Shown: positions 1 through 64,000 of the stretch, in pieces
How the letters are laid out: every line of letters begins with the position of its first letter
Numbering within the stretch: the stretch's first letter is position 1
Assembly (NCBI RefSeq): GCF_963677005.1
Contig: NZ_OY781616.1
Location: 1,061,501 to 1,125,500 of the forward strand
Reading direction: 5' to 3'
Length of the DNA stretch: 64,000 nt
Source: Maridesulfovibrio sp.
GTDB taxonomy: Bacteria > Desulfobacterota > Desulfovibrionia > Desulfovibrionales > Desulfovibrionaceae
Program-made: the position numbers and the translations under genes
Notes under the pieces: model-generated
The model's input: only the letters and a program-made list of their open reading frames with translations
Databases searched by the model: none
Told to the model about the DNA's origin: nothing

Positions 1-151
1 CCCATCCTAGCCAACAAACATCCCTCAGCCTTACACTTATGATACCGAACCTTTATCCCCCCATCCCACTTGGGCGATGAAGTAACCGGAATCCGCACGG
101 CCCCACACCACGGACACACCGCGCCATCCTTGATGGCTGTATGTTACGCCC
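1..151 (-). pseudogene. Truncated second copy of an Ogr/Delta-like zinc-finger gene
   Basis: Bases 1-151 repeat bases 1750-1899 in the same orientation at roughly 90% identity, so this is a second copy of the C-terminal part of the zinc-finger gene at 1719-1943. It carries one extra base near 131-134 relative to that copy, which shifts the frame. The similarity stops abruptly at about base 151, so the first ~15 codons are missing. The 3' end lies outside the window, so I cannot tell how it finishes. It is probably a remnant left when the leucine-rich-repeat insert entered. An alternative is that a second, differently started gene continues to the left. Confidence 0.7.
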
Positions 152-174
152 TACTTGGGTAATCGACAGTATAA

Positions 175-318
175 CTTTTTATTCATTCACCTTTATCTTA
201 TATCCGTAAAGATAAAACTGAAGTCGAAAATTTAATTGATGTGATCACTCGAGCAAAACAGACCGAATTGTCTTCGTTCGCAGCAGATACAAAAAAGGCT
301 ATCCATAGATTAACTTAA
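175..318 (+). pseudogene. 3' remnant of an unidentified gene
   Basis: An open frame of 47 codons without a start codon ends at a TAA at 316-318. Its last 35 residues are typical amphipathic protein sequence rich in E, K and A, and look like the C-terminal tail of a real protein. The 5' part is missing. It sits between the truncated zinc-finger copy and the leucine-rich-repeat gene, so it probably came in with the AT-rich insert. I do not recognise the family. Confidence 0.4.
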
Positions 319-437
319 TAATTATATAGCTATTATATATTGAGTAACAATAAAAACTATATTACTCTTACATTGTAATACGATTTTGCCTGAAATTGTA
401 TTTTCTGAAGAAACCATCAATATTATGGGGGTTTATT

Positions 438-1580
438 ATGTATAAATCGGCCTATGGGTTAAATAAATATGGGTATACTTACAATGTGACTGAGTATGGA
501 GTAGAGATTGTTAAATTTAATCAGACAGATTATGATGAACATTTAAAGATTAAAGATGAATTTGATAAAATTCCTGTTGTCTCCATAGCTAAACGAGCTT
601 TTAAAAATTGTACTGCAACAAAAATTACCGTTCCATCTACTTTGCAGGAAATAGGTGTAGAATCTTTTGCAAATTGTAAAAAATTAGTTAGAATTAACCT
701 TTCTAATTGTTGTCTTAAAAATATTAGAAATAGAGCTTTTGCTGATTGTAAAAAATTATCTACAATTAAATTTTCCAATACATTAGTTTCAATTGGTGCA
801 GGTTTATTTACAAATTGTATAAATTTAGAAAAAATTAAATTGCCATCTAATATTACTTCTCAAGGATCATCTGTTTTTATGAATTGCACAAAACTACACA
901 CGGTTAAATTAAGTGCTGGGGTAGATGTTATTCCAGAATTTACATTTATGCTTTGTAAGGGACTAAAAACAATAGACTTGCCAAAAAATGTTAAAGTAAT
1001 TGATACCGGGGCATTTACAAGATGTTCTTTGAAAAATATAGAAATCCCACGGAATGTAGAAAAAATAGGACATAAGGCATTTAGCCATAATGATTATTTA
1101 GAAACGGTCATTTTTCGTAACACACCTTCTATAACAAAAATTTGTAGCGAAGCCTTTTCTTCATGCACTAATTTAAAAACAATTGATATCCCTATAACAA
1201 TAGAATCAATTGAAACTCAAACTTTTTACTCATGTACAAATCTTAAACATGTTAAAATACCTATGTCGGTAAAGACTATTGATAGAGAAGCATTCTGTGA
1301 ATGCAAAAGACTTAATAATATAGATCTTTGGCCCTCTGTACGACGTATTAACCATGCAGCATTTCATAAGTGTTCTAATTTACGTATAATTCATGTTAAC
1401 AATAAAATAAGAAAAATAGAAGCAGAGGCTTTTAGCTGTATCAGCGATAATATAAAACTTCTTATGCATGAATTTAATGATGGAGATACTTATGCTGTGG
1501 TAAGTCTGTTCAAAGATAAGCATATTTGTAATTCTAAATTTGAACTCACAATAATTCCTGAAGAACCAACGTATTTATAG
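438..1580 (+). CDS. BspA-type leucine-rich-repeat protein (LRR_5 family)
   Basis: About 380 residues are built almost entirely of ~23-residue repeats of the form I-x2-x-A-F-x2-C-x2-L-x2-I-x-(I/L)-P, the BspA-like LRR_5 solenoid. There are roughly thirteen repeats. The family mediates protein binding; in other bacteria members are adhesins or phage and host cargo. No signal peptide or membrane segment is visible, so the product is probably cytoplasmic. I chose the ATG at 438 because a G-rich ribosome site at 427-431 lies six bases upstream; an in-frame TTG at 396 lacks one. The gene is much more AT-rich than the phage genes around it and runs against them. It is flanked by duplicated zinc-finger sequence, which points to recently acquired cargo. 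Confidence 0.8.
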   Translation: MYKSAYGLNKYGYTYNVTEYGVEIVKFNQTDYDEHLKIKDEFDKIPVVSIAKRAFKNCTATKITVPSTLQEIGVESFANCKKLVRINLSNCCLKNIRNRAFADCKKLSTIKFSNTLVSIGAGLFTNCINLEKIKLPSNITSQGSSVFMNCTKLHTVKLSAGVDVIPEFTFMLCKGLKTIDLPKNVKVIDTGAFTRCSLKNIEIPRNVEKIGHKAFSHNDYLETVIFRNTPSITKICSEAFSSCTNLKTIDIPITIESIETQTFYSCTNLKHVKIPMSVKTIDREAFCECKRLNNIDLWPSVRRINHAAFHKCSNLRIIHVNNKIRKIEAEAFSCISDNIKLLMHEFNDGDTYAVVSLFKDKHICNSKFELTIIPEEPTYL

Positions 1581-1718
1581 TAATAATATCTTATATATTG
1601 TGTGCAAGTTTTTGTTTAGGTCAATGCAGTCCGGTTAACACCCTCTGTCGGTCTAAATGCGTAAGCGCTCATTTCTTGTTCCGGGTAAAAAAGAGAGTAT
1701 TGAATACGTATTCGCTTT

Positions 1719-1943
1719 TTATTCTCCCTGAATACTCTTAACCCCCTGCCCCATCTTAGCCAGCAAGCACCCCTCAGCCTTACACTTATGATACCGAACC
1801 TTTATCCCCCCATCCCACTTGGGCGATGAAGTAACCGGAATCCGCACAGCCCCGCACCACGGACAAACCGCGCCATCCTTGGGGCTGTATGTTACGCCCT
1901 GTTTTGCTTTAGCCAGTGCCGCAGCAATCAACTTAGCTGACAT
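1719..1943 (-). CDS. Ogr/Delta-like small zinc-finger protein
   Basis: A 74-residue protein with C27-x2-C30 and C54-x4-C59. The second pair sits in a RYHKC...C context resembling the Ogr/Delta family, the P2/P4 activators of phage late promoters. Those proteins also have a CPxC pair, about 20 spacer residues and an YHxCxxxxC pair. The gene starts one base after the end of the terminase large-subunit gene, so the two are translationally coupled. Residues after C59 match the family's general length. Function as a late-gene activator is inferred from the cysteine spacing. A structural zinc ribbon linked to packaging is the alternative. A truncated copy lies at 1-151. Confidence 0.6.
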   Translation of the reverse strand: MSAKLIAAALAKAKQGVTYSPKDGAVCPWCGAVRIPVTSSPKWDGGIKVRYHKCKAEGCLLAKMGQGVKSIQGE

Positions 1944-1944
1944 C

Positions 1945-3906
1945 TTATCTCCCGCTGGTGTAAGGGTTAACTTTTCGTTTTGGAGCCTGCTTTCTGGGCT
2001 TGGCTGTGCCTTTCTTCTTGATGGACTTCACGTTCAGCAGGTCCGCAGCCGCTAAATTGTATCCGGCTATATCCCATGCATGGTTCGGCCTTCCTTTGGG
2101 GCATTCCCAAAAGCCTTTTTCGTTCACGAATTCGGCTGTCATTTCCCGCGCCCATGCGTCCGAGACTTCACTATGAAGATGATACGCGCCCGGATCAGCC
2201 GGGTTAATTTCCAGACGGTTGGAAAGCGAGTTCTTGTAATGGGTCACGTTCAGGCGCAACAGCTTCAGCCCGCCGGGAATCGGCTTGTTTGATCCGGGGT
2301 AGGTATCAAGCTGGGTATAGGCAAACGGGCGCGCCATAGTCTGTTCACCCTTGATGGGTAAAATGCGCCCCCGGTTCATGCGGCAGAAATCATAAACCTC
2401 ATCGGTGCGATGCCCCATTGCATCTATCAGGGCCAGCCGGACAAGATAGGGGTTGCCCTGCGCGTCCTTGTATTCCCGTTCCCAAAGGACCTCGGCGAGA
2501 GCTTCAAAGCTATCCACCTCACCATCAGCAACCAGCCACGATTCATTGATCATGCCGTAGCCCCATGCCCGGATTTCATAGGGGAAATATCCACCGCGCT
2601 CGGACTGCGTATCAATGGCGGCAGTCATGCACGAAACCACATCACCGCCGGGAACCAGCAGGCGCGGGCGATCATCTTTCAATGCCAGGATTTTTGCTTC
2701 AGTGCGTTCCTGCTGATAATCCACCCACGGTTCCGCTTTGTGAGAGTTCATAAAATCCTTTAACTTTTCCTTCCAATCCGGGTTCAAGCTGGACTTCTGA
2801 CCGCGCAGGAAAGCGGCAGCAACCTCGGAAAGCGACACGAAACGCGACAGCCAGCTAGGAATATGGAACCCGATTTTCTTAGGCCGATAGGTCTTAAGGT
2901 AGGTTTTAATGTCGATGCCCGTTACCCGGTCGAACCAGCCGCCAAGCCGGACGGCTTTATCGCGGATTCCATCATCCCACTTGCAGCCCATGTTCGGGCA
3001 TTCATATGCCGCCAGCTTTTCGGATTCGACAGTTTCAGCGTACAAGGACGGGTCCATGCCTTCACGATCCGGGTACTTGATTTGATCAAAATCAATTTCA
3101 TGCTCATGCCCACAGATAGGACAACGCACCTTGTAGCCGAACACCACTTGAGCTTCATTGTTCAGGGCCACCCAGATAGGGCCGCTTTCCGTGGTGGGTG
3201 ATGAAATTTTCAAAAATTTGCGGTTGCGATATGTACGCCCGCGCTTTTCACCAAGGCTTTGCGGATCGGCTTCTTTCTTGTTCGCGGTAGTGGGGAATTT
3301 ATCCACTTCGTCAAAGAAGATGTACCGGGCAGGTTTGGAAGCCAGCCGGGAAGCTGAATGCGCCCAACCCATGTAAATCGGCATATGCCGCAGGTTGATA
3401 CGGAGCGAACCTTCATCATCTGTGGAACCCGTAAGGTATTGCGTAAGCTGGGGGGAAGACTTGAACATGGGTTGAACGCGGTCCCGGCTTGCATCCTTGG
3501 CGGCGGTCATGTCTGGATAGATTATCATGGCTGGCCCCGGTTCCCGGTCTACGGCATAGCCCAGCGCATTAAGCAGGACTTCGGTTTTCCCTACCTGCGG
3601 AGCGGCGCAGACTATGACGGTCTGGACGCTGCTGAAAAACAGGCTATCCATAATGTCCACCAGATACGGCGTTACATCATTACGCCACATGCCCGGAAGG
3701 GAACTTGATTCCGGCACAAGCATGCGATTGCATTCAGCCCATTTGCTGACGGCGGTCTTTTTGCGCTTCCGCAGTATCTGCTTTTCGCCCTTGCTGAATT
3801 CGAAGGTGTATTTCGTGCCGGTCATTTCCTGCGGCAGTGAAAAACGATCCACCGAAACCGGGACAGGATTTGCAACCAGCTTTCTAACTATCGCCCTAGC
3901 TTCCAC
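1945..3906 (-). CDS. Phage terminase large subunit (GpA family)
   Basis: A 653-residue DNA-packaging motor of the lambda GpA type. The ATPase Walker A-like motif APQVGKTE is at residues 102-109 and the Walker B FFDE at 197-200. A zinc-binding stretch of cysteines follows (CPICGHEH and CPNMGC, about residues 285-335), then the C-terminal nuclease domain with conserved acidic residues. The family cuts concatemeric phage DNA and pumps it into the prohead. Length is typical (600-680). Its start overlaps the end of the small-subunit gene by 11 bases, and a zinc-finger gene follows at once. I see no frameshift or stop, so the gene looks functional. Confidence 0.93.
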   Translation of the reverse strand: MEARAIVRKLVANPVPVSVDRFSLPQEMTGTKYTFEFSKGEKQILRKRKKTAVSKWAECNRMLVPESSSLPGMWRNDVTPYLVDIMDSLFFSSVQTVIVCAAPQVGKTEVLLNALGYAVDREPGPAMIIYPDMTAAKDASRDRVQPMFKSSPQLTQYLTGSTDDEGSLRINLRHMPIYMGWAHSASRLASKPARYIFFDEVDKFPTTANKKEADPQSLGEKRGRTYRNRKFLKISSPTTESGPIWVALNNEAQVVFGYKVRCPICGHEHEIDFDQIKYPDREGMDPSLYAETVESEKLAAYECPNMGCKWDDGIRDKAVRLGGWFDRVTGIDIKTYLKTYRPKKIGFHIPSWLSRFVSLSEVAAAFLRGQKSSLNPDWKEKLKDFMNSHKAEPWVDYQQERTEAKILALKDDRPRLLVPGGDVVSCMTAAIDTQSERGGYFPYEIRAWGYGMINESWLVADGEVDSFEALAEVLWEREYKDAQGNPYLVRLALIDAMGHRTDEVYDFCRMNRGRILPIKGEQTMARPFAYTQLDTYPGSNKPIPGGLKLLRLNVTHYKNSLSNRLEINPADPGAYHLHSEVSDAWAREMTAEFVNEKGFWECPKGRPNHAWDIAGYNLAAADLLNVKSIKKKGTAKPRKQAPKRKVNPYTSGR

Positions 3907-4453
3907 TTGAGAACTCCACGGTTATTTCATCAGTCCGGGCAAATTCGCTGAAGAGTGCGTCCAGTTCATCGTTGACCATCTGGATAAATGCGTCCTCACG
4001 TTCCACTTTTCCATCCACTGCAAAAATCAGGTCGCGGGCTTTCATGAGGAACAGTTGACGAAGGCCCGTATCAAGCACAGCGGTCTTCCCGGCCATGATC
4101 ATTTCCACGTTTTCACGGTCAATGAGCTTGCCAAGTTCTTTATGTAATTTCAGTCGCTTAAGCTCTGCTTCGCATTCTTTGTCCTTGGCTTTTGCTTCCT
4201 GAAAACGTTTTGCAGCATCCCCGGTCAAACCTTCCTCGTCCGGCTGTTCCGCTCCCGCAACCTGCCCGATAGGAACCCAGCCAAGCTGCTGGGCAAGTTC
4301 GCAAATATCGTCTTCGTAGTATTTGCCGTTCAGCGGCGATACCTGTTTGCTTTTGCCCACGTAATTGAAGAAGGTCCGGCGTGAAATCTGCCAACGGACT
4401 TTGCCTAATTGCTCCCAAGCCTGATTTATGGATTTATAAAATTTATCAGCCAT
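3896..4453 (-). CDS. Phage terminase small subunit-like DNA-binding protein
   Basis: A 185-residue protein directly upstream of, and overlapping, the large terminase gene. The N-terminal ~60 residues look like a winged-helix or HTH DNA-recognition unit. Residues ~85-120 form a charged coiled-coil stretch (AKAKDKECEAELKRLKLHKE) typical of Nu1-type small subunits and related phage DNA-packaging proteins. The C-terminal part would contact the large subunit. The small subunit recognises the cos or pac site and hands DNA to GpA. Assignment rests on gene order, coiled-coil pattern and length. A generic phage HTH protein cannot be excluded. Confidence 0.7.
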   Translation of the reverse strand: MADKFYKSINQAWEQLGKVRWQISRRTFFNYVGKSKQVSPLNGKYYEDDICELAQQLGWVPIGQVAGAEQPDEEGLTGDAAKRFQEAKAKDKECEAELKRLKLHKELGKLIDRENVEMIMAGKTAVLDTGLRQLFLMKARDLIFAVDGKVEREDAFIQMVNDELDALFSEFARTDEITVEFSSGS

Positions 4454-4554
4454 TTAAGTAGCACCTGAATTAAATAGAGTGACACGATTGATGCAGCTTG
4501 TGCAGTGTGCATATTTTTCAAAACATTCCGTGTGCAAAAGACTCGGAGTCACTG

Positions 4555-4989
4555 TTACCCGTGTTTCGTGGATTGCTGGGGAGGACCCAAAGGCAGCCGT
4601 CCTTCGATCATGCGCTTCGGTTGTTCATCTTCCACCAGCGGTAGCCGATCTATGTACAGCAAGGCGATAAGCGGCATGGCTTTTTCGTAAAGCTCCCACA
4701 TCTGCCACATGATTTCGGCGTTAGCTCTGCCCCATGCTTCATCAATGACCACGGCCAGTTCGTTGTTCATGTTTCGTCTAAGCTTGAAGCCCGTGCGGTG
4801 TTCGCGCATCATGCCGCCTAAGGTCTTCATTGCCTCATGCCCGGCTTCGTAGGTCTGCCATTCCCGGTTGAATTCTTCTTCCGAGATAGGTTTTTTACCT
4901 TCCTGCCTACATAACCGCTTGAATTTACAGTAAGGTGTTTCCGGTTCGGGCTTCCTGTATTTGTCCTGAAGCTTTGCTAATGCGTTCAT
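4555..4989 (-). CDS. Hypothetical phage protein, 144 residues
   Basis: The protein is charged and mostly helical, with a basic N-terminus and a proline-rich C-terminal tail, and no membrane segment. I recognise no domain. It sits between the replication gene (5401-7767) and the terminase small subunit on the same strand, so it is probably part of the phage early-to-packaging transcript. Two cysteines near residues 21 and 28 are too few for an obvious zinc finger. It may be a replication accessory or regulator, but this is position-based guesswork. Confidence 0.6.
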   Translation of the reverse strand: MNALAKLQDKYRKPEPETPYCKFKRLCRQEGKKPISEEEFNREWQTYEAGHEAMKTLGGMMREHRTGFKLRRNMNNELAVVIDEAWGRANAEIMWQMWELYEKAMPLIALLYIDRLPLVEDEQPKRMIEGRLPLGPPQQSTKHG

Positions 4990-5400
4990 ACTGGTTCCGG
5001 TCCCAAGGTTTGTCCCGTGTTAGCTGACACTAAAAACCACCGAGAACATTAGTCTTTTTTCTTTCTGTCCAACTGTCCCATGTACCAAGCTTAAAAACCA
5101 AATGCTGGAAGCCTCGCGTGTACGCACGCACCCACGCACGCATATGAACCTCTTTTGCCCTGCACCGTGGACCGCTGGTACCATCGTGGACCGAGCCTGT
5201 ATTCACGGGCTTTGCCAAGCTCTGACACGCGGGACGGGTGGTACCAATACGCTGGAACCACTTCACCGGGGGAAGTAGAAATTCCGAATAAGTATTGATT
5301 TGCCCGGCGGGTAAGGCGTGTAGCCGCAGGTCATTAAAAGGGGGTGCGGGGGAAACAGAGCAGACTGCCCTACTCCCGTATATGCCAGTGAAGAAGGTCA
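4990..5400. other. 410-base gene-free gap in the phage segment
   Basis: No convincing gene lies here; the 139-residue frame through it has no protein-like composition. It contains two perfect TGGTACCA palindromes (5176-5183 and 5239-5246), a related TGGAACCA at 5253-5260, and further GGTCC/GGTTCC words. A short CGCACGCACCCACGCACGC tract is near 5123-5142. It lies between the primase-helicase gene and the packaging genes, where an origin, a cos site or a late promoter could sit. None of these is proven. Confidence 0.35.
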
Positions 5401-7767
5401 TTAAGCTTGCAACTCGAATCTTGTTTTGATGCCTGCGACCATGCGGCAACGCTTCCCTTCAACGCGCGGGCGTGTCTCCTTAAGAGTCTTCACAGCCGCG
5501 TATAGCTCACGGAAGAAGTTTTCCTTATGCATGGCCTGATAGCCGTTTTCGGAACTGTATTCGCGGTAGGACTTATAGAGTGAGTCTTTAGACTGCTTCG
5601 CGCCGTCCTCAAGCTCACACTTATCTTCCACGAAAGCCTGTACGGGGTTATTAAGCCGCCTGTAGTCCATGAGCAGTTCCCTTGTTTCGTCACAACTGGT
5701 GAACTTGCCTTGCTCATAAAGACGATGCAGACCGACCAAAGCCCAATGGAAGATTTCGGAAAGCTCATGCTCAACGAGTTCTTCAAAAAGGTGCGGGTTG
5801 CGGTCAGGATCGTCTTCAAGAAACTGCTTCTTGAACTCAATGGGCAGCATGCGCCGGAAAAAGCCGTCCGTGTTATCCAGAACGCGGGGCAGCTTGTTAG
5901 CGGCAAAGGCCAGCTTGCAGAACGGTGTAAATTCAAAGCTGTCCTTATGCTTGAACGCGCCCTGAATGGCATCACCGGAAACAACGGCCTTAAAGATGGG
6001 TGTTTCCATTGCCGCCGATCCGATTTCCGTGGAGATGTTCAGCAGCTTGTTATAGAGGCTGGCCCGGCGGAACTGATCTTCCAAATCCTGAAAGGCCACC
6101 GCCGAGCAGTTAGCAGCACACACAAGCTCACGCAGAACTTTAAGAAGTGTCGATTTACCATCAGAACCGGGGCCAAGCAGCAACAGGCACTTTTCAAAGC
6201 GCGTATCGCGGGTAAGGCATAAGCCTGCGAATTCTTGAAGCTGGGCAATGGGTTCCGGGGTCTGGACGGTCTGTTCTAGAAACTTCTCCCAACGCTCACA
6301 GCGGGCCTCAGAATCCGGGTTAAAAGACACGTTCAGACATATGGTGGAAAAGTAATCGTGTTCGTGTGGTTTTAGCTCAAGCGTCTTAAGGTTGAGCATG
6401 CCGTTTTGCAGGCATACCCATTCCTCACGGTCATTGACCGCGCGCCCGTGCGGAAGATTGGAAAGATTGATAGCCAAAGACGTTGCATCGTTCACACGCG
6501 CTGTTGTGGCCTCAATGCCGAGGTAGTGCGTAGCCGACTGCTGAAGCGTACCGCGTGAAATCTGTTCCCAGTATTTACCGTTCCAGCGGTAGAGCAACCC
6601 GGTCATATCATCAGCAAGCAATGGCTGATCACGCAGGAGCTGATCCGCAAGCAAGCGGGGTTTGAATCTGCCGTCATAAAAGAAGGCCCATTCACTACCC
6701 ACTTCAAACTCTTTTGGCGGTTCAATCCTGCGCGCCGTGGCGATAAGGTCTTGAAAGTCCTTCGCTGTCTTGCCGAACTTCATGAAGAAGTCGGTAAGGT
6801 CACGACCATCCTTTTCGGGCCAGCTTCCATCCGGTTCCCGGCCCATGAAGTCGGGCCACTCAATGACGCGCAGGGAACGCACCACAGGAAGCAAGGCGCG
6901 GATAGCTTTTTCCGCATGGGCTTGCCCCGGCTGGTCGGCATCATAGGCAATAATAACGTCACGGCCCACAAACGGCTCTAAATGCTCTTGTGACCAGAGT
7001 GTAGTCTTGGATGTTTGAGTCACAGTGGTAAAGCCAAAGGACTCACCGCAAAGCATGTCCGGTTCGCCTTCGCACAGGACTATCGGCCCGGACTTGGCAA
7101 TCATGGATGGAGCGGGAAACAACCGGGCGTTACCGTATCCCCTACCCCATGAAATGATCTTGTTCTTCAGGTTAGTACCGGGCTTGCGGTAAAGCCGGAT
7201 ATTCCGAAGCTGGCCTTGTGCGTCCCGGATCGGGATAGCAACGCGCATAGGCGCGCCGTTAATGGGCCTGATGTTTTCGTCCCGGTCCCGGTAGCACATC
7301 TGCATACGCAGGTCGTGCCGTTTGATTACTTCCGGTGACCAGCCGCGTACCTCTTTGAAAACTTTAAACCAATCAACAGGCAACAGAGCCATCCGGCCCC
7401 AGACCTCTTCAGGAATGACAGGAGTGCTACCGCGTTTACTTTCCTTACGCTTCTGCTGAACGGTCTGCCGAGGTTTTGGGGCATCCTTTACGCCTTGCCC
7501 GTATTTATCCTTGAAGCTCTTGAATGCTTCATCATTTGCAAGGCCGTTTACCAGCCCGTAAAGCTTGATCAGGTCGCCGCAGTCGGTACACCCGGCAAGG
7601 CATTTGAAATAGTCGTCCACAAAATTATAGCCGAAGGATGGATTATCATCCGTATGAAAAGGACATTTGCCGTTCAGCCATTTTCCTTCTTCCTTTGCGA
7701 CCTCAAACAATGAGCGCGCTATGGTTTTGCGCTCATCTTCGGAAAGATGTGTTCCGGCCCAGCCCAT
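5401..7767 (-). CDS. P4-type primase-helicase (CHC2 zinc finger, Toprim, D5/SF3 helicase)
   Basis: A 788-residue replication protein of the phage/plasmid P4 alpha type. The N-terminal CHC2-like zinc finger includes C35, H38, C60 and C63. The Toprim domain shows CEGEPD at 232-237 with catalytic E233, and AYDADQPG at 274-281 with D276 and D278. The D5_N region leads to a superfamily 3 helicase with Walker A GPGSDGKST at 532-540 and the downstream FAANKLPR and FFRRM signature of viral initiator helicases. The protein would prime and unwind DNA at the element's own origin. It starts two bases after a small upstream gene. Length and domains are complete. Confidence 0.93.
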   Translation of the reverse strand: MGWAGTHLSEDERKTIARSLFEVAKEEGKWLNGKCPFHTDDNPSFGYNFVDDYFKCLAGCTDCGDLIKLYGLVNGLANDEAFKSFKDKYGQGVKDAPKPRQTVQQKRKESKRGSTPVIPEEVWGRMALLPVDWFKVFKEVRGWSPEVIKRHDLRMQMCYRDRDENIRPINGAPMRVAIPIRDAQGQLRNIRLYRKPGTNLKNKIISWGRGYGNARLFPAPSMIAKSGPIVLCEGEPDMLCGESFGFTTVTQTSKTTLWSQEHLEPFVGRDVIIAYDADQPGQAHAEKAIRALLPVVRSLRVIEWPDFMGREPDGSWPEKDGRDLTDFFMKFGKTAKDFQDLIATARRIEPPKEFEVGSEWAFFYDGRFKPRLLADQLLRDQPLLADDMTGLLYRWNGKYWEQISRGTLQQSATHYLGIEATTARVNDATSLAINLSNLPHGRAVNDREEWVCLQNGMLNLKTLELKPHEHDYFSTICLNVSFNPDSEARCERWEKFLEQTVQTPEPIAQLQEFAGLCLTRDTRFEKCLLLLGPGSDGKSTLLKVLRELVCAANCSAVAFQDLEDQFRRASLYNKLLNISTEIGSAAMETPIFKAVVSGDAIQGAFKHKDSFEFTPFCKLAFAANKLPRVLDNTDGFFRRMLPIEFKKQFLEDDPDRNPHLFEELVEHELSEIFHWALVGLHRLYEQGKFTSCDETRELLMDYRRLNNPVQAFVEDKCELEDGAKQSKDSLYKSYREYSSENGYQAMHKENFFRELYAAVKTLKETRPRVEGKRCRMVAGIKTRFELQA

Positions 7768-7769
7768 AG

Positions 7770-8024
7770 TTAGCCCTTTACAAGGTATTTAATGCGGTCA
7801 CGCCAGAACAGGGCGGAGGAAATCAGTTCCATGATTTCCTTATCGAACTCCGCGAATTCATCAGCCTGAACCTTGCCGTCTTCCATGATGGCGGCGAATT
7901 TGACCACCGCGTCACTGAATTCTTTAGTGGTGCGGTTCATGTCGTCTTCAAGCGATTCCGAAAAAATGCCCGCATCAGGAAGCGGGACAACAGCCATATT
8001 CATCTGCTGAATTCTCATCGCCAT
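7770..8024 (-). CDS. Small helical protein upstream of the primase
   Basis: An 84-residue acidic, helical protein (DDMNRTTKEFSDAVVKFAAI, then AEFDKEIMELISSALFWRDR) with no recognised domain or membrane segment. Its stop is two bases before the primase-helicase start, so the two genes form an operon. A role in early phage regulation or replication is inferred from position only. Confidence 0.6.
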   Translation of the reverse strand: MAMRIQQMNMAVVPLPDAGIFSESLEDDMNRTTKEFSDAVVKFAAIMEDGKVQADEFAEFDKEIMELISSALFWRDRIKYLVKG

Positions 8025-8311
8025 AGGTTGTGAAAGTTCCGGGTGTTAATTCTTTGATTTTCATGAGTACGTCTTAATTTTTGAAAGGTTATATCTATTG
8101 TCTGCTATTGCTTTATATAATTAACGGATATGAGTTAGATGATTCAGGTCCGGGAGTGCTATTTTTTTCCTCTCTTTCACTCCGCCCGCACTTAACGCGG
8201 GTAGGTATGGCAAAAGTTGGATCTATTATGAGCAAAAAAGTTAAACGAAGACGGAGCAACGAGAGTCCAAGGAGATTCATTTGGACTTATTTGGATGCAA
8301 ATAGACGAAAT
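8025..8311. other. Gap between the replication operon and the AT-rich gene pair
   Basis: I see no supported gene. A plus-strand open frame crosses it, but its composition is not protein-like and it runs through a terminator hairpin and into the HEPN gene on the other strand. The promoter for the minus-strand replication operon should lie here, but I cannot assign it. Confidence 0.3.
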
Positions 8312-8330
8312 GCCCCTGATGATCAGGGGC
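8312..8330 (-). terminator. Hairpin downstream of the HEPN gene
   Basis: GCCCCTGATGATCAGGGGC is a perfect inverted repeat lying 78 bases beyond the end of the HEPN gene. The tail on the minus strand is only moderately T-rich, so it is a weak intrinsic terminator at best. A hairpin with the same GCCCCT/AGGGGC stem ends lies beyond tRNA-Arg(CCG). Confidence 0.5.
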
Positions 8331-8381
8331 ATTCTGTACTGTATTGGATGGTATTATTTGGGGAGAATTTTTGGGGTGTGG

Positions 8382-8395
8382 GATTCGAACTTGTG
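8382..8395. repeat. tRNA T-arm-like 14-mer, possible decayed attachment site
   Basis: GATTCGAACTTGTG here is identical to bases 10647-10660 inside tRNA-Arg(CCG). In both places the 14-mer begins 51 bases after a GCCCCT...AGGGGC hairpin, and a gtactgtat word lies between. The flanking bases do not rebuild a tRNA 3' end. This could be the decayed far-end attachment site of an element between 8.4 and 10.6 kb. Confidence 0.35.
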
Positions 8396-8407
8396 GAGAT
8401 AAGATTG

Positions 8408-8899
8408 CTAGGCAGAAAAACATCCCCTAAAGGCCTCGGCTACATCATTATCGTACTCAACCAAATATTGTAGCAAGACAGTACAATGCATTATCAGATC
8501 GTGGCTTCTAGCAGGATCTAGGAAAACTTCGCCTCGATATTTACCGCCATGAAATAAATTATTGCGTACTTGTCGAATATATCGAGAAATCTTATGTGAA
8601 TTTGACGTTGTTGTTGGCAAATCCATATCTACATATCTTAAGAATGTATTCCCATTGGCAGTAGTCATCTGCTGTACCTTTGGCGGAGCATCCAATAAAA
8701 ATTGTATACTAGCAGAAATGATACCGTCGTTAATGGACGCAAACTCAAAAATATTTGGATTGTCATTGATGAAATTAAACCAATCTACTCCAATAACAAT
8801 ATCTCCATTTAATTTGCAATAACCATTTGCTTTTAATGCGTACTCAACCAATGAAAATAAATGAAAATAGTTTTTTCCAACATCTAGATCAGAACACAT
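8408..8899 (-). CDS. HEPN-domain protein (candidate RNase of a defence pair)
   Basis: A 163-residue protein. Its key feature is VRNNLFHGGK near residues 111-120, containing R112-x4-H117, the R-x4-6-H motif of HEPN ribonucleases. Surrounding residues are helical (HKISRYIRQ before it; DLIMHCTVLLQYLVEYD after it), as expected of the HEPN bundle. HEPN proteins act in toxin-antitoxin, abortive infection and other phage defence systems, usually cutting tRNA or other RNA. It lies 80 bases after the nuclease-like gene at 8980-10290 on the same strand. Both genes are AT-rich against the neighbouring phage genes. A GGAG ribosome site precedes the ATG. The HEPN call rests on the motif; toxin activity is inferred. 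Confidence 0.65.
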   Translation of the reverse strand: MCSDLDVGKNYFHLFSLVEYALKANGYCKLNGDIVIGVDWFNFINDNPNIFEFASINDGIISASIQFLLDAPPKVQQMTTANGNTFLRYVDMDLPTTTSNSHKISRYIRQVRNNLFHGGKYRGEVFLDPARSHDLIMHCTVLLQYLVEYDNDVAEAFRGCFSA

Positions 8900-8979
8900 A
8901 ATCTATCTCCGTCAGTCACATTAGAAATTTTTGCGCATTTGAGAATAACTTTACAAAACATCAAAGCTTTAATTTAAAA

Positions 8980-10290
8980 TTATAATAAGCCATGATCAGA
9001 ATAAAGTCTTCCCTCTCCATCCTCAGAAGTCTCCGTATAAAACCATGCTGTATTGCCATTACGGCTAATTAATGGACGATTAATGTCAAAAGTATGAATT
9101 GTTTCTTCAACATCAAATTCACCATTTAAAGGCAATAAAGACTTCGCTACGTGTAGGTAGACATGGTCAATATAACGATTTTTAACAACAAAGCTGTTTA
9201 GCATTTCAAAATTACGGTTCAGCTGTTCTACTGCGAACTGTGGACCTTGGCACTCTTCTACTAAAATATGGACAACCCCATGTTTCTTTTCAGGAATTTG
9301 TTCAGTTCCCTTTACAAGTAACTTCTTTACATGTCTGACCTGTGCATCAATCGTTGTAGGGTTTACAGTGTTGCGGGTAATGACACTGATAAATTTTATT
9401 TGTCTTATTAAATGTCCGCGCCCTTTACAGCTTGCAACTAATTTATAACCAAAATATGGATTGTAGTTTCCTGTAAGCATTTTAAAAAAAGAAGGATCAT
9501 CAGATTTAAAATATTTGTATTCATTAGCAGCACATGGATTTTCATTCAGTGGTGAACACGTAATGATCACATTCTCTACATCATATATTGTAATTTTTTT
9601 TCTTACTAATTTATGCAGCTTATTTATAATTATATCTAAGACACTCTTAGAATCTACATCTTCAACTTTTCCTAAGAAATCAAAATGTAGATGGCAGCTT
9701 ATTTCACATTCTCGGATGAGTGTTCCTAAAGCACTTGAAAAAGAATACCATTCATCAGCCTCTCTGTAAGTCTCTTGAGTGCCACGTCTTGCTTTCTTAC
9801 ATTCGGCGTAATAGACTAAAGAACCGTCTTTTATTTCTAAGTCTGGTGTTTTCTTGCTTGGGTGCTCTGGTATAAAACGGACATAATCTTTCTTTTTTAG
9901 ATAGCTAGCCGCAACACCAAATTCAAACAATGTTGAGTCAACGTCATTTGAATTTTCCTTTGCAATAAAACTAAGAAATTTTTCATTAAATCCATCTATT
10001 AAACTAATTTTTTCAAAATTACCTAAAAAGTTTGTCATTACAGGCGTTATTCTTGACCCTTCGAATAAATTATAAAGCTCTTTGTCTCGATCTAAATATG
10101 AACAAAAGAGTCCTAAATAATAAAACAATCTGTCTTCAGAGTCACGCCAAAGAGCTTTGGGTTTAGGACCAAAATAAGGACCTTGATACGAATTAATTCT
10201 TTCTTCCCACTCTTTTTCGCCAAATATATCGACAAATTTTTCATTAAAGGCTTTTAATCCTGATACAGCTCTTTTTATGGCATTAGACAT
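8980..10290 (-). CDS. PD-(D/E)XK nuclease-like protein (candidate defence effector)
   Basis: I start at the ATG at 10290 (436 residues) because GAGGTG lies seven bases before it; a TTG at 10359 would add 23 residues. With this numbering, a helix glutamate E123 (LFEFGVAASYL) is followed by TPDLEI with D150 and then YYAECKKA with E163 and K165. This is the E...PD...ExK layout of restriction-endonuclease-fold nucleases. The rest, about 270 residues, is a mixed alpha/beta region I cannot name, so the domain may be regulatory or bind a target. It is the upstream gene of a pair with the HEPN protein, next to tRNA-Arg(CCG) at the edge of a prophage, a common site for defence cargo. Function is inferred. 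Confidence 0.6.
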   Translation of the reverse strand: MSNAIKRAVSGLKAFNEKFVDIFGEKEWEERINSYQGPYFGPKPKALWRDSEDRLFYYLGLFCSYLDRDKELYNLFEGSRITPVMTNFLGNFEKISLIDGFNEKFLSFIAKENSNDVDSTLFEFGVAASYLKKKDYVRFIPEHPSKKTPDLEIKDGSLVYYAECKKARRGTQETYREADEWYSFSSALGTLIRECEISCHLHFDFLGKVEDVDSKSVLDIIINKLHKLVRKKITIYDVENVIITCSPLNENPCAANEYKYFKSDDPSFFKMLTGNYNPYFGYKLVASCKGRGHLIRQIKFISVITRNTVNPTTIDAQVRHVKKLLVKGTEQIPEKKHGVVHILVEECQGPQFAVEQLNRNFEMLNSFVVKNRYIDHVYLHVAKSLLPLNGEFDVEETIHTFDINRPLISRNGNTAWFYTETSEDGEGRLYSDHGLL

Positions 10291-10397
10291 ACCTGCACAC
10301 CTCATCGACAGCTTGTTTGTAGTTCTGTTTACGATACTCACAGGGTCATGTTTAATCAATCATTAGGAAGGAATTCGTCAACAACCCAAACACGCAG

Positions 10398-10515
10398 TGT
10401 GTACCTAAACCTACGTTATCCCCATCACCCCAATCCCCAAGCACCCCCTCACCCAATGTGTGTACCAATGTGTGCCGATGTGTACCCAAATCCCCGGTAC
10501 ACACCAGAGTACACA
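10398..10515. repeat. Iteron-like TGTGTACC cluster
   Basis: TGTGTACC occurs at 10398-10405, 10459-10466 and 10479-10486, with a one-base variant TGTGTGCC at 10469-10476. An inverted GGTACACA is at 10496-10503 and a variant AGTACACA at 10508-10515. Three direct copies are exactly ten bases apart, so they face one side of the helix. P4 phage alpha protein binds repeated 8-mers of a related kind at its origin. Alternatively these are arm-type integrase sites beside the tRNA attachment site. Confidence 0.5.
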
Positions 10516-10576
10516 CATCTGGTGCCGGATTGGGCTGGATTACAGCATACAGTATTAGCCTTAAAAACAAAAAAAA

Positions 10577-10595
10577 GCCCCTAAAATTCAGGGGC
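10577..10595 (-). terminator. Intrinsic terminator of tRNA-Arg(CCG)
   Basis: A GCCCCT...AGGGGC stem is followed on the minus strand by a run of seven T and then TTTTT after one G. It lies 37 bases past the tRNA 3' end. Confidence 0.85.
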
Positions 10596-10631
10596 TTAAT
10601 AAACAGTATCGTACTGTATAGGACTATTTAT

Positions 10632-10708
10632 TGGCGGGCAATACAAGATTCGAACTTGTGACCTTCAGCTCCGGAGGCTGACACTCTATCCAACTGAGCT
10701 AATTGCCC
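10632..10708 (-). tRNA. tRNA-Arg(CCG)
   Basis: A 77-base tRNA with the CCA encoded. The acceptor GGGCAAT pairs with ATTGCCC, the T arm is ACAAG-TTCGAAT-CTTGT, and the anticodon stem TCAGC/GCTGA encloses CTCCGGA with anticodon CCG. The 3' end faces the prophage segment, the usual orientation for tRNA-targeted integration. Confidence 0.95.
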
Positions 10709-10838
10709 GCGCCGAGCGTTTTAGTATCCATCGCAGTGCGTTTCTGTCAAGCAGAAAAACTCTGTTTCATCAAATTCTTAAACAAAACCAGGACACCGAC
10801 CGCATCTTCACGGACGACATTGAAATACGCACTGCCTG

Positions 10839-11249
10839 CTAGGCTTCTGAAGACTTGAATTTAACGGCCAGCCCCGCAACAACAAGCAGGACAACATCAC
10901 GAATTATGGTCTCCAGCATGTTTGAGCTTGAGGATGCGTCAGTTGAAAAACATCCGCAGGCCACGTCTATTCCCCGGTACAGATTGGCGGAAAGTGCGCC
11001 GATGAAAACCAGCAGCATAATGATTAAAATTGTCGTTGCAGTTTTACTGAGCACATCGCAGACCAGCATGGCTCCGCACGTGAACTCAAGCCAGGGCAGA
11101 AAAAATGCCAGCGGACAGATAGCAATGTCCGGAACGAGTTGATAGTTACGGATAATCTCAGCAAACGCTACCGGATCAACAATTTTTCCGACACTGGCTA
11201 CAATAAAAACGATCCCTAAAATTATGCGTGGAAACGACCTCATATTCAT
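10839..11249 (-). CDS. DoxX/MauE-family membrane protein
   Basis: A 136-residue protein with four predicted membrane helices (about residues 5-22, 45-63, 70-87 and 112-129), matching the DoxX/MauE family. MauE-like proteins often act with thiol or redox partners in the membrane. A CGC pair near residue 98 lies in the loop after helix 3 and could be redox active. It follows the rhodanese gene by one base, so the two are co-transcribed, which suggests a periplasmic sulfur or thiol role. Partner and reaction are unknown. Confidence 0.75.
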   Translation of the reverse strand: MNMRSFPRIILGIVFIVASVGKIVDPVAFAEIIRNYQLVPDIAICPLAFFLPWLEFTCGAMLVCDVLSKTATTILIIMLLVFIGALSANLYRGIDVACGCFSTDASSSSNMLETIIRDVVLLVVAGLAVKFKSSEA

Positions 11250-11250
11250 A

Positions 11251-11721
11251 TCAGTTCGCCTCCAGATCCCGACCGAAACTTATCCAGCCGTCAATTCCGT
11301 CACTATACACTTTTACCTTCCTGAAGCCGGTTTCTACCAGTTTCTTTGCTACCGTCCTGCTTTTACCGCAGGAAAGACCGTCGCAATATACAACCACAAC
11401 GCCTTCCCTATCCAACTGCGATGATGATTCCGCAAGTTCTTCATGAATAGCCCAGTAAGGAATGTTTATCGCTCCCGGGATATGCCCCATGGCAAAATCA
11501 GTATCACTTCTGGCATCCACCAATTGAATTCCGCCCTTGTCAAATGCTTCCATCAATTCTGAAATTGAAATTTCGGTCACTTCCGCAGGCTGCGGATTTG
11601 TCAGCTCCTGCATGGTGTACGCGTGCGGCCTTACCATATTGAATCCGAAGGCTAGACAGGCCGACAGCGCCACCAGAAATACGAACTTGAGCAGCCAGGC
11701 TGTTTTTTTGAAGAATTGCAT
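11251..11721 (-). CDS. Membrane-anchored rhodanese-like sulfurtransferase
   Basis: A 156-residue protein with an N-terminal membrane segment (about residues 9-27) that would place a single rhodanese domain in the periplasm. The motif VVVYCDGLSCGKS at about residues 108-120 holds the expected active-site cysteine, and DARSDTDFAMGHIPGAINIP is the rhodanese CH2A region. Rhodanese domains carry persulfide sulfur between thiols. It is the first gene of a pair with the MauE-like protein. The second cysteine in the active loop is unusual and could form a disulfide. Confidence 0.88.
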   Translation of the reverse strand: MQFFKKTAWLLKFVFLVALSACLAFGFNMVRPHAYTMQELTNPQPAEVTEISISELMEAFDKGGIQLVDARSDTDFAMGHIPGAINIPYWAIHEELAESSSQLDREGVVVVYCDGLSCGKSRTVAKKLVETGFRKVKVYSDGIDGWISFGRDLEAN

Positions 11722-11879
11722 TTATAATCCAGTGTTAATATATCTGATTATTTTCGTTCCGGTAATTTTCATCATGAATTCACATAGCATGAAGTGTGCT
11801 GGTCGCGCAACGCAGGCAAGGGGCGGTTTTCAGCCTCTAACAGGCAGGCAACAGGGCCTTGTGCTTAATTAATAAAAAA

Positions 11880-11903
11880 GGGTGTGTTCAATCGAACACA
11901 CCC
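11880..11903 (-). terminator. Intrinsic terminator of the 4.5S RNA gene
   Basis: GGGTGTGTTC and GAACACACCC form a 10-bp stem with an AATC loop, flanked by A/T runs on both sides. It therefore can act on both strands. It ends the 4.5S RNA transcript on the minus strand. Confidence 0.85.
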
Positions 11904-11910
11904 TTTTTTC

Positions 11911-12000
11911 AGGGAGACCGGATACCCGGGATAAACCGTTACCGCTGCTTCCTTTCGGACCTGACGGGGTTCACAGCGCACCCGCCATCCGGCCTCTCTG
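11911..12000 (-). ncRNA. ffs: Signal recognition particle 4.5S RNA
   Basis: The minus strand reads as a long hairpin with the SRP domain IV signature GTCAGGTCCGAAAGGAAGCA near its tip and complementary ends (AGAGAGGCCGGAT with ATCCGGTCTCCCT). This is the small bacterial 4.5S RNA that binds Ffh and targets membrane proteins. Length is about 90 bases; exact ends are estimated. A strong terminator follows. Confidence 0.93.
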
Positions 12001-12209
12001 AATTATTCGTCTTGCGACGAGGGAAAATACCTATTTATTCAAGGCAGAATTGTCAAGCTTTATCGTCAGAAAACTGTATTTTTTTCAATCATAACCCAAC
12101 CGCCAGACATATACACCAAATAACAGAACCAACGTTTTTTATCCTTTATTTGTTACAGGCTTTACGTGTACTCTTTCTTAAACAAACTGAACATATATCG
12201 GAGATATTC

Positions 12210-12614
12210 ATGAACGCAAAGAACGTTAAGGACGTCAAAGGCACAAAAGTACAGAAAATAGGCTACAAGGGACGTGATTGCGAAGTAAAAGGGGTCACCA
12301 TAAAATGGCTGTCCAAATCAGGTCAGGACGCAAACGGACAGCCTGAATACGGCCTGCGCCATTTCACGGTTGAACCTGGCGGAGAAATCCCTGCTCACAA
12401 CCATTTTTACCTGCAGACAGTATACATTGAAAAAGGTAATTTCGAATGCTTCACCTACCATCCTGAAACTGACGCCGTTGTGGACAGCAAAATATGCGGC
12501 CCCGGAGATTTCGTCTACTCCGAATGCATGGAGCCTCACGGCATGAAGAACATCAGCGAAACGGAAGAAGCAACCTTCCTCTGCTGCATCTGCAATGTAT
12601 ACGACAAGGAATAA
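12210..12614 (+). CDS. Small cupin-domain protein
   Basis: A 134-residue protein with a single cupin fold. The motif G-E-I-P-A-H-N-H at about residues 56-63 followed by E (YIEKGNFEC), and then PGDFVYSECMEPHGMKN, gives the two cupin boxes with the His/Glu metal ligands. The start is the ATG at 12210 with GGAG nine bases upstream. An upstream in-frame extension would overlap the 4.5S RNA promoter and is rejected. Substrate is unknown; such small cupins bind a metal and often a sugar or a small acid. A CCxC near the C-terminus is unusual. Confidence 0.85.
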   Translation: MNAKNVKDVKGTKVQKIGYKGRDCEVKGVTIKWLSKSGQDANGQPEYGLRHFTVEPGGEIPAHNHFYLQTVYIEKGNFECFTYHPETDAVVDSKICGPGDFVYSECMEPHGMKNISETEEATFLCCICNVYDKE

Positions 12615-12622
12615 ACTGTTCG

Positions 12623-12651
12623 GTAATGCTCCCGTACTTCGGGAGCATTAC
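12623..12651. terminator. Bidirectional hairpin between cupin and transporter genes
   Basis: GTAATGCTCCCG and CGGGAGCATTAC form a 12-bp stem with a five-base loop between the converging genes. T tracts are short on both sides. Confidence 0.7.
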
Positions 12652-12658
12652 TACCGGA

Positions 12659-13753
12659 TCACTTCTTGTTTTTCAGGACATCCTGAAATTCCTGCCCGTA
12701 AATGTGCAGCATGACCATCAGGAAAGTAAGAATGAGCGGGCCGTAGAGAATCCCCAGCGGACCGAATGAATTTATACCGCCGAGAATTGCCAGGAAAACA
12801 TAAACCGTTGAAACGCGCGAGGCCTCCCGAAGAATTACGGGGCGCAGCACCGTGTCTATTCCGGTTACCAGAATACCGCACCAGAGAAGCAGAAAAATCG
12901 CCATCTTTATCTTTCCCACGATGAACAGATAGGCGGCGGCAGGCACCCAGATAAGCCCGGTGCCCAGTACAGGAATCAGCGCTGTAAAGCTCATCATGGT
13001 TCCCCAGAATAAAGCCGGTATTCCGGCAATGGCCAACCCTATCCCTCCTACCACGCCCTGCAGCGCAGCAATGAACAGGCTGCCGAAAAGCACTGATTTG
13101 GAAACCTTGCGCAGACTGTTGAGGATAAAATCCTCCTGCTCTACCTTGAGGGGCGAAAGATACCTTATCTTGGCAAAAAAATGATCACCGTCCTTGAGAA
13201 AGGTGAAGACAAGAAAGGTCATTATCAGAAAATGCGCCGCAAGACTGGCCATGTTACCGGCAAGCCATGTCCCGGAAGTAAGCATGGTCTGCCCGAAGGT
13301 TCTGGATATTTCCAGAACCTTGGTCTGAACATCTCTGGAACTTATTTCTATGAAAGGAAATGTACTCTCAAACCACTTGAGGTATCCGTCATATTTATCC
13401 GAGCTGAATAGCTTTGAAAAATCGGTAGTCCTGATCCATTCGTTGATTGCCGTAACGGAATCAACCCCCTGCCCTATCAGACCCAGAAAAAAGATCACCG
13501 CCGGAATGATAATGGCGAAAACAATTATACAGACAGTCAGAAACGCGGCGAGACTGGTCCGGTTGCCGAGGCGGTTTCTCAATCTGAGGGTCAAAGGATA
13601 AAAAATGCCGGTAAGAACAACAGATATGATTATCGTATTCAGAAAAGGCTTGGCTACCGAGTACCCCAGAGCGATTGCCGAAGTAAGCAGCAGGATCAGA
13701 AAAAAAGTATATATGGCCGGAGATTTGATAATCTCTTTATCTGGAGAATTCAT
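12659..13753 (-). CDS. AI-2E family transporter (PerM/YdiK-like)
   Basis: A 364-residue protein with seven to eight membrane helices and the family's long hydrophilic region between the early and late helices. The C-terminal block (IPALFWGTMMSFTALIPVLG, then FGPLGILYGPLILTFLMVML) is typical of the AI-2E/UPF0118 family. Members export signalling molecules or small solutes, but the substrate cannot be told from sequence. Length is usual. Its stop is close to the hairpin at 12623-12651 and it appears to be a single-gene unit. Confidence 0.88.
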   Translation of the reverse strand: MNSPDKEIIKSPAIYTFFLILLLTSAIALGYSVAKPFLNTIIISVVLTGIFYPLTLRLRNRLGNRTSLAAFLTVCIIVFAIIIPAVIFFLGLIGQGVDSVTAINEWIRTTDFSKLFSSDKYDGYLKWFESTFPFIEISSRDVQTKVLEISRTFGQTMLTSGTWLAGNMASLAAHFLIMTFLVFTFLKDGDHFFAKIRYLSPLKVEQEDFILNSLRKVSKSVLFGSLFIAALQGVVGGIGLAIAGIPALFWGTMMSFTALIPVLGTGLIWVPAAAYLFIVGKIKMAIFLLLWCGILVTGIDTVLRPVILREASRVSTVYVFLAILGGINSFGPLGILYGPLILTFLMVMLHIYGQEFQDVLKNKK

Positions 13754-13832
13754 TATTGCGCCTTAAAAAACGAATTGAGTTGATAAAAAACAAGCGTATA
13801 TTTCCAGATAAAACCGCCCGGCACAATTAAAA

Positions 13833-15791
13833 TCAGGCAGATTTGAAAATGTGATCCGCCATGACCGCGAGGGTTTTATCCGCCTCTGCCCTGACACGGG
13901 AAACAAACTTTTCAAGAAACAAAATATCGCCGCAAGAAATATTTTTCTCCATTTCATCTGTCAAAACCTGTATCCCGTGGGCTCCTACATCCATAGCAAG
14001 GCCGCGTAAAGCCATTATCTCGACCTTCAACCCCTCCACATCGCAACTGTCGGCACAGGTTTCCATCTTCGCAATATGCCGAGGCACAAGCTCAATAAAA
14101 TGGGTATATATTTCGCGCAGGAGATCAACGTTTCCATCAAGACGTTCAATTACTGAATTAAAATCGATGCAGGAAGAATCCTGCGCATTCGGCTTACAGC
14201 ACTCGGTCCTTTCTTCTGTCCCTCCGGCACCGTCTATGACCATATTCATGGCTTCAAGGAGCCCGGAAGATCTGAACGGTTTTGACAGATAGCCGTTCAT
14301 CCCCACTTCCAGACAACGTTCCCGATCACCTTTCATGGCATGGGCTGTGAGTGCAAGAATCGGGGTCTCCGGATCAATCTCCGGGATGCTGCCGCTGCGG
14401 ATAATTCTTGTCGCTTCAAGGCCGTCCATAACAGGCATCTGAATATCCATTACGACCATGTCGTATTTCTTCTTTTGGAGCTCAACAAGCACATCACGGC
14501 CGTTTTCAACAATATCAAGGTCGCAGTTGGCCTTTTCAAGAAAAGCGCTGACAACTCTGCGAGTGATGATGTTGTCATCGGCAAGAAGGACCCTTTTCAT
14601 GCTGTTAAAAATTCGATTTTCAACCTCATCCGTATCAGAATTACTCGATAATTCAGTCTCTGAGGAAGTCCTGAACACCGCGGTAAAGAAAAAACTGCTG
14701 CCGACACAGGGTTCTGTTTCCAGCCACATGGTACCCTTGAGCATATTGACCAGATTATATGAAATGGTAAGCCCTAGCCCTATCCCGCCGTGCTTTCTGG
14801 TCATGTAGTCTTCAAGCTGGGTGAAACTCTCAAAAATGGTATCAGCCTTATCCCTTGAAATACCTACACCGGTATCACTGACTGCAAACAGCAACCTTAC
14901 ACATCCGTCCGGATACGGTTCTGAAGCATAATCGTCCGGCATTACTTCCACGCAGATACCGCCTTTGTCGGTATACTTGATGGCATTGCTTATGAGGTTG
15001 TTCAAGACCTGCATCAGCCTTCCGGAATCCCCTTTAATTTCGCCGGAAATTTCAGGATGGATGAAGCATTCCATCTGCAGACCCTTTTTCGCGGCCTGAC
15101 TGCTGTGGGTATTCATAATGAGCGCAAGAGTCCTGCGGGGATCAAAAAGCCCTTCCCGTAGCTCAAGAATTCTCCTTTCTATCTTGGAATAATCCAGCAG
15201 GTCGTTCAACACCCTTAAGAGAGAATTGGCCGACCCCTTGATTAATTCAACATATTCCTGCTGTTCGGAATCCAGTCCTGAATTCATCAGGATTTCGCTT
15301 AAGCCGAGAATCCCGTTCATCGGAGTTCTGAGCTCGTGACTGATGGTTGCCAGAAACGAGCTTTTGGCTTCGTTTGCCGCCTGAGCATCATGAACCGCCT
15401 GACGAAATTCCTGTTCCATGGAATGCTTGTACAGTGCGATTTCAATGGCGGAACGCAGGTCGCGCTCCTCAAAAGGCTTCAGAAGATAACCGAATGGACC
15501 GGATAGCTTGGCTCTGTTCAAGGTCTGTTCATCGGAATACGCGGTGAGGAAAACGACCGGAATATCAAACGATTTGATTATGAAGTTGGATGCTTCAACA
15601 CCGTCCATGGCTCCGCTGAGCTTAATGTCCATCAAAACAAGGTCCGGCTTTAATCTGGAAGTCTTTTCAATGGCATCCTGTCCTGAAACAGCGTCTCCGG
15701 CGATTGCATAGCCCAAACGTTTGAGCGTGGCCTGAATATCCAGATTGACTATTCGCTCGTCATCGACAACCAGGATTCGTTTTCCGGTCAT
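13833..15791 (-). CDS. Hybrid histidine kinase REC-HisKA-HATPase-REC with degenerate Hpt
   Basis: A 652-residue cytoplasmic protein with no membrane segment. An N-terminal receiver has phosphoacceptor D55. HisKA has SHELRTP with H152. The HATPase has DTGVG near 306-310 and GGIGLGL near 335-341. A second receiver has D449. The C-terminal ~115 residues look like a histidine phosphotransfer domain, but the expected His of the xHxLKGxA motif is replaced: the local sequence is EIMALRGLAMDVGA with M593 in the His position. The kinase would take input through its first receiver and pass phosphate to D449. The tail may only bind. No cognate regulator is adjacent. Confidence 0.9.
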   Translation of the reverse strand: MTGKRILVVDDERIVNLDIQATLKRLGYAIAGDAVSGQDAIEKTSRLKPDLVLMDIKLSGAMDGVEASNFIIKSFDIPVVFLTAYSDEQTLNRAKLSGPFGYLLKPFEERDLRSAIEIALYKHSMEQEFRQAVHDAQAANEAKSSFLATISHELRTPMNGILGLSEILMNSGLDSEQQEYVELIKGSANSLLRVLNDLLDYSKIERRILELREGLFDPRRTLALIMNTHSSQAAKKGLQMECFIHPEISGEIKGDSGRLMQVLNNLISNAIKYTDKGGICVEVMPDDYASEPYPDGCVRLLFAVSDTGVGISRDKADTIFESFTQLEDYMTRKHGGIGLGLTISYNLVNMLKGTMWLETEPCVGSSFFFTAVFRTSSETELSSNSDTDEVENRIFNSMKRVLLADDNIITRRVVSAFLEKANCDLDIVENGRDVLVELQKKKYDMVVMDIQMPVMDGLEATRIIRSGSIPEIDPETPILALTAHAMKGDRERCLEVGMNGYLSKPFRSSGLLEAMNMVIDGAGGTEERTECCKPNAQDSSCIDFNSVIERLDGNVDLLREIYTHFIELVPRHIAKMETCADSCDVEGLKVEIMALRGLAMDVGAHGIQVLTDEMEKNISCGDILFLEKFVSRVRAEADKTLAVMADHIFKSA

Positions 15792-15892
15792 TTCTATACC
15801 CCGTCTACATAAATTGATTGCTGAACAACGATCACTATAATTTATATTTTAAGCGCCGCAAGCAGCATTCGTCCATTCTCTTACACAAAAAA

Positions 15893-15919
15893 GCCGATTC
15901 TGAAAACATCAGAACCGGC
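15893..15919 (-). terminator. Terminator of the minus-strand amino-acid ABC operon
   Basis: GCCGGTTCTGA and TCAGAATCGGC form an 11-bp stem with one G-T pair on the minus strand, followed by six T. It lies about 30 bases after the ATPase stop. Confidence 0.85.
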
Positions 15920-15949
15920 GTGTATTTCAATGTCTGCGGCGATTGACGG

Positions 15950-16687
15950 CTACAGAATCTGATCAAGGAATTTTTTCAGCCGCGGATGTTCCGCATTCTT
16001 GAAAAATTCATCCGGCGGCGCACAGGCGATTATCCGGCCGTCTTCCATGAAGACAACCCTGTCCGCAACTTCACGGGCAAAACCCATTTCGTGCGTTACA
16101 ACCACCATGGTCATTCCTTCTTTGGCCAGTGTTTTCATTACATCCAGAACTTCACCGATCATTTCAGGATCAAGTGCCGAAGTGGGCTCGTCAAAAAGCA
16201 TAATTTTCGGATTCATGGCCAATGCGCGGGCAATCGCAACACGCTGCTGCTGCCCCCCGGAAAGCTTCGAAGGATATACATTCGCCTTTTCACGTATCCC
16301 GACCTTCTTGAGCAGGTCAACAGCGATTGCCCTGGCTTCAGCCTTGTCCATACCCTTTAATTTCACCGGGGCCATGGTCAGGTTTTCCAGAACAGTCTTG
16401 TGCGGAAAAAGGTTGAAGGACTGGAAAACCATGCCCAACTCCTGACGAATGGTGTTGATATTATTTTCCTTGTCATGCACATCCAACCCATCAACAATGA
16501 TTGAACCCTTGTTGATTTCCTCCAAACGGTTGATGGAGCGCAGCAACGTACTCTTCCCCGATCCGGAGGGACCGATAATAACTACCTTTTCCCCCTGGGC
16601 TATATCAAGTGAAACATTGCTGAGTGCGGCCAGATCGCCGTAAAATTTATAAACATCCTTAATCTGGATAATAGGATTATCTGTCAT
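15950..16687 (-). CDS. Polar amino-acid ABC transporter ATP-binding protein
   Basis: A 245-residue ATPase of the GlnQ/ArtP/HisP type. Walker [10 protein letters not shown] is at about residues 39-47, the signature LSGGQQQR at about 142-149, and Walker [15 protein letters not shown] at about 161-174, with the H-loop VTHEMGFA after it. It energises uptake by the permease at 16677-17459, with which it overlaps by 11 bases. The periplasmic binding protein is upstream at 17560-18312. Substrate is a polar amino acid by family; it is not determined further. Confidence 0.93.
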
Positions 16688-17459
16688 AGTGGTTCAACCT
16701 CTCTTCCATGTTGCTCACAGCCTTTGAAAGAATCAGGGTAATTACCAGATAGATCAGGGCTATCATGGTATAAGTTTCAAAATACTGGAAACTTTCAGCG
16801 GCAAACTCACGTCCGCGTCTGAGAATATCGGCAACGGCCAGGATTGAAACCAGCGAGGAATCCTTGAGCAACGCGATAAATTCGTTTCCTACCGGCGGCA
16901 GGATTGTCCGCCATGCCTGAGGCAGGATGACCAGAAACATGGTCTGGCGCCTGTCGAATCCGAGAGATCTTGCGGCTTCGGTCTGTCCATCATCAATGGA
17001 TTCTATCCCGGCACGAAAGACTTCGCCCATATACGCGCCGTAGCATACGCTCATGGCAATAATGGCCGAAAGCATATCCGGAACCTGCAAGACCCTGCCC
17101 ATGGCGTAATAGATGTAGAAAAGCTGGACGAGAAGCGGAATACCTCGGACGACTTCAACATAGGTGGAAGCAATGAGGTTTATGAAACTGTTGCGTGAAA
17201 TCCTGCCCAGTCCGGTGAAAAGACCTATAACCAGTGCTCCCAGAATGGAACAGATTGTAACCTCGAATGTGACAACAATACCATCGGGAACAAACAGCAG
17301 AATGTCCCGGTACGGATCCGGTTTGGCTATGATCAGATAGGCAATTATCCCCAGCGCACCTATAAAAGAAACCCACCAGGCATTAAGCAGCCCGGAATCG
17401 TTTTTAACAGGAATACCCGCCCCGTCCGTAACGTCAATTTTTACTTTTTTATCTTTCAT
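16677..17459 (-). CDS. Polar amino-acid ABC transporter permease
   Basis: A 260-residue inner-membrane permease of the His/Glu/Gln/Arg family. It has an N-terminal cytoplasmic tail, an extra first helix, then the five-helix core. The conserved EAA loop reads [24 protein letters not shown] (split here as [12 protein letters not shown] and [11 protein letters not shown]). The family functions as a dimer with the ATPase. It overlaps the ATPase gene by 11 bases and follows the binding-protein gene after a hairpin. Confidence 0.92.
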
Positions 17460-17487
17460 CGTTTATTTCACCCGACCTGCATGAAAG

Positions 17488-17524
17488 GGGCCGGGATCGG
17501 TATAAACTTTTCCGATCCCGGCCC
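17488..17524 (-). terminator. Hairpin between binding-protein and permease genes
   Basis: GGGCCGGGATCGG and CCGATCCCGGCCC form a 13-bp GC-rich stem in the 100-base gap between the two cistrons. The T tract after it on the minus strand is weak (CCTTTC). It is more likely a partial terminator or a 3' stabiliser that raises binding-protein output above permease output. Confidence 0.75.
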
Positions 17525-17559
17525 TTTGTTTACAAACTCAAGCCACCCGGCTCATATTT

Positions 17560-18312
17560 TTAGTTGCTTCCGAACCATTTGGCTTTGATCTTGTCATAAG
17601 TGCCATCAGCTCTTACAGCGGAAAGCCCTTTGTTGATGAGATCCAGAATCTTGGTGTTTCCTTTGCTGACGGCTACACCGAGGTATTCAGACTCAACACC
17701 TTCGATAATAAAGGCAATTTTGAGCTTCTTTGCGTACTCTTCCTGCTGCAGGGCAAAGTCTGCTGCAATGGGGTCATCGCAGACAACAGCGGAAAGACGT
17801 CCGTTGTACAGGTCTTCCATGGCCAGTCCGATTTCATCGTAGGATTTGGGAACTACCCCTTCAACATTCTTGATGGCGAAGAATCCGGTGGTACCGATCT
17901 GCGCGCCTACAGGCTTGCCCTTGAAACCGTTCAGGTCTGTGGCAGCGCAATCCTTGGGAGTTACGACAGCCTGCTTGACCTGAAAATACGGAGCGGTAAA
18001 GTCCATGGCTTTCTTGCGTTTTTCGTTAATGGAAACGGAGGAGCAGATGGCATCATACTTACCAGCGGCAAGTCCGGCGAAAATGCCATCCCAGGCTACG
18101 TTCTTGATCTTCACTTCATATCCGGCAGCCTTGGCGCAGGCTTTCATGAGATCTACTGAAAACCCTACAATCTGCTTATCCTTGTTCACAAACTCCATGG
18201 GGGGCCAGGTGCAGTCGGAAGCAATTGTAATTACGGGTGCGTTGCTGCCTGCGTAAGCCGGAAAGGCGGCAAACATTGTCAGCATAAGAACAGCTATAAT
18301 CCTCTTGAGCAT
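17560..18312 (-). CDS. Periplasmic polar amino-acid-binding protein
   Basis: A 250-residue SBP_bac_3 protein with a signal peptide (LKRIIAVLMLTMFAAFPAYA) and the family motif GFSVDLMKACAKAAGYEVK after it. The repeated FDAICSSVSIN-like and VGAQIGTTGFFAIKN segments match polar amino-acid receptors. I start at the ATG at 18312 because a GGAGG lies six bases upstream; the ATG at 18318 abuts that site. It is the first gene of the minus-strand ABC operon. It resembles, but is not identical to, the binding protein at 18743-19555. Confidence 0.92.
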   Translation of the reverse strand: MLKRIIAVLMLTMFAAFPAYAGSNAPVITIASDCTWPPMEFVNKDKQIVGFSVDLMKACAKAAGYEVKIKNVAWDGIFAGLAAGKYDAICSSVSINEKRKKAMDFTAPYFQVKQAVVTPKDCAATDLNGFKGKPVGAQIGTTGFFAIKNVEGVVPKSYDEIGLAMEDLYNGRLSAVVCDDPIAADFALQQEEYAKKLKIAFIIEGVESEYLGVAVSKGNTKILDLINKGLSAVRADGTYDKIKAKWFGSN

Positions 18313-18509
18313 AATCATCCTCCAAAAAAAGTTAAAATACCCTTAATTAATAGCCTTGAAATTTATATAATTTGCGAACCATGTCAATACGGGTTTACGC
18401 GGCCCCATTGGTTTTGCGAGAATTATTAATGATGTAAAAAATGATTTCTTGAATTTTATTTATAAAAAAGGTATTTTTTCTGATTATTTTTTCAAAGGGG
18501 CGTTTTTTC

Positions 18510-18677
18510 ATGAAAAACAAAGTCAAAGAAGAACGACAGGAAGCCGTGGAGGTTGTCTGTCCCAAATGCAGGGAAACCCGCATTGTTTACTTTCCCAAGG
18601 AATCAATGCCGACCTGCCCGGTTTGCAAGGTTGAAATGATTGTGAAGGAAGTTCTTACTGAGGGCAAATACGGTTAG
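18510..18677 (+). CDS. Small zinc-ribbon protein, 55 residues
   Basis: A short open frame with a good ribosome site (AGGGG, about nine bases upstream of the ATG). It encodes CPKC at residues 17-20 and CPVC at residues 36-39, a four-cysteine zinc ribbon, in a charged small protein with no membrane segment. It lies between the two divergent amino-acid ABC operons and 65 bases before a binding-protein gene on the same strand. The function is not known. Small zinc ribbons are often regulators or protein-binding modules. Confidence 0.75.
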   Translation: MKNKVKEERQEAVEVVCPKCRETRIVYFPKESMPTCPVCKVEMIVKEVLTEGKYG

Positions 18678-18742
18678 TATGCCGGGTGATACATCGTTTT
18701 TTTGACTTGTGAGTGAAAATGAAGACAATAAGGAGTACAAAA

Positions 18743-19555
18743 ATGAAAAAAATCTGCTTAATGCTTGTTATGCTGCTGAGCCTTGCAGTAGCCGCCAATG
18801 CTTCGGACATTGAACTGGCCAAAAAATCCACGCTGAATTCCATCCTCAAAAGCGGAGAATTGCGCTGCGGAATTTCTTCAGGCTACATTCCCTTTCAGAT
18901 GACCGACAAAACCGGACGCATTGTCGGTTTTGAAATCGACCTCGCCCGCGAAATGGCCAAAGCCATGGGTGTGAAATTCGTTCCGGTCAACATGGAATTC
19001 GACGGTATTATCCCGGCTCTGCTGACCAATAAAATTGACATCATTACCGCCGGTATGACTGTCAATCAGGAACGCAACCTGCAGATCAACTTCGCCAATC
19101 CGTTCATGGTCATCGGCCAGACCGCTCTGGTAAACAAAAAGCTGGAAGGCAAAATCAAATCCTACAAGGATCTGAACAACCCCGAATACACCGTAGTATC
19201 CAAGCTCGGAACCACCGGTGAACAGGCTGCCAAACGTCTGCTGCCCAAAGCCAAATACAAATCCTTCGACCTTGAAACAGACGCAGCCCTTGAAGTTCTC
19301 AACGGCAAGGCCGCAGCAATGATCTACGACCTGCCCTTCAACGCCATATTCATGGCCGAACAGGGTGCCGGAAAGCTCTTTTTCCTTGATACACCCTTCA
19401 CCTACGAGCCTCTGGGCTGGGGTGTCCGCAAAGGCGATCCCGATTTCATCAATTTCCTGAACAACTTCCTGAACCAGATCAAGAACGATGGTCGCTACGA
19501 CAAGCTCTACCACAAATGGTTCGAAAGCACCGCTTGGCGCAAGAACATTCAGTAG
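18743..19555 (+). CDS. Periplasmic polar amino-acid-binding protein (second system)
   Basis: I start at the ATG at 18743 because an AGGAG lies seven bases upstream; the upstream in-frame GTG at 18713 has no such site. The 270-residue product has a signal peptide (KKICLMLVMLLSLAVAANA), then SGELRCGISSGYIPFQMTDK and VGFEIDLAREMAKAMGVKFV, the SBP_bac_3 family N-domain. It supplies the permease and ATPase that follow at 19635 and 20648. A terminator hairpin at 19579-19602 separates it from the permease. Substrate is a polar amino acid, not otherwise determined. Confidence 0.92.
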   Translation: MKKICLMLVMLLSLAVAANASDIELAKKSTLNSILKSGELRCGISSGYIPFQMTDKTGRIVGFEIDLAREMAKAMGVKFVPVNMEFDGIIPALLTNKIDIITAGMTVNQERNLQINFANPFMVIGQTALVNKKLEGKIKSYKDLNNPEYTVVSKLGTTGEQAAKRLLPKAKYKSFDLETDAALEVLNGKAAAMIYDLPFNAIFMAEQGAGKLFFLDTPFTYEPLGWGVRKGDPDFINFLNNFLNQIKNDGRYDKLYHKWFESTAWRKNIQ

Positions 19556-19578
19556 TTCCAGACAGCAATAATCATTCC

Positions 19579-19602
19579 GGGGGGGCGGATATCCGCCCTC
19601 CT
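19579..19602 (+). terminator. Terminator between binding-protein and permease genes
   Basis: GGGGGGCGGAT and ATCCGCCCTCC form an 11-bp stem followed by CTGTTTTTTT, a good intrinsic terminator inside the operon. Partial read-through would give less permease than binding protein. Confidence 0.85.
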
Positions 19603-19634
19603 GTTTTTTTGTAATTTAAACCGGTTTGAAGATT

Positions 19635-20648
19635 ATGAACGGAACAACTTTAAGATCTCCCGGCCTTGGCCGGAACAATGAGCTTTTCTGGAAAACTGTT
19701 TTCTTTGTGGGGCTGTTCGCGACATTAGGCGGACTGTACTGGGCCACACTGCAGGTCGACTACGTCTGGCGGTGGGAACGGATTCCGAACTACTTTTATT
19801 ATGAAGATGAGATGGATGTAACCTCAACAATTGAGGGTCACATATCATCAATAAAAGAAACCGGAAAAAAAGCGCTGATTGTGGTTACCGGGGAAGAGAA
19901 CGAGTCGGAGCAGTACGAAGTTCCTATGGACGGGCTCCGAGTGTACCAGGGTGACACTATTTTTGTCGGCGACACTCTGGGAGTCGTCAAGGAATGGAAA
20001 ATTGGTGTCATAACCAAAGGCCTCATAATTACCCTCAAGGTAAGCGCCATTGCCATCGTATTCGGCATAATCCTCGGGTTGGCCACAGGGCTCGCCAGAA
20101 TCTCACAGAATCCGGCGCTGCGCCTTTCCGCAATAACCTATATTGAACTGATCCGCGGGACGCCCCTGCTTGTACAGATGTTCATCTGGTATTTCGTACT
20201 CGGCACACTGGTCAACAACCTGCTTGCCAAATACGATATCGGACAGATTGAACCTCTGTGGTTCGGCATAGCATCTCTGGCAATCTTTGCGGGAGCCTAT
20301 GTGGCTGAAATAGTCCGCGCCGGCATACAATCCGTCCACAGAGGACAGATGGAAGCAGCCAGATCACTGGGGATGAACAAGAGTCGGGCCATGATCCACA
20401 TCATCCTGCCCCAGGCGTTCAGGAGAATTCTACCCCCCCTTGCCGGTCAGTTCATCAGTATGATCAAGGACTCGTCTCTTCTCGGCGTCATCGCAATACG
20501 GGAACTTACCAAGGCCACAAGGGAAGCTGTGTCCACCAGCCTGCAGCCGTTTGAACTCTGGTTCATCTGCGCCCTGCTGTATCTGGTGCTCACCTTTGCC
20601 TTCTCCATGTTTGTTCAGTATCTGGAAAAGAGAATGGTGCAGAGATAA
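19635..20648 (+). CDS. Polar amino-acid ABC permease with an extra periplasmic insert
   Basis: The 337-residue permease has an N-terminal membrane helix (about residues 16-36), then ~80 soluble residues rich in E and D before the five-helix core. That insert is not part of the usual 220-residue family core. The EAA loop [15 protein letters not shown] and [11 protein letters not shown] is intact. The start is the ATG at 19635; a TTG nine bases earlier is also in frame. It overlaps the start of the ATPase gene by one base. The inserted domain may contact the binding protein. Confidence 0.9.
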
Positions 20649-21379
20649 TGATTGAAGTAAAAAACATATACAAGACGTTTTACGTGCCGCACGAAGTTCA
20701 GGCTCTTTCCGATGTATCCCACACGGTGAACAAGGGAGAGGTTGTTGTTGTGATCGGCCCTTCAGGGTCCGGAAAGTCGACCTTCCTGCGTTGCCTTAAC
20801 CGTCTGGAATACGCCGATGCCGGGCAGATATTCATTGATGGAGTGGATATTCTGTCTCCGAAGACGGATATCAATAAAATCCGTGAGGAAGTAGGAATGG
20901 TCTTCCAGTCCTTCAACCTCTTTCCGCACAAGACAGTTCTGGAAAACCTGACCATAGCCCAGACCGTGGTAAGGAAAAGAAGCAAAAAAGAAGCAACGGA
21001 AACCGCCATGGCCCTGCTGAAAAAAGTAGGCATACACGAAAAAGCCGGAGTCTATCCGACTCAGCTTTCCGGCGGTCAGCAGCAGCGGGTGGCCATAGCA
21101 CGCTCCCTGGCCATGAATCCGAAGGTACTGCTCTTCGACGAACCCACTTCCGCACTTGACCCCGAAATGGTCGGCGAAGTTCTGGACGTAATGAAGAAAG
21201 TCGCCAAGGAAGGAATGACCATGGTTGTTGTCACCCACGAAATGGGCTTTGCCCGCGAAGTTGCGGACGAAGTAGTATTCATGGATCAGGGCATGATTAT
21301 CGAAAAAGGAACCCCGGAACATTTTTTCCAAAACCCGGAATCTGACCGCACAAAACTTTTTCTCAGTCAGATTCTTTAA
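20648..21379 (+). CDS. Polar amino-acid ABC transporter ATP-binding protein (second system)
   Basis: A 243-residue GlnQ-type ATPase with Walker [10 protein letters not shown], signature LSGGQQQR, Walker [14 protein letters not shown] and H-loop VTHEMGFA in the expected order. It is close in sequence to the ATPase at 15950-16687, so the two systems are probably paralogous. Its start overlaps the permease stop. A strong terminator follows at 21402-21433. Confidence 0.93.
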
Positions 21380-21401
21380 ACATAACCAAATGCGCCAAAA
21401 C

Positions 21402-21433
21402 AAAAGCCGCCAGGGTCACCACCTGGCGGCTTT
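21402..21433. terminator. Bidirectional terminator after the ABC operon
   Basis: AAAAGCCGCCAGG and CCTGGCGGCTTTT form a 13-bp stem around a TCAC-type loop, with T-rich tails on both strands. It ends the plus-strand ABC operon. The minus-strand gene pair to its right ends 47 bases away and could use it too. Confidence 0.85.
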
Positions 21434-21479
21434 TCTAATATTTCAATAAAATTCTTAAAAACAAACCAACCTAGAATCG

Positions 21480-21680
21480 CTACGCATCATCGCGCCTATC
21501 CCGCACATTCTTCATCGTCAGCCCGGCAACACATCCGACCAGCATCCCAAGAAGCAATGCCCTTTGAAAGTCCATGAAAAACCACCCGGCAATAGCTCCG
21601 ACCGAGCCTCCGACAAGAATCCCGCGAGCCATGCATTCAAGCAGACGCTCAAAATTTTTATCCACTTTTTTATCTGTCAT
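21480..21680 (-). CDS. Small two-helix membrane protein
   Basis: A 66-residue protein with two membrane helices separated by FMDFQRA (about residues 18-35 and 41-57), both glycine-rich (GGSVGAIAG and GMLVGCVAG). This is the look of glycine-zipper or holin-like small membrane proteins. Its start overlaps the stop of the PilZ gene by four bases, so it is co-translated with it. I recognise no named family. Confidence 0.65.
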   Translation of the reverse strand: MTDKKVDKNFERLLECMARGILVGGSVGAIAGWFFMDFQRALLLGMLVGCVAGLTMKNVRDRRDDA

Positions 21681-22369
21681 TTCAATTCCTTCTTGCCGCG
21701 AATAAATTCATCGATCTGATCCGCCTGCTGATTTGATATATTCAAGAACTGGACGCCTATGCCGGGAAAATGATTCAGCCTGCCCCATGGAACAACCCAC
21801 TGGACCAAAGATTTTATGGGAGTTTTGTCATCCAGTTCCTTGACTACAATCCACGCGTAATCTCCTTTTTTCCAATTGGATACGGAAAAGAAAAAACCGC
21901 CTTCCGTTGAAAAGTTGAGCGTCACGCTTTTTTCAATCTGGCTGCCCGGAGAATTGAGATCACGGTTGAGAATAACATTCAAGACCTTGTTGGCCCTCTT
22001 TGTACCCCGCAGAGACCTGGCCGGAAAACTGTTACAACTCTCAAGTATAAAGGTTTTCAGATCACCTGAAGTCCCGGAAAACCTCCCCGAAGGAATTCCT
22101 CTTATTCCGCTTGAAGCGTTGTAGTTGATACGGAGCACAGGAAAATTGTCCATCAGAAGATTTGCTTCTGCCTTGTCTGCAGCTCCTGAACGCAGCAGCG
22201 TAGGCACATCGATAATGAATCCGTTGCACCTAACCTGATTGTGCATCTCGGAAAGATCCAGCAGTGATTCGGACACGTCAAAAGCAACACCGAATTCTCT
22301 CAGTGCTTTAATATAAGCCTCGCGTCCCGATCCAGGGCCGGATACAAGAATAATTCTCACTTCATCCAC
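21677..22369 (-). CDS. PilZ-domain protein (candidate cyclic-di-GMP receptor)
   Basis: A C-terminal PilZ domain is visible: RGTKRANK gives the R-rich N-motif and NFSTEGGFF gives the (D/N)xSxxG motif, with WKKGDYAWIVV and a late GIGVQFLNI strand. The N-terminal ~110 residues are a Rossmann-like region of unknown role, starting RIILVSGPGSGREAY. I start at the GTG at 22369; GGGAGG lies about eleven bases upstream. A longer frame to 22447 has a hydrophobic, cysteine-rich N-terminus and no ribosome site. PilZ domains bind cyclic di-GMP and control motility or polysaccharide. No enzyme for it is adjacent. Confidence 0.75.
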   Translation of the reverse strand: MDEVRIILVSGPGSGREAYIKALREFGVAFDVSESLLDLSEMHNQVRCNGFIIDVPTLLRSGAADKAEANLLMDNFPVLRINYNASSGIRGIPSGRFSGTSGDLKTFILESCNSFPARSLRGTKRANKVLNVILNRDLNSPGSQIEKSVTLNFSTEGGFFFSVSNWKKGDYAWIVVKELDDKTPIKSLVQWVVPWGRLNHFPGIGVQFLNISNQQADQIDEFIRGKKELK

Positions 22370-22573
22370 TCTTAGAATGACCTCCCGCAAATAAATATCT
22401 GCTTGGCTTAACGCTGATATCAATATACACTTACAAAAGCAAAACAAGCATTATTATTGCCAATCTCAGCAAAACATTTTAACAGGTTTCAATGAATTCT
22501 GGGCAATACAATTTCGTATTTTAAATATAAGACAAAAACCAAAACGCGCCAACCCCACGGGAAAGACACATTA

Positions 22574-23704
22574 ATGGAAGAATCTCCAAAAGTACTGACT
22601 ATTGATGACGACGAAGGGGTACGAATATCCATTGCCCACTACCTGGAAGACAGCGGTTACACCGTTCTGCAGGCATGTAACGGATCTGAAGGACTGAGGA
22701 TTTTCAGAACCGAAGATCCTGACGTAGTACTCCTTGACCTGCGGATGCCCGAAATGGACGGACTCTCTGTTCTTGAGGCCCTTGGGCAGGAAGCACCCCG
22801 GACCCCGGTGATCATTGTTTCCGGAACAGGTTCATTTGAAGACGTCATTGCCACAGTTCGCCTGGGATCATGGGACTATATTCCCAAACCCATAACAAAT
22901 CTTTCAGTTTTGGAAAACTCCATTGAGCGAACCCGGGAAAGGGCCCGGCTGCTGGTGGAAAACGAGCGATACAAAGAAGAACTTGAACGTAAAATCCGTA
23001 AACGGACCGAAGAACTTCAGAGAATCAACAAAATCCTGTCCGAAGAAATTTCCGCCAGAGAAAAATCGGAACAACTTGTAAGGGCCTCCCTAGCGGAAAA
23101 AGAGGTCATGCTCAAGGAAATTCACCACAGAGTAAAAAACAACCTGCAGGTCATATCAAGCCTGCTCAGCCTGCAAAGCGGATATACGGACGACAAGGAG
23201 GCCGGTGCCCTGCTCAAGGAATGTCAGCACAGGGTGCGCTCAATGTCCATGCTGCACGAAAAACTGTATCGGTCGCAGGATCTTTCACGCATCGACATGA
23301 AAGAGTATACCTTGACTCTGATCAATTTTCTGCTGCGTTCCTACTGTGTGGAAGGACAGATCGAACCGCACCTCGATATCAACGACATCCATCTGGGAAT
23401 AGATTCCGCGATTCCCTGCGGACTGATCATCAACGAGCTCGTATCCAACGCACTTCGGCACGCGTACCCGGAAGGTGCTTCCGGCTCTCTGGACATATCC
23501 ATGAATACAATCGGAAAAAATATTGAGCTTCAGGTTTCCGACAACGGCGTGGGGATGCCGGAGGATTTTACCATAGGCTCCACCAGAACGCTGGGCATGA
23601 CTCTCGTAGATACACTTGCCCAGCAACTTAGAGGCAGTGTAAGCCTCAGCAATAACAACGGCGCCTGCATACAGATCATCTTCCCGGCCAAACAGGAGAC
23701 TTGA
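22574..23704 (+). CDS. Response-regulator histidine kinase (REC plus HisKA_2)
   Basis: A 376-residue cytoplasmic protein. The N-terminal receiver has the DDD acidic patch and phosphoacceptor D55 (LLDLRMPEMDG). A coiled coil follows at about residues 120-175. The HisKA_2 domain KEIHHRVKNNLQ has His184/185, and the HATPase shows NELVSNALRHA and DNGVGMPED. This REC-kinase layout occurs in systems where a phosphorelay controls an output through partner switching. A STAS-domain protein is the next gene, at 23785. The domain order is clear; the link is inferred from adjacency. Confidence 0.9.
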   Translation: MEESPKVLTIDDDEGVRISIAHYLEDSGYTVLQACNGSEGLRIFRTEDPDVVLLDLRMPEMDGLSVLEALGQEAPRTPVIIVSGTGSFEDVIATVRLGSWDYIPKPITNLSVLENSIERTRERARLLVENERYKEELERKIRKRTEELQRINKILSEEISAREKSEQLVRASLAEKEVMLKEIHHRVKNNLQVISSLLSLQSGYTDDKEAGALLKECQHRVRSMSMLHEKLYRSQDLSRIDMKEYTLTLINFLLRSYCVEGQIEPHLDINDIHLGIDSAIPCGLIINELVSNALRHAYPEGASGSLDISMNTIGKNIELQVSDNGVGMPEDFTIGSTRTLGMTLVDTLAQQLRGSVSLSNNNGACIQIIFPAKQET

Positions 23705-23784
23705 TTGTAATTGAAAGGCGGTGTAGCTTGCTTTTCGTGATGCTTTCCGTAGAACCACATATTTTATATTAATAAGGATTGAAA

Positions 23785-24138
23785 ATGGAACTCAGCTTTA
23801 AACAGATTGATGAAATAACTGTAGTCAAAATCAAATCACAGGAGCTCAATCATGTTGTCAGTCACGATTTTCAGCGCCTGATTGCTCCTGCTTTCGATGA
23901 AAACAAATTTAATATAGCTCTGGATATGGCCAGCGTGGATTTCATGGACAGCATGGGCATAGGCACACTCATCACTTTGCGCAACAAGCTGATGAAGGAA
24001 AAAGGATGCATCGCCATGTTCAACATCAGCGACCGCGTAAAAAAAATCATAGATATAGCTGCACTACATAAAATATTCAACTTATACGAAACTGAAAACG
24101 AGGCCGTAGAAGGACTCAAACAGCAGCTTCTTTCCTAA
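23785..24138 (+). CDS. STAS-domain anti-sigma-factor antagonist
   Basis: A 117-residue SpoIIAA/RsbV-like protein. The phosphorylatable serine motif DFMDSMGIGTL has S56. The start is the ATG at 23785 with AAGGA six bases upstream. In the family a kinase phosphorylates the serine to stop binding to an anti-sigma factor or other partner. The preceding gene is a REC-kinase, but I see no RsbW-type kinase or PP2C phosphatase next to it. A terminator follows at 24155-24195. Confidence 0.9.
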   Translation: MELSFKQIDEITVVKIKSQELNHVVSHDFQRLIAPAFDENKFNIALDMASVDFMDSMGIGTLITLRNKLMKEKGCIAMFNISDRVKKIIDIAALHKIFNLYETENEAVEGLKQQLLS

Positions 24139-24154
24139 TTATTTCAATACACAG

Positions 24155-24195
24155 ACCGGGCCGATGCAGCATATCGTGCCCGGTTTTTCTTTTTT
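24155..24195 (+). terminator. Intrinsic terminator after the STAS gene
   Basis: ACCGGGC and GCCCGGT bracket a loop holding a second short CGAT/ATCG pair, followed by TTTTCTTTTTT. It overlaps the first codons of a longer frame of the next gene, which argues for a later start there. Confidence 0.85.
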
Positions 24196-24220
24196 CTACC
24201 CTCCAAAACCAGATTTCACC

Positions 24221-25216
24221 ATGCCAGACAAGAATTCACTGCCTGCGGTGTTGATTTCCACAGTAATCTCCACAGTAAAAGACGCCGCACGCATCAGTAT
24301 CGATCTATTTAAAATAATGATTCCGGTAGTCATTGCGGTCAAAATACTACAGGAACTGAACCTGATATCCATGCTCGCAGCCCCTTTGAACCCGATAATG
24401 AAACTGGTGGGGCTTCCCGGAGAAATGGGGCTCGTATGGGCCACCGCGCTGATCAACAATATATACAGCGGCCTCATTGTTTTTCTGAGCCTCGCGCCGG
24501 ACCACCCGCTCACTGCCGCACAGGCCACGGTTCTGGGAACCATGCTGCTGGTGGCGCATGCCATGCCTGTTGAACTGCGGGTCGTCCAGACATCCGGGCC
24601 GAAACTGCTCTTCCAGCTTTTCATACGTCTGGCCGGAGCATTGCTCATAGGTTTTCTGCTGCATCTCATCTATTCGGAGTTCAATCTGCTGCAGAATCCG
24701 GCCAGAATTCTGCTCACCCCGGAAAACTCCGCGGTGGAAAAGACCTTGCTGCAGTGGGCTATGGGAGAAGTGAAAAACCTGGCCTCCATCTTCGGCATTA
24801 TCTTTTCACTGCTGCTCATCATGAAAATCCTGACAAAACTGCGCATCCTGCAGGCCATGGATTTTCTGCTGCGTCCGCTACTTACAGTCATGGGAATAGG
24901 CTCCAAAGCCTCGGCCCTGACTGTTGTGGGGCTGACAATGGGACTCTCCTACGGCGGAGGAATGATTATTCACGAGACAAAGTCCGGACGCATTGACAAA
25001 AAGGACGTTTTCTATTCACTAACCCTGATGAGCCTTTGCCACAGCCTGATCGAGGATACCCTGCTGCTTACGATGATAGGCGGGCATATATCCGGATTGT
25101 TCTGGGGCAGGCTTGTCTTTTCAATACTTATAGTTGCAGTTCTGGTCCAGGTGACCAGAATCATACCGGAGTCATTCTCCGATAAATATTTATGGGGACA
25201 TCCCCGGAAATCCTGA
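24221..25216 (+). CDS. Nucleoside-recognition (Gate) domain membrane protein
   Basis: A multi-helix membrane protein of 331 residues from the ATG at 24221. Upstream codons from 24164 overlap the STAS terminator, so the later start is preferred. Two similar halves are visible: SIDLFKIMIPVVIAVKILQE with PGEMGLVWATALINNIYSGL, and FSLLLIMKILTKLRIL with GLTMGLSYGGGMIIHE. This is the Gate pattern shared by nucleoside transporters and the SpmA/SpmB and YjiH-like proteins. Substrate is unknown. The gene is followed 18 bases later by a RidA gene, likely in one operon. Confidence 0.82.
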   Translation: MPDKNSLPAVLISTVISTVKDAARISIDLFKIMIPVVIAVKILQELNLISMLAAPLNPIMKLVGLPGEMGLVWATALINNIYSGLIVFLSLAPDHPLTAAQATVLGTMLLVAHAMPVELRVVQTSGPKLLFQLFIRLAGALLIGFLLHLIYSEFNLLQNPARILLTPENSAVEKTLLQWAMGEVKNLASIFGIIFSLLLIMKILTKLRILQAMDFLLRPLLTVMGIGSKASALTVVGLTMGLSYGGGMIIHETKSGRIDKKDVFYSLTLMSLCHSLIEDTLLLTMIGGHISGLFWGRLVFSILIVAVLVQVTRIIPESFSDKYLWGHPRKS

Positions 25217-25234
25217 TACCAAAAGGACGGAAAA

Positions 25235-25615
25235 ATGATCGTAACAACGGTGAACACAGACAGCGCTCCGGCAGCAATCGGGCCTTATTCACAGGCCACA
25301 ATTTCAAACGGACAGGCTTACGTGAGCGGACAGCTCGGACTTGATCCCAAGACAGGCGAATTTGTTGCCGATGATGTGGAATCTCAGGCCCGCCAGTCCC
25401 TCACAAACATAAAATCCATCCTTGAAGCCTGCGGAAGTGCCTTGACCAAAGTTGTCTGCGTGGACGTCTTCCTGACCGACATGAATGATTTCGCCACCGT
25501 AAACAAGGTCTACACCGAATTCTTTTCCGTCCATAAACCTGCACGGGCTGCAGTGGAAGTAAGCGCGCTCCCCAAGGGGGGACTGGTGGAAATCAAGTGC
25601 ATCGCCGCCATTTAA
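25235..25615 (+). CDS. ridA: RidA/YjgF enamine/imine deaminase
   Basis: A 126-residue RidA-family protein with the N-terminal SAPAAIGPYSQATIS and VSGQLGLDPKTGEF blocks and the C-terminal RAAVEVSALPKGGLVEIKCIA signature containing the conserved arginine and glutamate. The enzyme hydrolyses reactive 2-aminoacrylate and related imines to keto acids and ammonia. AAGGA precedes the ATG. The Gate-domain gene is just upstream, so the two may be co-transcribed. A terminator follows. Confidence 0.93.
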   Translation: MIVTTVNTDSAPAAIGPYSQATISNGQAYVSGQLGLDPKTGEFVADDVESQARQSLTNIKSILEACGSALTKVVCVDVFLTDMNDFATVNKVYTEFFSVHKPARAAVEVSALPKGGLVEIKCIAAI

Positions 25616-25675
25616 CGGGTAAGGAGCATATTTCTCCGGCACAGACTACCTTGATCCACAGATAATGTATAAACG

Positions 25676-25706
25676 AATCGGCCTGTCATTTAACGACAGG
25701 CCGATT
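25676..25706. terminator. Terminator between ridA and ribB
   Basis: AATCGGCCTGTC and GACAGGCCGATT form a 12-bp stem with an ATTTAAC loop and a TTTTTA tail. It serves ridA. The minus-strand ribB ends 86 bases away and could share it. Confidence 0.85.
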
Positions 25707-25791
25707 TTTAATGTCGGTGTTGATTCAATTTGCCGGTTTGAATCAGTGCTCGGAATATATAAACCCGTAAAAGTGTTTGCTCCGGATATCG

Positions 25792-26445
25792 TTAAGAGGC
25801 TTTTCTTTCCATATTGATTCTGTAGTTGATTATATCGTCAACAGTAAGAACCGGTATGTTGTGCTTGAGGCCGAAATCAACAATTTCCGGCAGGCGGGCC
25901 ATGGTTCCGTCAGGATTGGTCAGTTCGCAGAGAACACCGCAAGGCTTGAGCCCGGCAAGGCTCATCATGTCAACGGTGGCTTCAGTGTGTCCTCCCCTTT
26001 CCAGCACTCCTCCGGCACGGGCGCGCAAAGGAAAAACGTGTCCGGGGCGATTGAGGTCTGCCGGTCCGGCACCATCTGCAATAGCGGCCTTGACCGTGGT
26101 CACTCTGTCGGAAGCGGAAACGCCGGTGGTAACCCCTTCGGCAGCTTCAATGGTAACAGTGAACCCGGTCTGATAACGGCTGGTATTGGTTTCCACCATC
26201 ATGGGCAGATCCAGCTCCCCGATTTTTTCCTCGGTCAGGCACAGGCAGACTATTCCGCTGCATTCGCGGATCATCATGGCCATCTGGGAATCGGTCAGCA
26301 TCTCGGCGGAAAAAATAAGGTCTCCCTCGTTCTCGCGCTGCTCGTTATCGGTAACCAGCACCCCGCGGCCTTCCCGCAAAGACTGAAGTCCGTTTTCCAC
26401 CCTCTGAACAGAGTTTCCGAATTGTGATAAAAGATTCTGATTCAT
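25792..26445 (-). CDS. ribB: 3,4-dihydroxy-2-butanone-4-phosphate synthase
   Basis: A 217-residue RibB enzyme that converts ribulose 5-phosphate to the four-carbon riboflavin precursor. The family motifs are clear: [16 protein letters not shown] at about residues 32-47 with the acidic metal ligands, MREC near 65, the [10 protein letters not shown] and DRVTTVKAA stretches, [10 protein letters not shown], and [13 protein letters not shown]. It is the stand-alone form with no GTP cyclohydrolase II domain fused. GGAG lies just before the ATG. An FMN riboswitch lies in the leader at 26552-26704, so flavin level controls expression. Confidence 0.95.
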
Positions 26446-26551
26446 GGTAAATCTCCATATAAATTAATACCAGAATCAGGGCGATAGAATAGACAGCTGC
26501 CCAAAGAGGACAGCTCGCGGATACAGGACGTGTCCGCGGGTATGTACTGCC

Positions 26552-26704
<153 letters not shown>

Positions 26705-26874
26705 ACAAGATTCATCTACCTAAAATCACGTATGTTAGTCAAGCTCTCCGGAGAAACAAATCACACGAAACAATGACGTTTGAAATAATTCTAACAGGCA
26801 TGACAGAAGACGACCTTTGAAGTATACTAAAAATTCTGAATACCCTGTACTCCATCCATTTCAAGGAAGGTCCC

Positions 26875-28860
26875 ATGAGGCTGAAAAACAAACTTTCCAT
26901 CTTTCAGATCATTACCCTGGCAATATCCATTTCCTCACTTTGCATCATATTCACCTACCAGCTTAAAAAATATTCCCGTCATGAAATGCAACAATACCGT
27001 GCCGAAATGTACGGCCGGAAATTAACCGAATTGAAGGAACGGGTCGGCATGGCGGAAAAGACCGTTGACGGCTTCTATCGGCAGTCGCAGAACATGGAAC
27101 TGCTGAAAAAGGAAAAATCCGATTCACTGAAGCGGATTATTGATTCCGTTACCAGCCAGATGGCCGAATTCAATCGATCACACAAAAACAGACTTACCGA
27201 GCGGGAACTTAAACATGAACTGATCGAACTGGTGCGGGCAATCCGGTATGACGGTGGGAATTACCTCTGGCTGCAGGCTCTGGACGCCAGTATCATTATG
27301 CATCCTCTGACGCCTGACCTTGAAGGGAAAAATCTTTCCGGAGTTAAGGACAGCTCGGGCAAATATCTATTCCGGGAGATGGTGGATATATGCAGAAAAC
27401 GAGGAGAAGGAACGGTTGATTACTGGTGGAAAAGGCCGGATACAGGCAAAGATACCCGCAAGATATCCTATGTAAAACTTGTCCCCGAACTGGACTGGAT
27501 AGTGGGCACTGGCACCTGGCTGGACGACATCACCGCGGAAATGCAGCAAGGTGCGCTTAAGCAACTGGCCCGCATGCGCATGAGCGACGGGAACTACTTC
27601 TGGGTCAACGATTTGAACGCGAAGATGATCATGCACCCGGTGAGCCCGGCACTCAACGGCAAAACCATGCTCGAATTCAAAGACCCCAACGGCAAATATC
27701 TTTTCAGGGAGATAGTAAAAGTTGCCGGAGAAGAAGGAGAAGGTGTCGTAGAGTACAGCTGGGGAAAACCGGGCAGGACCGGAAATTTTCCGAAACTGTC
27801 GTTTGTCAGACTTTTCAAGCCCTGGGGCTGGGTCATAGGCATGGGAGTCTATACCGATGATATTGACAGTGCTCTTGAAGCAAAACAACAGGCTCTGGAC
27901 AACACCATCAGCTCCATGCTGATTATGGTGCTGGTTGCAGCGGTAATCCTGGGTCTCCTGCTGACAATTGCAGCAACATATTTCGCCCGTATGGTCACCC
28001 GCACAATTGGAGCGGAACCGGATGAACTGGCCAGAATTTCCGGCGAAATGGCTCACGGAAACCTGAACATGGAACTTGAAGAAAAAGAAGCCGAAGGAGC
28101 ATACAGATCATTGATCGGTATGGTCAGCAGAATACGGCAGGTTGTTTCCGAAGTTCTGGCTGCAACGGAAAATGTTTCAGCAGGCAGTGAAGAGCTTTCC
28201 GCTTCCGCCCAATCCATGGCTCAGGGAGCATCAGACCAGACAGGGGCCGTCGAAAGTCTTGAAGGGGTGATAGGACAATTTTATACAGACACTTTGAACA
28301 ATTCCGAAACAGCCGGGCAGGCCGAAAAACTTGTCCGGGAAGCGGCTCAGACTACACGTGAAGGCAGTCTGGCTGTTAAGGACAACCTTGCGGCCATGAC
28401 GGATATTGCCGAGCGGATAGTGATAGTCGAAGAGATAGCCCGCCAGACAAACCTGCTGGCCCTGAACGCGGCCATAGAAGCGGCCAGAGCCGGCGAACAC
28501 GGCAAGGGATTTGCCGTGGTGGCCGCTGAAGTAAGAAAGCTGGCTGAAAGGAGCCGTGGCGCAGCAACGGAAATAAGCGAACTGTCCTCATTCAGTCTGG
28601 AAATAGCCAAAAACACGGAACAGAAACTGCGACTGCTGCTGCCTGAAATAGAAAAGTCCGACCAGCTCATAAAAGCAATAAATGATTCGTGCAGCAGGCA
28701 GGCCGCGGAAATGGATAAGGTGAAATCACACATCAACCATCTTGAATCCATCGTACAGATGAACGCATCTTCCTCCGAAGAGGTTGCGGCAACATCTGAA
28801 CAGCTGTCCGCGCAGGCGCAGCATCTTCATGCCGCAATGCAGTTTTTCAAGGTCAAATAA
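26875..28860 (+). CDS. Methyl-accepting chemotaxis protein with two Cache modules
   Basis: A 661-residue chemoreceptor. Membrane helix 1 is at about residues 8-28. The periplasmic part holds two similar Cache_2 modules, each with a [16 protein letters not shown] start, a MHP-(L/V)-(T/S)-P motif, [16 protein letters not shown] and a W-(I/V)-(V/I)-G-(T/M)-G end. Membrane helix 2 is at about 343-368, then a short HAMP region and the signalling domain with the tip [20 protein letters not shown]. It would sense small periplasmic ligands and signal to CheA through CheW. Single gene, with its own AAGGAAGG ribosome site and terminator. Confidence 0.93.
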
Positions 28861-28863
28861 AAT

Positions 28864-28888
28864 CCCCTGCTCCGATTCGGAGCAGGGG
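28864..28888 (+). terminator. Hairpin after the chemoreceptor gene
   Basis: CCCCTGCTCC and GGAGCAGGGG form a 10-bp stem with a GATTC loop three bases past the stop codon. The tail is AAATTC rather than a T run, so termination may be weak. Confidence 0.65.
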
Positions 28889-29035
28889 AAATTCAATTCA
28901 ATCAATATACAGGGCTTCGTGGGAAACGGTTTATAAAGCCGCTTCAGGAACTTAATAGCCAGCCCAAAGACACGCTCTCGTCTGATTGGCAGCCTAAATC
29001 TCCGTGCAGATTCAGAGCCTGATCAGACCGGACTA

Positions 29036-29590
29036 TCAGCCGAAGGTCGCTGCAAAAAGCTGCTCAATGGCTTTTTTACCGTTCTCTTCGAGGAAACGGG
29101 TTCCGGTGGCAGTGAAATGTCTGTGAGTAATTTTGGGAGACTCTGCACACTCGGCCCACTTTTCCTTATCCCAGAAAAACCATGCGTCCTTGTCCTGGGA
29201 GAACACATACAGAGGCTTATTGCATATCTTGGCAAATTCTGCCCCCCATCCGGTTCCGCCTTTGACCGTACCGTCATCAAGGATATTGCCGATAATATAA
29301 ATTTCATGCCCGCTGTTGACCTGCCAGCAGATGGACTGCAGGACCTTGCGGAAAATAGGGGCGCGGGTGAAAGTCCTGTTCATGAGCTTGGAAACATAAG
29401 TCAGACTTACATCCTTGCTTTCCAGCTCTTTTTCGGTAAGCACACGCAGACCGCGTTTGCGGGCATTCTGGTGACCTTCAAAACTGTAGTTTACTTCCTG
29501 AAGGCCGTATTTTTCAGCATTGACTCCAAACTCGCTTTCAGTGCCGGGAGCGCCGCCGCTATACAGGATGAACTCTTTGGGATTACTCAT
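29036..29590 (-). CDS. SLOG/YpsA-like nucleotide-binding-fold protein
   Basis: I start at the ATG at 29590 (184 residues) because GGAGGAAGA precedes it; the frame reaching 29674 lacks a ribosome site. The N-terminal FILYSGGAPGTESEFG resembles the SGGAxGxD nucleotide-binding loop of YpsA/SLOG proteins, and EIYIIGNI and KPLYVFSQD are later strands of a Rossmann-like fold. SLOG proteins bind nucleotides or nucleotide-sugar signals, some in phage-defence systems and some as lysine decarboxylase-like phosphoribohydrolases. The rest has no motif I know. It stands alone. Confidence 0.55.
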   Translation of the reverse strand: MSNPKEFILYSGGAPGTESEFGVNAEKYGLQEVNYSFEGHQNARKRGLRVLTEKELESKDVSLTYVSKLMNRTFTRAPIFRKVLQSICWQVNSGHEIYIIGNILDDGTVKGGTGWGAEFAKICNKPLYVFSQDKDAWFFWDKEKWAECAESPKITHRHFTATGTRFLEENGKKAIEQLFAATFG

Positions 29591-30125
29591 TTCTTCCTCC
29601 AGTGTTGAGCTTGTGTATGATTGCGAAGCAGACAGATACCTAAAAACAGGAAAGTCCACAATCAGTAAATCCACAGTATGAGACTATTTACGACTGACAG
29701 AATTCATACGATAAAACAAAGAACTTTTCTACATAAAACTATTAAATTCGTTAACGAAAGCCCGGACAGTCTTCCTGGATTACAACTGTTGAAATAACAT
29801 ATTATATAATATCAATTCTGTATAAAACCATATATCCCCTTAAAATACAGACAAAATCTAAATTATATTATTTTTTTAACGGCAAACTTCATTGCAACAA
29901 ACACACAGATGTAGTCCAAAATAACTGTTATACTTTTTTTGATCATCTAACTCCCTGTCATAGCGGTCCAAACAACCTCAAAAAATCAAAAATGTAACAT
30001 TGTGCATTTTTTCCCTTGAATACTCTCTGGACAAAACCTAAAAATGATGTATTCTTCTCTTGCTGATTCAGGCTGGAAAATCTCATAAACGAAAGTAGCC
30101 ACGGCCACACCGTATGGAGGTTTTT
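29591..30125. other. AT-rich intergenic stretch with no supported gene
   Basis: About 530 bases of AT-rich DNA between a minus-strand and a plus-strand gene. I see no open frame with protein-like composition, tRNA or clear hairpin. It presumably holds the promoters of both divergent genes. Confidence 0.5.
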
Positions 30126-30299
30126 ATGAACAAAAACAGCAAAATCGTGGAAAAGACCGAAGCATTGAGCAAGATGGAAAAGAACGATCCCTTCAAATAT
30201 CGTTCTGTCAGCCAGCACATCGCCGCCATGGTCAAATCTCTGGACGAACAGGAAAAGAACAACTCATCCGAATCCAAAGAAGATGATGTCCGGGCCTAA
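30126..30299 (+). CDS. Small charged protein, 57 residues
   Basis: The ATG at 30126 has GGAGG five bases upstream; the earlier in-frame ATG at 30114 lies over that site and is rejected. The product is rich in K, E and S with a central hydrophobic stretch SVSQHIAAMV, probably helical and soluble. No family is recognised. The strong ribosome site and normal codon use argue that it is real. Confidence 0.6.
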   Translation: MNKNSKIVEKTEALSKMEKNDPFKYRSVSQHIAAMVKSLDEQEKNNSSESKEDDVRA

Positions 30300-30376
30300 G
30301 CCCCGACAACCCTGAAATCCAGACTTCTTCCAAACATCGCAGCAGCCAACTCCGCACACACTCAAACGCGTCTGAC

Positions 30377-31795
30377 TCACTGAGAATCAAGCCAGGCGGA
30401 AATGCTGTTTACAAAATCGCCGGACAAAGAATCAACCCAGTCGGTTGTAATATCCGCATCTTTGCGGGCTTCGTTGTGCTCATCAAGCAGTATCAGCTTG
30501 TGAGGAACCGATGTTAATCCGGCATGCATTACAGAAAGCACTCTCTTCCAGTCATCACGGACATTCCTGAACCCGATGAAAACCGGAATATGTTCAGGAA
30601 TTGCAGACGCGAATCTCTCGGGATAAAGACTCCTCTGTGGACTGTCTATTGTCATTATGACAAATCCAAGTTGCCCCGCATAAGAAGGTATGCGGGGCAG
30701 TTTCCCGGGCCGGTATCCCCTTACCCAAAGCCCCACCCTTTCCTTATCCACCTTGGCTAACCCTCTCAGGCGCTCCACAGCCTTTTCAAGAGACAAATTT
30801 GTTAATCTATCCAGGACAAGCACAACAACACCGCGTCCACACAAATGACGGGCAACCTCTGAAAATCTATCCGCAGAAATATCCTGCCCGAACCCGACAA
30901 GAATCACGGCTGGATATTCGCCATCCCGGACAGGAACAAACAGATCCTCTTCCTTTTTGCGATCTTCACCCTTAAACGCATCCACCCTTCCTTTCACCGG
31001 ATACTCGGCTGTCTCGTCAGCGGGAAGCCACATGAAACGATGAATCCAATGTTCATCGCCGGGCAGAAAGACCACGGAGCCTTCAACAGGCTCATCCTGA
31101 TCAAACGAAGGTCCGTACGTGTATATGAAATCTCCGTAGCCGGCTTTCTTCAATCTGCGGGTAAGTCCTGTTTTGCGGTCATGCAGAACGAGCCTGCCAT
31201 GCTCCTTACGGTCATCAATGATTACCACCTGCCGTCCGCTTATGGTTTCATAATGTCCTCTGAAATCATTCTCATCGAAATCATAACCGGCAATGCTGTC
31301 CATTGATCTGCTTTCGGACCCGCGTTTAAGCACTACAGTTGTGTTACCGATAGTTACCCCCTTGCCCTGCCGCAGGACAACAGCATTGGGAGAAACGGAT
31401 GAACCTGTTTCTACCACAGGAGCAGCCGGGGAAGGCACTATCGGCTTACCCGCCTTCGCAGCCTTAGGGGTAGTCCGCTTTACTTCTTTCGTAGGTGGAG
31501 AAACCGGTCCGGATGTCTTTCCGGGTTTACGGGCATGTTTCTTCGAGGGCTCCGGCTTTTCTTTTATGACTTTTTTTTTCGCAGGAGGTTCAGGCTTTTT
31601 CGGTGAAATCTTCTTTTCTGCAGGAGCAACGGCTTTCGGCTTCTGTTCAACATTTTTTTCTGCTCCGCTGAGCGATACAAGTTCCAGATCAAGAACATGC
31701 GGCTCCATTTCCGGCAGAATCCCACCGGCATCAATAAGCACACACACAAATATGATGTGCAGCAAAAAAGAAAGAAAAACCGCAAGATATCGCAA
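30377..31795 (-). CDS. TonB-like N-terminus fused to an alpha/beta-hydrolase-like domain
   Basis: A 472-residue protein. Residues 4-22 form a single membrane helix of TonB type, followed by a long Pro/Lys/Ala-rich periplasmic linker (about 50-135), as in TonB or TolA. The TonB C-terminal domain is absent. Instead residues ~290-472 have the strand-helix order of an alpha/beta hydrolase (YPAVILVGFGQ, VVVLVLDRL, VGLWVRGYRPG, IPVFIGFRN, HKLILLDEHNE). The nucleophile elbow GLWVRGYRPG lacks the serine of GxSxG, so it is probably not catalytic as a normal esterase. The middle 135-290 has a beta-rich region. No ExbB/ExbD gene is adjacent. Confidence 0.65.
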   Translation of the reverse strand: MRYLAVFLSFLLHIIFVCVLIDAGGILPEMEPHVLDLELVSLSGAEKNVEQKPKAVAPAEKKISPKKPEPPAKKKVIKEKPEPSKKHARKPGKTSGPVSPPTKEVKRTTPKAAKAGKPIVPSPAAPVVETGSSVSPNAVVLRQGKGVTIGNTTVVLKRGSESRSMDSIAGYDFDENDFRGHYETISGRQVVIIDDRKEHGRLVLHDRKTGLTRRLKKAGYGDFIYTYGPSFDQDEPVEGSVVFLPGDEHWIHRFMWLPADETAEYPVKGRVDAFKGEDRKKEEDLFVPVRDGEYPAVILVGFGQDISADRFSEVARHLCGRGVVVLVLDRLTNLSLEKAVERLRGLAKVDKERVGLWVRGYRPGKLPRIPSYAGQLGFVIMTIDSPQRSLYPERFASAIPEHIPVFIGFRNVRDDWKRVLSVMHAGLTSVPHKLILLDEHNEARKDADITTDWVDSLSGDFVNSISAWLDSQ

Positions 31796-31949
31796 AATTC
31801 CTCCCGAATATCTTTAACAATATTCCTGAAAGGAGAATATTTCAACAATCAGTGTATTTTTTTATTTCATTCCGGAGAGATATGCTTTTTGAAACGCCAA
31901 CTCCTCTCCACGCATCAAGAACTAGATAAAAAATAATTTCAATTTTGAG

Positions 31950-31978
31950 TTGACAGTTCAAACAATTCCACATAGACC
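31950..31978 (+). promoter_or_regulatory. Probable sigma-70 promoter of tRNA-Pro
   Basis: TTGACA at 31950-31955 is followed after 17 bases by TAGACC at 31973-31978. It lies 16 bases before the tRNA start. The -35 matches consensus; the -10 is poor. Confidence 0.55.
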
Positions 31979-31993
31979 CTTCTTCACTTGAGT

Positions 31994-32070
31994 CGGGATG
32001 TAGCGCAGCCTGGGAGCGCACTTGAATGGGGTTCAAGGGGTCGGAGGTTCAAATCCTCTCATCCCGACCA
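31994..32070 (+). tRNA. tRNA-Pro(GGG)
   Basis: A 77-base tRNA with encoded CCA. Acceptor CGGGATG pairs with CATCCCG, the anticodon arm is CTTGA-ATGGGGT-TCAAG with anticodon GGG, and the T arm is GGAGG-TTCAAAT-CCTCT. A terminator follows at 32089-32108. Confidence 0.95.
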
Positions 32071-32088
32071 CAAGAAGGAACCCGGAAA

Positions 32089-32108
32089 GGCCACTGTTAT
32101 CAGTGGCC
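32089..32108 (+). terminator. Intrinsic terminator of tRNA-Pro
   Basis: GGCCACTG-TTAT-CAGTGGCC forms an 8-bp stem followed by TTTTATTTTTG. Confidence 0.9.
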
Positions 32109-32140
32109 TTTTATTTTTGTGTCTGCAGAGCCCTGATATG

Positions 32141-32191
32141 GGGTCTACACCGAAGAAAGGGACACAGGCCGGGTCTACACCGAAGAAAGGG
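32141..32191. repeat. Two tandem copies of a 21-base word, period 30
   Basis: GGGTCTACACCGAAGAAAGG plus one more G occurs at 32141-32161 and 32171-32191, exactly 30 bases apart. The spacer is partly different. Only two units are present, so this is a short duplication after the tRNA terminator. Confidence 0.7.
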
Positions 32192-32238
32192 GCGTCAGCC
32201 CGAATGATCAAATTTCCATAAAATATGCAAAACAGAAG

Positions 32239-32270
32239 AAAGCCCCCGGCAACAATCTGCCGGGGGCTTT
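32239..32270. terminator. Terminator after the 88-residue gene
   Basis: AAAGCCCCCGGCA and TGCCGGGGGCTTT form a 13-bp stem with an ACAATC loop. It lies 12 bases past the end of the minus-strand gene at 32282-32548. T-rich stretches lie on both sides. Confidence 0.85.
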
Positions 32271-32281
32271 CCTTTTCTTTA

Positions 32282-32548
32282 TTAAGACAGTTCGACTCGC
32301 CGTACTGTAATCTGTAAATTTTCAGGAACTCCATCCTCTGTTCGATTAAAAATGGTATCCAGAACCAGAAACCCCTCTTTCTCATCATCTGCCAGTCTAC
32401 GGACCAATACGTCCTTCGGTTCAATCGCGACATCGGTATTGAAAGTCACAATTCTACGCGGTGAAACGACCGCTTTGATTCCTTCAACACAACTGCCATC
32501 AGCTTTGACGATGTCTATGGTATCTTTGGCCATACAAGGTAAGATCAT
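32282..32548 (-). CDS. Hypothetical beta-rich protein, 88 residues
   Basis: The ATG at 32548 is chosen because GAGGA lies six bases upstream; the frame runs to 32683 but those codons overlap the region between this gene and the sorting-signal gene. The product is small, acidic and probably all-beta (alternating hydrophobic stretches, no helices or membrane segment). No family is recognised. Confidence 0.6.
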   Translation of the reverse strand: MILPCMAKDTIDIVKADGSCVEGIKAVVSPRRIVTFNTDVAIEPKDVLVRRLADDEKEGFLVLDTIFNRTEDGVPENLQITVRRVELS

Positions 32549-32628
32549 TATTTTCCTCACACATTTCAATTCGTGAATTTCAAAAGCAACTTGAATAAAA
32601 CAGTCAAACCGGGTCAACAGGATAAAAA

Positions 32629-33204
32629 TTACCGGCGCATAAACCTGTTTTTGAATAAGGTCAGCAGGCCAAGCCCGCTGCAAAGGAGCAGAAAAGCCGG
32701 AGGAACAGGGGTGGGGGCATATGCCTGCACTTCAGATACAGAATAACGTCCATCTCCTGAAACAGCGGAAATCCTGAGTTTATCGGTAGTCAGATTAAGC
32801 ACGTTTCCGGACTCACGCATATCGAGGCCGCTGAGCCAGTTGTTCTCCGAAGTTTTGGTTACGCCTGCGGTAAATGCTGTTTTCCACTCACTGGCGGCGG
32901 AATCCCAATAGTCAACACGATATTCATCATTGCTATCCGCCTGTATGGAAATGGAACCGATATTCTGCTCTCCGCTAAGGGAAATTTCTATGGCTGCCCC
33001 CTTTCCTATCCACCAGACCGAATCCTTGGACCAGCGGGTGCCGGATTCAGCAAATCCGTCAGTAACATAAGAAGTATCTGAACCCGAAAAATCACCGAGA
33101 AGCGAAACGGATGCCCCATCCAAAAGATTGACCGATGATGCGTTGCATACTCCAGGAACCAGCAACGTCAGGCACACCGACAATAAAACAAGCAATTTAC
33201 CCAT
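32629..33204 (-). CDS. Exported protein with a C-terminal sorting signal (PEP-CTERM-like)
   Basis: A 191-residue protein. Residues 3-22 form a signal peptide (KLLVLLSVCLTLLVPGVCNA). The middle resembles a galactose-binding-like or discoidin beta-sandwich (IEISLSGEQNIGSISIQADS). The C-terminus reads PTPVPPAFLLLCSGLGLL, then a short basic tail FKNRFMRR. This proline motif, hydrophobic helix and arginine cluster resemble the exosortase-type PEP-CTERM and VPxPA-CTERM signals. It would be processed and attached at the cell surface, or exported. The matching exosortase must be elsewhere; none is in this window. Confidence 0.72.
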   Translation of the reverse strand: MGKLLVLLSVCLTLLVPGVCNASSVNLLDGASVSLLGDFSGSDTSYVTDGFAESGTRWSKDSVWWIGKGAAIEISLSGEQNIGSISIQADSNDEYRVDYWDSAASEWKTAFTAGVTKTSENNWLSGLDMRESGNVLNLTTDKLRISAVSGDGRYSVSEVQAYAPTPVPPAFLLLCSGLGLLTLFKNRFMRR

Positions 33205-33624
33205 ATCAATTCTCCCCGAAATCTGACCTTATAAAACAATTATTGCTACATCTCATTTGTCAAAACAGTCAAGGCGTTCCACAGACACGGAATTCAGGGA
33301 AATACCCACCCGACTGTTATTTTATATAAAAACGGCTTCAAACCCACCTGCAGTGACTATGAAAAGTATACAACCCGGTAAAATAAAACATCAACTTAAA
33401 ATTACGTTGGTACACTGCATTTCTTCGCCTAAAAAATACAATTCTATCATTTCCCATGGATTGAAAATGAGGTAGAATAAAAGCCACAGCAAAAAAGAGT
33501 CGTAACAAATAGCCGATTCCGGCTGTTTGATTTAATAAACGGGGTCGGCATTTTCAAATGACCGACCCTCACTATTTGAACTTGTCAAAATTTGTAATAC
33601 CAACTGAACCGGAGGATAAGATTA
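33205..33624. other. Intergenic stretch between surface-protein and MscS genes
   Basis: About 420 bases without a gene. A hairpin GGGTCGG...CCGACCC at about 33541-33569 lies before the MscS gene, with a weak T tract. The AT-rich middle around 33300-33480 has no protein-like frame. Promoters of the two divergent genes should be here. Confidence 0.45.
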
Positions 33625-34500
33625 ATGAACGCAACCGATATTTCCGCCATTGATTTTAAAATTGACATGCTGGACCCGGGGCTTCCAAGCAGACTTTTAG
33701 AGCAGGCCATAACTTTTGGAAGTGTGCACGGCATAAGAATCATAGTTGCTATCCTGATTCTTATTCTGGGACGTTTAATAGCCAAACAGATATCCTCCCT
33801 GATCGGCAAAGTCATGAACAAGGCCAAAGTAGATGAAATCCTTGTTTCATTCATCAAGGCCATATCCTACTACACTCTTCTGGCCGCATTTGTGGTCGCG
33901 GCAATGGGGCAGGCGGGAATAAACGTAACCTCCTTTCTGGCTGTACTCGGCGCCGCCGGCCTGGCTGTAGGTCTTGCTCTCAAAGACACGCTTTCAAACT
34001 TTGCCGCCGGGGTCATGCTGATCCTGCTGCGCCTGTTCAAGAAAGGCGATCTCGTTACCGTTGCCGGAACATCCGGTACGGTTCAGGAACTGTCGGCTTT
34101 CTACACCATGCTTTCCACTCCCGACAACCAGAAGGTAATTGTCCCCAACTCATCAATTCTGCAGGCTGTAATAGTCAACACAACCGCAAACAACAGAAGA
34201 CGAATAGATCTGGTAATAGGCATCGGATACGAAGATGACATTATCAAGGCAAAAGAATTAGTAAGCCGCACACTTGCCGCTGAAACCCGTCTTCTCAAAG
34301 ATCCTGCCCCCTTCATAGGAGTAGGAGAACTCGGTGCTTCAAGTGTGGATATCTACATTCGCCCCTGGGTTCGCACCCCTGACTACTGGGCGACTCGCTG
34401 CGAACTTCTTGAAAAGATCAAGGTAGCCTTTGACGAAGCCGGTATTTCCATACCTTACCCACAGACGGATATTCACCTGCACAACGATGTAGAAGAGTAG
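33625..34500 (+). CDS. mscS: Small-conductance mechanosensitive channel (MscS family)
   Basis: A 291-residue channel with three membrane helices (about residues 30-52, 75-100 and 105-130). The pore-lining TM3 reads LAVLGAAGLAVGLALKDTLSNFAAGVMLIL, given here as two parts: GAAGLAVGLALKDTLSN and FAAGVMLILLRLF. The beta domain KKGDLVTVAGTSGTVQEL and the PNSSILQAVIVN block follow. It releases solutes during osmotic downshock. The RBS GGAGG is ten bases before the ATG. Length is typical. Confidence 0.93.
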   Translation: MNATDISAIDFKIDMLDPGLPSRLLEQAITFGSVHGIRIIVAILILILGRLIAKQISSLIGKVMNKAKVDEILVSFIKAISYYTLLAAFVVAAMGQAGINVTSFLAVLGAAGLAVGLALKDTLSNFAAGVMLILLRLFKKGDLVTVAGTSGTVQELSAFYTMLSTPDNQKVIVPNSSILQAVIVNTTANNRRRIDLVIGIGYEDDIIKAKELVSRTLAAETRLLKDPAPFIGVGELGASSVDIYIRPWVRTPDYWATRCELLEKIKVAFDEAGISIPYPQTDIHLHNDVEE

Positions 34501-34546
34501 CTATTTCGCAACAAAGCATCTTCAGGTACATCATGTACAAGAATAC

Positions 34547-34577
34547 AAGGGCTTGCGTCGTAAGGCGCAAGCCCTTA
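34547..34577 (+). terminator. Intrinsic-type hairpin after mscS
   Basis: AAGGGCTTGCG and CGCAAGCCCTT form an 11-bp stem. It overlaps the upstream codons of a longer frame for the next gene, so that gene must start later. The tail is only weakly T-rich. Confidence 0.7.
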
Positions 34578-34655
34578 ACTTATGGAACTCCAGATACCCG
34601 GAAGCAGGCCTCGGGTTTATTCATCAAATTAGCAAAACAGTTGTCGGAGGATATT

Positions 34656-35588
34656 TTGAATACACCATTCATTACTTACAATGAAACAATAAACAAACTT
34701 GCATGGCCGGATGCGGTTGAAGCCTTACGGGCCGGACACCTTTGCCCGGAAGCACAGGTAAAAGACATTTTTCTCGGCCCGGCGGAAGGCACTCTGCTCA
34801 GCCGCGGTGCCTATATAGAAGGTCTGGGGTACGGAGTGAAATCCACCACCGTTTTTTCCGGAAATGCCAAAGTCGGCCTGCCCTCTGTGCAGGGAGCCAT
34901 GCTGGTATTCAACCACGAACACGGACAGTTGAGCGCAATAATCGAAAGTAGGCTTATCACCGAGTTCAAGACCGCTGCGGATTCGGTTTTGGGTGCTTCG
35001 CTTCTTAAACGTCCTGACAGCAAAACCCTGCTGATCGTCGGGGCAGGAACGGTGGCAAGAAGCCTTGTGAAGGCATACGGAGCAGTCTTCCCGGAGTTGG
35101 AAAACATCATTATCTGGGCTCGCAGGGTTGAAAAAGCGCAACAACTGGCAAGCGAATTCGCATCCGGAAGCATAAAGGTATCACACTGCTCAGACCTGCC
35201 CGCCGCTGCAGGTAAGGCGGATATAATTTCAACGGCCACTCTGACACAAGAACCGATCTTGAAATACGACTGGATCAGTCCCGGAACCCATGTAGACCTC
35301 ATCGGAGCCTACAAGGCCGACATGCGCGAAGCCGACGATAAACTGATCTCATCCGGATCGCTGTTTGTCGACAGCCGGAAAACCACTGTTGAGCATATCG
35401 GGGAACTCACCATTCCAATCGCAAAAGGCATCATTACGGCCGAGTCAATCAAGGGCGACCTCTACGATCTGCTCAACACTCCTTCAACAGGAAGAAAATC
35501 GGACACCGAGATAACCGTTTTCAAAAACGGAGGAGGAGCTCACCTTGATCTCATGATGGCTGATTACATTATCAGCAAAGCAAAATAG
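34656..35588 (+). CDS. Ornithine cyclodeaminase/mu-crystallin family protein
   Basis: A TTG start at 34656 with GGAGG seven bases upstream is chosen; earlier in-frame codons overlap the mscS terminator hairpin. About 310 residues. GLGYGVKSTTVF and GQLSAIIESRLITEFKTAA are family substrate-side motifs. TLLIVGAGTVARS is the NAD(P)-binding GxGxxA region, followed by ADIISTATLTQEPIL and WISPGTHVDLIGAY. Enzymes of this family interconvert amino acids and imino acids by NAD-dependent chemistry (ornithine cyclodeaminase, alanine or ketimine reductase). Which one this is cannot be told. Confidence 0.88.
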   Translation: MNTPFITYNETINKLAWPDAVEALRAGHLCPEAQVKDIFLGPAEGTLLSRGAYIEGLGYGVKSTTVFSGNAKVGLPSVQGAMLVFNHEHGQLSAIIESRLITEFKTAADSVLGASLLKRPDSKTLLIVGAGTVARSLVKAYGAVFPELENIIIWARRVEKAQQLASEFASGSIKVSHCSDLPAAAGKADIISTATLTQEPILKYDWISPGTHVDLIGAYKADMREADDKLISSGSLFVDSRKTTVEHIGELTIPIAKGIITAESIKGDLYDLLNTPSTGRKSDTEITVFKNGGGAHLDLMMADYIISKAK

Positions 35589-35718
35589 GACTTAAAATCA
35601 ATATATTACAAAACCGGACAAAAACACCTATAAACCCAGCTCAATCTGATCTTTATATCAATATATTGTAATTTTTATCTTTTTATACTCAACTATATTT
35701 TATGAAAATAGACGAAGT

Positions 35719-35760
35719 TGTCAATGTTATCATTGACACCGCCAAGCAATAGTGTAATTT
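35719..35760 (+). promoter_or_regulatory. Palindrome over a promoter upstream of the ferredoxin gene
   Basis: TGTCAATG-TTAT-CATTGACA is a perfect 8-bp inverted repeat at 35719-35738. TTGACA at 35733-35738, inside its right arm, is a consensus -35. A TAATTT 16 bases later can serve as -10. A third half-site TGTCAAT lies at about 35769-35775. A regulator bound here would block the promoter of the ferredoxin gene. The layout resembles a CRP/FNR-type site, but the sequence does not identify the protein. Confidence 0.6.
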
Positions 35761-35800
35761 TTTCTAAAAATGTCAATACAATAGTTATAAGGAGAAAGAA

Positions 35801-35977
35801 ATGCATAAGATTGATCCAGATGAATGTCAGTTCTGTGGCGCATGCCAGAGCGCCTGCCCTTCCGAAGCAATCGTCCACCCCGCTGGTAAAAACTACTACG
35901 AGATAAACGATAACTGTATCGATTGCGGCGCATGCGAAGCTGAATGCGGCTTCAATGCAATCAGCACTGATGAGTAA
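35801..35977 (+). CDS. 2[4Fe-4S] ferredoxin
   Basis: A 58-residue bacterial ferredoxin with two CxxCxxCxxxC motifs: CQFCGACQSAC at about residues 9-19, and CIDCGACEAEC at about residues 39-49. Each cluster uses three cysteines of its own motif and one from the other. AAGGAGAAAG sits just before the ATG. It transfers electrons at low potential in anaerobes. Promoter and palindrome lie upstream, and a terminator follows at 36023-36058. Confidence 0.95.
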   Translation: MHKIDPDECQFCGACQSACPSEAIVHPAGKNYYEINDNCIDCGACEAECGFNAISTDE

Positions 35978-36022
35978 TCAGATTTACTGATCCGGCTGCC
36001 TTGAGACAACCGGCATGATTGA

Positions 36023-36058
36023 AAAACGGCACCTGAAAAATTTCAGATGCCGTTTTTT
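36023..36058 (+). terminator. Terminator after the ferredoxin gene
   Basis: AAAACGGCACCTGAAA pairs with TTTCAGATGCCGTTTT with one bulged mismatch, followed by TTTTTTG. Confidence 0.85.
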
Positions 36059-36086
36059 GTAACTTGGGCCACGCCCCAAAAGAAAA

Positions 36087-36115
36087 AAGGCTTACATCTG
36101 CTGATGTAAGCCTTT
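36087..36115 (-). terminator. Terminator of the first tRNA-Ser
   Basis: On the minus strand, AAAGGCTTACATC and GATGTAAGCCTTT form a 13-bp stem followed by a TTTTTTC tail. It lies 11 bases after the tRNA. Confidence 0.9.
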
Positions 36116-36125
36116 GAGTTATCTC

Positions 36126-36215
36126 TGGCGGAGAGGAGAGGATTTGAACCTCCGTTAGCGTTAACTAAACACGCTTTCCAGGCGTGCTCCTTAAGCCGGA
36201 CTCGGACACCTCTCC
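36126..36215 (-). tRNA. tRNA-Ser(GGA), copy 1
   Basis: A 90-base tRNA with a long variable arm and encoded CCA. Acceptor GGAGAGG pairs with CCTCTCC. The anticodon arm CACGC-CTGGAAA-GCGTG gives anticodon GGA. An almost identical copy lies at 45294-45383, also on the minus strand. Confidence 0.95.
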
Positions 36216-36365
36216 GCTTGGGAGAAAAGTTAATAAGCTGAATGGCCCCTGCTTGGCAAGAACTATTTTAAATTATTTTTATTAAAACTCGCCCGCTGCC
36301 GACAACCGCACCCGCAGATGTAGAATCCGGCCATAACTTATTCTTAAAATTTCAAAAAACCCGGA

Positions 36366-38273
36366 TTAAGCCTGCTTGCGAAGCCTGCGCTTATCCCCCA
36401 CCCGGATAGTAAACTTCTCCTTATCCATATACTCAAGCAACGGTATGGAAAATTTACGGGAGAGCCCTGCCAGATCCTTGAAATCCTGCGGCCCAAGTTC
36501 TTCATTTTCAGCAAAGTATGCTGCAAGCTTATTTCTCAGCCCTTCCACGGCCGAACTCGCGAAATACATATCGTCCTTTATCCGGACAATATCCCCCTGA
36601 TCCTGCAGCAATCTGTAGACTGAAGCCGCTTCCTTGAACGTCAGCCCCAGTGGTTCAAGCACATCTTTAAGATTCGGAGGGGTCAACGCGCCTTTTTCAT
36701 AAATATCACACAGAGTATCACGCAGCTTCTGCTGATCCGAAGCCAGCGACACCTTATGTCCCGGCAGATGCAGAATCTCCTGCGACGCCACAATCTCATT
36801 TTGACGGATCAGCCTCTCAACCAGAGCATGGAAAAGCTTCGGCGGCAGTGACTTGCCGAAGGAAGAGGCTATCTCTCCACGGGAAACCCCGGATTTCATG
36901 GGCTCTTTTTTATGAAATTCGGTAAGATGACTGATAAGCCCTTCAGCCAACTCATCATACCTGCCACCTGAAACATAAGCCCTGCTGTCCTTATCAAAAA
37001 GGAAGACCTTCTGCTGACCGCCCATGGACTGAAGCATCTTGTCCAGCGGTTTTGAAGCGGTATTGGTCAGGATAGACAGTTGTTGAAAGGTAAGCCCCTC
37101 GTTACCAGCGAGATCCAGTTGCGTCTGAATCAACGCTTCCGGCTCCGCCCCGATCAGCGATTCAAGACGTTTCACATCATCGGAAAAACGCTTCACCTTA
37201 CGGCCGAGCGGATTGATAATGCTGCCCCCGGCAATGGTCCGCAGCGGAGAAAAAGAACGCAGCACCACCCTGTCCCCGTAAACCCCGGTCATGGGACGGT
37301 CAAAACGGATCTGGCAGACTGCCCGCTCACCTTTATCCAGCTTCTCGCGGTCCAGAAAATAGACCTTGGCCATTACTTCCTTCGAGCCGTGGTGAAAATG
37401 AATCTCCTTGCGATGCTTCAAGGATTTCGGCGAAGATGGCAGACAGGTCAATTCTACATCCCAAACCATGGCCGGGAAAAGCGTTCCGGGCCGACCGAGC
37501 ACTTCACCGCGCTCGATGTCCTCCACCTCCAGCCCGTGAAGGTTAACAGCGGTCCTGCGCCCTGCCGGAGCGGTTTCAACACTCGCCCCATGGGATTGCA
37601 GACTGCGCACCTTGCTGGCGGTCATCTTCGGGTAAAGGACAACGTCATCTCCAACGGAAAGCTGCCCGGAAATTAGCGTTCCGGTCACGACCGTTCCATG
37701 CCCTTTCATGGTGAAAACCCTGTCCACCGGCAGCCGGGCCAGATCGGTCCTGCGCCGTGGCTCGAACCCTTTCATGAAATTAGCAATTTCGGTCTTCAAC
37801 TGCTCAAGCCCCTGCCCCGTATGCGAAGACACGGCATGAACAGGTGCCTCGGCCAGAAAAGTGGGAGCCAGAAATTCCCGCACATCCTCGCGGACCATCT
37901 CCAGCCATTCCTCATCCACCATATCGACCTTGGTCAGCACCACAAAGCCCTGCTCAATACCGAGCAGAGTACAAATTTCCAGATGCTCCCTTGTCTGGGG
38001 CATTACCCCCTCGTCAGCAGCTATAACCAGCAGAACGAAATCAATGCCCGCCGCCCCGGCAACCATGTTCTTCACAAATTTCTCATGGCCGGGAACATCT
38101 ATTATGCTCAAGACTTCCGATCCGCCGAGATCAAGGCTTGCAAAACCAAGCTCTATAGTGATCCCGCGCTTCTTCTCCTCGGCCAGGCGGTCACAGTCCA
38201 CGCCGGTCAACGCCTTGATAAGACTGGTCTTGCCATGATCAATATGACCGGCAGTTCCCATTACAACAGGCAT
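36366..38273 (-). CDS. selB: Selenocysteine-specific elongation factor SelB
   Basis: A 635-residue SelB. The GTP-binding P-loop GHIDHGKT is at residues 9-16, the G3 DVPGHEKF near 59-66 and the G4 TKVD near 113-116. EF-Tu-like domains II and III follow ([15 protein letters not shown]). The C-terminal ~200 residues are winged-helix repeats that bind the SECIS hairpin. It brings selenocysteinyl-tRNA to UGA codons. selA is two genes away on the same strand. Length is typical. Confidence 0.95.
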
Positions 38274-38299
38274 CCGTACTCCTTAAGAAATTAAAATAT

Positions 38300-38430
38300 G
38301 ATGCGCTTCGCGCTTTAACAGGAAATTTCGCCCCCGGAGGCCAAAGGCCCACTAGCCCTTAGGCGAGAAGTCTTCTTCGAGTCTTAGGGATATGGAGAGC
38401 AGCGATGGATAATCCCCTTTGGAATCCCTG
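38300..38430 (+). repeat. Intergenic repeat family, copy 1
   Basis: Begins GATGCGCTTCGCG and ends near CCCCTTTGGAATCCCTG. The inner block CCCACTAGCCCTTAGGCGAG to GATGGATAATC matches copy 5 at 57035-57170 nearly base for base. Confidence 0.85.
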
Positions 38431-38547
38431 ATAGTTTTTAAATTTGGTGAGTTGCTTTCACTTAAACGACTTTTTTATTGTGTCATTTTTAATCCCGAAA
38501 TTTATTTTCAAAGAGACGATTTTATAATTAATCTCTTTAACCAACAT

Positions 38548-38620
38548 GGGATTCCAAAGGGTCGCGGACCCTTTGGCCGCCGGCGGCGAAATCAAATCGA
38601 CAAAAAACGCGAAGCGCATC
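38548..38620 (-). repeat. Intergenic repeat family, copy 2, inverted
   Basis: On the minus strand it begins GATGCGCTTCGCG and ends at TTTGGAATCCC. The middle block of copy 1 is missing, and the unit is short. Confidence 0.8.
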
Positions 38621-38658
38621 AAATTCAATTTCTTAAATGCCTTTTGGTTGTTTTCATA

Positions 38659-40029
38659 TTAATTTTTCAAAAAAGTCCTGAAGGCCAGTTCGGTTGCATA
38701 AATATCGGCCTTGCTGGTCAATTCGAACGGGCTGTGCATGGAAAGGACCGGAGGCCCGAAATCAATGACATCCATCCCGTAGACGGCGAGGAACTTGGCT
38801 ACCGTTCCGCCTCCGCCGAGATCGACTTTACCGAGTTCGGCCATCTGCCAGGGAACTCCTGCTTCGCCGAGAATGCCGCGCAGCCATGCTACGAATTCGG
38901 GATGGGCATCGTTGGCGCCGACTTTGCCACGATGCCCGGTAAATTTGCAGAAACACGGACCAAAGCCGAGATAAGCGGAGTTGAGCTTTTCGTGCACATC
39001 CTGATAGTCGGGATCAATGGCGGCGTGTACGTCCGTGGAAAGGGCCCGACCGGCCATCATCACGCGGGAAAGCTTGGCGCTCGGCTCCCATGCTTCGATG
39101 AGGTCTTCCATGCAGTACTCAAAGAAAAGCGACTTGGCTCCGGTGGAACCTTCGGACCCGATTTCTTCTTTGTCGTAAAAGAGCACAACCTGGGCGTACT
39201 CGGGATCGGGAGCATTCAGGAAGGCTTCAAGGGCCAGAAATACGCAGGACCGGTCATCCTGACCGTATCCGCCGATAACGGACTTATCCAGACCGACATA
39301 ACGGGCCGGACCGGCCGGTACAATGTGCATTTCAGCGCTGAACAGATCGGCTTCAACAATGCCGTATTTTTCGTTGAGCAGTTCCAGCACTTTCAGCTTT
39401 ACCGAAGTTGTGACTTCGCCGTCCTCGCCATCGGAAAACGAAAGGGAATGGCCCATGAGAATGTTGAGTTTTTCAGCTTCGAAGGCATCCGTAACTTTCT
39501 TTTCAACCTGCTTGTATGCAAGGTGCGGAAGCAGGTCGATGATCGAAAGAACCGGATCGGAAGGATCTTCCCCAATGACCACATTAACCTTTTCGCCGTC
39601 CGCCTTGACCACAACCCCGTGCAGGGACAGGGGACGTGCAAGCCACTGGTACTTGCGGATTCCACCGTAATAATGGGTCTTGGCCATACCCATGCCCAAA
39701 TCTTCGTACAACGGATGCTGCTTCAGATCCAAACGCGGAGTATCGGCGTGCGCTCCGACCAGTCGGAACCCCTGAGACAGAGGTTTGCGCCCTTTGCGGG
39801 CAATAAAGATGGTCTTGTCACGGAAGGAGCGGAAGCACTGATCTGCGCCGATGTAATCTTCGAAACCGGCTGCGGAGAGTCTTTCTTCAACATAGTGGAT
39901 CGTTTCACGCTCGGTCTTGCAGCGGGTAAGAAAGTCCACATAACGTGCGGCAAGAGCATCCATGTCCTGCATGTGCTCATCATCCCGGAAAATTTCCCAA
40001 CAACTTTTGGTCTTATGTTCAAGTTCCAT
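38659..40029 (-). CDS. M18-family aspartyl aminopeptidase
   Basis: A 456-residue zinc aminopeptidase of family M18. GAHADTPRLDLK at about 92-103 has metal-ligand H94 and catalytic-type D96, GYGQDDRSC and FYDKEEIGSEG hold further ligands, and the C-terminal FGPPVLSMHSPFE supplies the last His. The family removes N-terminal acidic residues from peptides in the cytosol. Length is typical. A long open frame on the opposite strand is a shadow of this gene. It lies between selA and selB in the same direction. Confidence 0.93.
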   Translation of the reverse strand: MELEHKTKSCWEIFRDDEHMQDMDALAARYVDFLTRCKTERETIHYVEERLSAAGFEDYIGADQCFRSFRDKTIFIARKGRKPLSQGFRLVGAHADTPRLDLKQHPLYEDLGMGMAKTHYYGGIRKYQWLARPLSLHGVVVKADGEKVNVVIGEDPSDPVLSIIDLLPHLAYKQVEKKVTDAFEAEKLNILMGHSLSFSDGEDGEVTTSVKLKVLELLNEKYGIVEADLFSAEMHIVPAGPARYVGLDKSVIGGYGQDDRSCVFLALEAFLNAPDPEYAQVVLFYDKEEIGSEGSTGAKSLFFEYCMEDLIEAWEPSAKLSRVMMAGRALSTDVHAAIDPDYQDVHEKLNSAYLGFGPCFCKFTGHRGKVGANDAHPEFVAWLRGILGEAGVPWQMAELGKVDLGGGGTVAKFLAVYGMDVIDFGPPVLSMHSPFELTSKADIYATELAFRTFLKN

Positions 40030-40154
40030 TTTAATTATCCTTTACTTATCTTATTTAAAGCTGCTTAAAGCAATTTTTGATATGGTTATTTCTATAACTC
40101 AGCAAAACTTTGGATTTAATCAATTGCTCTCAAGGCAACTGACTTAACCCATCA

Positions 40155-40192
40155 GGAATTCCTAAGGGTCGCGGACATCCCTGCTCTCCATA
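40155..40192 (-). repeat. Intergenic repeat family, copy 3, fragment
   Basis: On the minus strand it reads TATGGAGAGCAGGGATGTCC then GCGACCCTTAGG, which matches inner and end parts of copies 1 and 2. Only a fragment of the unit is left, between the M18 gene and selA. Confidence 0.65.
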
Positions 40193-40223
40193 CAGTTCTT
40201 CCCTGAATTTCATTGCAATCCGG

Positions 40224-41633
40224 CTACGCCATAGCTTCCATGAGCGCACCGGCCGCAAGCTTGTATTCTTCCCGCGAAAGGGTCCGCGGGTCAAGGCAGA
40301 AAGCGTCCTCTTCTATGCGCGCCACCAGCGGCGGATCGGTCGAAAGCAGTCTTTCCTTGAGTTCCATGACGGAAATACCGGTACAGGGCACCAGCGTAAC
40401 CAGAAAAGTTTTAAGATCCTGCTCCGGAAAGGCCCCGCCCCCGACACGGGACACGCCCTCACGCACCCCAACGGTCATGGAATCGCCGAGTTCACGGCGC
40501 AGGATGCGGGCAAGACTCTGAGCCTGTTTACGAAGCTCTTCGGGCTTCTCGGTGATCATGCGGACAGTGGGAACTTCGCGCCGAGCCCGTTCCGGATCAA
40601 GGTAAAGACGCAGGGTGGCTTCAAGAGCGGCAAGGGTCATTTTATCGATACGAACCGCCCTGTTAAGCGGATTTTTCTTGATCATATCAATGTACTTTTT
40701 GCGCCCGACAATAATCCCGGCCTGAGGCCCTCCGAGCACTTTGTCGCCGGAAAAGGAGACAACGTCCACGCCTTCGGCCACCACTTCCTGAACGGTCGGT
40801 TCACGGATGAGGCCGAGACCGTCAAAATTGGTCAGATTGCCGCTGCCGAGGTCTTCGTACACCGGCAGATCATGACTGCGGCCAAGCTCGACAAGCTCGG
40901 CACCTGAAACTTCCTTGGTAAAACCGATCAGCCTGAAATTTGAGGTGTGCACCTTCATGAGCAAGGCGGTTTCCTCATTGATGGCATTTTCATAGTCACG
41001 CAGATGGGTCCTGTTCGTGGCCCCTACCTCGCGCAGAATCGCCCCGCTCTTGGTCATTACGTCCGGAATGCGGAATGAACCGCCGATTTCGACCAGTTGA
41101 CCGCGTGAAACAATCGCTTCGTGCCCCCGCGCCAGAGTTTCCAGAGTAATGAGCACAGCCGAAGCGTTGTTATTGACCACAAGCGCGGCCTCAGCCCCGG
41201 TAATTTCGCAGATTATCTTTTCCACATGGCTGTAACGGCTGCCCCGTTCCCCGGTTGTGAGGTCGAACTCAAGGTTCGAATAACAGGCGCAGGCTTCCTC
41301 GACCGCACGGACGGCGGATTCAGCCAGCAGGGAACGTCCGAGATTGGTATGCACCACCACGCCGGTTGCATTAAGGACCCGCCGGAAATGCGGCCTGGCC
41401 CCGGCCCGAACATGACAGGCCAGACGCGGAAACAGAACATCCGCAGCAAGCTGCTTTTCCTCGGTTATGACGCCGCCCCGTATTTCCTCGCGGCAGACAT
41501 CGAAAAAACCGTTCACAAGGTCACGGGAAAGGCTTCGCGGCAACCCGTCAATCACGCCTTCTTCCTCAAGTCTGGTAAGTACGGAATCCACAGAAGGCAG
41601 AAATTTAAAAAGATTGGACAATTTATTCTCCAT
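40224..41633 (-). CDS. selA: L-seryl-tRNA(Sec) selenium transferase
   Basis: A 469-residue PLP enzyme that converts seryl-tRNA(Sec) to selenocysteinyl-tRNA(Sec) using selenophosphate. The PLP lysine is K298 in SFSGDKVLGGPQAG. RVLNATGVVVHTNLGRS and NNNASAVLITLE are further family motifs. The ATG at 41633 follows folC by 15 bases, so folC and selA are likely co-transcribed. selB is downstream beyond the M18 gene. selC and selD are not seen in the window. Confidence 0.95.
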   Translation of the reverse strand: MENKLSNLFKFLPSVDSVLTRLEEEGVIDGLPRSLSRDLVNGFFDVCREEIRGGVITEEKQLAADVLFPRLACHVRAGARPHFRRVLNATGVVVHTNLGRSLLAESAVRAVEEACACYSNLEFDLTTGERGSRYSHVEKIICEITGAEAALVVNNNASAVLITLETLARGHEAIVSRGQLVEIGGSFRIPDVMTKSGAILREVGATNRTHLRDYENAINEETALLMKVHTSNFRLIGFTKEVSGAELVELGRSHDLPVYEDLGSGNLTNFDGLGLIREPTVQEVVAEGVDVVSFSGDKVLGGPQAGIIVGRKKYIDMIKKNPLNRAVRIDKMTLAALEATLRLYLDPERARREVPTVRMITEKPEELRKQAQSLARILRRELGDSMTVGVREGVSRVGGGAFPEQDLKTFLVTLVPCTGISVMELKERLLSTDPPLVARIEEDAFCLDPRTLSREEYKLAAGALMEAMA

Positions 41634-41648
41634 TGTTAACCGGGGAAA

Positions 41649-42878
41649 TCACTTATGCAAATACTCTGGGAATCTTGTATAAAAAGATGCCAGCAAATAC
41701 AAGGAACCGCAAACCAGTACCGTTTTATCACCGCCGCCAAGCATGGACATGGCCTGATCCAGATCAGCCGCAGCAAGCACACCTTCCCCAAGGAATGCGG
41801 CAAGGCTATCATAAGGATAGGCCCGCTCGTGTTCCGGCAGTCCACAGGCAATCAGCCGTCCGTCCGAAAGACTACGTAATGTAGCCCGGACCTCATCCAG
41901 CTTTTTATCCTTCATGCAGGAAAAAATGATAACATCCGGCCGTGCTCCCCTGCTTTGCAGCTCCGCTGCCAGCGCGGCAAAAGCGTGGGCGTTGTGCGCT
42001 CCGTCCAGAATAAATGTGCGATCATCGTGCCGGATAATCTGGAGCCTGCCGGGAATAAATCCCTCACGCACTCCGCTACGGACCTTTTCAGGAACGAAAT
42101 CAAGCCCCTTCATTTCGCAGAACAACTGCCATGCGCAGGCCGCCAGATGAGCGTTCTGCTTCTGGTGCAATCCGGCAAGGGAAGGGGCCAACCCGTCCAC
42201 GCAATCCATCTCACCGGACTTTGCAAACCTGCATCCTAGTTCTGCTGCCCGGGATTCCAGCACCCGCATGGCCTCTTCATCCTGTACGGAAGTAACGGCA
42301 TTCCCTCCGGCGCGCATGGCATCGGCCTTGTCCGCGGCAATGAGACTGATTGTAGCGCCCAGAATGTTTTCATGATCCAGCCCGATAGGAGTAAACACGG
42401 TCAGGTCCGGATCAATCGTGTTGGTGGCATCGTAGCGTCCGCCAAGGCCGGCTTCCATAACGGCCAGATCGACAGCGTTGTTTTTAAACGCCGCAAGCGC
42501 GATGCAGGTCAGCAGTTCGAAATAGGTCAGCCCGACATCCGGGGCAATTTCCATGACCTGATTGGCGGTCAGGCACCATTCCTCTTCGGACAGCATGGAT
42601 GAATTCACAGTGATACGTTCACGCGGAGAAACAAAATGGGGCGAAACGTAGGTGCCGACTTTCAGCCCGTACTGCTCTGCAATCGCGGTAAGATAGGCCG
42701 ATGTGGACCCCTTGCCGTTGGTCCCGACCACGTGGATGACCGGAAAAATGTTTTTGCCTCCCCAGCGGCGGACAAACTCCTCCATCCGGCCGAGTCCCAT
42801 ATCCATATGAAAGAGCCCCAGACTGTCCATATACTGGTCGAATTCCTCAAAATTCCTGAATTTCACTTTTACATCCAT
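41649..42878 (-). CDS. folC: Folylpolyglutamate/dihydrofolate synthase
   Basis: About 409 residues from the ATG at 42878; the frame reaches 42920, but those codons do not match the family start. IHVVGTNGKGSTSAYL is the ATP-binding P-loop, GLGGRYDATNTIDPDLTVFTPIGLDH (seen as GLGGRYDATN and FTPIGLDHENILG) is the Mur-ligase signature, and FILDGAHNAHA is the C-terminal motif. It adds glutamate to folates. It precedes selA by 15 bases on the same strand. Confidence 0.92.
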   Translation of the reverse strand: MDVKVKFRNFEEFDQYMDSLGLFHMDMGLGRMEEFVRRWGGKNIFPVIHVVGTNGKGSTSAYLTAIAEQYGLKVGTYVSPHFVSPRERITVNSSMLSEEEWCLTANQVMEIAPDVGLTYFELLTCIALAAFKNNAVDLAVMEAGLGGRYDATNTIDPDLTVFTPIGLDHENILGATISLIAADKADAMRAGGNAVTSVQDEEAMRVLESRAAELGCRFAKSGEMDCVDGLAPSLAGLHQKQNAHLAACAWQLFCEMKGLDFVPEKVRSGVREGFIPGRLQIIRHDDRTFILDGAHNAHAFAALAAELQSRGARPDVIIFSCMKDKKLDEVRATLRSLSDGRLIACGLPEHERAYPYDSLAAFLGEGVLAAADLDQAMSMLGGGDKTVLVCGSLYLLASFYTRFPEYLHK

Positions 42879-43100
42879 TTTTTTCTTGACCGACCGAAGC
42901 CGTTTGTATAAAAGAAGCATCTCTTGAGCAGCGGAAGTTATACAGTCGTAAGAAGGACTTACAGGACTTCCTTTTTTGCCAGAAAAGGCATAGTCTTTTC
43001 AACTGGTAAGCACAAGAGAATTTGTTTCAGGCTGAAGCATGGACAAAACAGCCGGAAATATGCTCTTTAAAAAATATCGGTAACATTTTGTTAACCGTTT

Positions 43101-43399
43101 GCGCCAGTAGCTCAGTTGGATAGAGCAACGGCCTTCAATCGGAGTGCCTCGGGGGAAATCCCGAGAGTAGAACCGGCCAAATTCGGGGAAACCTAAACTG
43201 CATACACAGTAAGGCAATCCCGAGCCAAGCCCCTAAGACGGGAAGGTGTAGAGACTAGACGGTCGGCATCTAAGTCCGGTTTTTGACGGATAAGATGAAG
43301 GGATAGTCCAGACCACGAACTTGTAAGATACAAGGCGGGGAAATCCGAAGTGGTAAGCTAAGCCGTTGGCCGGGGGTTCGAATCCTCCCTGGCGCGCCA
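43101..43399 (+). tRNA. tRNA-Arg(UCU) interrupted by a group I intron
   Basis: The exons are 43101-43135 and 43358-43399. Joined, they give a complete 77-base tRNA with CCA: acceptor GCGCCAG/CTGGCGC, D arm GCTC/GAGC, anticodon stem ACGGC/GCCGT, loop CTTCTAA with anticodon TCT, and T arm GGGGG-TTCGAAT-CCTCC. The cut falls after U34, the first anticodon base, the same place as in the cyanobacterial and chloroplast tRNA-Leu introns. Ordinary tRNA scans would miss it. Without splicing the cell would have to get AGA/AGG decoding elsewhere. Confidence 0.9.
43136..43357 (+). ncRNA. Group I self-splicing intron in tRNA-Arg(UCU)
   Basis: 222 nucleotides. The P3-P4 stretch GGCAATCCCGAGCCAAGCCC at 43213-43232 is near the classic tRNA-Leu intron sequence. 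GACTAGACGGTCGG at about 43253-43266 and AAGGGATAGTCC at about 43298-43309 are the P7-type core elements. The intron ends in G and the 5' exon ends in U, giving the U-G pair expected at P1, with a nearby GAG that pairs with CUU of the exon. It has no reading frame, so it is a minimal ribozyme similar in size to the Azoarcus and Anabaena tRNA introns. Subgroup IC3 is probable. Confidence 0.88.
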
Positions 43400-43405
43400 T
43401 ATTTC

Positions 43406-43433
43406 AAAGCCGGTCTCGAAAGAGATCGGCTTT
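43406..43433 (+). terminator. Terminator after tRNA-Arg(UCU)
   Basis: AAAGCCGGTCTC-GAAA-GAGATCGGCTTT forms a 12-bp stem with one G-T pair, followed by ACTGTTTTT. Confidence 0.85.
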
Positions 43434-43464
43434 ACTGTTTTTGTAGCGCAGCGCTCAAAGATCA

Positions 43465-43578
43465 CTGCTATGGATATCAGAAGGGACAGAGGTATTTAGT
43501 GCTTATGAAATGAAGGAACAGCAGAAGAAAGCTCGGAAGGGTAAGCCTGCACCAATTTTGGAGTTGATGCGGAAGTAA
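43465..43578 (+). pseudogene. C-terminal remnant of an unidentified gene
   Basis: A 37-codon frame without a start codon ends at TAA 43576-43578. The end reads EMKEQQKKARKGKPAPILEL then MRK, which looks like a real protein tail. Just after a tRNA terminator, this suggests the leftover of an integrated element. A short hairpin follows. Confidence 0.4.
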
Positions 43579-43582
43579 TAAA

Positions 43583-43612
43583 GACTCCCTAGGGCGCGGA
43601 TCTAGGGGAGTC
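43583..43612 (+). terminator. Hairpin after the gene remnant
   Basis: GACTCCCTAG and CTAGGGGAGTC form a stem of 10-11 bp with one bulge, followed by AATTTTG. Confidence 0.65.
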
Positions 43613-43707
43613 AATTTTGTGAAGGTTTCATCACTTCAATGACTTGCCTAAAATTTACACCTAACTTATTAGATGTGAAATACTGCTATAAGTTGGAAAA
43701 TATAAGC

Positions 43708-44889
43708 ATGAAAAATATATCTGTAAATTTTATAAAACCGAAGCATATAGTTGATAACTTAGATAACTTTGAAAAGTTAAAAGCTAAAATTATCAACTAT
43801 ATAACTAAACACAGTTATCTTACAATATCAATATTATTTTTTACTTTCATTACAGCAACGGCAATCTGGCCTGAATGGTGGAATGCAACAACAGATCATT
43901 TAAAAGTCGGAGCACCTAAAGATACAATTGCTAACTACATTATATATCGAAATATCGGTCTTTTTTTAGCTGGTTTTATTGGGGTTGGTCTAGCTTTTTG
44001 GCGTTCAAAAAGTCTTTCCAGACAAGCAACAGTAGCTGAGCAGGGGCATATAACCGAAAGAATTATTCGCGCTTCAGAACAGTTAGGAAGCCCAGAAATT
44101 CATGTTCGAATAGGGGCTATTTATACTTTGTGGAGAACGGCTACTGATACAAATTTGGAAGCAGACAAGGTTATGATTCTAGATATGTTATGTGCTTATG
44201 TAAGAAGCCCTACTGAAAATCATGTTAATGAGAATTCTTTAAGCCTTAAAGATAACTACGGTAAAATTCGCAAAAAAAATACAGAAGAAAAAATACGAGA
44301 TGATGTTCAGATATGTTTAAATCTTTTATGTAAAAAGATTATTGAACTTGATCTATCATCTCTATATTGCTGTAATTTTCAAAATTCATTCTTAAAAAAC
44401 TATAACCTCGGGGGGGCTGACCTCAGAGGGGCTTACCTCATGGGGGCTGACCTCGGGGGGGCTGACCTCAGGAGGGCTAACCTCATAAAGGCTGACCTCG
44501 GTGGGGCTGACCTCGGTGGGGCTGACCTCAAGGGGGCTTACCTCATAAAGGCTGACCTTGCTGGGACTGACTTCGGGGGGGCTAACCTCAAGTGGGCTAA
44601 CCTCAAGGGGGCTGACCTCGAGGGGGCTAACCTCAAGGGGGCTGACCTCAGGGGGGCTGAACTCAGGGGGGCTGACCTCAGGGGGGCTGACCTCAATAGG
44701 GCTGACCTCAAGGAGGCTAAACTCTGGGGGGCTAAACTCTGGGGGACTAAACTCGGGGGGGCTGATTTATGGTCAATGAACATTAACTTTACAACAATTA
44801 AAGAAATAAAAGAAATAAAACTAAATCCGAATCAGCAAGATATTCTTGGGTTAACTGCATATAAACACATAATGTCGAACACAAAATAA
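43708..44889 (+). CDS. Membrane pentapeptide-repeat protein
   Basis: I start at the ATG at 43708 (393 residues); an ATG at 43639 is also in frame and neither has a strong ribosome site. Two membrane helices at about residues 37-55 and 80-98 are followed by ITERIIRASEQLGSPEIHVRIGAIYTLW (seen as ITERIIRASEQLG and HVRIGAIYTLWRTA), a module often found before pentapeptide repeats. Then come about 25 A-(D/N/Y)-L-x-(G/R) repeats forming a right-handed beta-helix. The first 240 codons are AT-rich while the repeats are GC-rich. Function is unknown; it lies in an AT-rich island between two tRNA genes. Confidence 0.85.
   Translation: MKNISVNFIKPKHIVDNLDNFEKLKAKIINYITKHSYLTISILFFTFITATAIWPEWWNATTDHLKVGAPKDTIANYIIYRNIGLFLAGFIGVGLAFWRSKSLSRQATVAEQGHITERIIRASEQLGSPEIHVRIGAIYTLWRTATDTNLEADKVMILDMLCAYVRSPTENHVNENSLSLKDNYGKIRKKNTEEKIRDDVQICLNLLCKKIIELDLSSLYCCNFQNSFLKNYNLGGADLRGAYLMGADLGGADLRRANLIKADLGGADLGGADLKGAYLIKADLAGTDFGGANLKWANLKGADLEGANLKGADLRGAELRGADLRGADLNRADLKEAKLWGAKLWGTKLGGADLWSMNINFTTIKEIKEIKLNPNQQDILGLTAYKHIMSNTK
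44405..44765 (+). repeat. 15-bp tandem DNA repeat within the pentapeptide-repeat gene
   Basis: About 24 units of the form GGGGCTGACCTCARG follow each other with few changes. Adjacent units are much more alike in DNA than the protein code requires, which suggests recent expansion by slippage or unequal exchange. Copy number would be expected to vary between strains. Confidence 0.85.
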
Positions 44890-44891
44890 CT

Positions 44892-45240
44892 TCATACCCT
44901 CTCCCCATCTACCGAAGTAACATACCCGCTACTCCCCAACTTATGAGTAGCACGGATAATAGACCACAACCCATTCTTTTCAGCCCGAAACCCAGAAAGT
45001 GAAAGTCTACACGCTGCCCTTATTCTGGCTTACCCCTTTGGAAAGCATCTAGCATACCCTTTACAGCTTTCGCCGCTGCTTCAGATGTAGGGTAAATATG
45101 TCTGATCCGGTGAACGGGTTCACCGCTCCCGGATATCTTTTCAACATCCCGCACGCCTTCCACGTCCCGCCATAGGGCCACCACAGTAATAAAATTTATC
45201 CGGGATTCAATATCAACACTGAAGCTTGTCACCTTTTGGT
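44892..45240 (-). pseudogene. Frameshifted phage gpD-like (late control/tail) gene fragment
   Basis: Only the C-terminal part of a P2 gpD-like tail protein is present. One frame ends RHIYPTSEAAAKAVKGMLDA then FQRGKPE at the stop near 45020. A one-base shift near 45022 then restores RAACRLSLSGFR and SIIRATHKLGSSGYVTSVDG, which end at the stop at 44892. These last strings match the gpD pattern of a folded beta-strand domain. The 5' part of the gene is gone. It lies right after the tRNA-Ser terminator, as expected for a decayed prophage at a tRNA. Confidence 0.65.
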
Positions 45241-45250
45241 GCAAAGAAAA

Positions 45251-45280
45251 GGCCCCTTGCAATCTTCATTGCAAGGGGCC
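45251..45280 (-). terminator. Terminator of the second tRNA-Ser
   Basis: GGCCCCTTGCAAT and ATTGCAAGGGGCC form a 13-bp stem with a four-base loop, followed on the minus strand by TTTTCTTT. Confidence 0.9.
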
Positions 45281-45293
45281 ATTTAATTCAGTC

Positions 45294-45383
45294 TGGCGGA
45301 GAGGAGAGGATTTGAACCTCCGTTAGCGTTAACTAAACACGCTTTCCAGGCGTGCTCCTTAAGCCGGACTCGGACACCTCTCC
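45294..45383 (-). tRNA. tRNA-Ser(GGA), copy 2
   Basis: A 90-base gene that matches the copy at 36126-36215 across its whole length, including anticodon GGA, long variable arm and CCA. Similarity continues for some bases upstream (CGCTTGGG, then GCTTGGCAAG), so promoter and gene were duplicated together. Confidence 0.95.
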
Positions 45384-45478
45384 GCTTGGGTGAAAAAGTG
45401 TTTAGCTAAATAGGACTTGCTTGGCAAGCACTTTTTTCAACTTTTTCCCAATTATTCTAAGGAAAATTCCAAAAACCG

Positions 45479-46396
45479 CTATTTGGGCAGCTTAAGGCTT
45501 CCGGTAAATTCCTCAAGGGACTTCGCCCCAACCCTTTCCAAGACTTTGGGCAGTTCTTCCGCAATCTTGAACGCGGTATCCGGGCTGATGAAGTTAGCGG
45601 TACCTATCTGCACGGCCTTGGCTCCCACCAGCAGGAATTCGGCCGCATCCTCGGCAGAGGCTATACCGCCGAGCCCCATGACCGGAATCTTCACCGCATT
45701 GACAACCTGATAAACGCAACGCAGGGCCACGGGCTTAACAGCCGGTCCGGACAGCCCCCCGATCACGTTTGCCAGACGCGGAGTCCGCCGTTCAATATCA
45801 ACAGCCATGCCGGACAGAGTGTTGATGAGCGAAAGACCGTCCGCGCCGCCGTCTTCAGCCGCCCTAGCGCACACGGTTATGTCCGTTACGTTGGGGGAAA
45901 GCTTGATTATGACCGGCTTGTTGCCGGCATTCTTCTTTACGGACTCGGCCACGCGGGTAATCTGCGCGGGGTCCTGACCGAAAGCTATGCCGCCTTCCTT
46001 TACGTTGGGACACGATACGTTGACCTCAAGCGCGGCAACGCCTTCTTCTCCGGCCAGAACAGCGGCCAGTTCGCCGAACTCCTGTGCGTCCGTAGCATAC
46101 AGGTTGGCCAGAACAGGCAGGGTCTTCCATGGAAGCTTGGGAAGTTTTTTGGTGAGAAAAGCTTCCACACCGGGATTCTGAATTCCGATTGCGTTAAGCA
46201 TGCCGCAGGGAGTTTCCGCTATGCGCGGCATGGGATTGCCTTCCCTCGGTTTAAGGGAAAGGCCCTTGACCACAATACCGCCAAGGCTTTCGAGGTCGCC
46301 GAAACGTTTGAACTCAAGGCCGAAGCCGAAAGTCCCGGACGCGGTAAGAATCGGATTCTTGAGTTTCAGCCCGGCAAAATCAACTGACATATCCAT
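45479..46396 (-). CDS. pyrD: Dihydroorotate dehydrogenase B, catalytic subunit
   Basis: A 305-residue FMN enzyme of class 1B. SGTFGFGLEF, then KGLSLKPREGNPMPRIAETP, NPGVEAF, EVNVSCPNVKEGG with the active-site cysteine, and PVIIKLSPNV are all seen. GLGGIASAEDAAEFLLVGA is the phosphate-binding end. It oxidises dihydroorotate to orotate with electrons passing to NAD through PyrK, whose gene overlaps the same operon three bases upstream. Length is typical. Local pyrC and pyrE genes are at 55-57 kb. Confidence 0.95.
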   Translation of the reverse strand: MDMSVDFAGLKLKNPILTASGTFGFGLEFKRFGDLESLGGIVVKGLSLKPREGNPMPRIAETPCGMLNAIGIQNPGVEAFLTKKLPKLPWKTLPVLANLYATDAQEFGELAAVLAGEEGVAALEVNVSCPNVKEGGIAFGQDPAQITRVAESVKKNAGNKPVIIKLSPNVTDITVCARAAEDGGADGLSLINTLSGMAVDIERRTPRLANVIGGLSGPAVKPVALRCVYQVVNAVKIPVMGLGGIASAEDAAEFLLVGAKAVQIGTANFISPDTAFKIAEELPKVLERVGAKSLEEFTGSLKLPK

Positions 46397-46399
46397 TTG

Positions 46400-47194
46400 T
46401 TAACCCTCCAGACTGAGTTCGGTTGCTTTAAATACGGGCCCGGTTGTACAGACCTGAGTATGGTGGCCGTCATCATCACGGGTAACGCAGCCCAGACAGG
46501 CTCCTACGCCGCAGGCCATGCGGTTTTCAAGGGAAAGTTCCGCATCCGCACCGAATTCCAGAGCAGCATTCCAGACAGTGCGCAGGAACGGCATCGGACC
46601 GCAGGCGGTAATGAGGCCGTCTTTTTCCGCATACTCTTTGACCAACTCCCGGACTCTGGCAATGATGGTCTGGATATCTTCCGGTTTTGTTTCGCGGATA
46701 TCTTCCACGTCGACTTTTCCGGCAATTGATTTATACGGGTAGTTTTCCAGCGGAGGACGATGCGCGAAAAACAGTTTCAGGTTCTCAGGCTGCGAATGGG
46801 TGTCGACATATCCGCAAAAAGGCGCTAACCCCATTCCTCCGGCGAGCATGAGCACGGGACGGTCTTCCGGTTTGCTGAAAAAAGTACCCAGCGGACCCCA
46901 TACATTGACCAGATCGCCCTCTTTCAGTTCCATAAGCCGTCCGGTTCCGCGTCCGACCACCTGAAAAAGAATGGTCAGACTGGTATCGTCTGCGTTACAT
47001 ATGGAAAAGGGGCGGCCCCAGATAAGATCCAGCGGCCAGGAAAGCGGCCGGATCATGACAAACTGACCTGCGCGCCAACCCTGTTTCCAGCCCGGATATT
47101 CGAGTTTGAGTTCGACTATTTCTTCACCGGGAGAGGGAAGTCCGAGGGCTTTGACATCAAGAACTTTGACAGCCCTGCAATTTTTTACACCCAT
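46400..47194 (-). CDS. pyrK: Dihydroorotate dehydrogenase B, electron transfer subunit
   Basis: A 264-residue ferredoxin-reductase-like FAD and [2Fe-2S] protein. RPLSWPLDLIWGRPFSICNA is the FAD-binding region, GTGRLMELKEGDLVNVWGPLG and LMLAGGMGLAPFCGYVD the NAD side, and ACGVGACLGCVTRD...VCTTGPVF the C-terminal cysteines that hold the [2Fe-2S] cluster. It passes electrons from PyrD to NAD. It is the upstream gene of the pair with pyrD. Confidence 0.93.
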   Translation of the reverse strand: MGVKNCRAVKVLDVKALGLPSPGEEIVELKLEYPGWKQGWRAGQFVMIRPLSWPLDLIWGRPFSICNADDTSLTILFQVVGRGTGRLMELKEGDLVNVWGPLGTFFSKPEDRPVLMLAGGMGLAPFCGYVDTHSQPENLKLFFAHRPPLENYPYKSIAGKVDVEDIRETKPEDIQTIIARVRELVKEYAEKDGLITACGPMPFLRTVWNAALEFGADAELSLENRMACGVGACLGCVTRDDDGHHTQVCTTGPVFKATELSLEG

Positions 47195-47250
47195 GGTTTA
47201 ATCCTGTAGATTTTTGCTGTCCGCACAGGGCGGCAACAGCGTGATACATT

Positions 47251-49227
47251 ATGAATGAACATAAGCCAGAAATTCTTGCTCCGGCAGGAGATAAATCGTC
47301 CTTCCTGGCTGCGATAGCCGCAGGAGCGGACGCGGTCTATGCCGGCCTTAAACATTTTTCCGCCAGAATGGAAGCGTACAATTTCGCTACCGGAGAACTG
47401 GCAGCCCTCGCCGAACTCGGTCGTGAACACGGCGTGCGCACCTACATCCCCATGAACACTCTGGTCAAGCCCGACGACCTCGATTCCGCAGCCCGACTTA
47501 TGGACAGGGTCGCCAGAACCGTAAAACCGGACGGGCTGATCATTCAGGATCTGGCAATGGTCGAAATCGCCAGACAGGCCGGTTACAAAGGTGAACTGCA
47601 CCTTTCAACACTCGCCAATGCCAGCCATCCCGCGGCCATTAAAATCGCAGCCGAACTCGGTGTTAACCGGGTTGTCGTGCCCCGCGAACTCAATCTGGAT
47701 GAAATCCGGCAGATGGCCGAAGCCTGCCCGGATTCCATGACCCTTGAAATGTTCGTTCACGGCGCACTCTGCTATACTGTTTCCGGCCGCTGCTACTGGA
47801 GCTCCTTTTTCGGAGGCAAAAGCAGCCTTCGCGGACGCTGCGTACAGCCCTGCCGCAGACTTTACGGCAGTGCCAGACGCAAGGATCAGCCCAAACGGCT
47901 GTTTTCCTGCCTTGATCTGGGCCTCGACGTACTCACCAAACCGACTCTTTCCATTCCTCAGGTCGGTTCATGGAAAATCGAAGGCCGCAAAAAAGGTCCC
48001 CATTACGTATACTACACTGTTTCGGCCTATCGCATGCTCCGGGACAATCCCAACGATGCCAAGGTCAAAAAGGATGCAACCGAACTGCTCGACCTCGCGC
48101 TCGGCAGACCGACCTCGCATTCCATATTCCTGCCGCAGCGTCCGTACACCCCGCTTGACCCATCCAACGAAACCGGATCGGGCTTTCTCATCGGCATCAC
48201 CAAGCAGGAACAGAACGGCAAACCGTATTTCACCTGCCGCGAAGAACTGCTGCCCGGCGATTTCCTGCGCATCGGATATCAGGACCAGCCCGGACACCAG
48301 ACCCTCAAAATCCGCAAGTTCACGCCGAAACGCGGCAAGGTATCAATACCGGTCAAGGGTCGTACGTCCCTCAAATCCGGCACCAAGGTGTTCCTCATCG
48401 ACCGCCGAGAGGAAGGTCTGGTCAACGCCCTGAAAGGGCTTGAAACCAAACTTTCAAAGATCCGCACAGAAGAAAAAACCGCCAGCGACATCCGGCTGAC
48501 CCTGCCCGCCCCCTGTAAACCAGTGGAACGCGCTCACCGCCACACCCTGCAGCGGAATCCTCCCAAAGGGAAAATAAGGCCCGGCTGCGATGTCTGGCTC
48601 TCGCTCAATGCCCTGAAACGCTCCCCCCGTCCGGCCGTTTCCAAAATCTGCTGGCACCTGCCGCCGGTGATCTGGCCGAACGAAGAAGCCGAGGTCAAAA
48701 AAAATATCGATATCTGCCTGAACGGGGACGGACGCGATTTCGTTCTCAATTCACCCTGGCAGAAAGCCCTGTTCCCCGCTGATTCCAGACTGCGGTTCCA
48801 CGCCGGACCGTTCTGCAACATCTCCAATCCGCTGGCCATTGCCCGCCTTGCGGACATGGGCTTTTCCTCAGCCTACGTCAGCCCCGAACTCGCCAGAGAA
48901 GATTTTCTCGCCCTGCCCGCCGCAAGCCCGCTGCCCCTCGGCATGGTAATCTCCGGCATGTGGCCGCTGGCAATTTCAAGGATCATATCCGAAGAAACCA
49001 GCCTGATGAGCCCTATTTACAGCCAAAAGAAAGAAATCTGCTGGGCCCGGCAGTACGGTCAGAACTACTGGATTTATCCCGGCTGGCCCATCGACCTCTC
49101 CGCAGAACGCAAAACCCTTGAAAATGCCGGGTACGCCATGTTCCTCGATATTCAGGAACCGCTGCCCAAATCCGTTCCGGCTCCGGTCAGAACCAGCACC
49201 TTCAACTGGGATTTGAGTCTGCTTTAA
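47251..49227 (+). CDS. Peptidase U32-family protein
   Basis: A 658-residue protein. The U32 core at about residues 1-300 begins KPEILAPAGDKSSFLAAIAAGADAVYAGLKHFSARM, seen as PEILAPAGDKSSF and AGADAVYAGLKHFSARM. The U32 signature EMFVHGALCYTVSGRCYWSS at about 165-185 is followed by RGRCVQPCRRLY, so cysteines suitable for a cluster are present. The C-terminal half is less conserved and cysteine-poor. Members act in hydroxylation of tRNA or rRNA (TrhP/RlhA-like) rather than proteolysis. It lies divergent from pyrK. Which substrate it has is not shown. Confidence 0.9.
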   Translation: MNEHKPEILAPAGDKSSFLAAIAAGADAVYAGLKHFSARMEAYNFATGELAALAELGREHGVRTYIPMNTLVKPDDLDSAARLMDRVARTVKPDGLIIQDLAMVEIARQAGYKGELHLSTLANASHPAAIKIAAELGVNRVVVPRELNLDEIRQMAEACPDSMTLEMFVHGALCYTVSGRCYWSSFFGGKSSLRGRCVQPCRRLYGSARRKDQPKRLFSCLDLGLDVLTKPTLSIPQVGSWKIEGRKKGPHYVYYTVSAYRMLRDNPNDAKVKKDATELLDLALGRPTSHSIFLPQRPYTPLDPSNETGSGFLIGITKQEQNGKPYFTCREELLPGDFLRIGYQDQPGHQTLKIRKFTPKRGKVSIPVKGRTSLKSGTKVFLIDRREEGLVNALKGLETKLSKIRTEEKTASDIRLTLPAPCKPVERAHRHTLQRNPPKGKIRPGCDVWLSLNALKRSPRPAVSKICWHLPPVIWPNEEAEVKKNIDICLNGDGRDFVLNSPWQKALFPADSRLRFHAGPFCNISNPLAIARLADMGFSSAYVSPELAREDFLALPAASPLPLGMVISGMWPLAISRIISEETSLMSPIYSQKKEICWARQYGQNYWIYPGWPIDLSAERKTLENAGYAMFLDIQEPLPKSVPAPVRTSTFNWDLSLL

Positions 49228-49235
49228 GTTTAGTT

Positions 49236-49309
49236 GATGCGCTTCGCGCGTTTGATAAATTGATTTCGTCTCCGACGGCCAAAGGGGATAATCCCCTTTG
49301 GAAACCCTA
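49236..49309 (+). repeat. Intergenic repeat family, copy 4
   Basis: Starts GATGCGCTTCGCG and runs to CCCTTTGGAAACCCT. It lacks the inner block CCCATTAGCC... of copies 1 and 5, so the two outer parts join directly. It follows the U32 gene stop by nine bases. Confidence 0.85.
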
Positions 49310-49348
49310 TTCGTTTACGGTTGAGGCCGCCGGAGCAACCCCGACAGA

Positions 49349-49690
49349 TTAAAACGTGCCGCTGTTCCAGCCGAACATGGACCGATCATGATCTGAAAAT
49401 TCTATGTAGATTCTGTCGGCCGGGATTCCGATCTTTTCGGTCATGAAACCGCACAGACTTGCGGAAAGTCCCGCACACTGCGCGGACTCCAGTCCGAGAC
49501 TCTTCAGGGCGAGCATGGCCGTGGGCTTGCTGCTTCCGCCGAAACTCATATGCAGCTTATCGTGCACGGCAACCATCACATATGATTCGGGCTTGCCGAG
49601 GATTTCGGCAACCAGCTTTGAAAGATCGGCCACGAATTCTTCCGCCCCTCCGCCCAGGTCGAGGTTTGTCTCTACTCCTATATACGGCAT
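49349..49690 (-). CDS. MIF/tautomerase-superfamily protein
   Basis: A 113-residue protein with the invariant N-terminal proline after Met (MPYIGVETNL), the MIF-type fold, DKLHMSFGGSSKPTAMLALKS and RIYIEFSDHDRSMFGWNSGTF. Bacterial MIF-like proteins have phenylpyruvate tautomerase activity through Pro2. The natural substrate is unknown. It lies downstream of the XRE regulator on the same strand, 12 bases apart, so the two could share a transcript. Confidence 0.88.
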   Translation of the reverse strand: MPYIGVETNLDLGGGAEEFVADLSKLVAEILGKPESYVMVAVHDKLHMSFGGSSKPTAMLALKSLGLESAQCAGLSASLCGFMTEKIGIPADRIYIEFSDHDRSMFGWNSGTF

Positions 49691-49702
49691 CCGGTTCCTC
49701 CT

Positions 49703-50608
49703 TCAGGAAATGCTTTCCTTTATCATTTTGCGCAGATAATTTGCCGCCCTGCTTCCTTTAAGGGCCTTGGCCCAGAGTTCGGTCACCATTTTCTGGTGCA
49801 GTTCCAAGGCCTCCGGTGCAGAAGTTAGCATACCCACACCCAACCGTACATTGGGAAAATCGCAAAGCTTGTAAGGGCTGAGACAAAGCGTGGAATGGCC
49901 CGGCTGCCTGAAAATCTGAAAGTGCGTGCTGGGAACGGAATCCACCAGAATCCCGATCTGCAAGCCGATCGGCTGTTCTTCCAGCAGCGAAATGAAATGC
50001 TCTACCTCGCGCCTTGCGACTTCCTTTCTTTCCTTAAGCACATCATCTGGAAGATCGAACGAACCGACAAATCCGTTACGCAAAAACTGTTCCAGGTTGG
50101 TGGCTGAGGCAAGATTCACCATACCCGGACGCCGCCTGTCGTAAACCTTTTTGCGTTCCCGCAGCACGGATAAGACCTCTGCAACCTGCTTGCGGGTCTC
50201 CTCGCTGTCCCTGAGTTCTTCCGGCAGTCCTTCCCTGATCGCAATGGCTAGGTATTTATCAAAATCGTCAGTAGTAAGCAGATAGGATATCAGCCCGAAC
50301 ATTACGGAAAGATGTTCGGATTCCGCTTCGTTCTGACGCATGCGCTCAAAAAAACTGATTGCCGACGATATGTATTCGACCCCGACCCCCATTAGGGAGG
50401 TCAGCGATACGCCGAGCAGATCTGCTATGCTTTCCAGCGTTTCAAGCTTGGGCGGATCGCCTTTTTCGTAGCGATACAATGCCGCCCGTGAAATCCCTAT
50501 CTTAGCTGCAATCTCTTCCGCGCTGTACTTGCTGCCCAGCCTGAACGCTTTGAGCCTGTGACCAATCTCTTTCGGACTAAGTTCTCCCATTCTGAAAACA
50601 CTCTCCAT
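49703..50608 (-). CDS. XRE-family transcriptional regulator
   Basis: A 301-residue protein. An N-terminal helix-turn-helix of Cro/CI type at about residues 16-70 (EIAAKIGISRAALYRYEKGD) is followed by ~230 residues with no recognised domain. The latter may be an effector-binding part. It is divergent from the TRAP transporter. Half-sites with the word AATCTCATTT lie between the two genes, so it probably controls its own gene and the TRAP operon. An ATG at 50590 in the same frame is a possible later start. Confidence 0.82.
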   Translation of the reverse strand: MESVFRMGELSPKEIGHRLKAFRLGSKYSAEEIAAKIGISRAALYRYEKGDPPKLETLESIADLLGVSLTSLMGVGVEYISSAISFFERMRQNEAESEHLSVMFGLISYLLTTDDFDKYLAIAIREGLPEELRDSEETRKQVAEVLSVLRERKKVYDRRRPGMVNLASATNLEQFLRNGFVGSFDLPDDVLKERKEVARREVEHFISLLEEQPIGLQIGILVDSVPSTHFQIFRQPGHSTLCLSPYKLCDFPNVRLGVGMLTSAPEALELHQKMVTELWAKALKGSRAANYLRKMIKESIS

Positions 50609-50621
50609 TTATAATGATGAG

Positions 50622-50707
50622 AATCTCATTTACCATCTTTGTAATCAATTGTGTCCTAAAATCTCATTTTTGTGAACATGTTTTTTATTTGTTTTAAAAA
50701 TGAGATT
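50622..50707. promoter_or_regulatory. Likely operator for the XRE regulator and TRAP operon
   Basis: AATCTCATTT occurs at 50622-50631 and 50660-50669, and its inverse AAATGAGATT at 50698-50707. The second and third form an inverted pair AAAATCTCATTTTT...AAAAATGAGATTT. The set lies in the 310-base divergent gap between the regulator and dctP. A TTGACA follows at 50712-50717. Three half-sites at similar spacing suggest a regulator dimer with one extra contact. Confidence 0.6.
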
Positions 50708-50922
50708 TGTCTTGACAATAATATCATTTTCACTCCAATCTGAACTCATCAAATACAGTTGCAGCGAAAGACCTGATAAGGATATACAGGTTAGATATGT
50801 AACTCCGGTTTGAAAAAAATCCCGAACGCCAGTCGGGACCCCGGAATGCACGGTTTGGTCCGGGATCAATATCTGATGCAGGAAATCAAGCATCACCACA
50901 CACCACACAGGAGGCTTTAAAG

Positions 50923-51942
50923 ATGAAATTTCTAGGACGCATTGTTATTTGTGCACTTGCTTTGTGCATGGTGGCGGGCGGCGCGGCAGTTGCCGGAGCA
51001 GCCAAATACGAAGCCCGTATCGGCCATCTCGAATCTCCGCTGCAGCCCCGCCATCAGGGACTGGAAAAAATAGCCAAACTGGTCAACGAACGTACCGGCG
51101 GAGAAGTTGAATTCAAGATTTTCCCCTCTTCACAGCTCGGCAACCAGCGTGAAATGAACGAAGCAGTTCAGATGGGTTCTCTTGAAGGTACAGTATCCCC
51201 CGCAGCTTTCCTCGGAGGATTCAACCCCGCAGTCTCCATCATGGACATCCCCTTCCTGCTCCCGGTTGACCGCAAACAGGCCCAGGAACTCCGTCAGGGT
51301 CCCTTCGGCAAGGCTCTCCTCAAGACCTTTGATGCTAAAGGGTTCAAGGCAATCGCCACCTGGCCCAACGGACGCAAGAACTTCACCTCCAACAAACCCC
51401 TCGCCACCATCGCAGATTACAAAGGTCAGTCCTTCCGCGTAATGGATTCCAAAATCCTGATCGAACAGTTTGCCGCCATCGGTGCTTCCGCCATCGCACT
51501 TCCTTTCGGCGAGCTTTACACAGCTCTGCAGAACGGTGTTGTTGACGGCGAAGAAAACCCCCTCGACACCATCCAGCGCATGAAGTTCTACGAAGTTCAG
51601 AAATACCTCGTTCTGTCCGAACACGGCGCAATGGAAGACTACATTCTCTTCAACCCCGCATGGTGGGATTCCCTGCCCGAAAAATATCAGAAGATCATTG
51701 TTGATACTTTCATGGAAGTAATGCCCAGCGTGGAAGTCAACAAGGAACAGGCCCAGAAAGACGCTCTGGAAGTCATCAGAAAAGCCGGAGTCAAAGTATC
51801 CCCCCTTTCCGACTCCGACCGTGCGGAAATGCGTAAGCTGATGTACCCCAAAACCGCTGCCGCTTATGTTGAACGCGCCGGCGACACCGGTAAAGAGCTG
51901 CTCAAGCTTTATGAAGAAGAATACGCCAAGATCGTAAAATAA
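50923..51942 (+). CDS. TRAP transporter substrate-binding protein (DctP)
   Basis: A 339-residue periplasmic protein with a signal peptide (FLGRIVICALALCMVAGGAA). YEARIGHLESPLQPRHQGLE and ERTGGEVEFKIFPSSQLGNQREMNEAVQMG are DctP family motifs. GQSFRVMDSKILIEQFAAIGASAIALPFGELYTALQNGVVDGEENP, seen here as IGASAIALPFGELYTALQNG and VVDGEENP, is the family's conserved core with the ligand arginine. The TRAP small and large permease genes follow. Substrate is an organic acid or ureide by context. Confidence 0.93.
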   Translation: MKFLGRIVICALALCMVAGGAAVAGAAKYEARIGHLESPLQPRHQGLEKIAKLVNERTGGEVEFKIFPSSQLGNQREMNEAVQMGSLEGTVSPAAFLGGFNPAVSIMDIPFLLPVDRKQAQELRQGPFGKALLKTFDAKGFKAIATWPNGRKNFTSNKPLATIADYKGQSFRVMDSKILIEQFAAIGASAIALPFGELYTALQNGVVDGEENPLDTIQRMKFYEVQKYLVLSEHGAMEDYILFNPAWWDSLPEKYQKIIVDTFMEVMPSVEVNKEQAQKDALEVIRKAGVKVSPLSDSDRAEMRKLMYPKTAAAYVERAGDTGKELLKLYEEEYAKIVK

Positions 51943-51958
51943 GTTGCATTCATTCGGT

Positions 51959-51984
51959 GGCGGGAAAACGTCTGTTTTCCCGCC
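51959..51984 (+). terminator. Hairpin between the TRAP binding-protein and permease genes
   Basis: GGCGGGAAAAC and GTTTTCCCGCC form an 11-bp stem with a GTCT loop, followed by GCTTTTTTC. It is an intrinsic terminator inside the operon and should reduce permease expression relative to DctP. Confidence 0.85.
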
Positions 51985-52004
51985 GCTTTTTTCAGGAGTT
52001 ACAA

Positions 52005-52523
52005 ATGCGAAAGATGCTCGGTTCCCTGCTTGCCGCAATACGAATTATCGAACGGGTACTGGTTATATCCATAAACCTGATCATGGTCGGCCTTTATACT
52101 TTCAATGTTCTGGTGAGGGAAATCACCCCTCAATATTCAAGCACTTTCGCATGGATAGATGAAGCTACCAGACTGCTCATGGTCTGGGCGGTTTTCCTTG
52201 CCATAGGACTGGCCCTTGAAAGAGGCCGCCAGGTGGCTGTGACCACTCTTTTTGAAAAAATGCCCGACATCCCGCGCAAAGCGGTTAATTTTCTGATCAA
52301 TATCACCGGAACAGTCTTCAGCTGCTATCTGGTCTGGCTGGGTATAGCCATGGTGAAATTCGTCATGCGCACCGGCCAGCTGAGCCCAACTCTCGGAATG
52401 CCGATGTACTGGCTCTATGTAGCCCCCAGCGTGGGTTTTTCCCTGCTGGCACTGCGGTACCTGCTTGAACTCGCAGGAATCAACGACCGCCACACCCGTC
52501 CAATCCTCATTGAGACCAAATAG
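52005..52523 (+). CDS. TRAP transporter small permease (DctQ)
   Basis: The start at 52005 has AGGAG eight bases upstream; a longer frame from 51957 crosses the terminator and is rejected. 172 residues form four membrane helices, with the DctQ-type motif AWIDEATRLLMVWAVFLAIG and RHTRPIL at the end. It couples substrate movement with DctM through a sodium gradient. It lies 19 bases before dctM. Confidence 0.92.
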   Translation: MRKMLGSLLAAIRIIERVLVISINLIMVGLYTFNVLVREITPQYSSTFAWIDEATRLLMVWAVFLAIGLALERGRQVAVTTLFEKMPDIPRKAVNFLINITGTVFSCYLVWLGIAMVKFVMRTGQLSPTLGMPMYWLYVAPSVGFSLLALRYLLELAGINDRHTRPILIETK

Positions 52524-52542
52524 CAAAGGCTGGTAATAAATC

Positions 52543-53820
52543 ATGACTGCTTTAATTATTCTCATTGCTCTGCTGATGCTTGTTTGCGGCTTCGAAATGC
52601 TGCTTGTGCTCGGCGTGCCTGCTTTCCTGACCAAATCTTTCCTTTTCCCAAGAATTCCCGATCTTGTGCTTGTTCAAAAGTTGGTCGGCGGAATCAACTT
52701 CTCGACCCTGCTGGCCATTCCTTTTTTCATTTTCGCTGCGGAACTCATGGCCTCCGGACAGATTGCCAGAAGGCTCACCGACCTGATCAAATATTTTACC
52801 GGTCACAGACTCGGCGGAATAGGCCATACCACCATCGCCGGCTCCATGGCCTTCGGGTCCGTTTCCGGGTCCGCTCCTGCAACCGTAGCCGCCATGGGCA
52901 AGCTCATGTACCCGGAACTGCGCAAAACCGGATTCAGCGAAAAATTCAGTCTCGGGCTGATTATTTCAAGCGCTGAAACCGCGCTGCTGATTCCGCCGAG
53001 CATTACGCTCATCATTTACGGCTGGATGACCGGGACATCAATTACCGGGCTGTTTATCGGCGGTCTCGGAGTCGGCATTACCCTCGGACTGGCCTTTGCG
53101 GCTCTGGTTATATTCGAATCCCTCCGCAAGGGAGTAGGCCGCGGAAAAAAAACCACCACCCCGTTTCTCAAAGTCTTCAAGGACGCCTCGTGGGCCATGG
53201 GTCTGCCTGTCATCATTCTGGGAGGCATATACTCCGGACTGTTCACCCCTACTGAAGCAGCCGCAGTATCGGTTGTCTACGCCATAATCATCGAAGCGTT
53301 CATGTACCGCAACCTGTCCTTAACCAGACTCATAAACATTACCGAACGGGCTGCAATATCAACCACCATCATTTTCATCCTGCTGGCTATGGGCAGCGTG
53401 CTTTCCTATTTTGTAACCCTGGCCCAGGTGCCGGTACTGATCACCAATTTCCTTACTGAAATTGAAGCCGGACCGATCACTTTTCTCATGATCGTCAACG
53501 TGGCTTTCTTTCTTGCCGGTATGTTCATCGATCCTAACTCGGCCCTGCTTATTCTGGTTCCGCCGCTCTACCCGGTTGCCCTCTCCATGGGAATCGACCC
53601 CATCCATTTCGGCGAAATCGTCTGCCTCAACATCTGCATCGGCATGATCACCCCTCCGTTCGGGCTGGATATATTCGTGGCATCGTCCACGCTTGAAAAA
53701 CCGGTAATGTCCATCATAAACGGAGTCTGGCCGTTCCTGTTCATCAACATTCTGGTGCTTATTCTGGTTACCTACGTTCCCGGACTCGCAACCTTTCTGC
53801 CCGGACTGGTCGCTCCATAA
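52543..53820 (+). CDS. TRAP transporter large permease (DctM)
   Basis: A 425-residue protein with about twelve membrane helices. GSVSGSAPATVAAMGKLMYPEL is the family's core motif, seen as GSVSGSAPATVAAMG. GGIYSGLFTPTEAAAVSVVYA is the second repeat motif. It moves the substrate with sodium. It is in the middle of the dctP-dctQ-dctM-amidohydrolase-pyrC operon. Confidence 0.93.
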   Translation: MTALIILIALLMLVCGFEMLLVLGVPAFLTKSFLFPRIPDLVLVQKLVGGINFSTLLAIPFFIFAAELMASGQIARRLTDLIKYFTGHRLGGIGHTTIAGSMAFGSVSGSAPATVAAMGKLMYPELRKTGFSEKFSLGLIISSAETALLIPPSITLIIYGWMTGTSITGLFIGGLGVGITLGLAFAALVIFESLRKGVGRGKKTTTPFLKVFKDASWAMGLPVIILGGIYSGLFTPTEAAAVSVVYAIIIEAFMYRNLSLTRLINITERAAISTTIIFILLAMGSVLSYFVTLAQVPVLITNFLTEIEAGPITFLMIVNVAFFLAGMFIDPNSALLILVPPLYPVALSMGIDPIHFGEIVCLNICIGMITPPFGLDIFVASSTLEKPVMSIINGVWPFLFINILVLILVTYVPGLATFLPGLVAP

Positions 53821-53829
53821 GAGGTTTCC

Positions 53830-55164
53830 ATGCCTGTGAATGTACAAACAAACACATTGACTGGGACCTCCAAGCCGTCCGCCCCTCATCCGGTACCGGT
53901 TGCCACACCGAGTCTGGACCACCTTACCGGGGAAGCTGAAAGGCTTTTTGAAAAACTGGCGGAACTTTCGCGCGACAAAACCGGTGTTTCCCGTCCGTCA
54001 TACGGCAGGACGGAAAGCATTGCCTTTGACATGATCGAAGAATTTGCGCGAACTGAAGGGCTCAAAACCTGCCGGGATGCAGCCGCCAACCTCATCATAG
54101 AACTTGGAGAGGATACTGAAAACAACGGCTATGTCCTGACCGGTTCGCATCTGGATTCCGTTCCGCAGGGCGGCAACTATGACGGATCAGCCGGGGTAAT
54201 TGCCGGACTGCTCTGCCTCGTGGAAATGAAGCGTGCCGGAATCAAACCGGCAATTCCCGTCAAGGTGATTGCCCTGCGCGGTGAAGAAAGTGCCTGGTTC
54301 GGGGCCTGTTACCTGGGTTCCAAGGCACTTCTGGGCAAACTGGACGAAACCGAACAGGAACTCACCCAGCGGGATGACGGCAGAACGCTGCGCGAACACA
54401 TGGCCGAATGCGGTGCTGAAATCGAACGCATATCCGCCGGGGAAAAACTCATCGACACCGGCAGGATCAAAGCCTTTCTGGAGCTGCACATCGAACAGGG
54501 TCCGGTTATGGTTGCCCGCAATCTGTCCGTTGCCGCTGTTACCGGCATCCGGGGAAACATCCGCCACCGCCGTATTAAATGTATCGGCGAAGCCGGACAT
54601 TCCGGGGCCGTACCGCGCTGGCTGCGTCACGATGCAGTATTCGCCGTTTCCGAACTGATCACCCGCATAGACGATCACTGGACCACCATCCTGCAGCACG
54701 GGGGGGACCTGGTGGCCACCTGCGGGATACTATCAACCAATCCGCAGAATCACGCCATGTCGCGCATCCCCGGAGAAGTGACTTTCAGCTTCGAGGCCAG
54801 AAGCCAGTATGAGCATACACTCGCAGCCATTGAAGCCCTGCTTCACTCCGAGTGCGCCACCATCACCTATGAAAGAAAGGTAAAGTTCGAATTTGACAAA
54901 CCCGTAAAGACTCCTCCGGCAGTAATGGATGAAAATCTTATTGAACGCATAAACAATGCTTGCATGGACGAAGGCTTGCCTGTAGAAGCAATACCCAGCG
55001 GAGCAGGACACGACGCATCTCTCTTTGCAAATGCCGGAGTTCCCACGGGTATGATTTTCGTGCGCAACCGCAACGGTTCCCACAATCCCGAGGAAGAAAT
55101 GGATATGGAAGACTTCATCAGAGGCACTTCCGTCCTTTACCGCACCATCATGGAGTTCGAATAA
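53830..55164 (+). CDS. M20-family N-carbamoyl-L-amino-acid hydrolase
   Basis: A 444-residue zinc amidohydrolase of the allantoate/beta-ureidopropionase/carbamoylase group. GSHLDSVPQGGNYDGSAGV holds the first metal ligands, RGEESAWFGACYLGS the bridging glutamates, LELHIEQGPVM the next and GSHNPEEEMDMEDF the C-terminal histidine. These enzymes cleave N-carbamoyl amino acids to the amino acid, CO2 and ammonia. It begins ten bases after dctM and overlaps pyrC by one base. Substrate may be N-carbamoyl-L-aspartate or another ureide. The first ~25 residues are a polar extension. Confidence 0.9.
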   Translation: MPVNVQTNTLTGTSKPSAPHPVPVATPSLDHLTGEAERLFEKLAELSRDKTGVSRPSYGRTESIAFDMIEEFARTEGLKTCRDAAANLIIELGEDTENNGYVLTGSHLDSVPQGGNYDGSAGVIAGLLCLVEMKRAGIKPAIPVKVIALRGEESAWFGACYLGSKALLGKLDETEQELTQRDDGRTLREHMAECGAEIERISAGEKLIDTGRIKAFLELHIEQGPVMVARNLSVAAVTGIRGNIRHRRIKCIGEAGHSGAVPRWLRHDAVFAVSELITRIDDHWTTILQHGGDLVATCGILSTNPQNHAMSRIPGEVTFSFEARSQYEHTLAAIEALLHSECATITYERKVKFEFDKPVKTPPAVMDENLIERINNACMDEGLPVEAIPSGAGHDASLFANAGVPTGMIFVRNRNGSHNPEEEMDMEDFIRGTSVLYRTIMEFE

Positions 55165-56207
55165 TGCGTACCGAGATAACCATCATCAGACCCGATGACT
55201 GCCATCTCCATCTCAGGGACGGGGAAATGCTTGCCGCAGTACTCCCCGCCAGTGCCCGAATATACGCACGCGCAATTGTCATGCCCAACCTTGTTCCGCC
55301 GGTGACAACGGTGAAGCAGGCTGCGGAATACAGCAGACGTATCATCGATGCACGGCCTGAAAGTTCACACTTCGAACCGCTCATGACCTGCTACCTCACC
55401 GATTCTACAAATCCGGATGACCTGAAAGCGGCCTATGCTGTCCAAGCCTTTCACGCGGTAAAACTTTTCCCGGCCGGGGCCACGACCAACTCCGACAGCG
55501 GCGTTACGGATATCGCAAACGTCTACCCGGTACTGGAAGCCATGCAGGAAATAGGCATGCCCCTTTCCGTGCACGGTGAAGTTGTTGATCCCGATGTGGA
55601 TGTATTCGACCGCGAGGCCGTTTTCATCGACCGCGTGCTGGAGCCCGTGCGCAGAGATTTCCCGGAACTGAAAATTGTTTTCGAACACCTTACCAGCAAA
55701 ACAGCAGTGGACTATGTCTTTGAACAGGATGAATATACGGTGGCTACCATAACACCGCACCATCTGGTACTGACCAGAAACGATCTGTTCAAGGGCGGTA
55801 TGAATCCGTATATGTACTGTCTGCCGGTGGCGAAAACGGCCAAGGACCGCGATGCCGTGCGCCGAGCCGCCGTTTCCGGCAATGAACGGTTTTTCCTCGG
55901 CACCGACTCCGCTCCGCATCCGGCAAGGATGAAGGAAAAAGCGGGTGCTGCGGCCGGCATTTTCAATGCGCCGACTTCCATCGGGTACGTGACCCAGATT
56001 TTCGAGCAGCTTTCGGCCCTTGATAAACTTGAGGGATTCACCTCCATTTACGGGGCCAGATTTTACGCTCTTCCCCCCAACGGGAGTACAATAACCCTGA
56101 AAAAGAGGGAAACACCTGTTGAAATGAATTGGGAGATCAAAGCCGGGCATGATGTCGTAAAGATATTCAAGCCCGATGTATCCCTTTTTTGGGATTTGGT
56201 TGATTGA
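55164..56207 (+). CDS. pyrC: Dihydroorotase (PyrC, class II)
   Basis: A 347-residue zinc enzyme that interconverts N-carbamoyl-L-aspartate and dihydroorotate. HLHLRDG has H14 and H16, the [10 protein letters not shown] and [15 protein letters not shown] blocks follow, and [19 protein letters not shown] and [10 protein letters not shown] hold further ligands and the catalytic aspartate. The start is the ATG at 55164 that overlaps the amidohydrolase stop. A much longer frame starting at 54960 is a shadow. A terminator follows before pyrE. Confidence 0.95.
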
Positions 56208-56209
56208 TA

Positions 56210-56242
56210 AAGGCTGAACCGTTATATTCCGGTTCAGCCTTT
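56210..56242 (+). terminator. Terminator between pyrC and pyrE
   Basis: AAGGCTGAACCG and CGGTTCAGCCTT form a 12-bp stem followed by TTTT. It lies 30 bases before the pyrE start, so pyrE may be expressed by read-through or its own promoter. Confidence 0.85.
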
Positions 56243-56272
56243 TTTCCGATAAAAACAACACAAGGAGAAACA

Positions 56273-56968
56273 ATGGTTCCTACCAGCTTTCCGGACAAAG
56301 AAACCATCGCTGAGATCACAGCGAAGATGCTCATTGAAGTAAAAGCCGTGCATTTCCGTGCGGACGAGCCCTTCAAGTTCACTTCCGGCTGGGCCAGCCC
56401 GGTTTACATTGACTGCCGCAAACTCATATCATTCCCCCGTGTCCGCCAGACCCTGATGGATTTCGGTGCATCAATAATCCTGCGCGATGTAGGATTCGAA
56501 TCCATCGACTGCGTGGCCGGCGGTGAAACCGCAGGTATTCCCTTCGCAGCATGGCTCTCCGACCGCCTGATGCTGCCCATGCAGTACGTTCGCAAAAAAC
56601 CCAAAGGATTCGGCCGCGACGCACAGATCGAAGGTGATTTCAAGGAAGGGGCAAAAGTCCTGCTCGTTGAAGACCTCACCACCGATGGACGCAGCAAAAT
56701 CAACTTCGCCCAGGCACTGCGCAGAGCCGGTGCGGAAGTAACCCACACCTTTGTTCTCTTCCACTACGGCATCTTCCCCAAAACCAAGGAAGTTCTTGCC
56801 GAGGCCGGACTTGAAATGCTCTCCCTGGCAACATGGTGGGATATCCTCAATGTTGCCAAAAAGGAAAAATACTTCGACACCAAATCCCTTGAAGAAGTTG
56901 AAAAATTCCTCAACAATCCCGTAGAATGGTCCGCCGCACACGGCGGGGTTTCCACTTATCCTGAATAA
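56273..56968 (+). CDS. pyrE: Orotate phosphoribosyltransferase
   Basis: A 231-residue enzyme. It joins orotate to PRPP to make [62 protein letters not shown] and the PRPP loop [14 protein letters not shown] are all present. AAGGAGAAA precedes the ATG at 56273. Length is slightly longer than E. coli PyrE, with a C-terminal tail. Confidence 0.94.
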
Positions 56969-56995
56969 GACTTCAAACCGGATATTCAGTAACAG

Positions 56996-57025
56996 AAGGC
57001 CTTCGGCGATACTGCCGGAGGCCTT
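56996..57025 (+). terminator. Terminator after pyrE
   Basis: AAGGCCTTCGGC and GCCGGAGGCCTT form a 12-bp stem with one G-T pair and a GATACT loop, followed by AACATTTTTG. Confidence 0.8.
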
Positions 57026-57034
57026 AACATTTTT

Positions 57035-57170
57035 GATGCGCTTCGCGCTTTTGATAATTTGATTTCGTCTCCGACGGCCAAAGGCCCATTAGCCCTTAGG
57101 CGAGAAGTCTTCTTCGAGTCTTAGGGATATGGAGAGCAGAGATGGATAATCCCCTTTGGAAACCCTAATA
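57035..57170 (+). repeat. Intergenic repeat family, copy 5
   Basis: The most complete unit together with copy 1: start GATGCGCTTCGCG, inner block CCCATTAGCCCTTAGGCGAG to GAGAGCAGAGATGGATAATC, end CCCCTTTGGAAACCCTAATAG. It follows the pyrE terminator. Confidence 0.85.
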
Positions 57171-57294
57171 GTTTCAGTTTATTACCTTGAACGTAATTAC
57201 TTTGATCGAAAATTTTATCAGAGTAAAAAAATAGCCGCGTTTCTAATAAGTTGATTTATGTGATGAAACCATCCCTCAACGGCCCTCATTTAAT

Positions 57295-58023
57295 TCAGAT
57301 ATCAATTTCAAAGCATGCACTGTCCCCGGGACGCCTGTAGACAAAGCATTGCGATTCATCAAGTCCTAATTTTTCGTGAATCCCTTCCAGCCACTGGGTT
57401 CTCCCGAAAGCATGGGTCGGCACAAAGACCTGCGGCCTGACCGCGTCAACAAACTGCGGCCCTCCGGCCAGATTTTCAAGTCTCCTGTCCACGTTGGAGA
57501 ATGTCACCTGAGGATTTTTCGAAGCAACCCTGCTAACCGCTGCCCGAAAAAATTTCCGTGTAAAATTGCGTTCGGCAAAAGAAGAATTCTCCCAATCCCA
57601 GCTTGCCAGGTCTCCACCGTTGTACACCTGCAATCTCTCGGGAGTGCGTAAAAGATATGCCACACCCAGATCGTTGGAAAGCATGGTTTCAATCTTCATT
57701 CCCTGGAATTCGTACTTCTCGTCCGGCTCTACAATCAGAGTATCGCCGGTTATCATTTCCGGAAACATATCTTCGATGTCATCTGAAACAACAGACCTCA
57801 AAGATGCGGCGTCACTGCAGATTTCAGCATAATCCGGCGCAAAATGATCTATATGGCTGTGCGTAAAAAAAATGGTCGTATCACGCCCGGACACGGCGTT
57901 GCGTAACGCTTCTGCGGCCTTTGATGGCCGATACTTTTCTGCGGGGACATCAAACACGTAGCTTGAGCTTCCAACATCAAGCACAAAGCAATTATGGAAA
58001 ATATAGGTAATCTTTATCCACAT
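57295..58023 (-). CDS. MBL-fold metallo-hydrolase
   Basis: The ATG at 58023, five bases after the end of mltA, gives a 242-residue product; the frame extends upstream through mltA. The metal motif THSHIDHF has H55, H57, D59 and H60. VYNGGDLASW and FVPTHAFGRTQW hold later ligands, though the usual His-D pair is altered near the first of them. Members of the UlaG-like branch hydrolyse a variety of phosphodiesters, lactones or sulfates. It overlaps no other gene and appears to be translated with mltA. Confidence 0.82.
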   Translation of the reverse strand: MWIKITYIFHNCFVLDVGSSSYVFDVPAEKYRPSKAAEALRNAVSGRDTTIFFTHSHIDHFAPDYAEICSDAASLRSVVSDDIEDMFPEMITGDTLIVEPDEKYEFQGMKIETMLSNDLGVAYLLRTPERLQVYNGGDLASWDWENSSFAERNFTRKFFRAAVSRVASKNPQVTFSNVDRRLENLAGGPQFVDAVRPQVFVPTHAFGRTQWLEGIHEKLGLDESQCFVYRRPGDSACFEIDI

Positions 58024-58028
58024 CGTGC

Positions 58029-59252
58029 TCACATCTTTCCGGTCTCTTCCAGATATTCCCTGCTCACGGGAAAATAAACATGCCCCCATGAGTTGAGATG
58101 CCCGGCCAGAAACTCGGCATCCGGACCGGAACCGCAAAAGAGGTCCACGCGGGTACCCTTGATGGCCCCGCCCCGGTCCTGAGCCATCACAATCCTGGCC
58201 GAGGCTTCCTTGGTATCCTGCCCCTGCACCGGCAGCCGTACGGTCAGCAGCCCAAGTGAACCGTGCGGAATGACCTTGGTATCCGTGGCAATGCTCGCCA
58301 TGGGAGTAAGAGGTGATCCCATGGAACCGAACGGACCTTCATCATCCAGCCGGAAAAAAACATAACTGGGATTGGTTACCAGCAGTTTCTCGACCAGTTG
58401 CGGGTTCTCTTTGAAAAAGGTCCTTATCTTCTGCATGCTCATACCCTCTTTGGGCAGCAGGCCGCGCTGGATAAGCTCCTTGCCGAGCGAAACATACTTC
58501 AACCCGTTTTTACCGGCATAAAGAACATGTTTCACGCTTCCGTCCGGAAGCACAAGCCTGCCGGACCCCTGAACCTGCAACATGAAAATATCCACCCGGT
58601 CCTTAACCCAGGCCACTTCAAGCCCCTGCCCCTGCAAAGCTCCATCAAAATCTATTTTCTCGCGATCATAATAGGGAACAGGCTCGCCGTCCTCAATCCT
58701 GTAAAGGAGTGTCTGCCCCTTCCAGCGATGATGAAATTTGCCAAGATCCATTTTTTTCAGATCGGACGGCAGACTGTACAGCGGATAAGGATAATCCGGG
58801 TCAGGGGTTAATGAAGCTTCAAGATATGGTTCATAATATCCGGTAAGCAATGTACGCGGAACCAGTTCATACCAGACGAATTTATCTTCAAGCAGTTCCG
58901 GAGAATCGTCCAGATGGGGCAGGATTTGCAGAAATTCCTCATTTGTACGGCGAAGCATTTCCCAGGTGATTGTCATTGCTCCGTATCTGGCGGCAACACT
59001 ATTTCCGTTTCTTCTGGAAAGGTATTTAAGATTCTGCTCAACTCCGCTTTTCAGACTCATCCACGAAAAAGACGGTCCGCTTTGAGTATAAAGCCTGTTG
59101 ACCAGACCCTGAACCTGAGCTCTGTCGATTTTTACATAGCCTTTTCCCGGCAAAGCCGTCGGAACCGTTCTTGTGGAGCACCCGGCCAGAGAAAAAGCAA
59201 CAACTACAATTAAATATAATAGTTTTTTCAGCGTATTTTCAGCAAAAAACAT
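58029..59252 (-). CDS. mltA: Membrane-bound lytic murein transglycosylase A
   Basis: A 407-residue lipoprotein. Signal peptide with lipobox LAGC at residues 22-25, so it would be anchored by C25. The MltA barrel includes LTGYYEPYLEASLTPDPDYP, FFRLDDEGPFGSMGSPLTP and the 3D-domain end with AQDRGGAIKGTRVDLFCGSG. The enzyme cleaves peptidoglycan to anhydro-muropeptides. The start at 59252 has GGGAG nine bases upstream; the frame goes to 59315, but that N-terminus has no signal. An MBL-fold gene follows five bases later. Confidence 0.92.
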   Translation of the reverse strand: MFFAENTLKKLLYLIVVVAFSLAGCSTRTVPTALPGKGYVKIDRAQVQGLVNRLYTQSGPSFSWMSLKSGVEQNLKYLSRRNGNSVAARYGAMTITWEMLRRTNEEFLQILPHLDDSPELLEDKFVWYELVPRTLLTGYYEPYLEASLTPDPDYPYPLYSLPSDLKKMDLGKFHHRWKGQTLLYRIEDGEPVPYYDREKIDFDGALQGQGLEVAWVKDRVDIFMLQVQGSGRLVLPDGSVKHVLYAGKNGLKYVSLGKELIQRGLLPKEGMSMQKIRTFFKENPQLVEKLLVTNPSYVFFRLDDEGPFGSMGSPLTPMASIATDTKVIPHGSLGLLTVRLPVQGQDTKEASARIVMAQDRGGAIKGTRVDLFCGSGPDAEFLAGHLNSWGHVYFPVSREYLEETGKM

Positions 59253-59389
59253 AGCAACAGGCTCCCAATATACTATTCCAGGCACTGGCATAATTCCCGG
59301 AAGTAACATATACACACAGGGTATACTAAAAAAATCAGTATACGGTCCTTTGAATTTAAGACAAAAAACATAACATAACAGAGTTGATT

Positions 59390-61009
59390 ATGCGGTTCTG
59401 CACAATATTCATCACATTTGCACTCTGCCTGCTGGCAAACGTTTCCATAGCTTCCGCCAGGTGGGACATGGTACTGCTGACCACTTCCGGACTCAACGGG
59501 CAACTGCTTCCCGCCCGCGAGAAAAAGGAAAACAACGGCATGGTACGGACTTTCGGAGGATTTGCAAGGATTGAGTCCGTATTGGATTTATACAGAACCA
59601 AGTATCCCGGATGTTGCCTTACAGTGGCAACGGGGGATGATCTTATGGGTGAATCCCTGACCAATGAGCAGGGAAAAACTGTATTCGGAACGATGAACCG
59701 GATGGGATTCGATGCCTCGACTCTCGGTAACCACGAATTCGACAGAGGAACCAATTTTCTGATCAAGTGCCTTAAAAACAAGAAGTTCCCGACAATCGTC
59801 AGCAACATTGAGGTAGCAAAGGGAAATCCTCTTGGAAAATACATAATGCCTTACACCGTCATGAAGGTTAATTATCTCAATGTCGGCATCATGGGCATGA
59901 TTCTTCCAAGCATAAACATGATTTCCAATCCCGGACCCGGAATTTCCATAAAGACCGATCTGATTGAAACCGCCAGAAAAACGGCAGAAAAACTGAAAGA
60001 AAGTGGAGCCGATGTAATTGTTCTGCTCAGCCACCTCACTCTTGAAGACCAGAAAAAAATCCTGGAGCAGGTTCCTGAAATTGATATTATCTGCGGCGGA
60101 CAAAGCCACAAGGACATCCTGCCTGGTCAGGAAATCATTGCCCGGGATGCCCTTACTCCGGGACTCATGGTCCAGTGCGGAAATCAGGGACGATATGTCG
60201 GTGTGCTTAAAGTCAGAATCAAGGACGGCACAATTACCAAACATGAATGGACAATGATCCCCGTAAGCGACCAGACAAAAGCCGATCCTAAAATTCTGGA
60301 TTATATCACGTCACAGGTAGGAGACAGTGATGCCGATGAAACTATAGCTGTCAGTTCTGTCCCGCTGGACACCCGTGTAGGGCTCATCCGTACACGTGAA
60401 GCTCCCATAGGAATGCTGGTCAGTTCCATCATGCAAAAAAGATTCAAGACGGATATCGCATTCCAGAACAGCGGGGGAATCCGTGGGGATAAACTGATTC
60501 CTGCCGGAAAAATACCCGGCCTTGAAATCAACAGGATGTTTCCCTTCGGCAACACCATAACCATACTCAAAATTACCGGCAAAGAGCTGAAGCAGGTACT
60601 TGAAAGATCAGTTTACAAGCTGCCTGATCCCTCGGGTGCTTTCCTGCAGATATCAGGAGTGCGCTATACTCTTGATCTCTCAGGCACACCTCAGGAGCTT
60701 GAAATAAACGCCATCGGTAAACCGGTCAGGGTCAAAACCCCCGGAAGCAGGGTTTCCAAGATCCGGGTTATGGACATAACCGGAACCTACCGCCCCATAC
60801 GGGAAAAAGACAAATATTCAGTCACCACAAACTCCTTTCTCGCAAAAGGTGGTGACGGCTATATCATGCTGAAAGATGCTCCCGGCAAAGTCGAAACGTT
60901 TATAAGGGTACGAGACGTAATCAAATTCGGACTGCTTGACATGAACAGGATAAAAATCAGGAATACACCGGTAATGTTCAATAAGCAGGGAATGCCGTAT
61001 TACAACTGA
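59390..61009 (+). CDS. 5'-nucleotidase/UshA-like protein with altered metal site
   Basis: A 539-residue exported protein with a signal peptide (RFCTIFITFALCLLANVSIA). The N-terminal metallophosphoesterase domain keeps GDDLMGES and GNHEFDRG. It has lost the first motif: the usual N-D-x-H-G appears as TTSGLNG (residues 31-37). It has GGQSH where GGHxH is expected. The C-terminal nucleotide-binding domain is recognisable (IAFQNSGGIRGD, GNTITILKITGKELKQVLE and SFLAKGGDGY). The altered ligands suggest weak or changed catalysis. It is divergent from mltA. Confidence 0.85.
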   Translation: MRFCTIFITFALCLLANVSIASARWDMVLLTTSGLNGQLLPAREKKENNGMVRTFGGFARIESVLDLYRTKYPGCCLTVATGDDLMGESLTNEQGKTVFGTMNRMGFDASTLGNHEFDRGTNFLIKCLKNKKFPTIVSNIEVAKGNPLGKYIMPYTVMKVNYLNVGIMGMILPSINMISNPGPGISIKTDLIETARKTAEKLKESGADVIVLLSHLTLEDQKKILEQVPEIDIICGGQSHKDILPGQEIIARDALTPGLMVQCGNQGRYVGVLKVRIKDGTITKHEWTMIPVSDQTKADPKILDYITSQVGDSDADETIAVSSVPLDTRVGLIRTREAPIGMLVSSIMQKRFKTDIAFQNSGGIRGDKLIPAGKIPGLEINRMFPFGNTITILKITGKELKQVLERSVYKLPDPSGAFLQISGVRYTLDLSGTPQELEINAIGKPVRVKTPGSRVSKIRVMDITGTYRPIREKDKYSVTTNSFLAKGGDGYIMLKDAPGKVETFIRVRDVIKFGLLDMNRIKIRNTPVMFNKQGMPYYN

Positions 61010-61107
61010 GTAATTCTTTAGATACATCAGCGGGCAATCCGGCCTGTTTGAAAACATGAACAAAATAGCGATTGCCCTCCCCGGAATCTCTTGATATCGA
61101 TTCGGCC

Positions 61108-61593
61108 ATGAAGCAGGAAAATTTCATAAACCCTTTCAGTATTGTCCTTTTTGAACCGGAGATACCGCCGAATACAGGCAACATCGCCAGATTGTGCGCA
61201 GGAACGGACACTCCGCTGCACCTCATAGAGCCGCTTGGTTTCTCCATTTCGGACAAGCATCTGAAGAGGGCCGGGCTTGACTACTGGCCGAGCGTAAAGC
61301 TTTCCGTATGGAAGAACTGGCAGGAGTTTAAAGACAATGTGCACCCGCAAAGACTGGTAACCACCAGCGCCAAACGAGGCACCCCGCTCTTCGACTTTAC
61401 TTTTCTACCCGGTGATCACATTGTACTCGGTCCGGAGACAAGGGGGCTGCCCGGCTGGATGTTTGAGGAATTCAAGCATGCGGTAAACATTCCCATCACC
61501 CGAAACGTACGCAGCCTTAACCTTTCCACCTCTGCCGGAATCGTCCTCTACCAGGCCCTTTCGTGCCTGGATACAGACGTCAACTTCAGATAA
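61108..61593 (+). CDS. trmL: tRNA (cytidine/uridine-34 2'-O)-methyltransferase (TrmL-type SPOUT)
   Basis: A 161-residue SPOUT methyltransferase from the ATG at 61108. IVLFEPEIPPNTGNIARLCAGT is the N-terminal motif, seen as LFEPEIPPNTGNIARLCAG. ILGPETRGLP-like text reads VLGPETRGLPGW, and IPITRNVRSLNLSTSAGIVLYQ is the trefoil-knot SAM site. It methylates the wobble base of tRNA-Leu. Codons before 61108 have no family match. No strong ribosome site is seen. Confidence 0.9.
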   Translation: MKQENFINPFSIVLFEPEIPPNTGNIARLCAGTDTPLHLIEPLGFSISDKHLKRAGLDYWPSVKLSVWKNWQEFKDNVHPQRLVTTSAKRGTPLFDFTFLPGDHIVLGPETRGLPGWMFEEFKHAVNIPITRNVRSLNLSTSAGIVLYQALSCLDTDVNFR

Positions 61594-61737
61594 CGCATTA
61601 CGATCAACAACCACCTGAAGGCAAACAATCAAATATTCTTCAACCATTAAAGCAAGTTGAACAACACCTCCCCACATTCTTGCATAACAATGCGCCTAGG
61701 GGTATATTTAGCACATCTAATTTATTCTGGAGATTTT

Positions 61738-62760
61738 ATGAGACTTCTTGTTACAGGCGGATGCGGATTTATAGGAACAAATTTCATTCTCCTGATGAAA
61801 GAAAGGCATCCGGATTGGAAAATTTTCAATCTCGACAAGCTTACCTATGCCGGAAACCGCAAAAATCTGCTCAAACTGGAGCAGGACGAGAATTCCGGCT
61901 ACACTTTCCTGCATGGAGACATAGGTGACCGGGAGTTTGTCACTGCGGTCCTTCACGACCATAAAATCGATGCAATAGTTAATTTTGCCGCAGAATCGCA
62001 TGTAGACCGCTCCATAAACGATCCTGCGCCCTTTCTCAGTACCAACATAATGGGAACGCAGAACCTGATGGAGTGCGCCAGACAGGCAGGTACGGAAAAA
62101 TTCGTCCATGTCTCCACGGATGAAGTTTACGGCAGCCTCGGACCTGATGAGCCGGCCTTCAGCGAAAAAAATCCGCTGCAACCGAACAGTCCCTACTCCG
62201 CATCCAAGGCAGGAGCGGACCTCATGGCCAGAGCCTACTTCGAAACATACGGATTCCCGGTATCAATCACCAGATGTTCCAACAACTACGGGCCCTACCA
62301 ATTTCCTGAAAAACTCATCCCCCTCATGTTTCTCAAGGCTACAGCCGGAGAAAAGCTCCCTGTTTACGGGGACGGATCAAACATCCGGGACTGGATATAC
62401 GTTGATGACCACTGCACCGGGGTTGAACTTACCCTGCTCAAAGGCAGGCCCGGACAGGTATATAATTTCGGTGGAGCTGCGGAAAAGACCAATCTGGAAC
62501 TTATCCGCGAAATGCTCCACCTCCTGAATCGTGACGAAAGCCTCATCAGCTATGTAAAGGACAGGCCCGGGCACGACAAACGCTATGCCATGGATTTTAA
62601 ACTGGCGGAAAAAGAACTCGGTTTTACCCCGAAGACATCGTTCCGGCAGGGTATCGGCAAAACCATAGAATGGTACACTGCCAACAGGGAATGGCTGGAA
62701 GACGTACGCAGTGGCGCCTACCGGGAATTCATGGAAAATTGGTACGGAGAACGAAAGTGA
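61738..62760 (+). CDS. rfbB: dTDP-glucose 4,6-dehydratase
   Basis: A 340-residue SDR enzyme. TGGCGFIG at 6-13 binds NAD, catalytic T127, D128 and E129 lie in HVSTDEVYGS, and Y153-x3-K157 in SPYSASKAG. It makes dTDP-4-keto-6-deoxy-glucose for L-rhamnose and related cell-surface sugars. GGAG precedes the ATG. The gene overlaps rfbD by four bases; rfbA and rfbC are not visible here. Confidence 0.95.
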   Translation: MRLLVTGGCGFIGTNFILLMKERHPDWKIFNLDKLTYAGNRKNLLKLEQDENSGYTFLHGDIGDREFVTAVLHDHKIDAIVNFAAESHVDRSINDPAPFLSTNIMGTQNLMECARQAGTEKFVHVSTDEVYGSLGPDEPAFSEKNPLQPNSPYSASKAGADLMARAYFETYGFPVSITRCSNNYGPYQFPEKLIPLMFLKATAGEKLPVYGDGSNIRDWIYVDDHCTGVELTLLKGRPGQVYNFGGAAEKTNLELIREMLHLLNRDESLISYVKDRPGHDKRYAMDFKLAEKELGFTPKTSFRQGIGKTIEWYTANREWLEDVRSGAYREFMENWYGERK

Positions 62761-63641
62761 TTGAACTTACAGGCAAGAAAGCGGTTATCCTTGGCGGCAG
62801 AACAGGTCTGGTAGGCCAAACCCTGACTGAAAAGCTAAAAAAAAACAATTTGATAACGATACCCCTTTCCCGCTCCGATTTTGATCCTCTGGACGAAGAA
62901 AGCATGCAGGCCCTGCTTGAACGCGAGGAACCGGATTTCATTTTCAATACCATTGCCTACACCATGGTGGATCAGGCCGAAGAAGAAGAAAACAGAGCCC
63001 ACCTGCTGAACACCACACTCCCGGTTTCCCTTGGACGACTGGCTAAAAAATTCGGATGCAAGCTGATACATTTCAGTACGGATTTCGTTTACGACGGCAA
63101 GAAGGATTCTCCATACGTTGAAACCGATGCTACCAACCCCCAGTCAGTATACGGCGAGACCAAGCTGGACGGAGATGAAAAACTTCTCCAGTCAGGATAC
63201 CCTGATATCCTCATCATAAGAACAGCCTGGCTGTTCGGCCCCCACAAGACAAATTTCGTTAAAAAAATAATCGGATACGCCAAGGAACGAGAATTTCTTT
63301 CCGTAGTGCATGATCAGAAAGGATCGCCGACCTACACTCCCGACCTTGCAGACTACACGATTGAATTATTGCGCCACGAGGCCACCGGAATATTCAATGT
63401 GGTGAATTCCGGAAAAGCCTCCTGGTGCGAACTGGCTGCAGAAGCAATCAACTGCTCAGCCATCAACTGCCGGATAGATGCCGTGCCCAGCAGCTCATAC
63501 CCGACACAGGCAAAGAGACCGCCCTACTCTGTTCTGGACACTTCCAAATTCACGGAAATGACCGGAATAACTCCGCGCCCGTGGGTACAGGCATTAAGGG
63601 ACTACATCTACAACCATATTGGCAATATCCAGAAAGATTAA
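62757..63641 (+). CDS. rfbD: dTDP-4-dehydrorhamnose reductase
   Basis: A 294-residue SDR-type NAD(P)H reductase starting at a GTG at 62757, which overlaps the rfbB stop. GGRTGLVGQTL is the nucleotide-binding loop, FSTDFVYDGKKDSPYVETD and VYGETKLDGDEKLLQ hold the Y-x3-K active site, and FVKKIIGYAKE, GSPTYTPDLADYT are family blocks. It makes dTDP-L-rhamnose in the family. The C-terminus is complete. Confidence 0.93.
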   Translation: MIELTGKKAVILGGRTGLVGQTLTEKLKKNNLITIPLSRSDFDPLDEESMQALLEREEPDFIFNTIAYTMVDQAEEEENRAHLLNTTLPVSLGRLAKKFGCKLIHFSTDFVYDGKKDSPYVETDATNPQSVYGETKLDGDEKLLQSGYPDILIIRTAWLFGPHKTNFVKKIIGYAKEREFLSVVHDQKGSPTYTPDLADYTIELLRHEATGIFNVVNSGKASWCELAAEAINCSAINCRIDAVPSSSYPTQAKRPPYSVLDTSKFTEMTGITPRPWVQALRDYIYNHIGNIQKD

Positions 63642-63773
63642 CCGATTTCCGGCTCCCGCCTGACCGGCCGCAAACACATGTGCCTTTCGGACTGAGCAAA
63701 ACGTTCAGCCCCGGTCTGTGCGTATTTACGGACTTTTCGGACATGGGCCGGAAAACCAACCCGACACTGAATA

Positions 63774-64000
63774 ATGAAAAAGATATCCCCGGAACTTCTA
63801 CGGGATTCAATCCAGCTTGCAATGACTGCGTTCTGCATCTGGATCGGATACCGTTTTTACCTGTTCTACGAATTCATGACCGGACACTCTTCTGTGCCGG
63901 TAAGCAAACCCGGAGCGGTAGAAGGATTTCTGCCCATAAGCGCTCTGCTTTCACTCAAAAAACTCATTACTCAGGGAGTATTTGACGAGGTTCACCCCGC
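63774..64000 (+). CDS. Membrane 4Fe-4S protein, N-terminal part (cut by window end)
   Basis: An ATG at 63774 opens a frame that runs past base 64000. The visible 75 residues have a membrane helix (LAMTAFCIWIGYRFYLFYEF) and then PGAVEGFLPISALLSLKKLI, a pattern of NapH-like and other polyferredoxin membrane proteins before their cysteine clusters. No cysteine cluster is visible in the part present. It begins 130 bases after rfbD. Codon use is like its neighbours. Confidence 0.7.
   Translation, partial: MKKISPELLRDSIQLAMTAFCIWIGYRFYLFYEFMTGHSSVPVSKPGAVEGFLPISALLSLKKLITQGVFDEVHP

Follow-up and report, generated by a model that had tools for sequence, protein, structure and literature searches.

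A group I intron inside the anticodon of the tRNA-Arg(UCU) gene of Maridesulfovibrio sp. and its relatives in bacteria, plasmids and phages

The Azoarcus tRNA-Ile(CAU) intron is, like the intron described here, small and endonuclease-free, and it occupies another tRNA and another site. Crystal structures of this intron are cited in a 2014 review, which placed all phage introns known to date in protein-coding genes and saw little evidence for horizontal intron movement (PMC3984707). The tRNA introns of Archaea and eukaryotes are instead removed by a protein splicing endonuclease (PMC4033280). We analysed a 64,000-nucleotide stretch of DNA from Maridesulfovibrio sp. (the window) and consider it very probable that an endonuclease-free group I ribozyme, gained by horizontal transfer, splits the sole tRNA-Arg(UCU) gene of this organism at U34|C35 and splices by means of its guide and P7 helix.

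The split gene and its intron

The tRNA gene at 43101-43399 of the window is interrupted by 222 nt inside the anticodon, after U34. Only when these 222 nt are removed does the anticodon loop read CUUCUAA, giving the anticodon UCU, and the rejoined exons then form a full cloverleaf with every pair in place in the acceptor (7/7), T (5/5) and anticodon (5/5) stems and with an encoded CCA. ARAGORN did not call the split gene because of the insert. The features of the gene and intron are as follows.

43101..43135, + strand: 5' exon of tRNA-Arg(UCU), with acceptor strand, D arm, 5' anticodon stem and C32, U33 and U34; same junction in the intact genes of congeners
43136..43357, + strand: group I intron, 222 nt, ending in omega-G (G43357); RF00028 match and covariation
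43141..43148, + strand: guide region GGAGUGCC; G43141 can pair with C35 of the 3' exon (P10)
43149..43164, + strand: P2 hairpin with GAAA loop; 6/6 pairs changed on both sides
43173..43178, + strand: P3, 5' strand, partner 43261-43266; from the alignment of 21 introns
43183..43223, + strand: P4-P5 domain; from the same alignment
43224..43247, + strand: P6-P6a; from the same alignment
43253..43257, + strand: P7, 5' strand GACUA, partner UAGUC at 43304-43308, the guanosine-binding helix; 100% of cells paired, two pairs doubly changed
43267..43297, + strand: P8 domain; 8/10 pairs doubly changed
43312..43354, + strand: P9 domain, an ACCAC/GUGGU helix (P9.0) around two hairpins; from the same alignment
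43358..43399, + strand: 3' exon of tRNA-Arg(UCU), with C35, U36, A37 and A38, 3' anticodon stem, variable loop, T arm, acceptor strand and CCA; from the spliced cloverleaf

The intron boundaries are fixed independently by empty sites: that of congeners reads AGAGCAACGGCCTTCTAAGCCGT, which is exactly the spliced product, and cyanophage S-TIM5 has the corresponding junction intact when compared with an intron-bearing viral contig. The junction is ambiguous by one base, since the intron and the 3' exon each begin with C, and 43136-43357 was chosen by the rule of a U before the intron and a G at its end (U34|C35, terminal G).

The Rfam model RF00028 (Intron_gpI), which scores the conserved core P3-P9 by covariance, matches 43125-43326 on the + strand with 69.9 bits (cut-off 50, E = 1.1e-15), and this is its sole match in the 4.26-Mb genome. 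The intron stretch also folds better than 200 of 200 shuffles (z = -3.2). Helices P1 to P9 were drawn by hand on the Maridesulfovibrio intron and then checked against an alignment of 21 introns at position 34 of tRNA-Arg(UCU), comprising this copy, 13 bacterial and 7 viral introns. Standard pairs fill 92.3% of cells in the alignment, a figure biased in favour of the structure by its having been drawn from the Maridesulfovibrio sequence, and 40 of the 65 drawn pairs show compensatory change on both sides, a measure less subject to that bias. Neither figure was reached in any of 500 shuffles, and sliding the partner strand by 1-3 columns as a control lowered pairing to 32-47%. P4 and P7 are paired in all 21 introns.

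In P1, the GAG of the guide pairs with C32U33U34, placing a U34-G wobble at the splice site, and GCC pairs with G29G30C31. All 21 introns have a U-G pair at the 5' splice site. The intron ends in a G, which was also required when relatives were screened. The P1 pair at G29 is unpaired in 7/21 introns, and in part of the set its G-C becomes C-G, U-G or A-U along with the host anticodon stem, indicating that the guide partly follows the host gene. P10 is weak in the Maridesulfovibrio intron, in which the guide AUCG-GAG pairs with C35 and can pair with A37, not with U36. No ORF of useful length, and hence no endonuclease gene, lies in the 222 nt.

A first-pass annotation of the window had already read the gene as tRNA-Arg(UCU) with anticodon UCU, split after U34 by a 222-nt group I intron preceded by U, ending in G and devoid of an endonuclease gene, and the cloverleaf, empty sites, covariance match, covariation and lack of an ORF bear it out on each of these points. 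The sequence word that it assigned to P3-P4 overlaps the 3' half of the P4-P5 domain. Its label of "sulfate reducer" fits the presence of dsrA in the genome.

Empty sites in the genus and the origin of the intron

An intact tRNA-Arg(UCU) gene is found in 16/16 congeneric genomes, and the gene order selB-M18 peptidase-selA-folC-tRNA is common to the window and the four congeners examined with long flanks.

41649..42920, - strand: folC-like gene (Mur ligase domains), the conserved neighbour upstream of the tRNA gene in congeners

SelA and SelB place the host inside the genus: identity is 84-88% with the nearer congeners, 79-82% with a second set of them and 70-74% with the outlier G002. The intron, by comparison, clusters with its counterparts in Desulfogranum, Desulfobulbus and Desulforhopalus (bootstrap 96; identity 85, 83 and 80%). 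Such Desulfobulbus-type introns (L041, L052 and L057) share the gene and the site with the Maridesulfovibrio intron, but they belong to another class of the phylum and have different exons. Because its nearest kin lie in these bacteria, the intron is best read as acquired horizontally. Empty sites in all congeners together with close kin in another class make this a clear case of the horizontal movement for which the 2014 review saw little evidence (PMC3984707). The intron would have entered an existing tRNA gene, most likely through recombination with an intron-bearing donor tRNA gene, and phage-borne tRNA genes are a plausible carrier.

Transfer may have involved more than the intron. The tRNA exons differ from those of congener G016 at 6 positions, the most among 19 isoacceptors (median 0), and the pairs 4-69 and 50-64 are unlike those of all 16 congeners. 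Other genera of the family show these states too, and at 50-64 the Desulfobulbus group has a different one. The exon changes are suggestive of a co-converted tract, a reading graded no higher because the states are shared with those other genera; ordinary change could also explain them. Replacement of the whole tRNA gene by a foreign copy would likewise produce exon changes at 4-69 and 50-64, and it draws further support from a pentapeptide-repeat gene directly downstream that is not at this place in the four congeners; upstream, however, the genes stand in the order typical of the genus, and the anticodon arm also resembles that of the congeners, leaving replacement an unlikely account that nevertheless deserves attention. 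It is quite improbable, on the other hand, that the intron is ancient, vertically inherited and lost from all congeners. That history would account for its presence elsewhere in the phylum (L041, L052 and L057), but the intact genes of 16/16 congeners show it to be absent there, a filtered Rfam scan of 57 relatives gave no group I intron above cut-off, a strict pattern found the intron in 1 of 395 genomes of a phylum sample (the Maridesulfovibrio one, and none of the other 394), and the 80-85% identity is to introns of a different class.

Some minor observations concern the same scan and the same region. A 25-bit match to RF00028 in the order-level relative L093 sits in coding sequence and was dismissed. 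The pentapeptide-repeat protein gene mentioned above spans 43639-44889. The selB-selA-folC-tRNA-Arg block lies between the two copies of a 169-base direct repeat (36110-36278 and 45278-45446, 87% identical), which holds two tRNA-Ser(GGA) genes; no tRNA-Ser was found around this block in the stretch examined in four congeners. Elsewhere in the window, an FMN riboswitch matches at 26550-26706 on the - strand with 121.7 bits.

Single gene copy and splicing

A second tRNA-Arg(UCU) gene, which the first-pass annotation had named as grounds for doubt, was sought and not found. A pattern that finds exactly one intact tRNA-Arg(UCU) gene in each of five congeners found none in the Maridesulfovibrio genome, and a DNA search of the genome with the spliced gene returned the two split halves as the only close matches. 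The other arginine anticodons found were ACG, CCG and CCU, in a tRNA list that is possibly incomplete (not every candidate was scored) and on which the intact-gene pattern search does not depend. AGA codons are in use, with 21 in eight neighbouring genes. With no intact gene, tRNA-Arg(UCU) is presumably made by splicing, and splicing is presumably essential to the cell. A cell that seemingly relies on a ribozyme for its sole AGA-reading tRNA would offer a clean natural setting in which to test how tRNA introns splice in vivo. The lack of an ARAGORN call would suit a dead tRNA gene, its intron unspliced and AGA codons read by other means, but we regard this as highly improbable in view of the missing intact copy, the AGA codons in use, exon stems that still pair perfectly and an intron core that is intact and conserved. 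Removal by a protein splicing endonuclease of archaeal type, the way of archaeal and eukaryotic tRNA introns (PMC4033280), is next to inconceivable for an intron with a group I core and terminal G.

Starting from what is directly observed (the sequence, the structure by covariation, the boundaries by empty sites and the single gene copy), we infer group I splicing chemistry and protein-free self-splicing for the favoured ribozyme. In the precursor, GAG would pair with C32-U33-U34 and mark the 5' splice site by the U34-G wobble; the adjoining GCC would borrow the 5' half of the anticodon stem by pairing with G29-G30-C31. Free guanosine bound in P7 would attack after U34, and the freed U34 would in turn attack behind the intron's terminal G, whereupon the exons would join and the anticodon stem re-form to give a normal tRNA.

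Relatives of the intron and the reading of the anticodon

A genome search with a pattern joining the D arm to the intron core gave 30 loci, of which 28 were resolved: 13 in tRNA-Arg(UCU) at position 34, 4 in tRNA-Arg(UCU) at position 36 and 11 in tRNA-Arg(CCU) at position 36. The pattern sees only tRNAs with that D arm, so that these counts are a lower bound for a subset. By the taxa stated in the records, the 13 position-34 bacteria comprise 3 of Desulfobulbus type, 7 alphaproteobacterial and 3 gammaproteobacterial. The first-pass annotation knew of no intron at this site in tRNA-Arg(UCU) of a sulfate reducer. A group I intron in bacterial tRNA-Arg(UCU) is not on record in the openly licensed papers searched, but Maridesulfovibrio is not alone in having this site occupied: many phages and another 13 species of bacteria do so as well. 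The introns that follow U36 in tRNA-Arg(CCU) and tRNA-Arg(UCU) have related core words in the same tRNA family, but lie two bases later and use a GGG-type guide instead of GAG. Introns at U34|A35 of tRNA-Leu(UAA) (plasmid L133, Bradyrhizobium L134 and many phage contigs) share the loop position, the GAG guide for C32U33U34 and a similar P9 domain, the plasmid copy being 76% identical to the Maridesulfovibrio intron, but the base before their GAG is usually U, matching A35, whereas here it is G, matching C35.

In viral contigs, the D arm and core pattern found 9 loci, 8 of them tRNA-Arg(UCU) at position 34. A 3'-end pattern, whose counts include near-identical contigs, placed 114 of 129 elements in tRNA genes among the matches listed; position 34 of Leu(UAA) accounts for 63 of these matches and position 34 of Arg(UCU) for 17 (one of which, L189, has a doubtful 5' exon), while Lys, Gln, Ile, Thr, Ser, Asn and Met-type (CAU) genes host others. 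With a pattern specific for the junction, the Arg(UCU)-34 type was seen in 49 viral contigs, the 5' exon being resolved for part of them. The statement that phage introns lie in protein-coding genes (PMC3984707) needs revision in the light of these many phage tRNA introns, unless later work has already done so. Contig L125 has nrdB and genes for a phosphate transporter and an epimerase; cyanophages match its exons at 96-100%, and the tRNA of S-TIM5 is intact at exactly the junction predicted from it. This intron class is also matched in isolated jumbo phages of Klebsiella and Agrobacterium. Among the phage introns at position 34 of tRNA-Leu(UAA), several long ones encode an HNH protein (Pfam matches weak but consistent), in contrast to the endonuclease-free Maridesulfovibrio intron. 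Desulfobulbus-type introns were sought in viral contigs and none was found, nor was any phage intron as close to the Maridesulfovibrio intron as the Desulfobulbus ones. In Klebsiella jumbo phage phiKp_21 (L135 1428-1676), a strong group I intron (103.7 bits) sits in an unannotated, apparent CAU-anticodon tRNA gene.

P10 pairing is textbook knowledge of group I introns, but its tracking of the anticodon over seven tRNA species in one intron family seems to be new. We surveyed 75 distinct position-34 introns with a recognisable GAG guide, in Leu, Arg, Lys, Gln, Ile, Ser and Thr tRNAs, leaving out plasmid L133. The base 5' of GAG can pair with anticodon base 35 in 74/75, and bases 35 and 36 both pair in 59/75, compared with a mean of 31 and a maximum of 45 for shuffled guides (2000 trials), a count that is no probability since kinship among the sequences makes them non-independent. 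Pairing at 35 is possible in each of the 29 non-Leu introns, whereas guides of Leu introns, if placed opposite the same exons, would pair in 12%. The plasmid L133 intron, outside this count, is an exception, with G where Leu needs U. As a hypothesis on this wider pattern of phage tRNA hosts and an anticodon-following guide, we propose tentatively, as a serious possibility, that one intron family spreads among C32-U33-U34 tRNA genes with a fixed GAG, that the 1-3 preceding bases read the anticodon from position 35, that 1-2 base changes retarget it, and that phage tRNA clusters are its main reservoir and bridge between bacteria. Since the guide matches the anticodon, retargeting is open to direct test.

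Sequence about 75% identical to the Maridesulfovibrio intron is present in 1265 plasmid records, mostly from Enterobacteriaceae. In pCTX-M3 (L133 2970-3263), the intron has a tRNA-Leu(UAA) gene close to aac(3)-IId as its host, is absent from the gene table and carries the Arg-type guide base.
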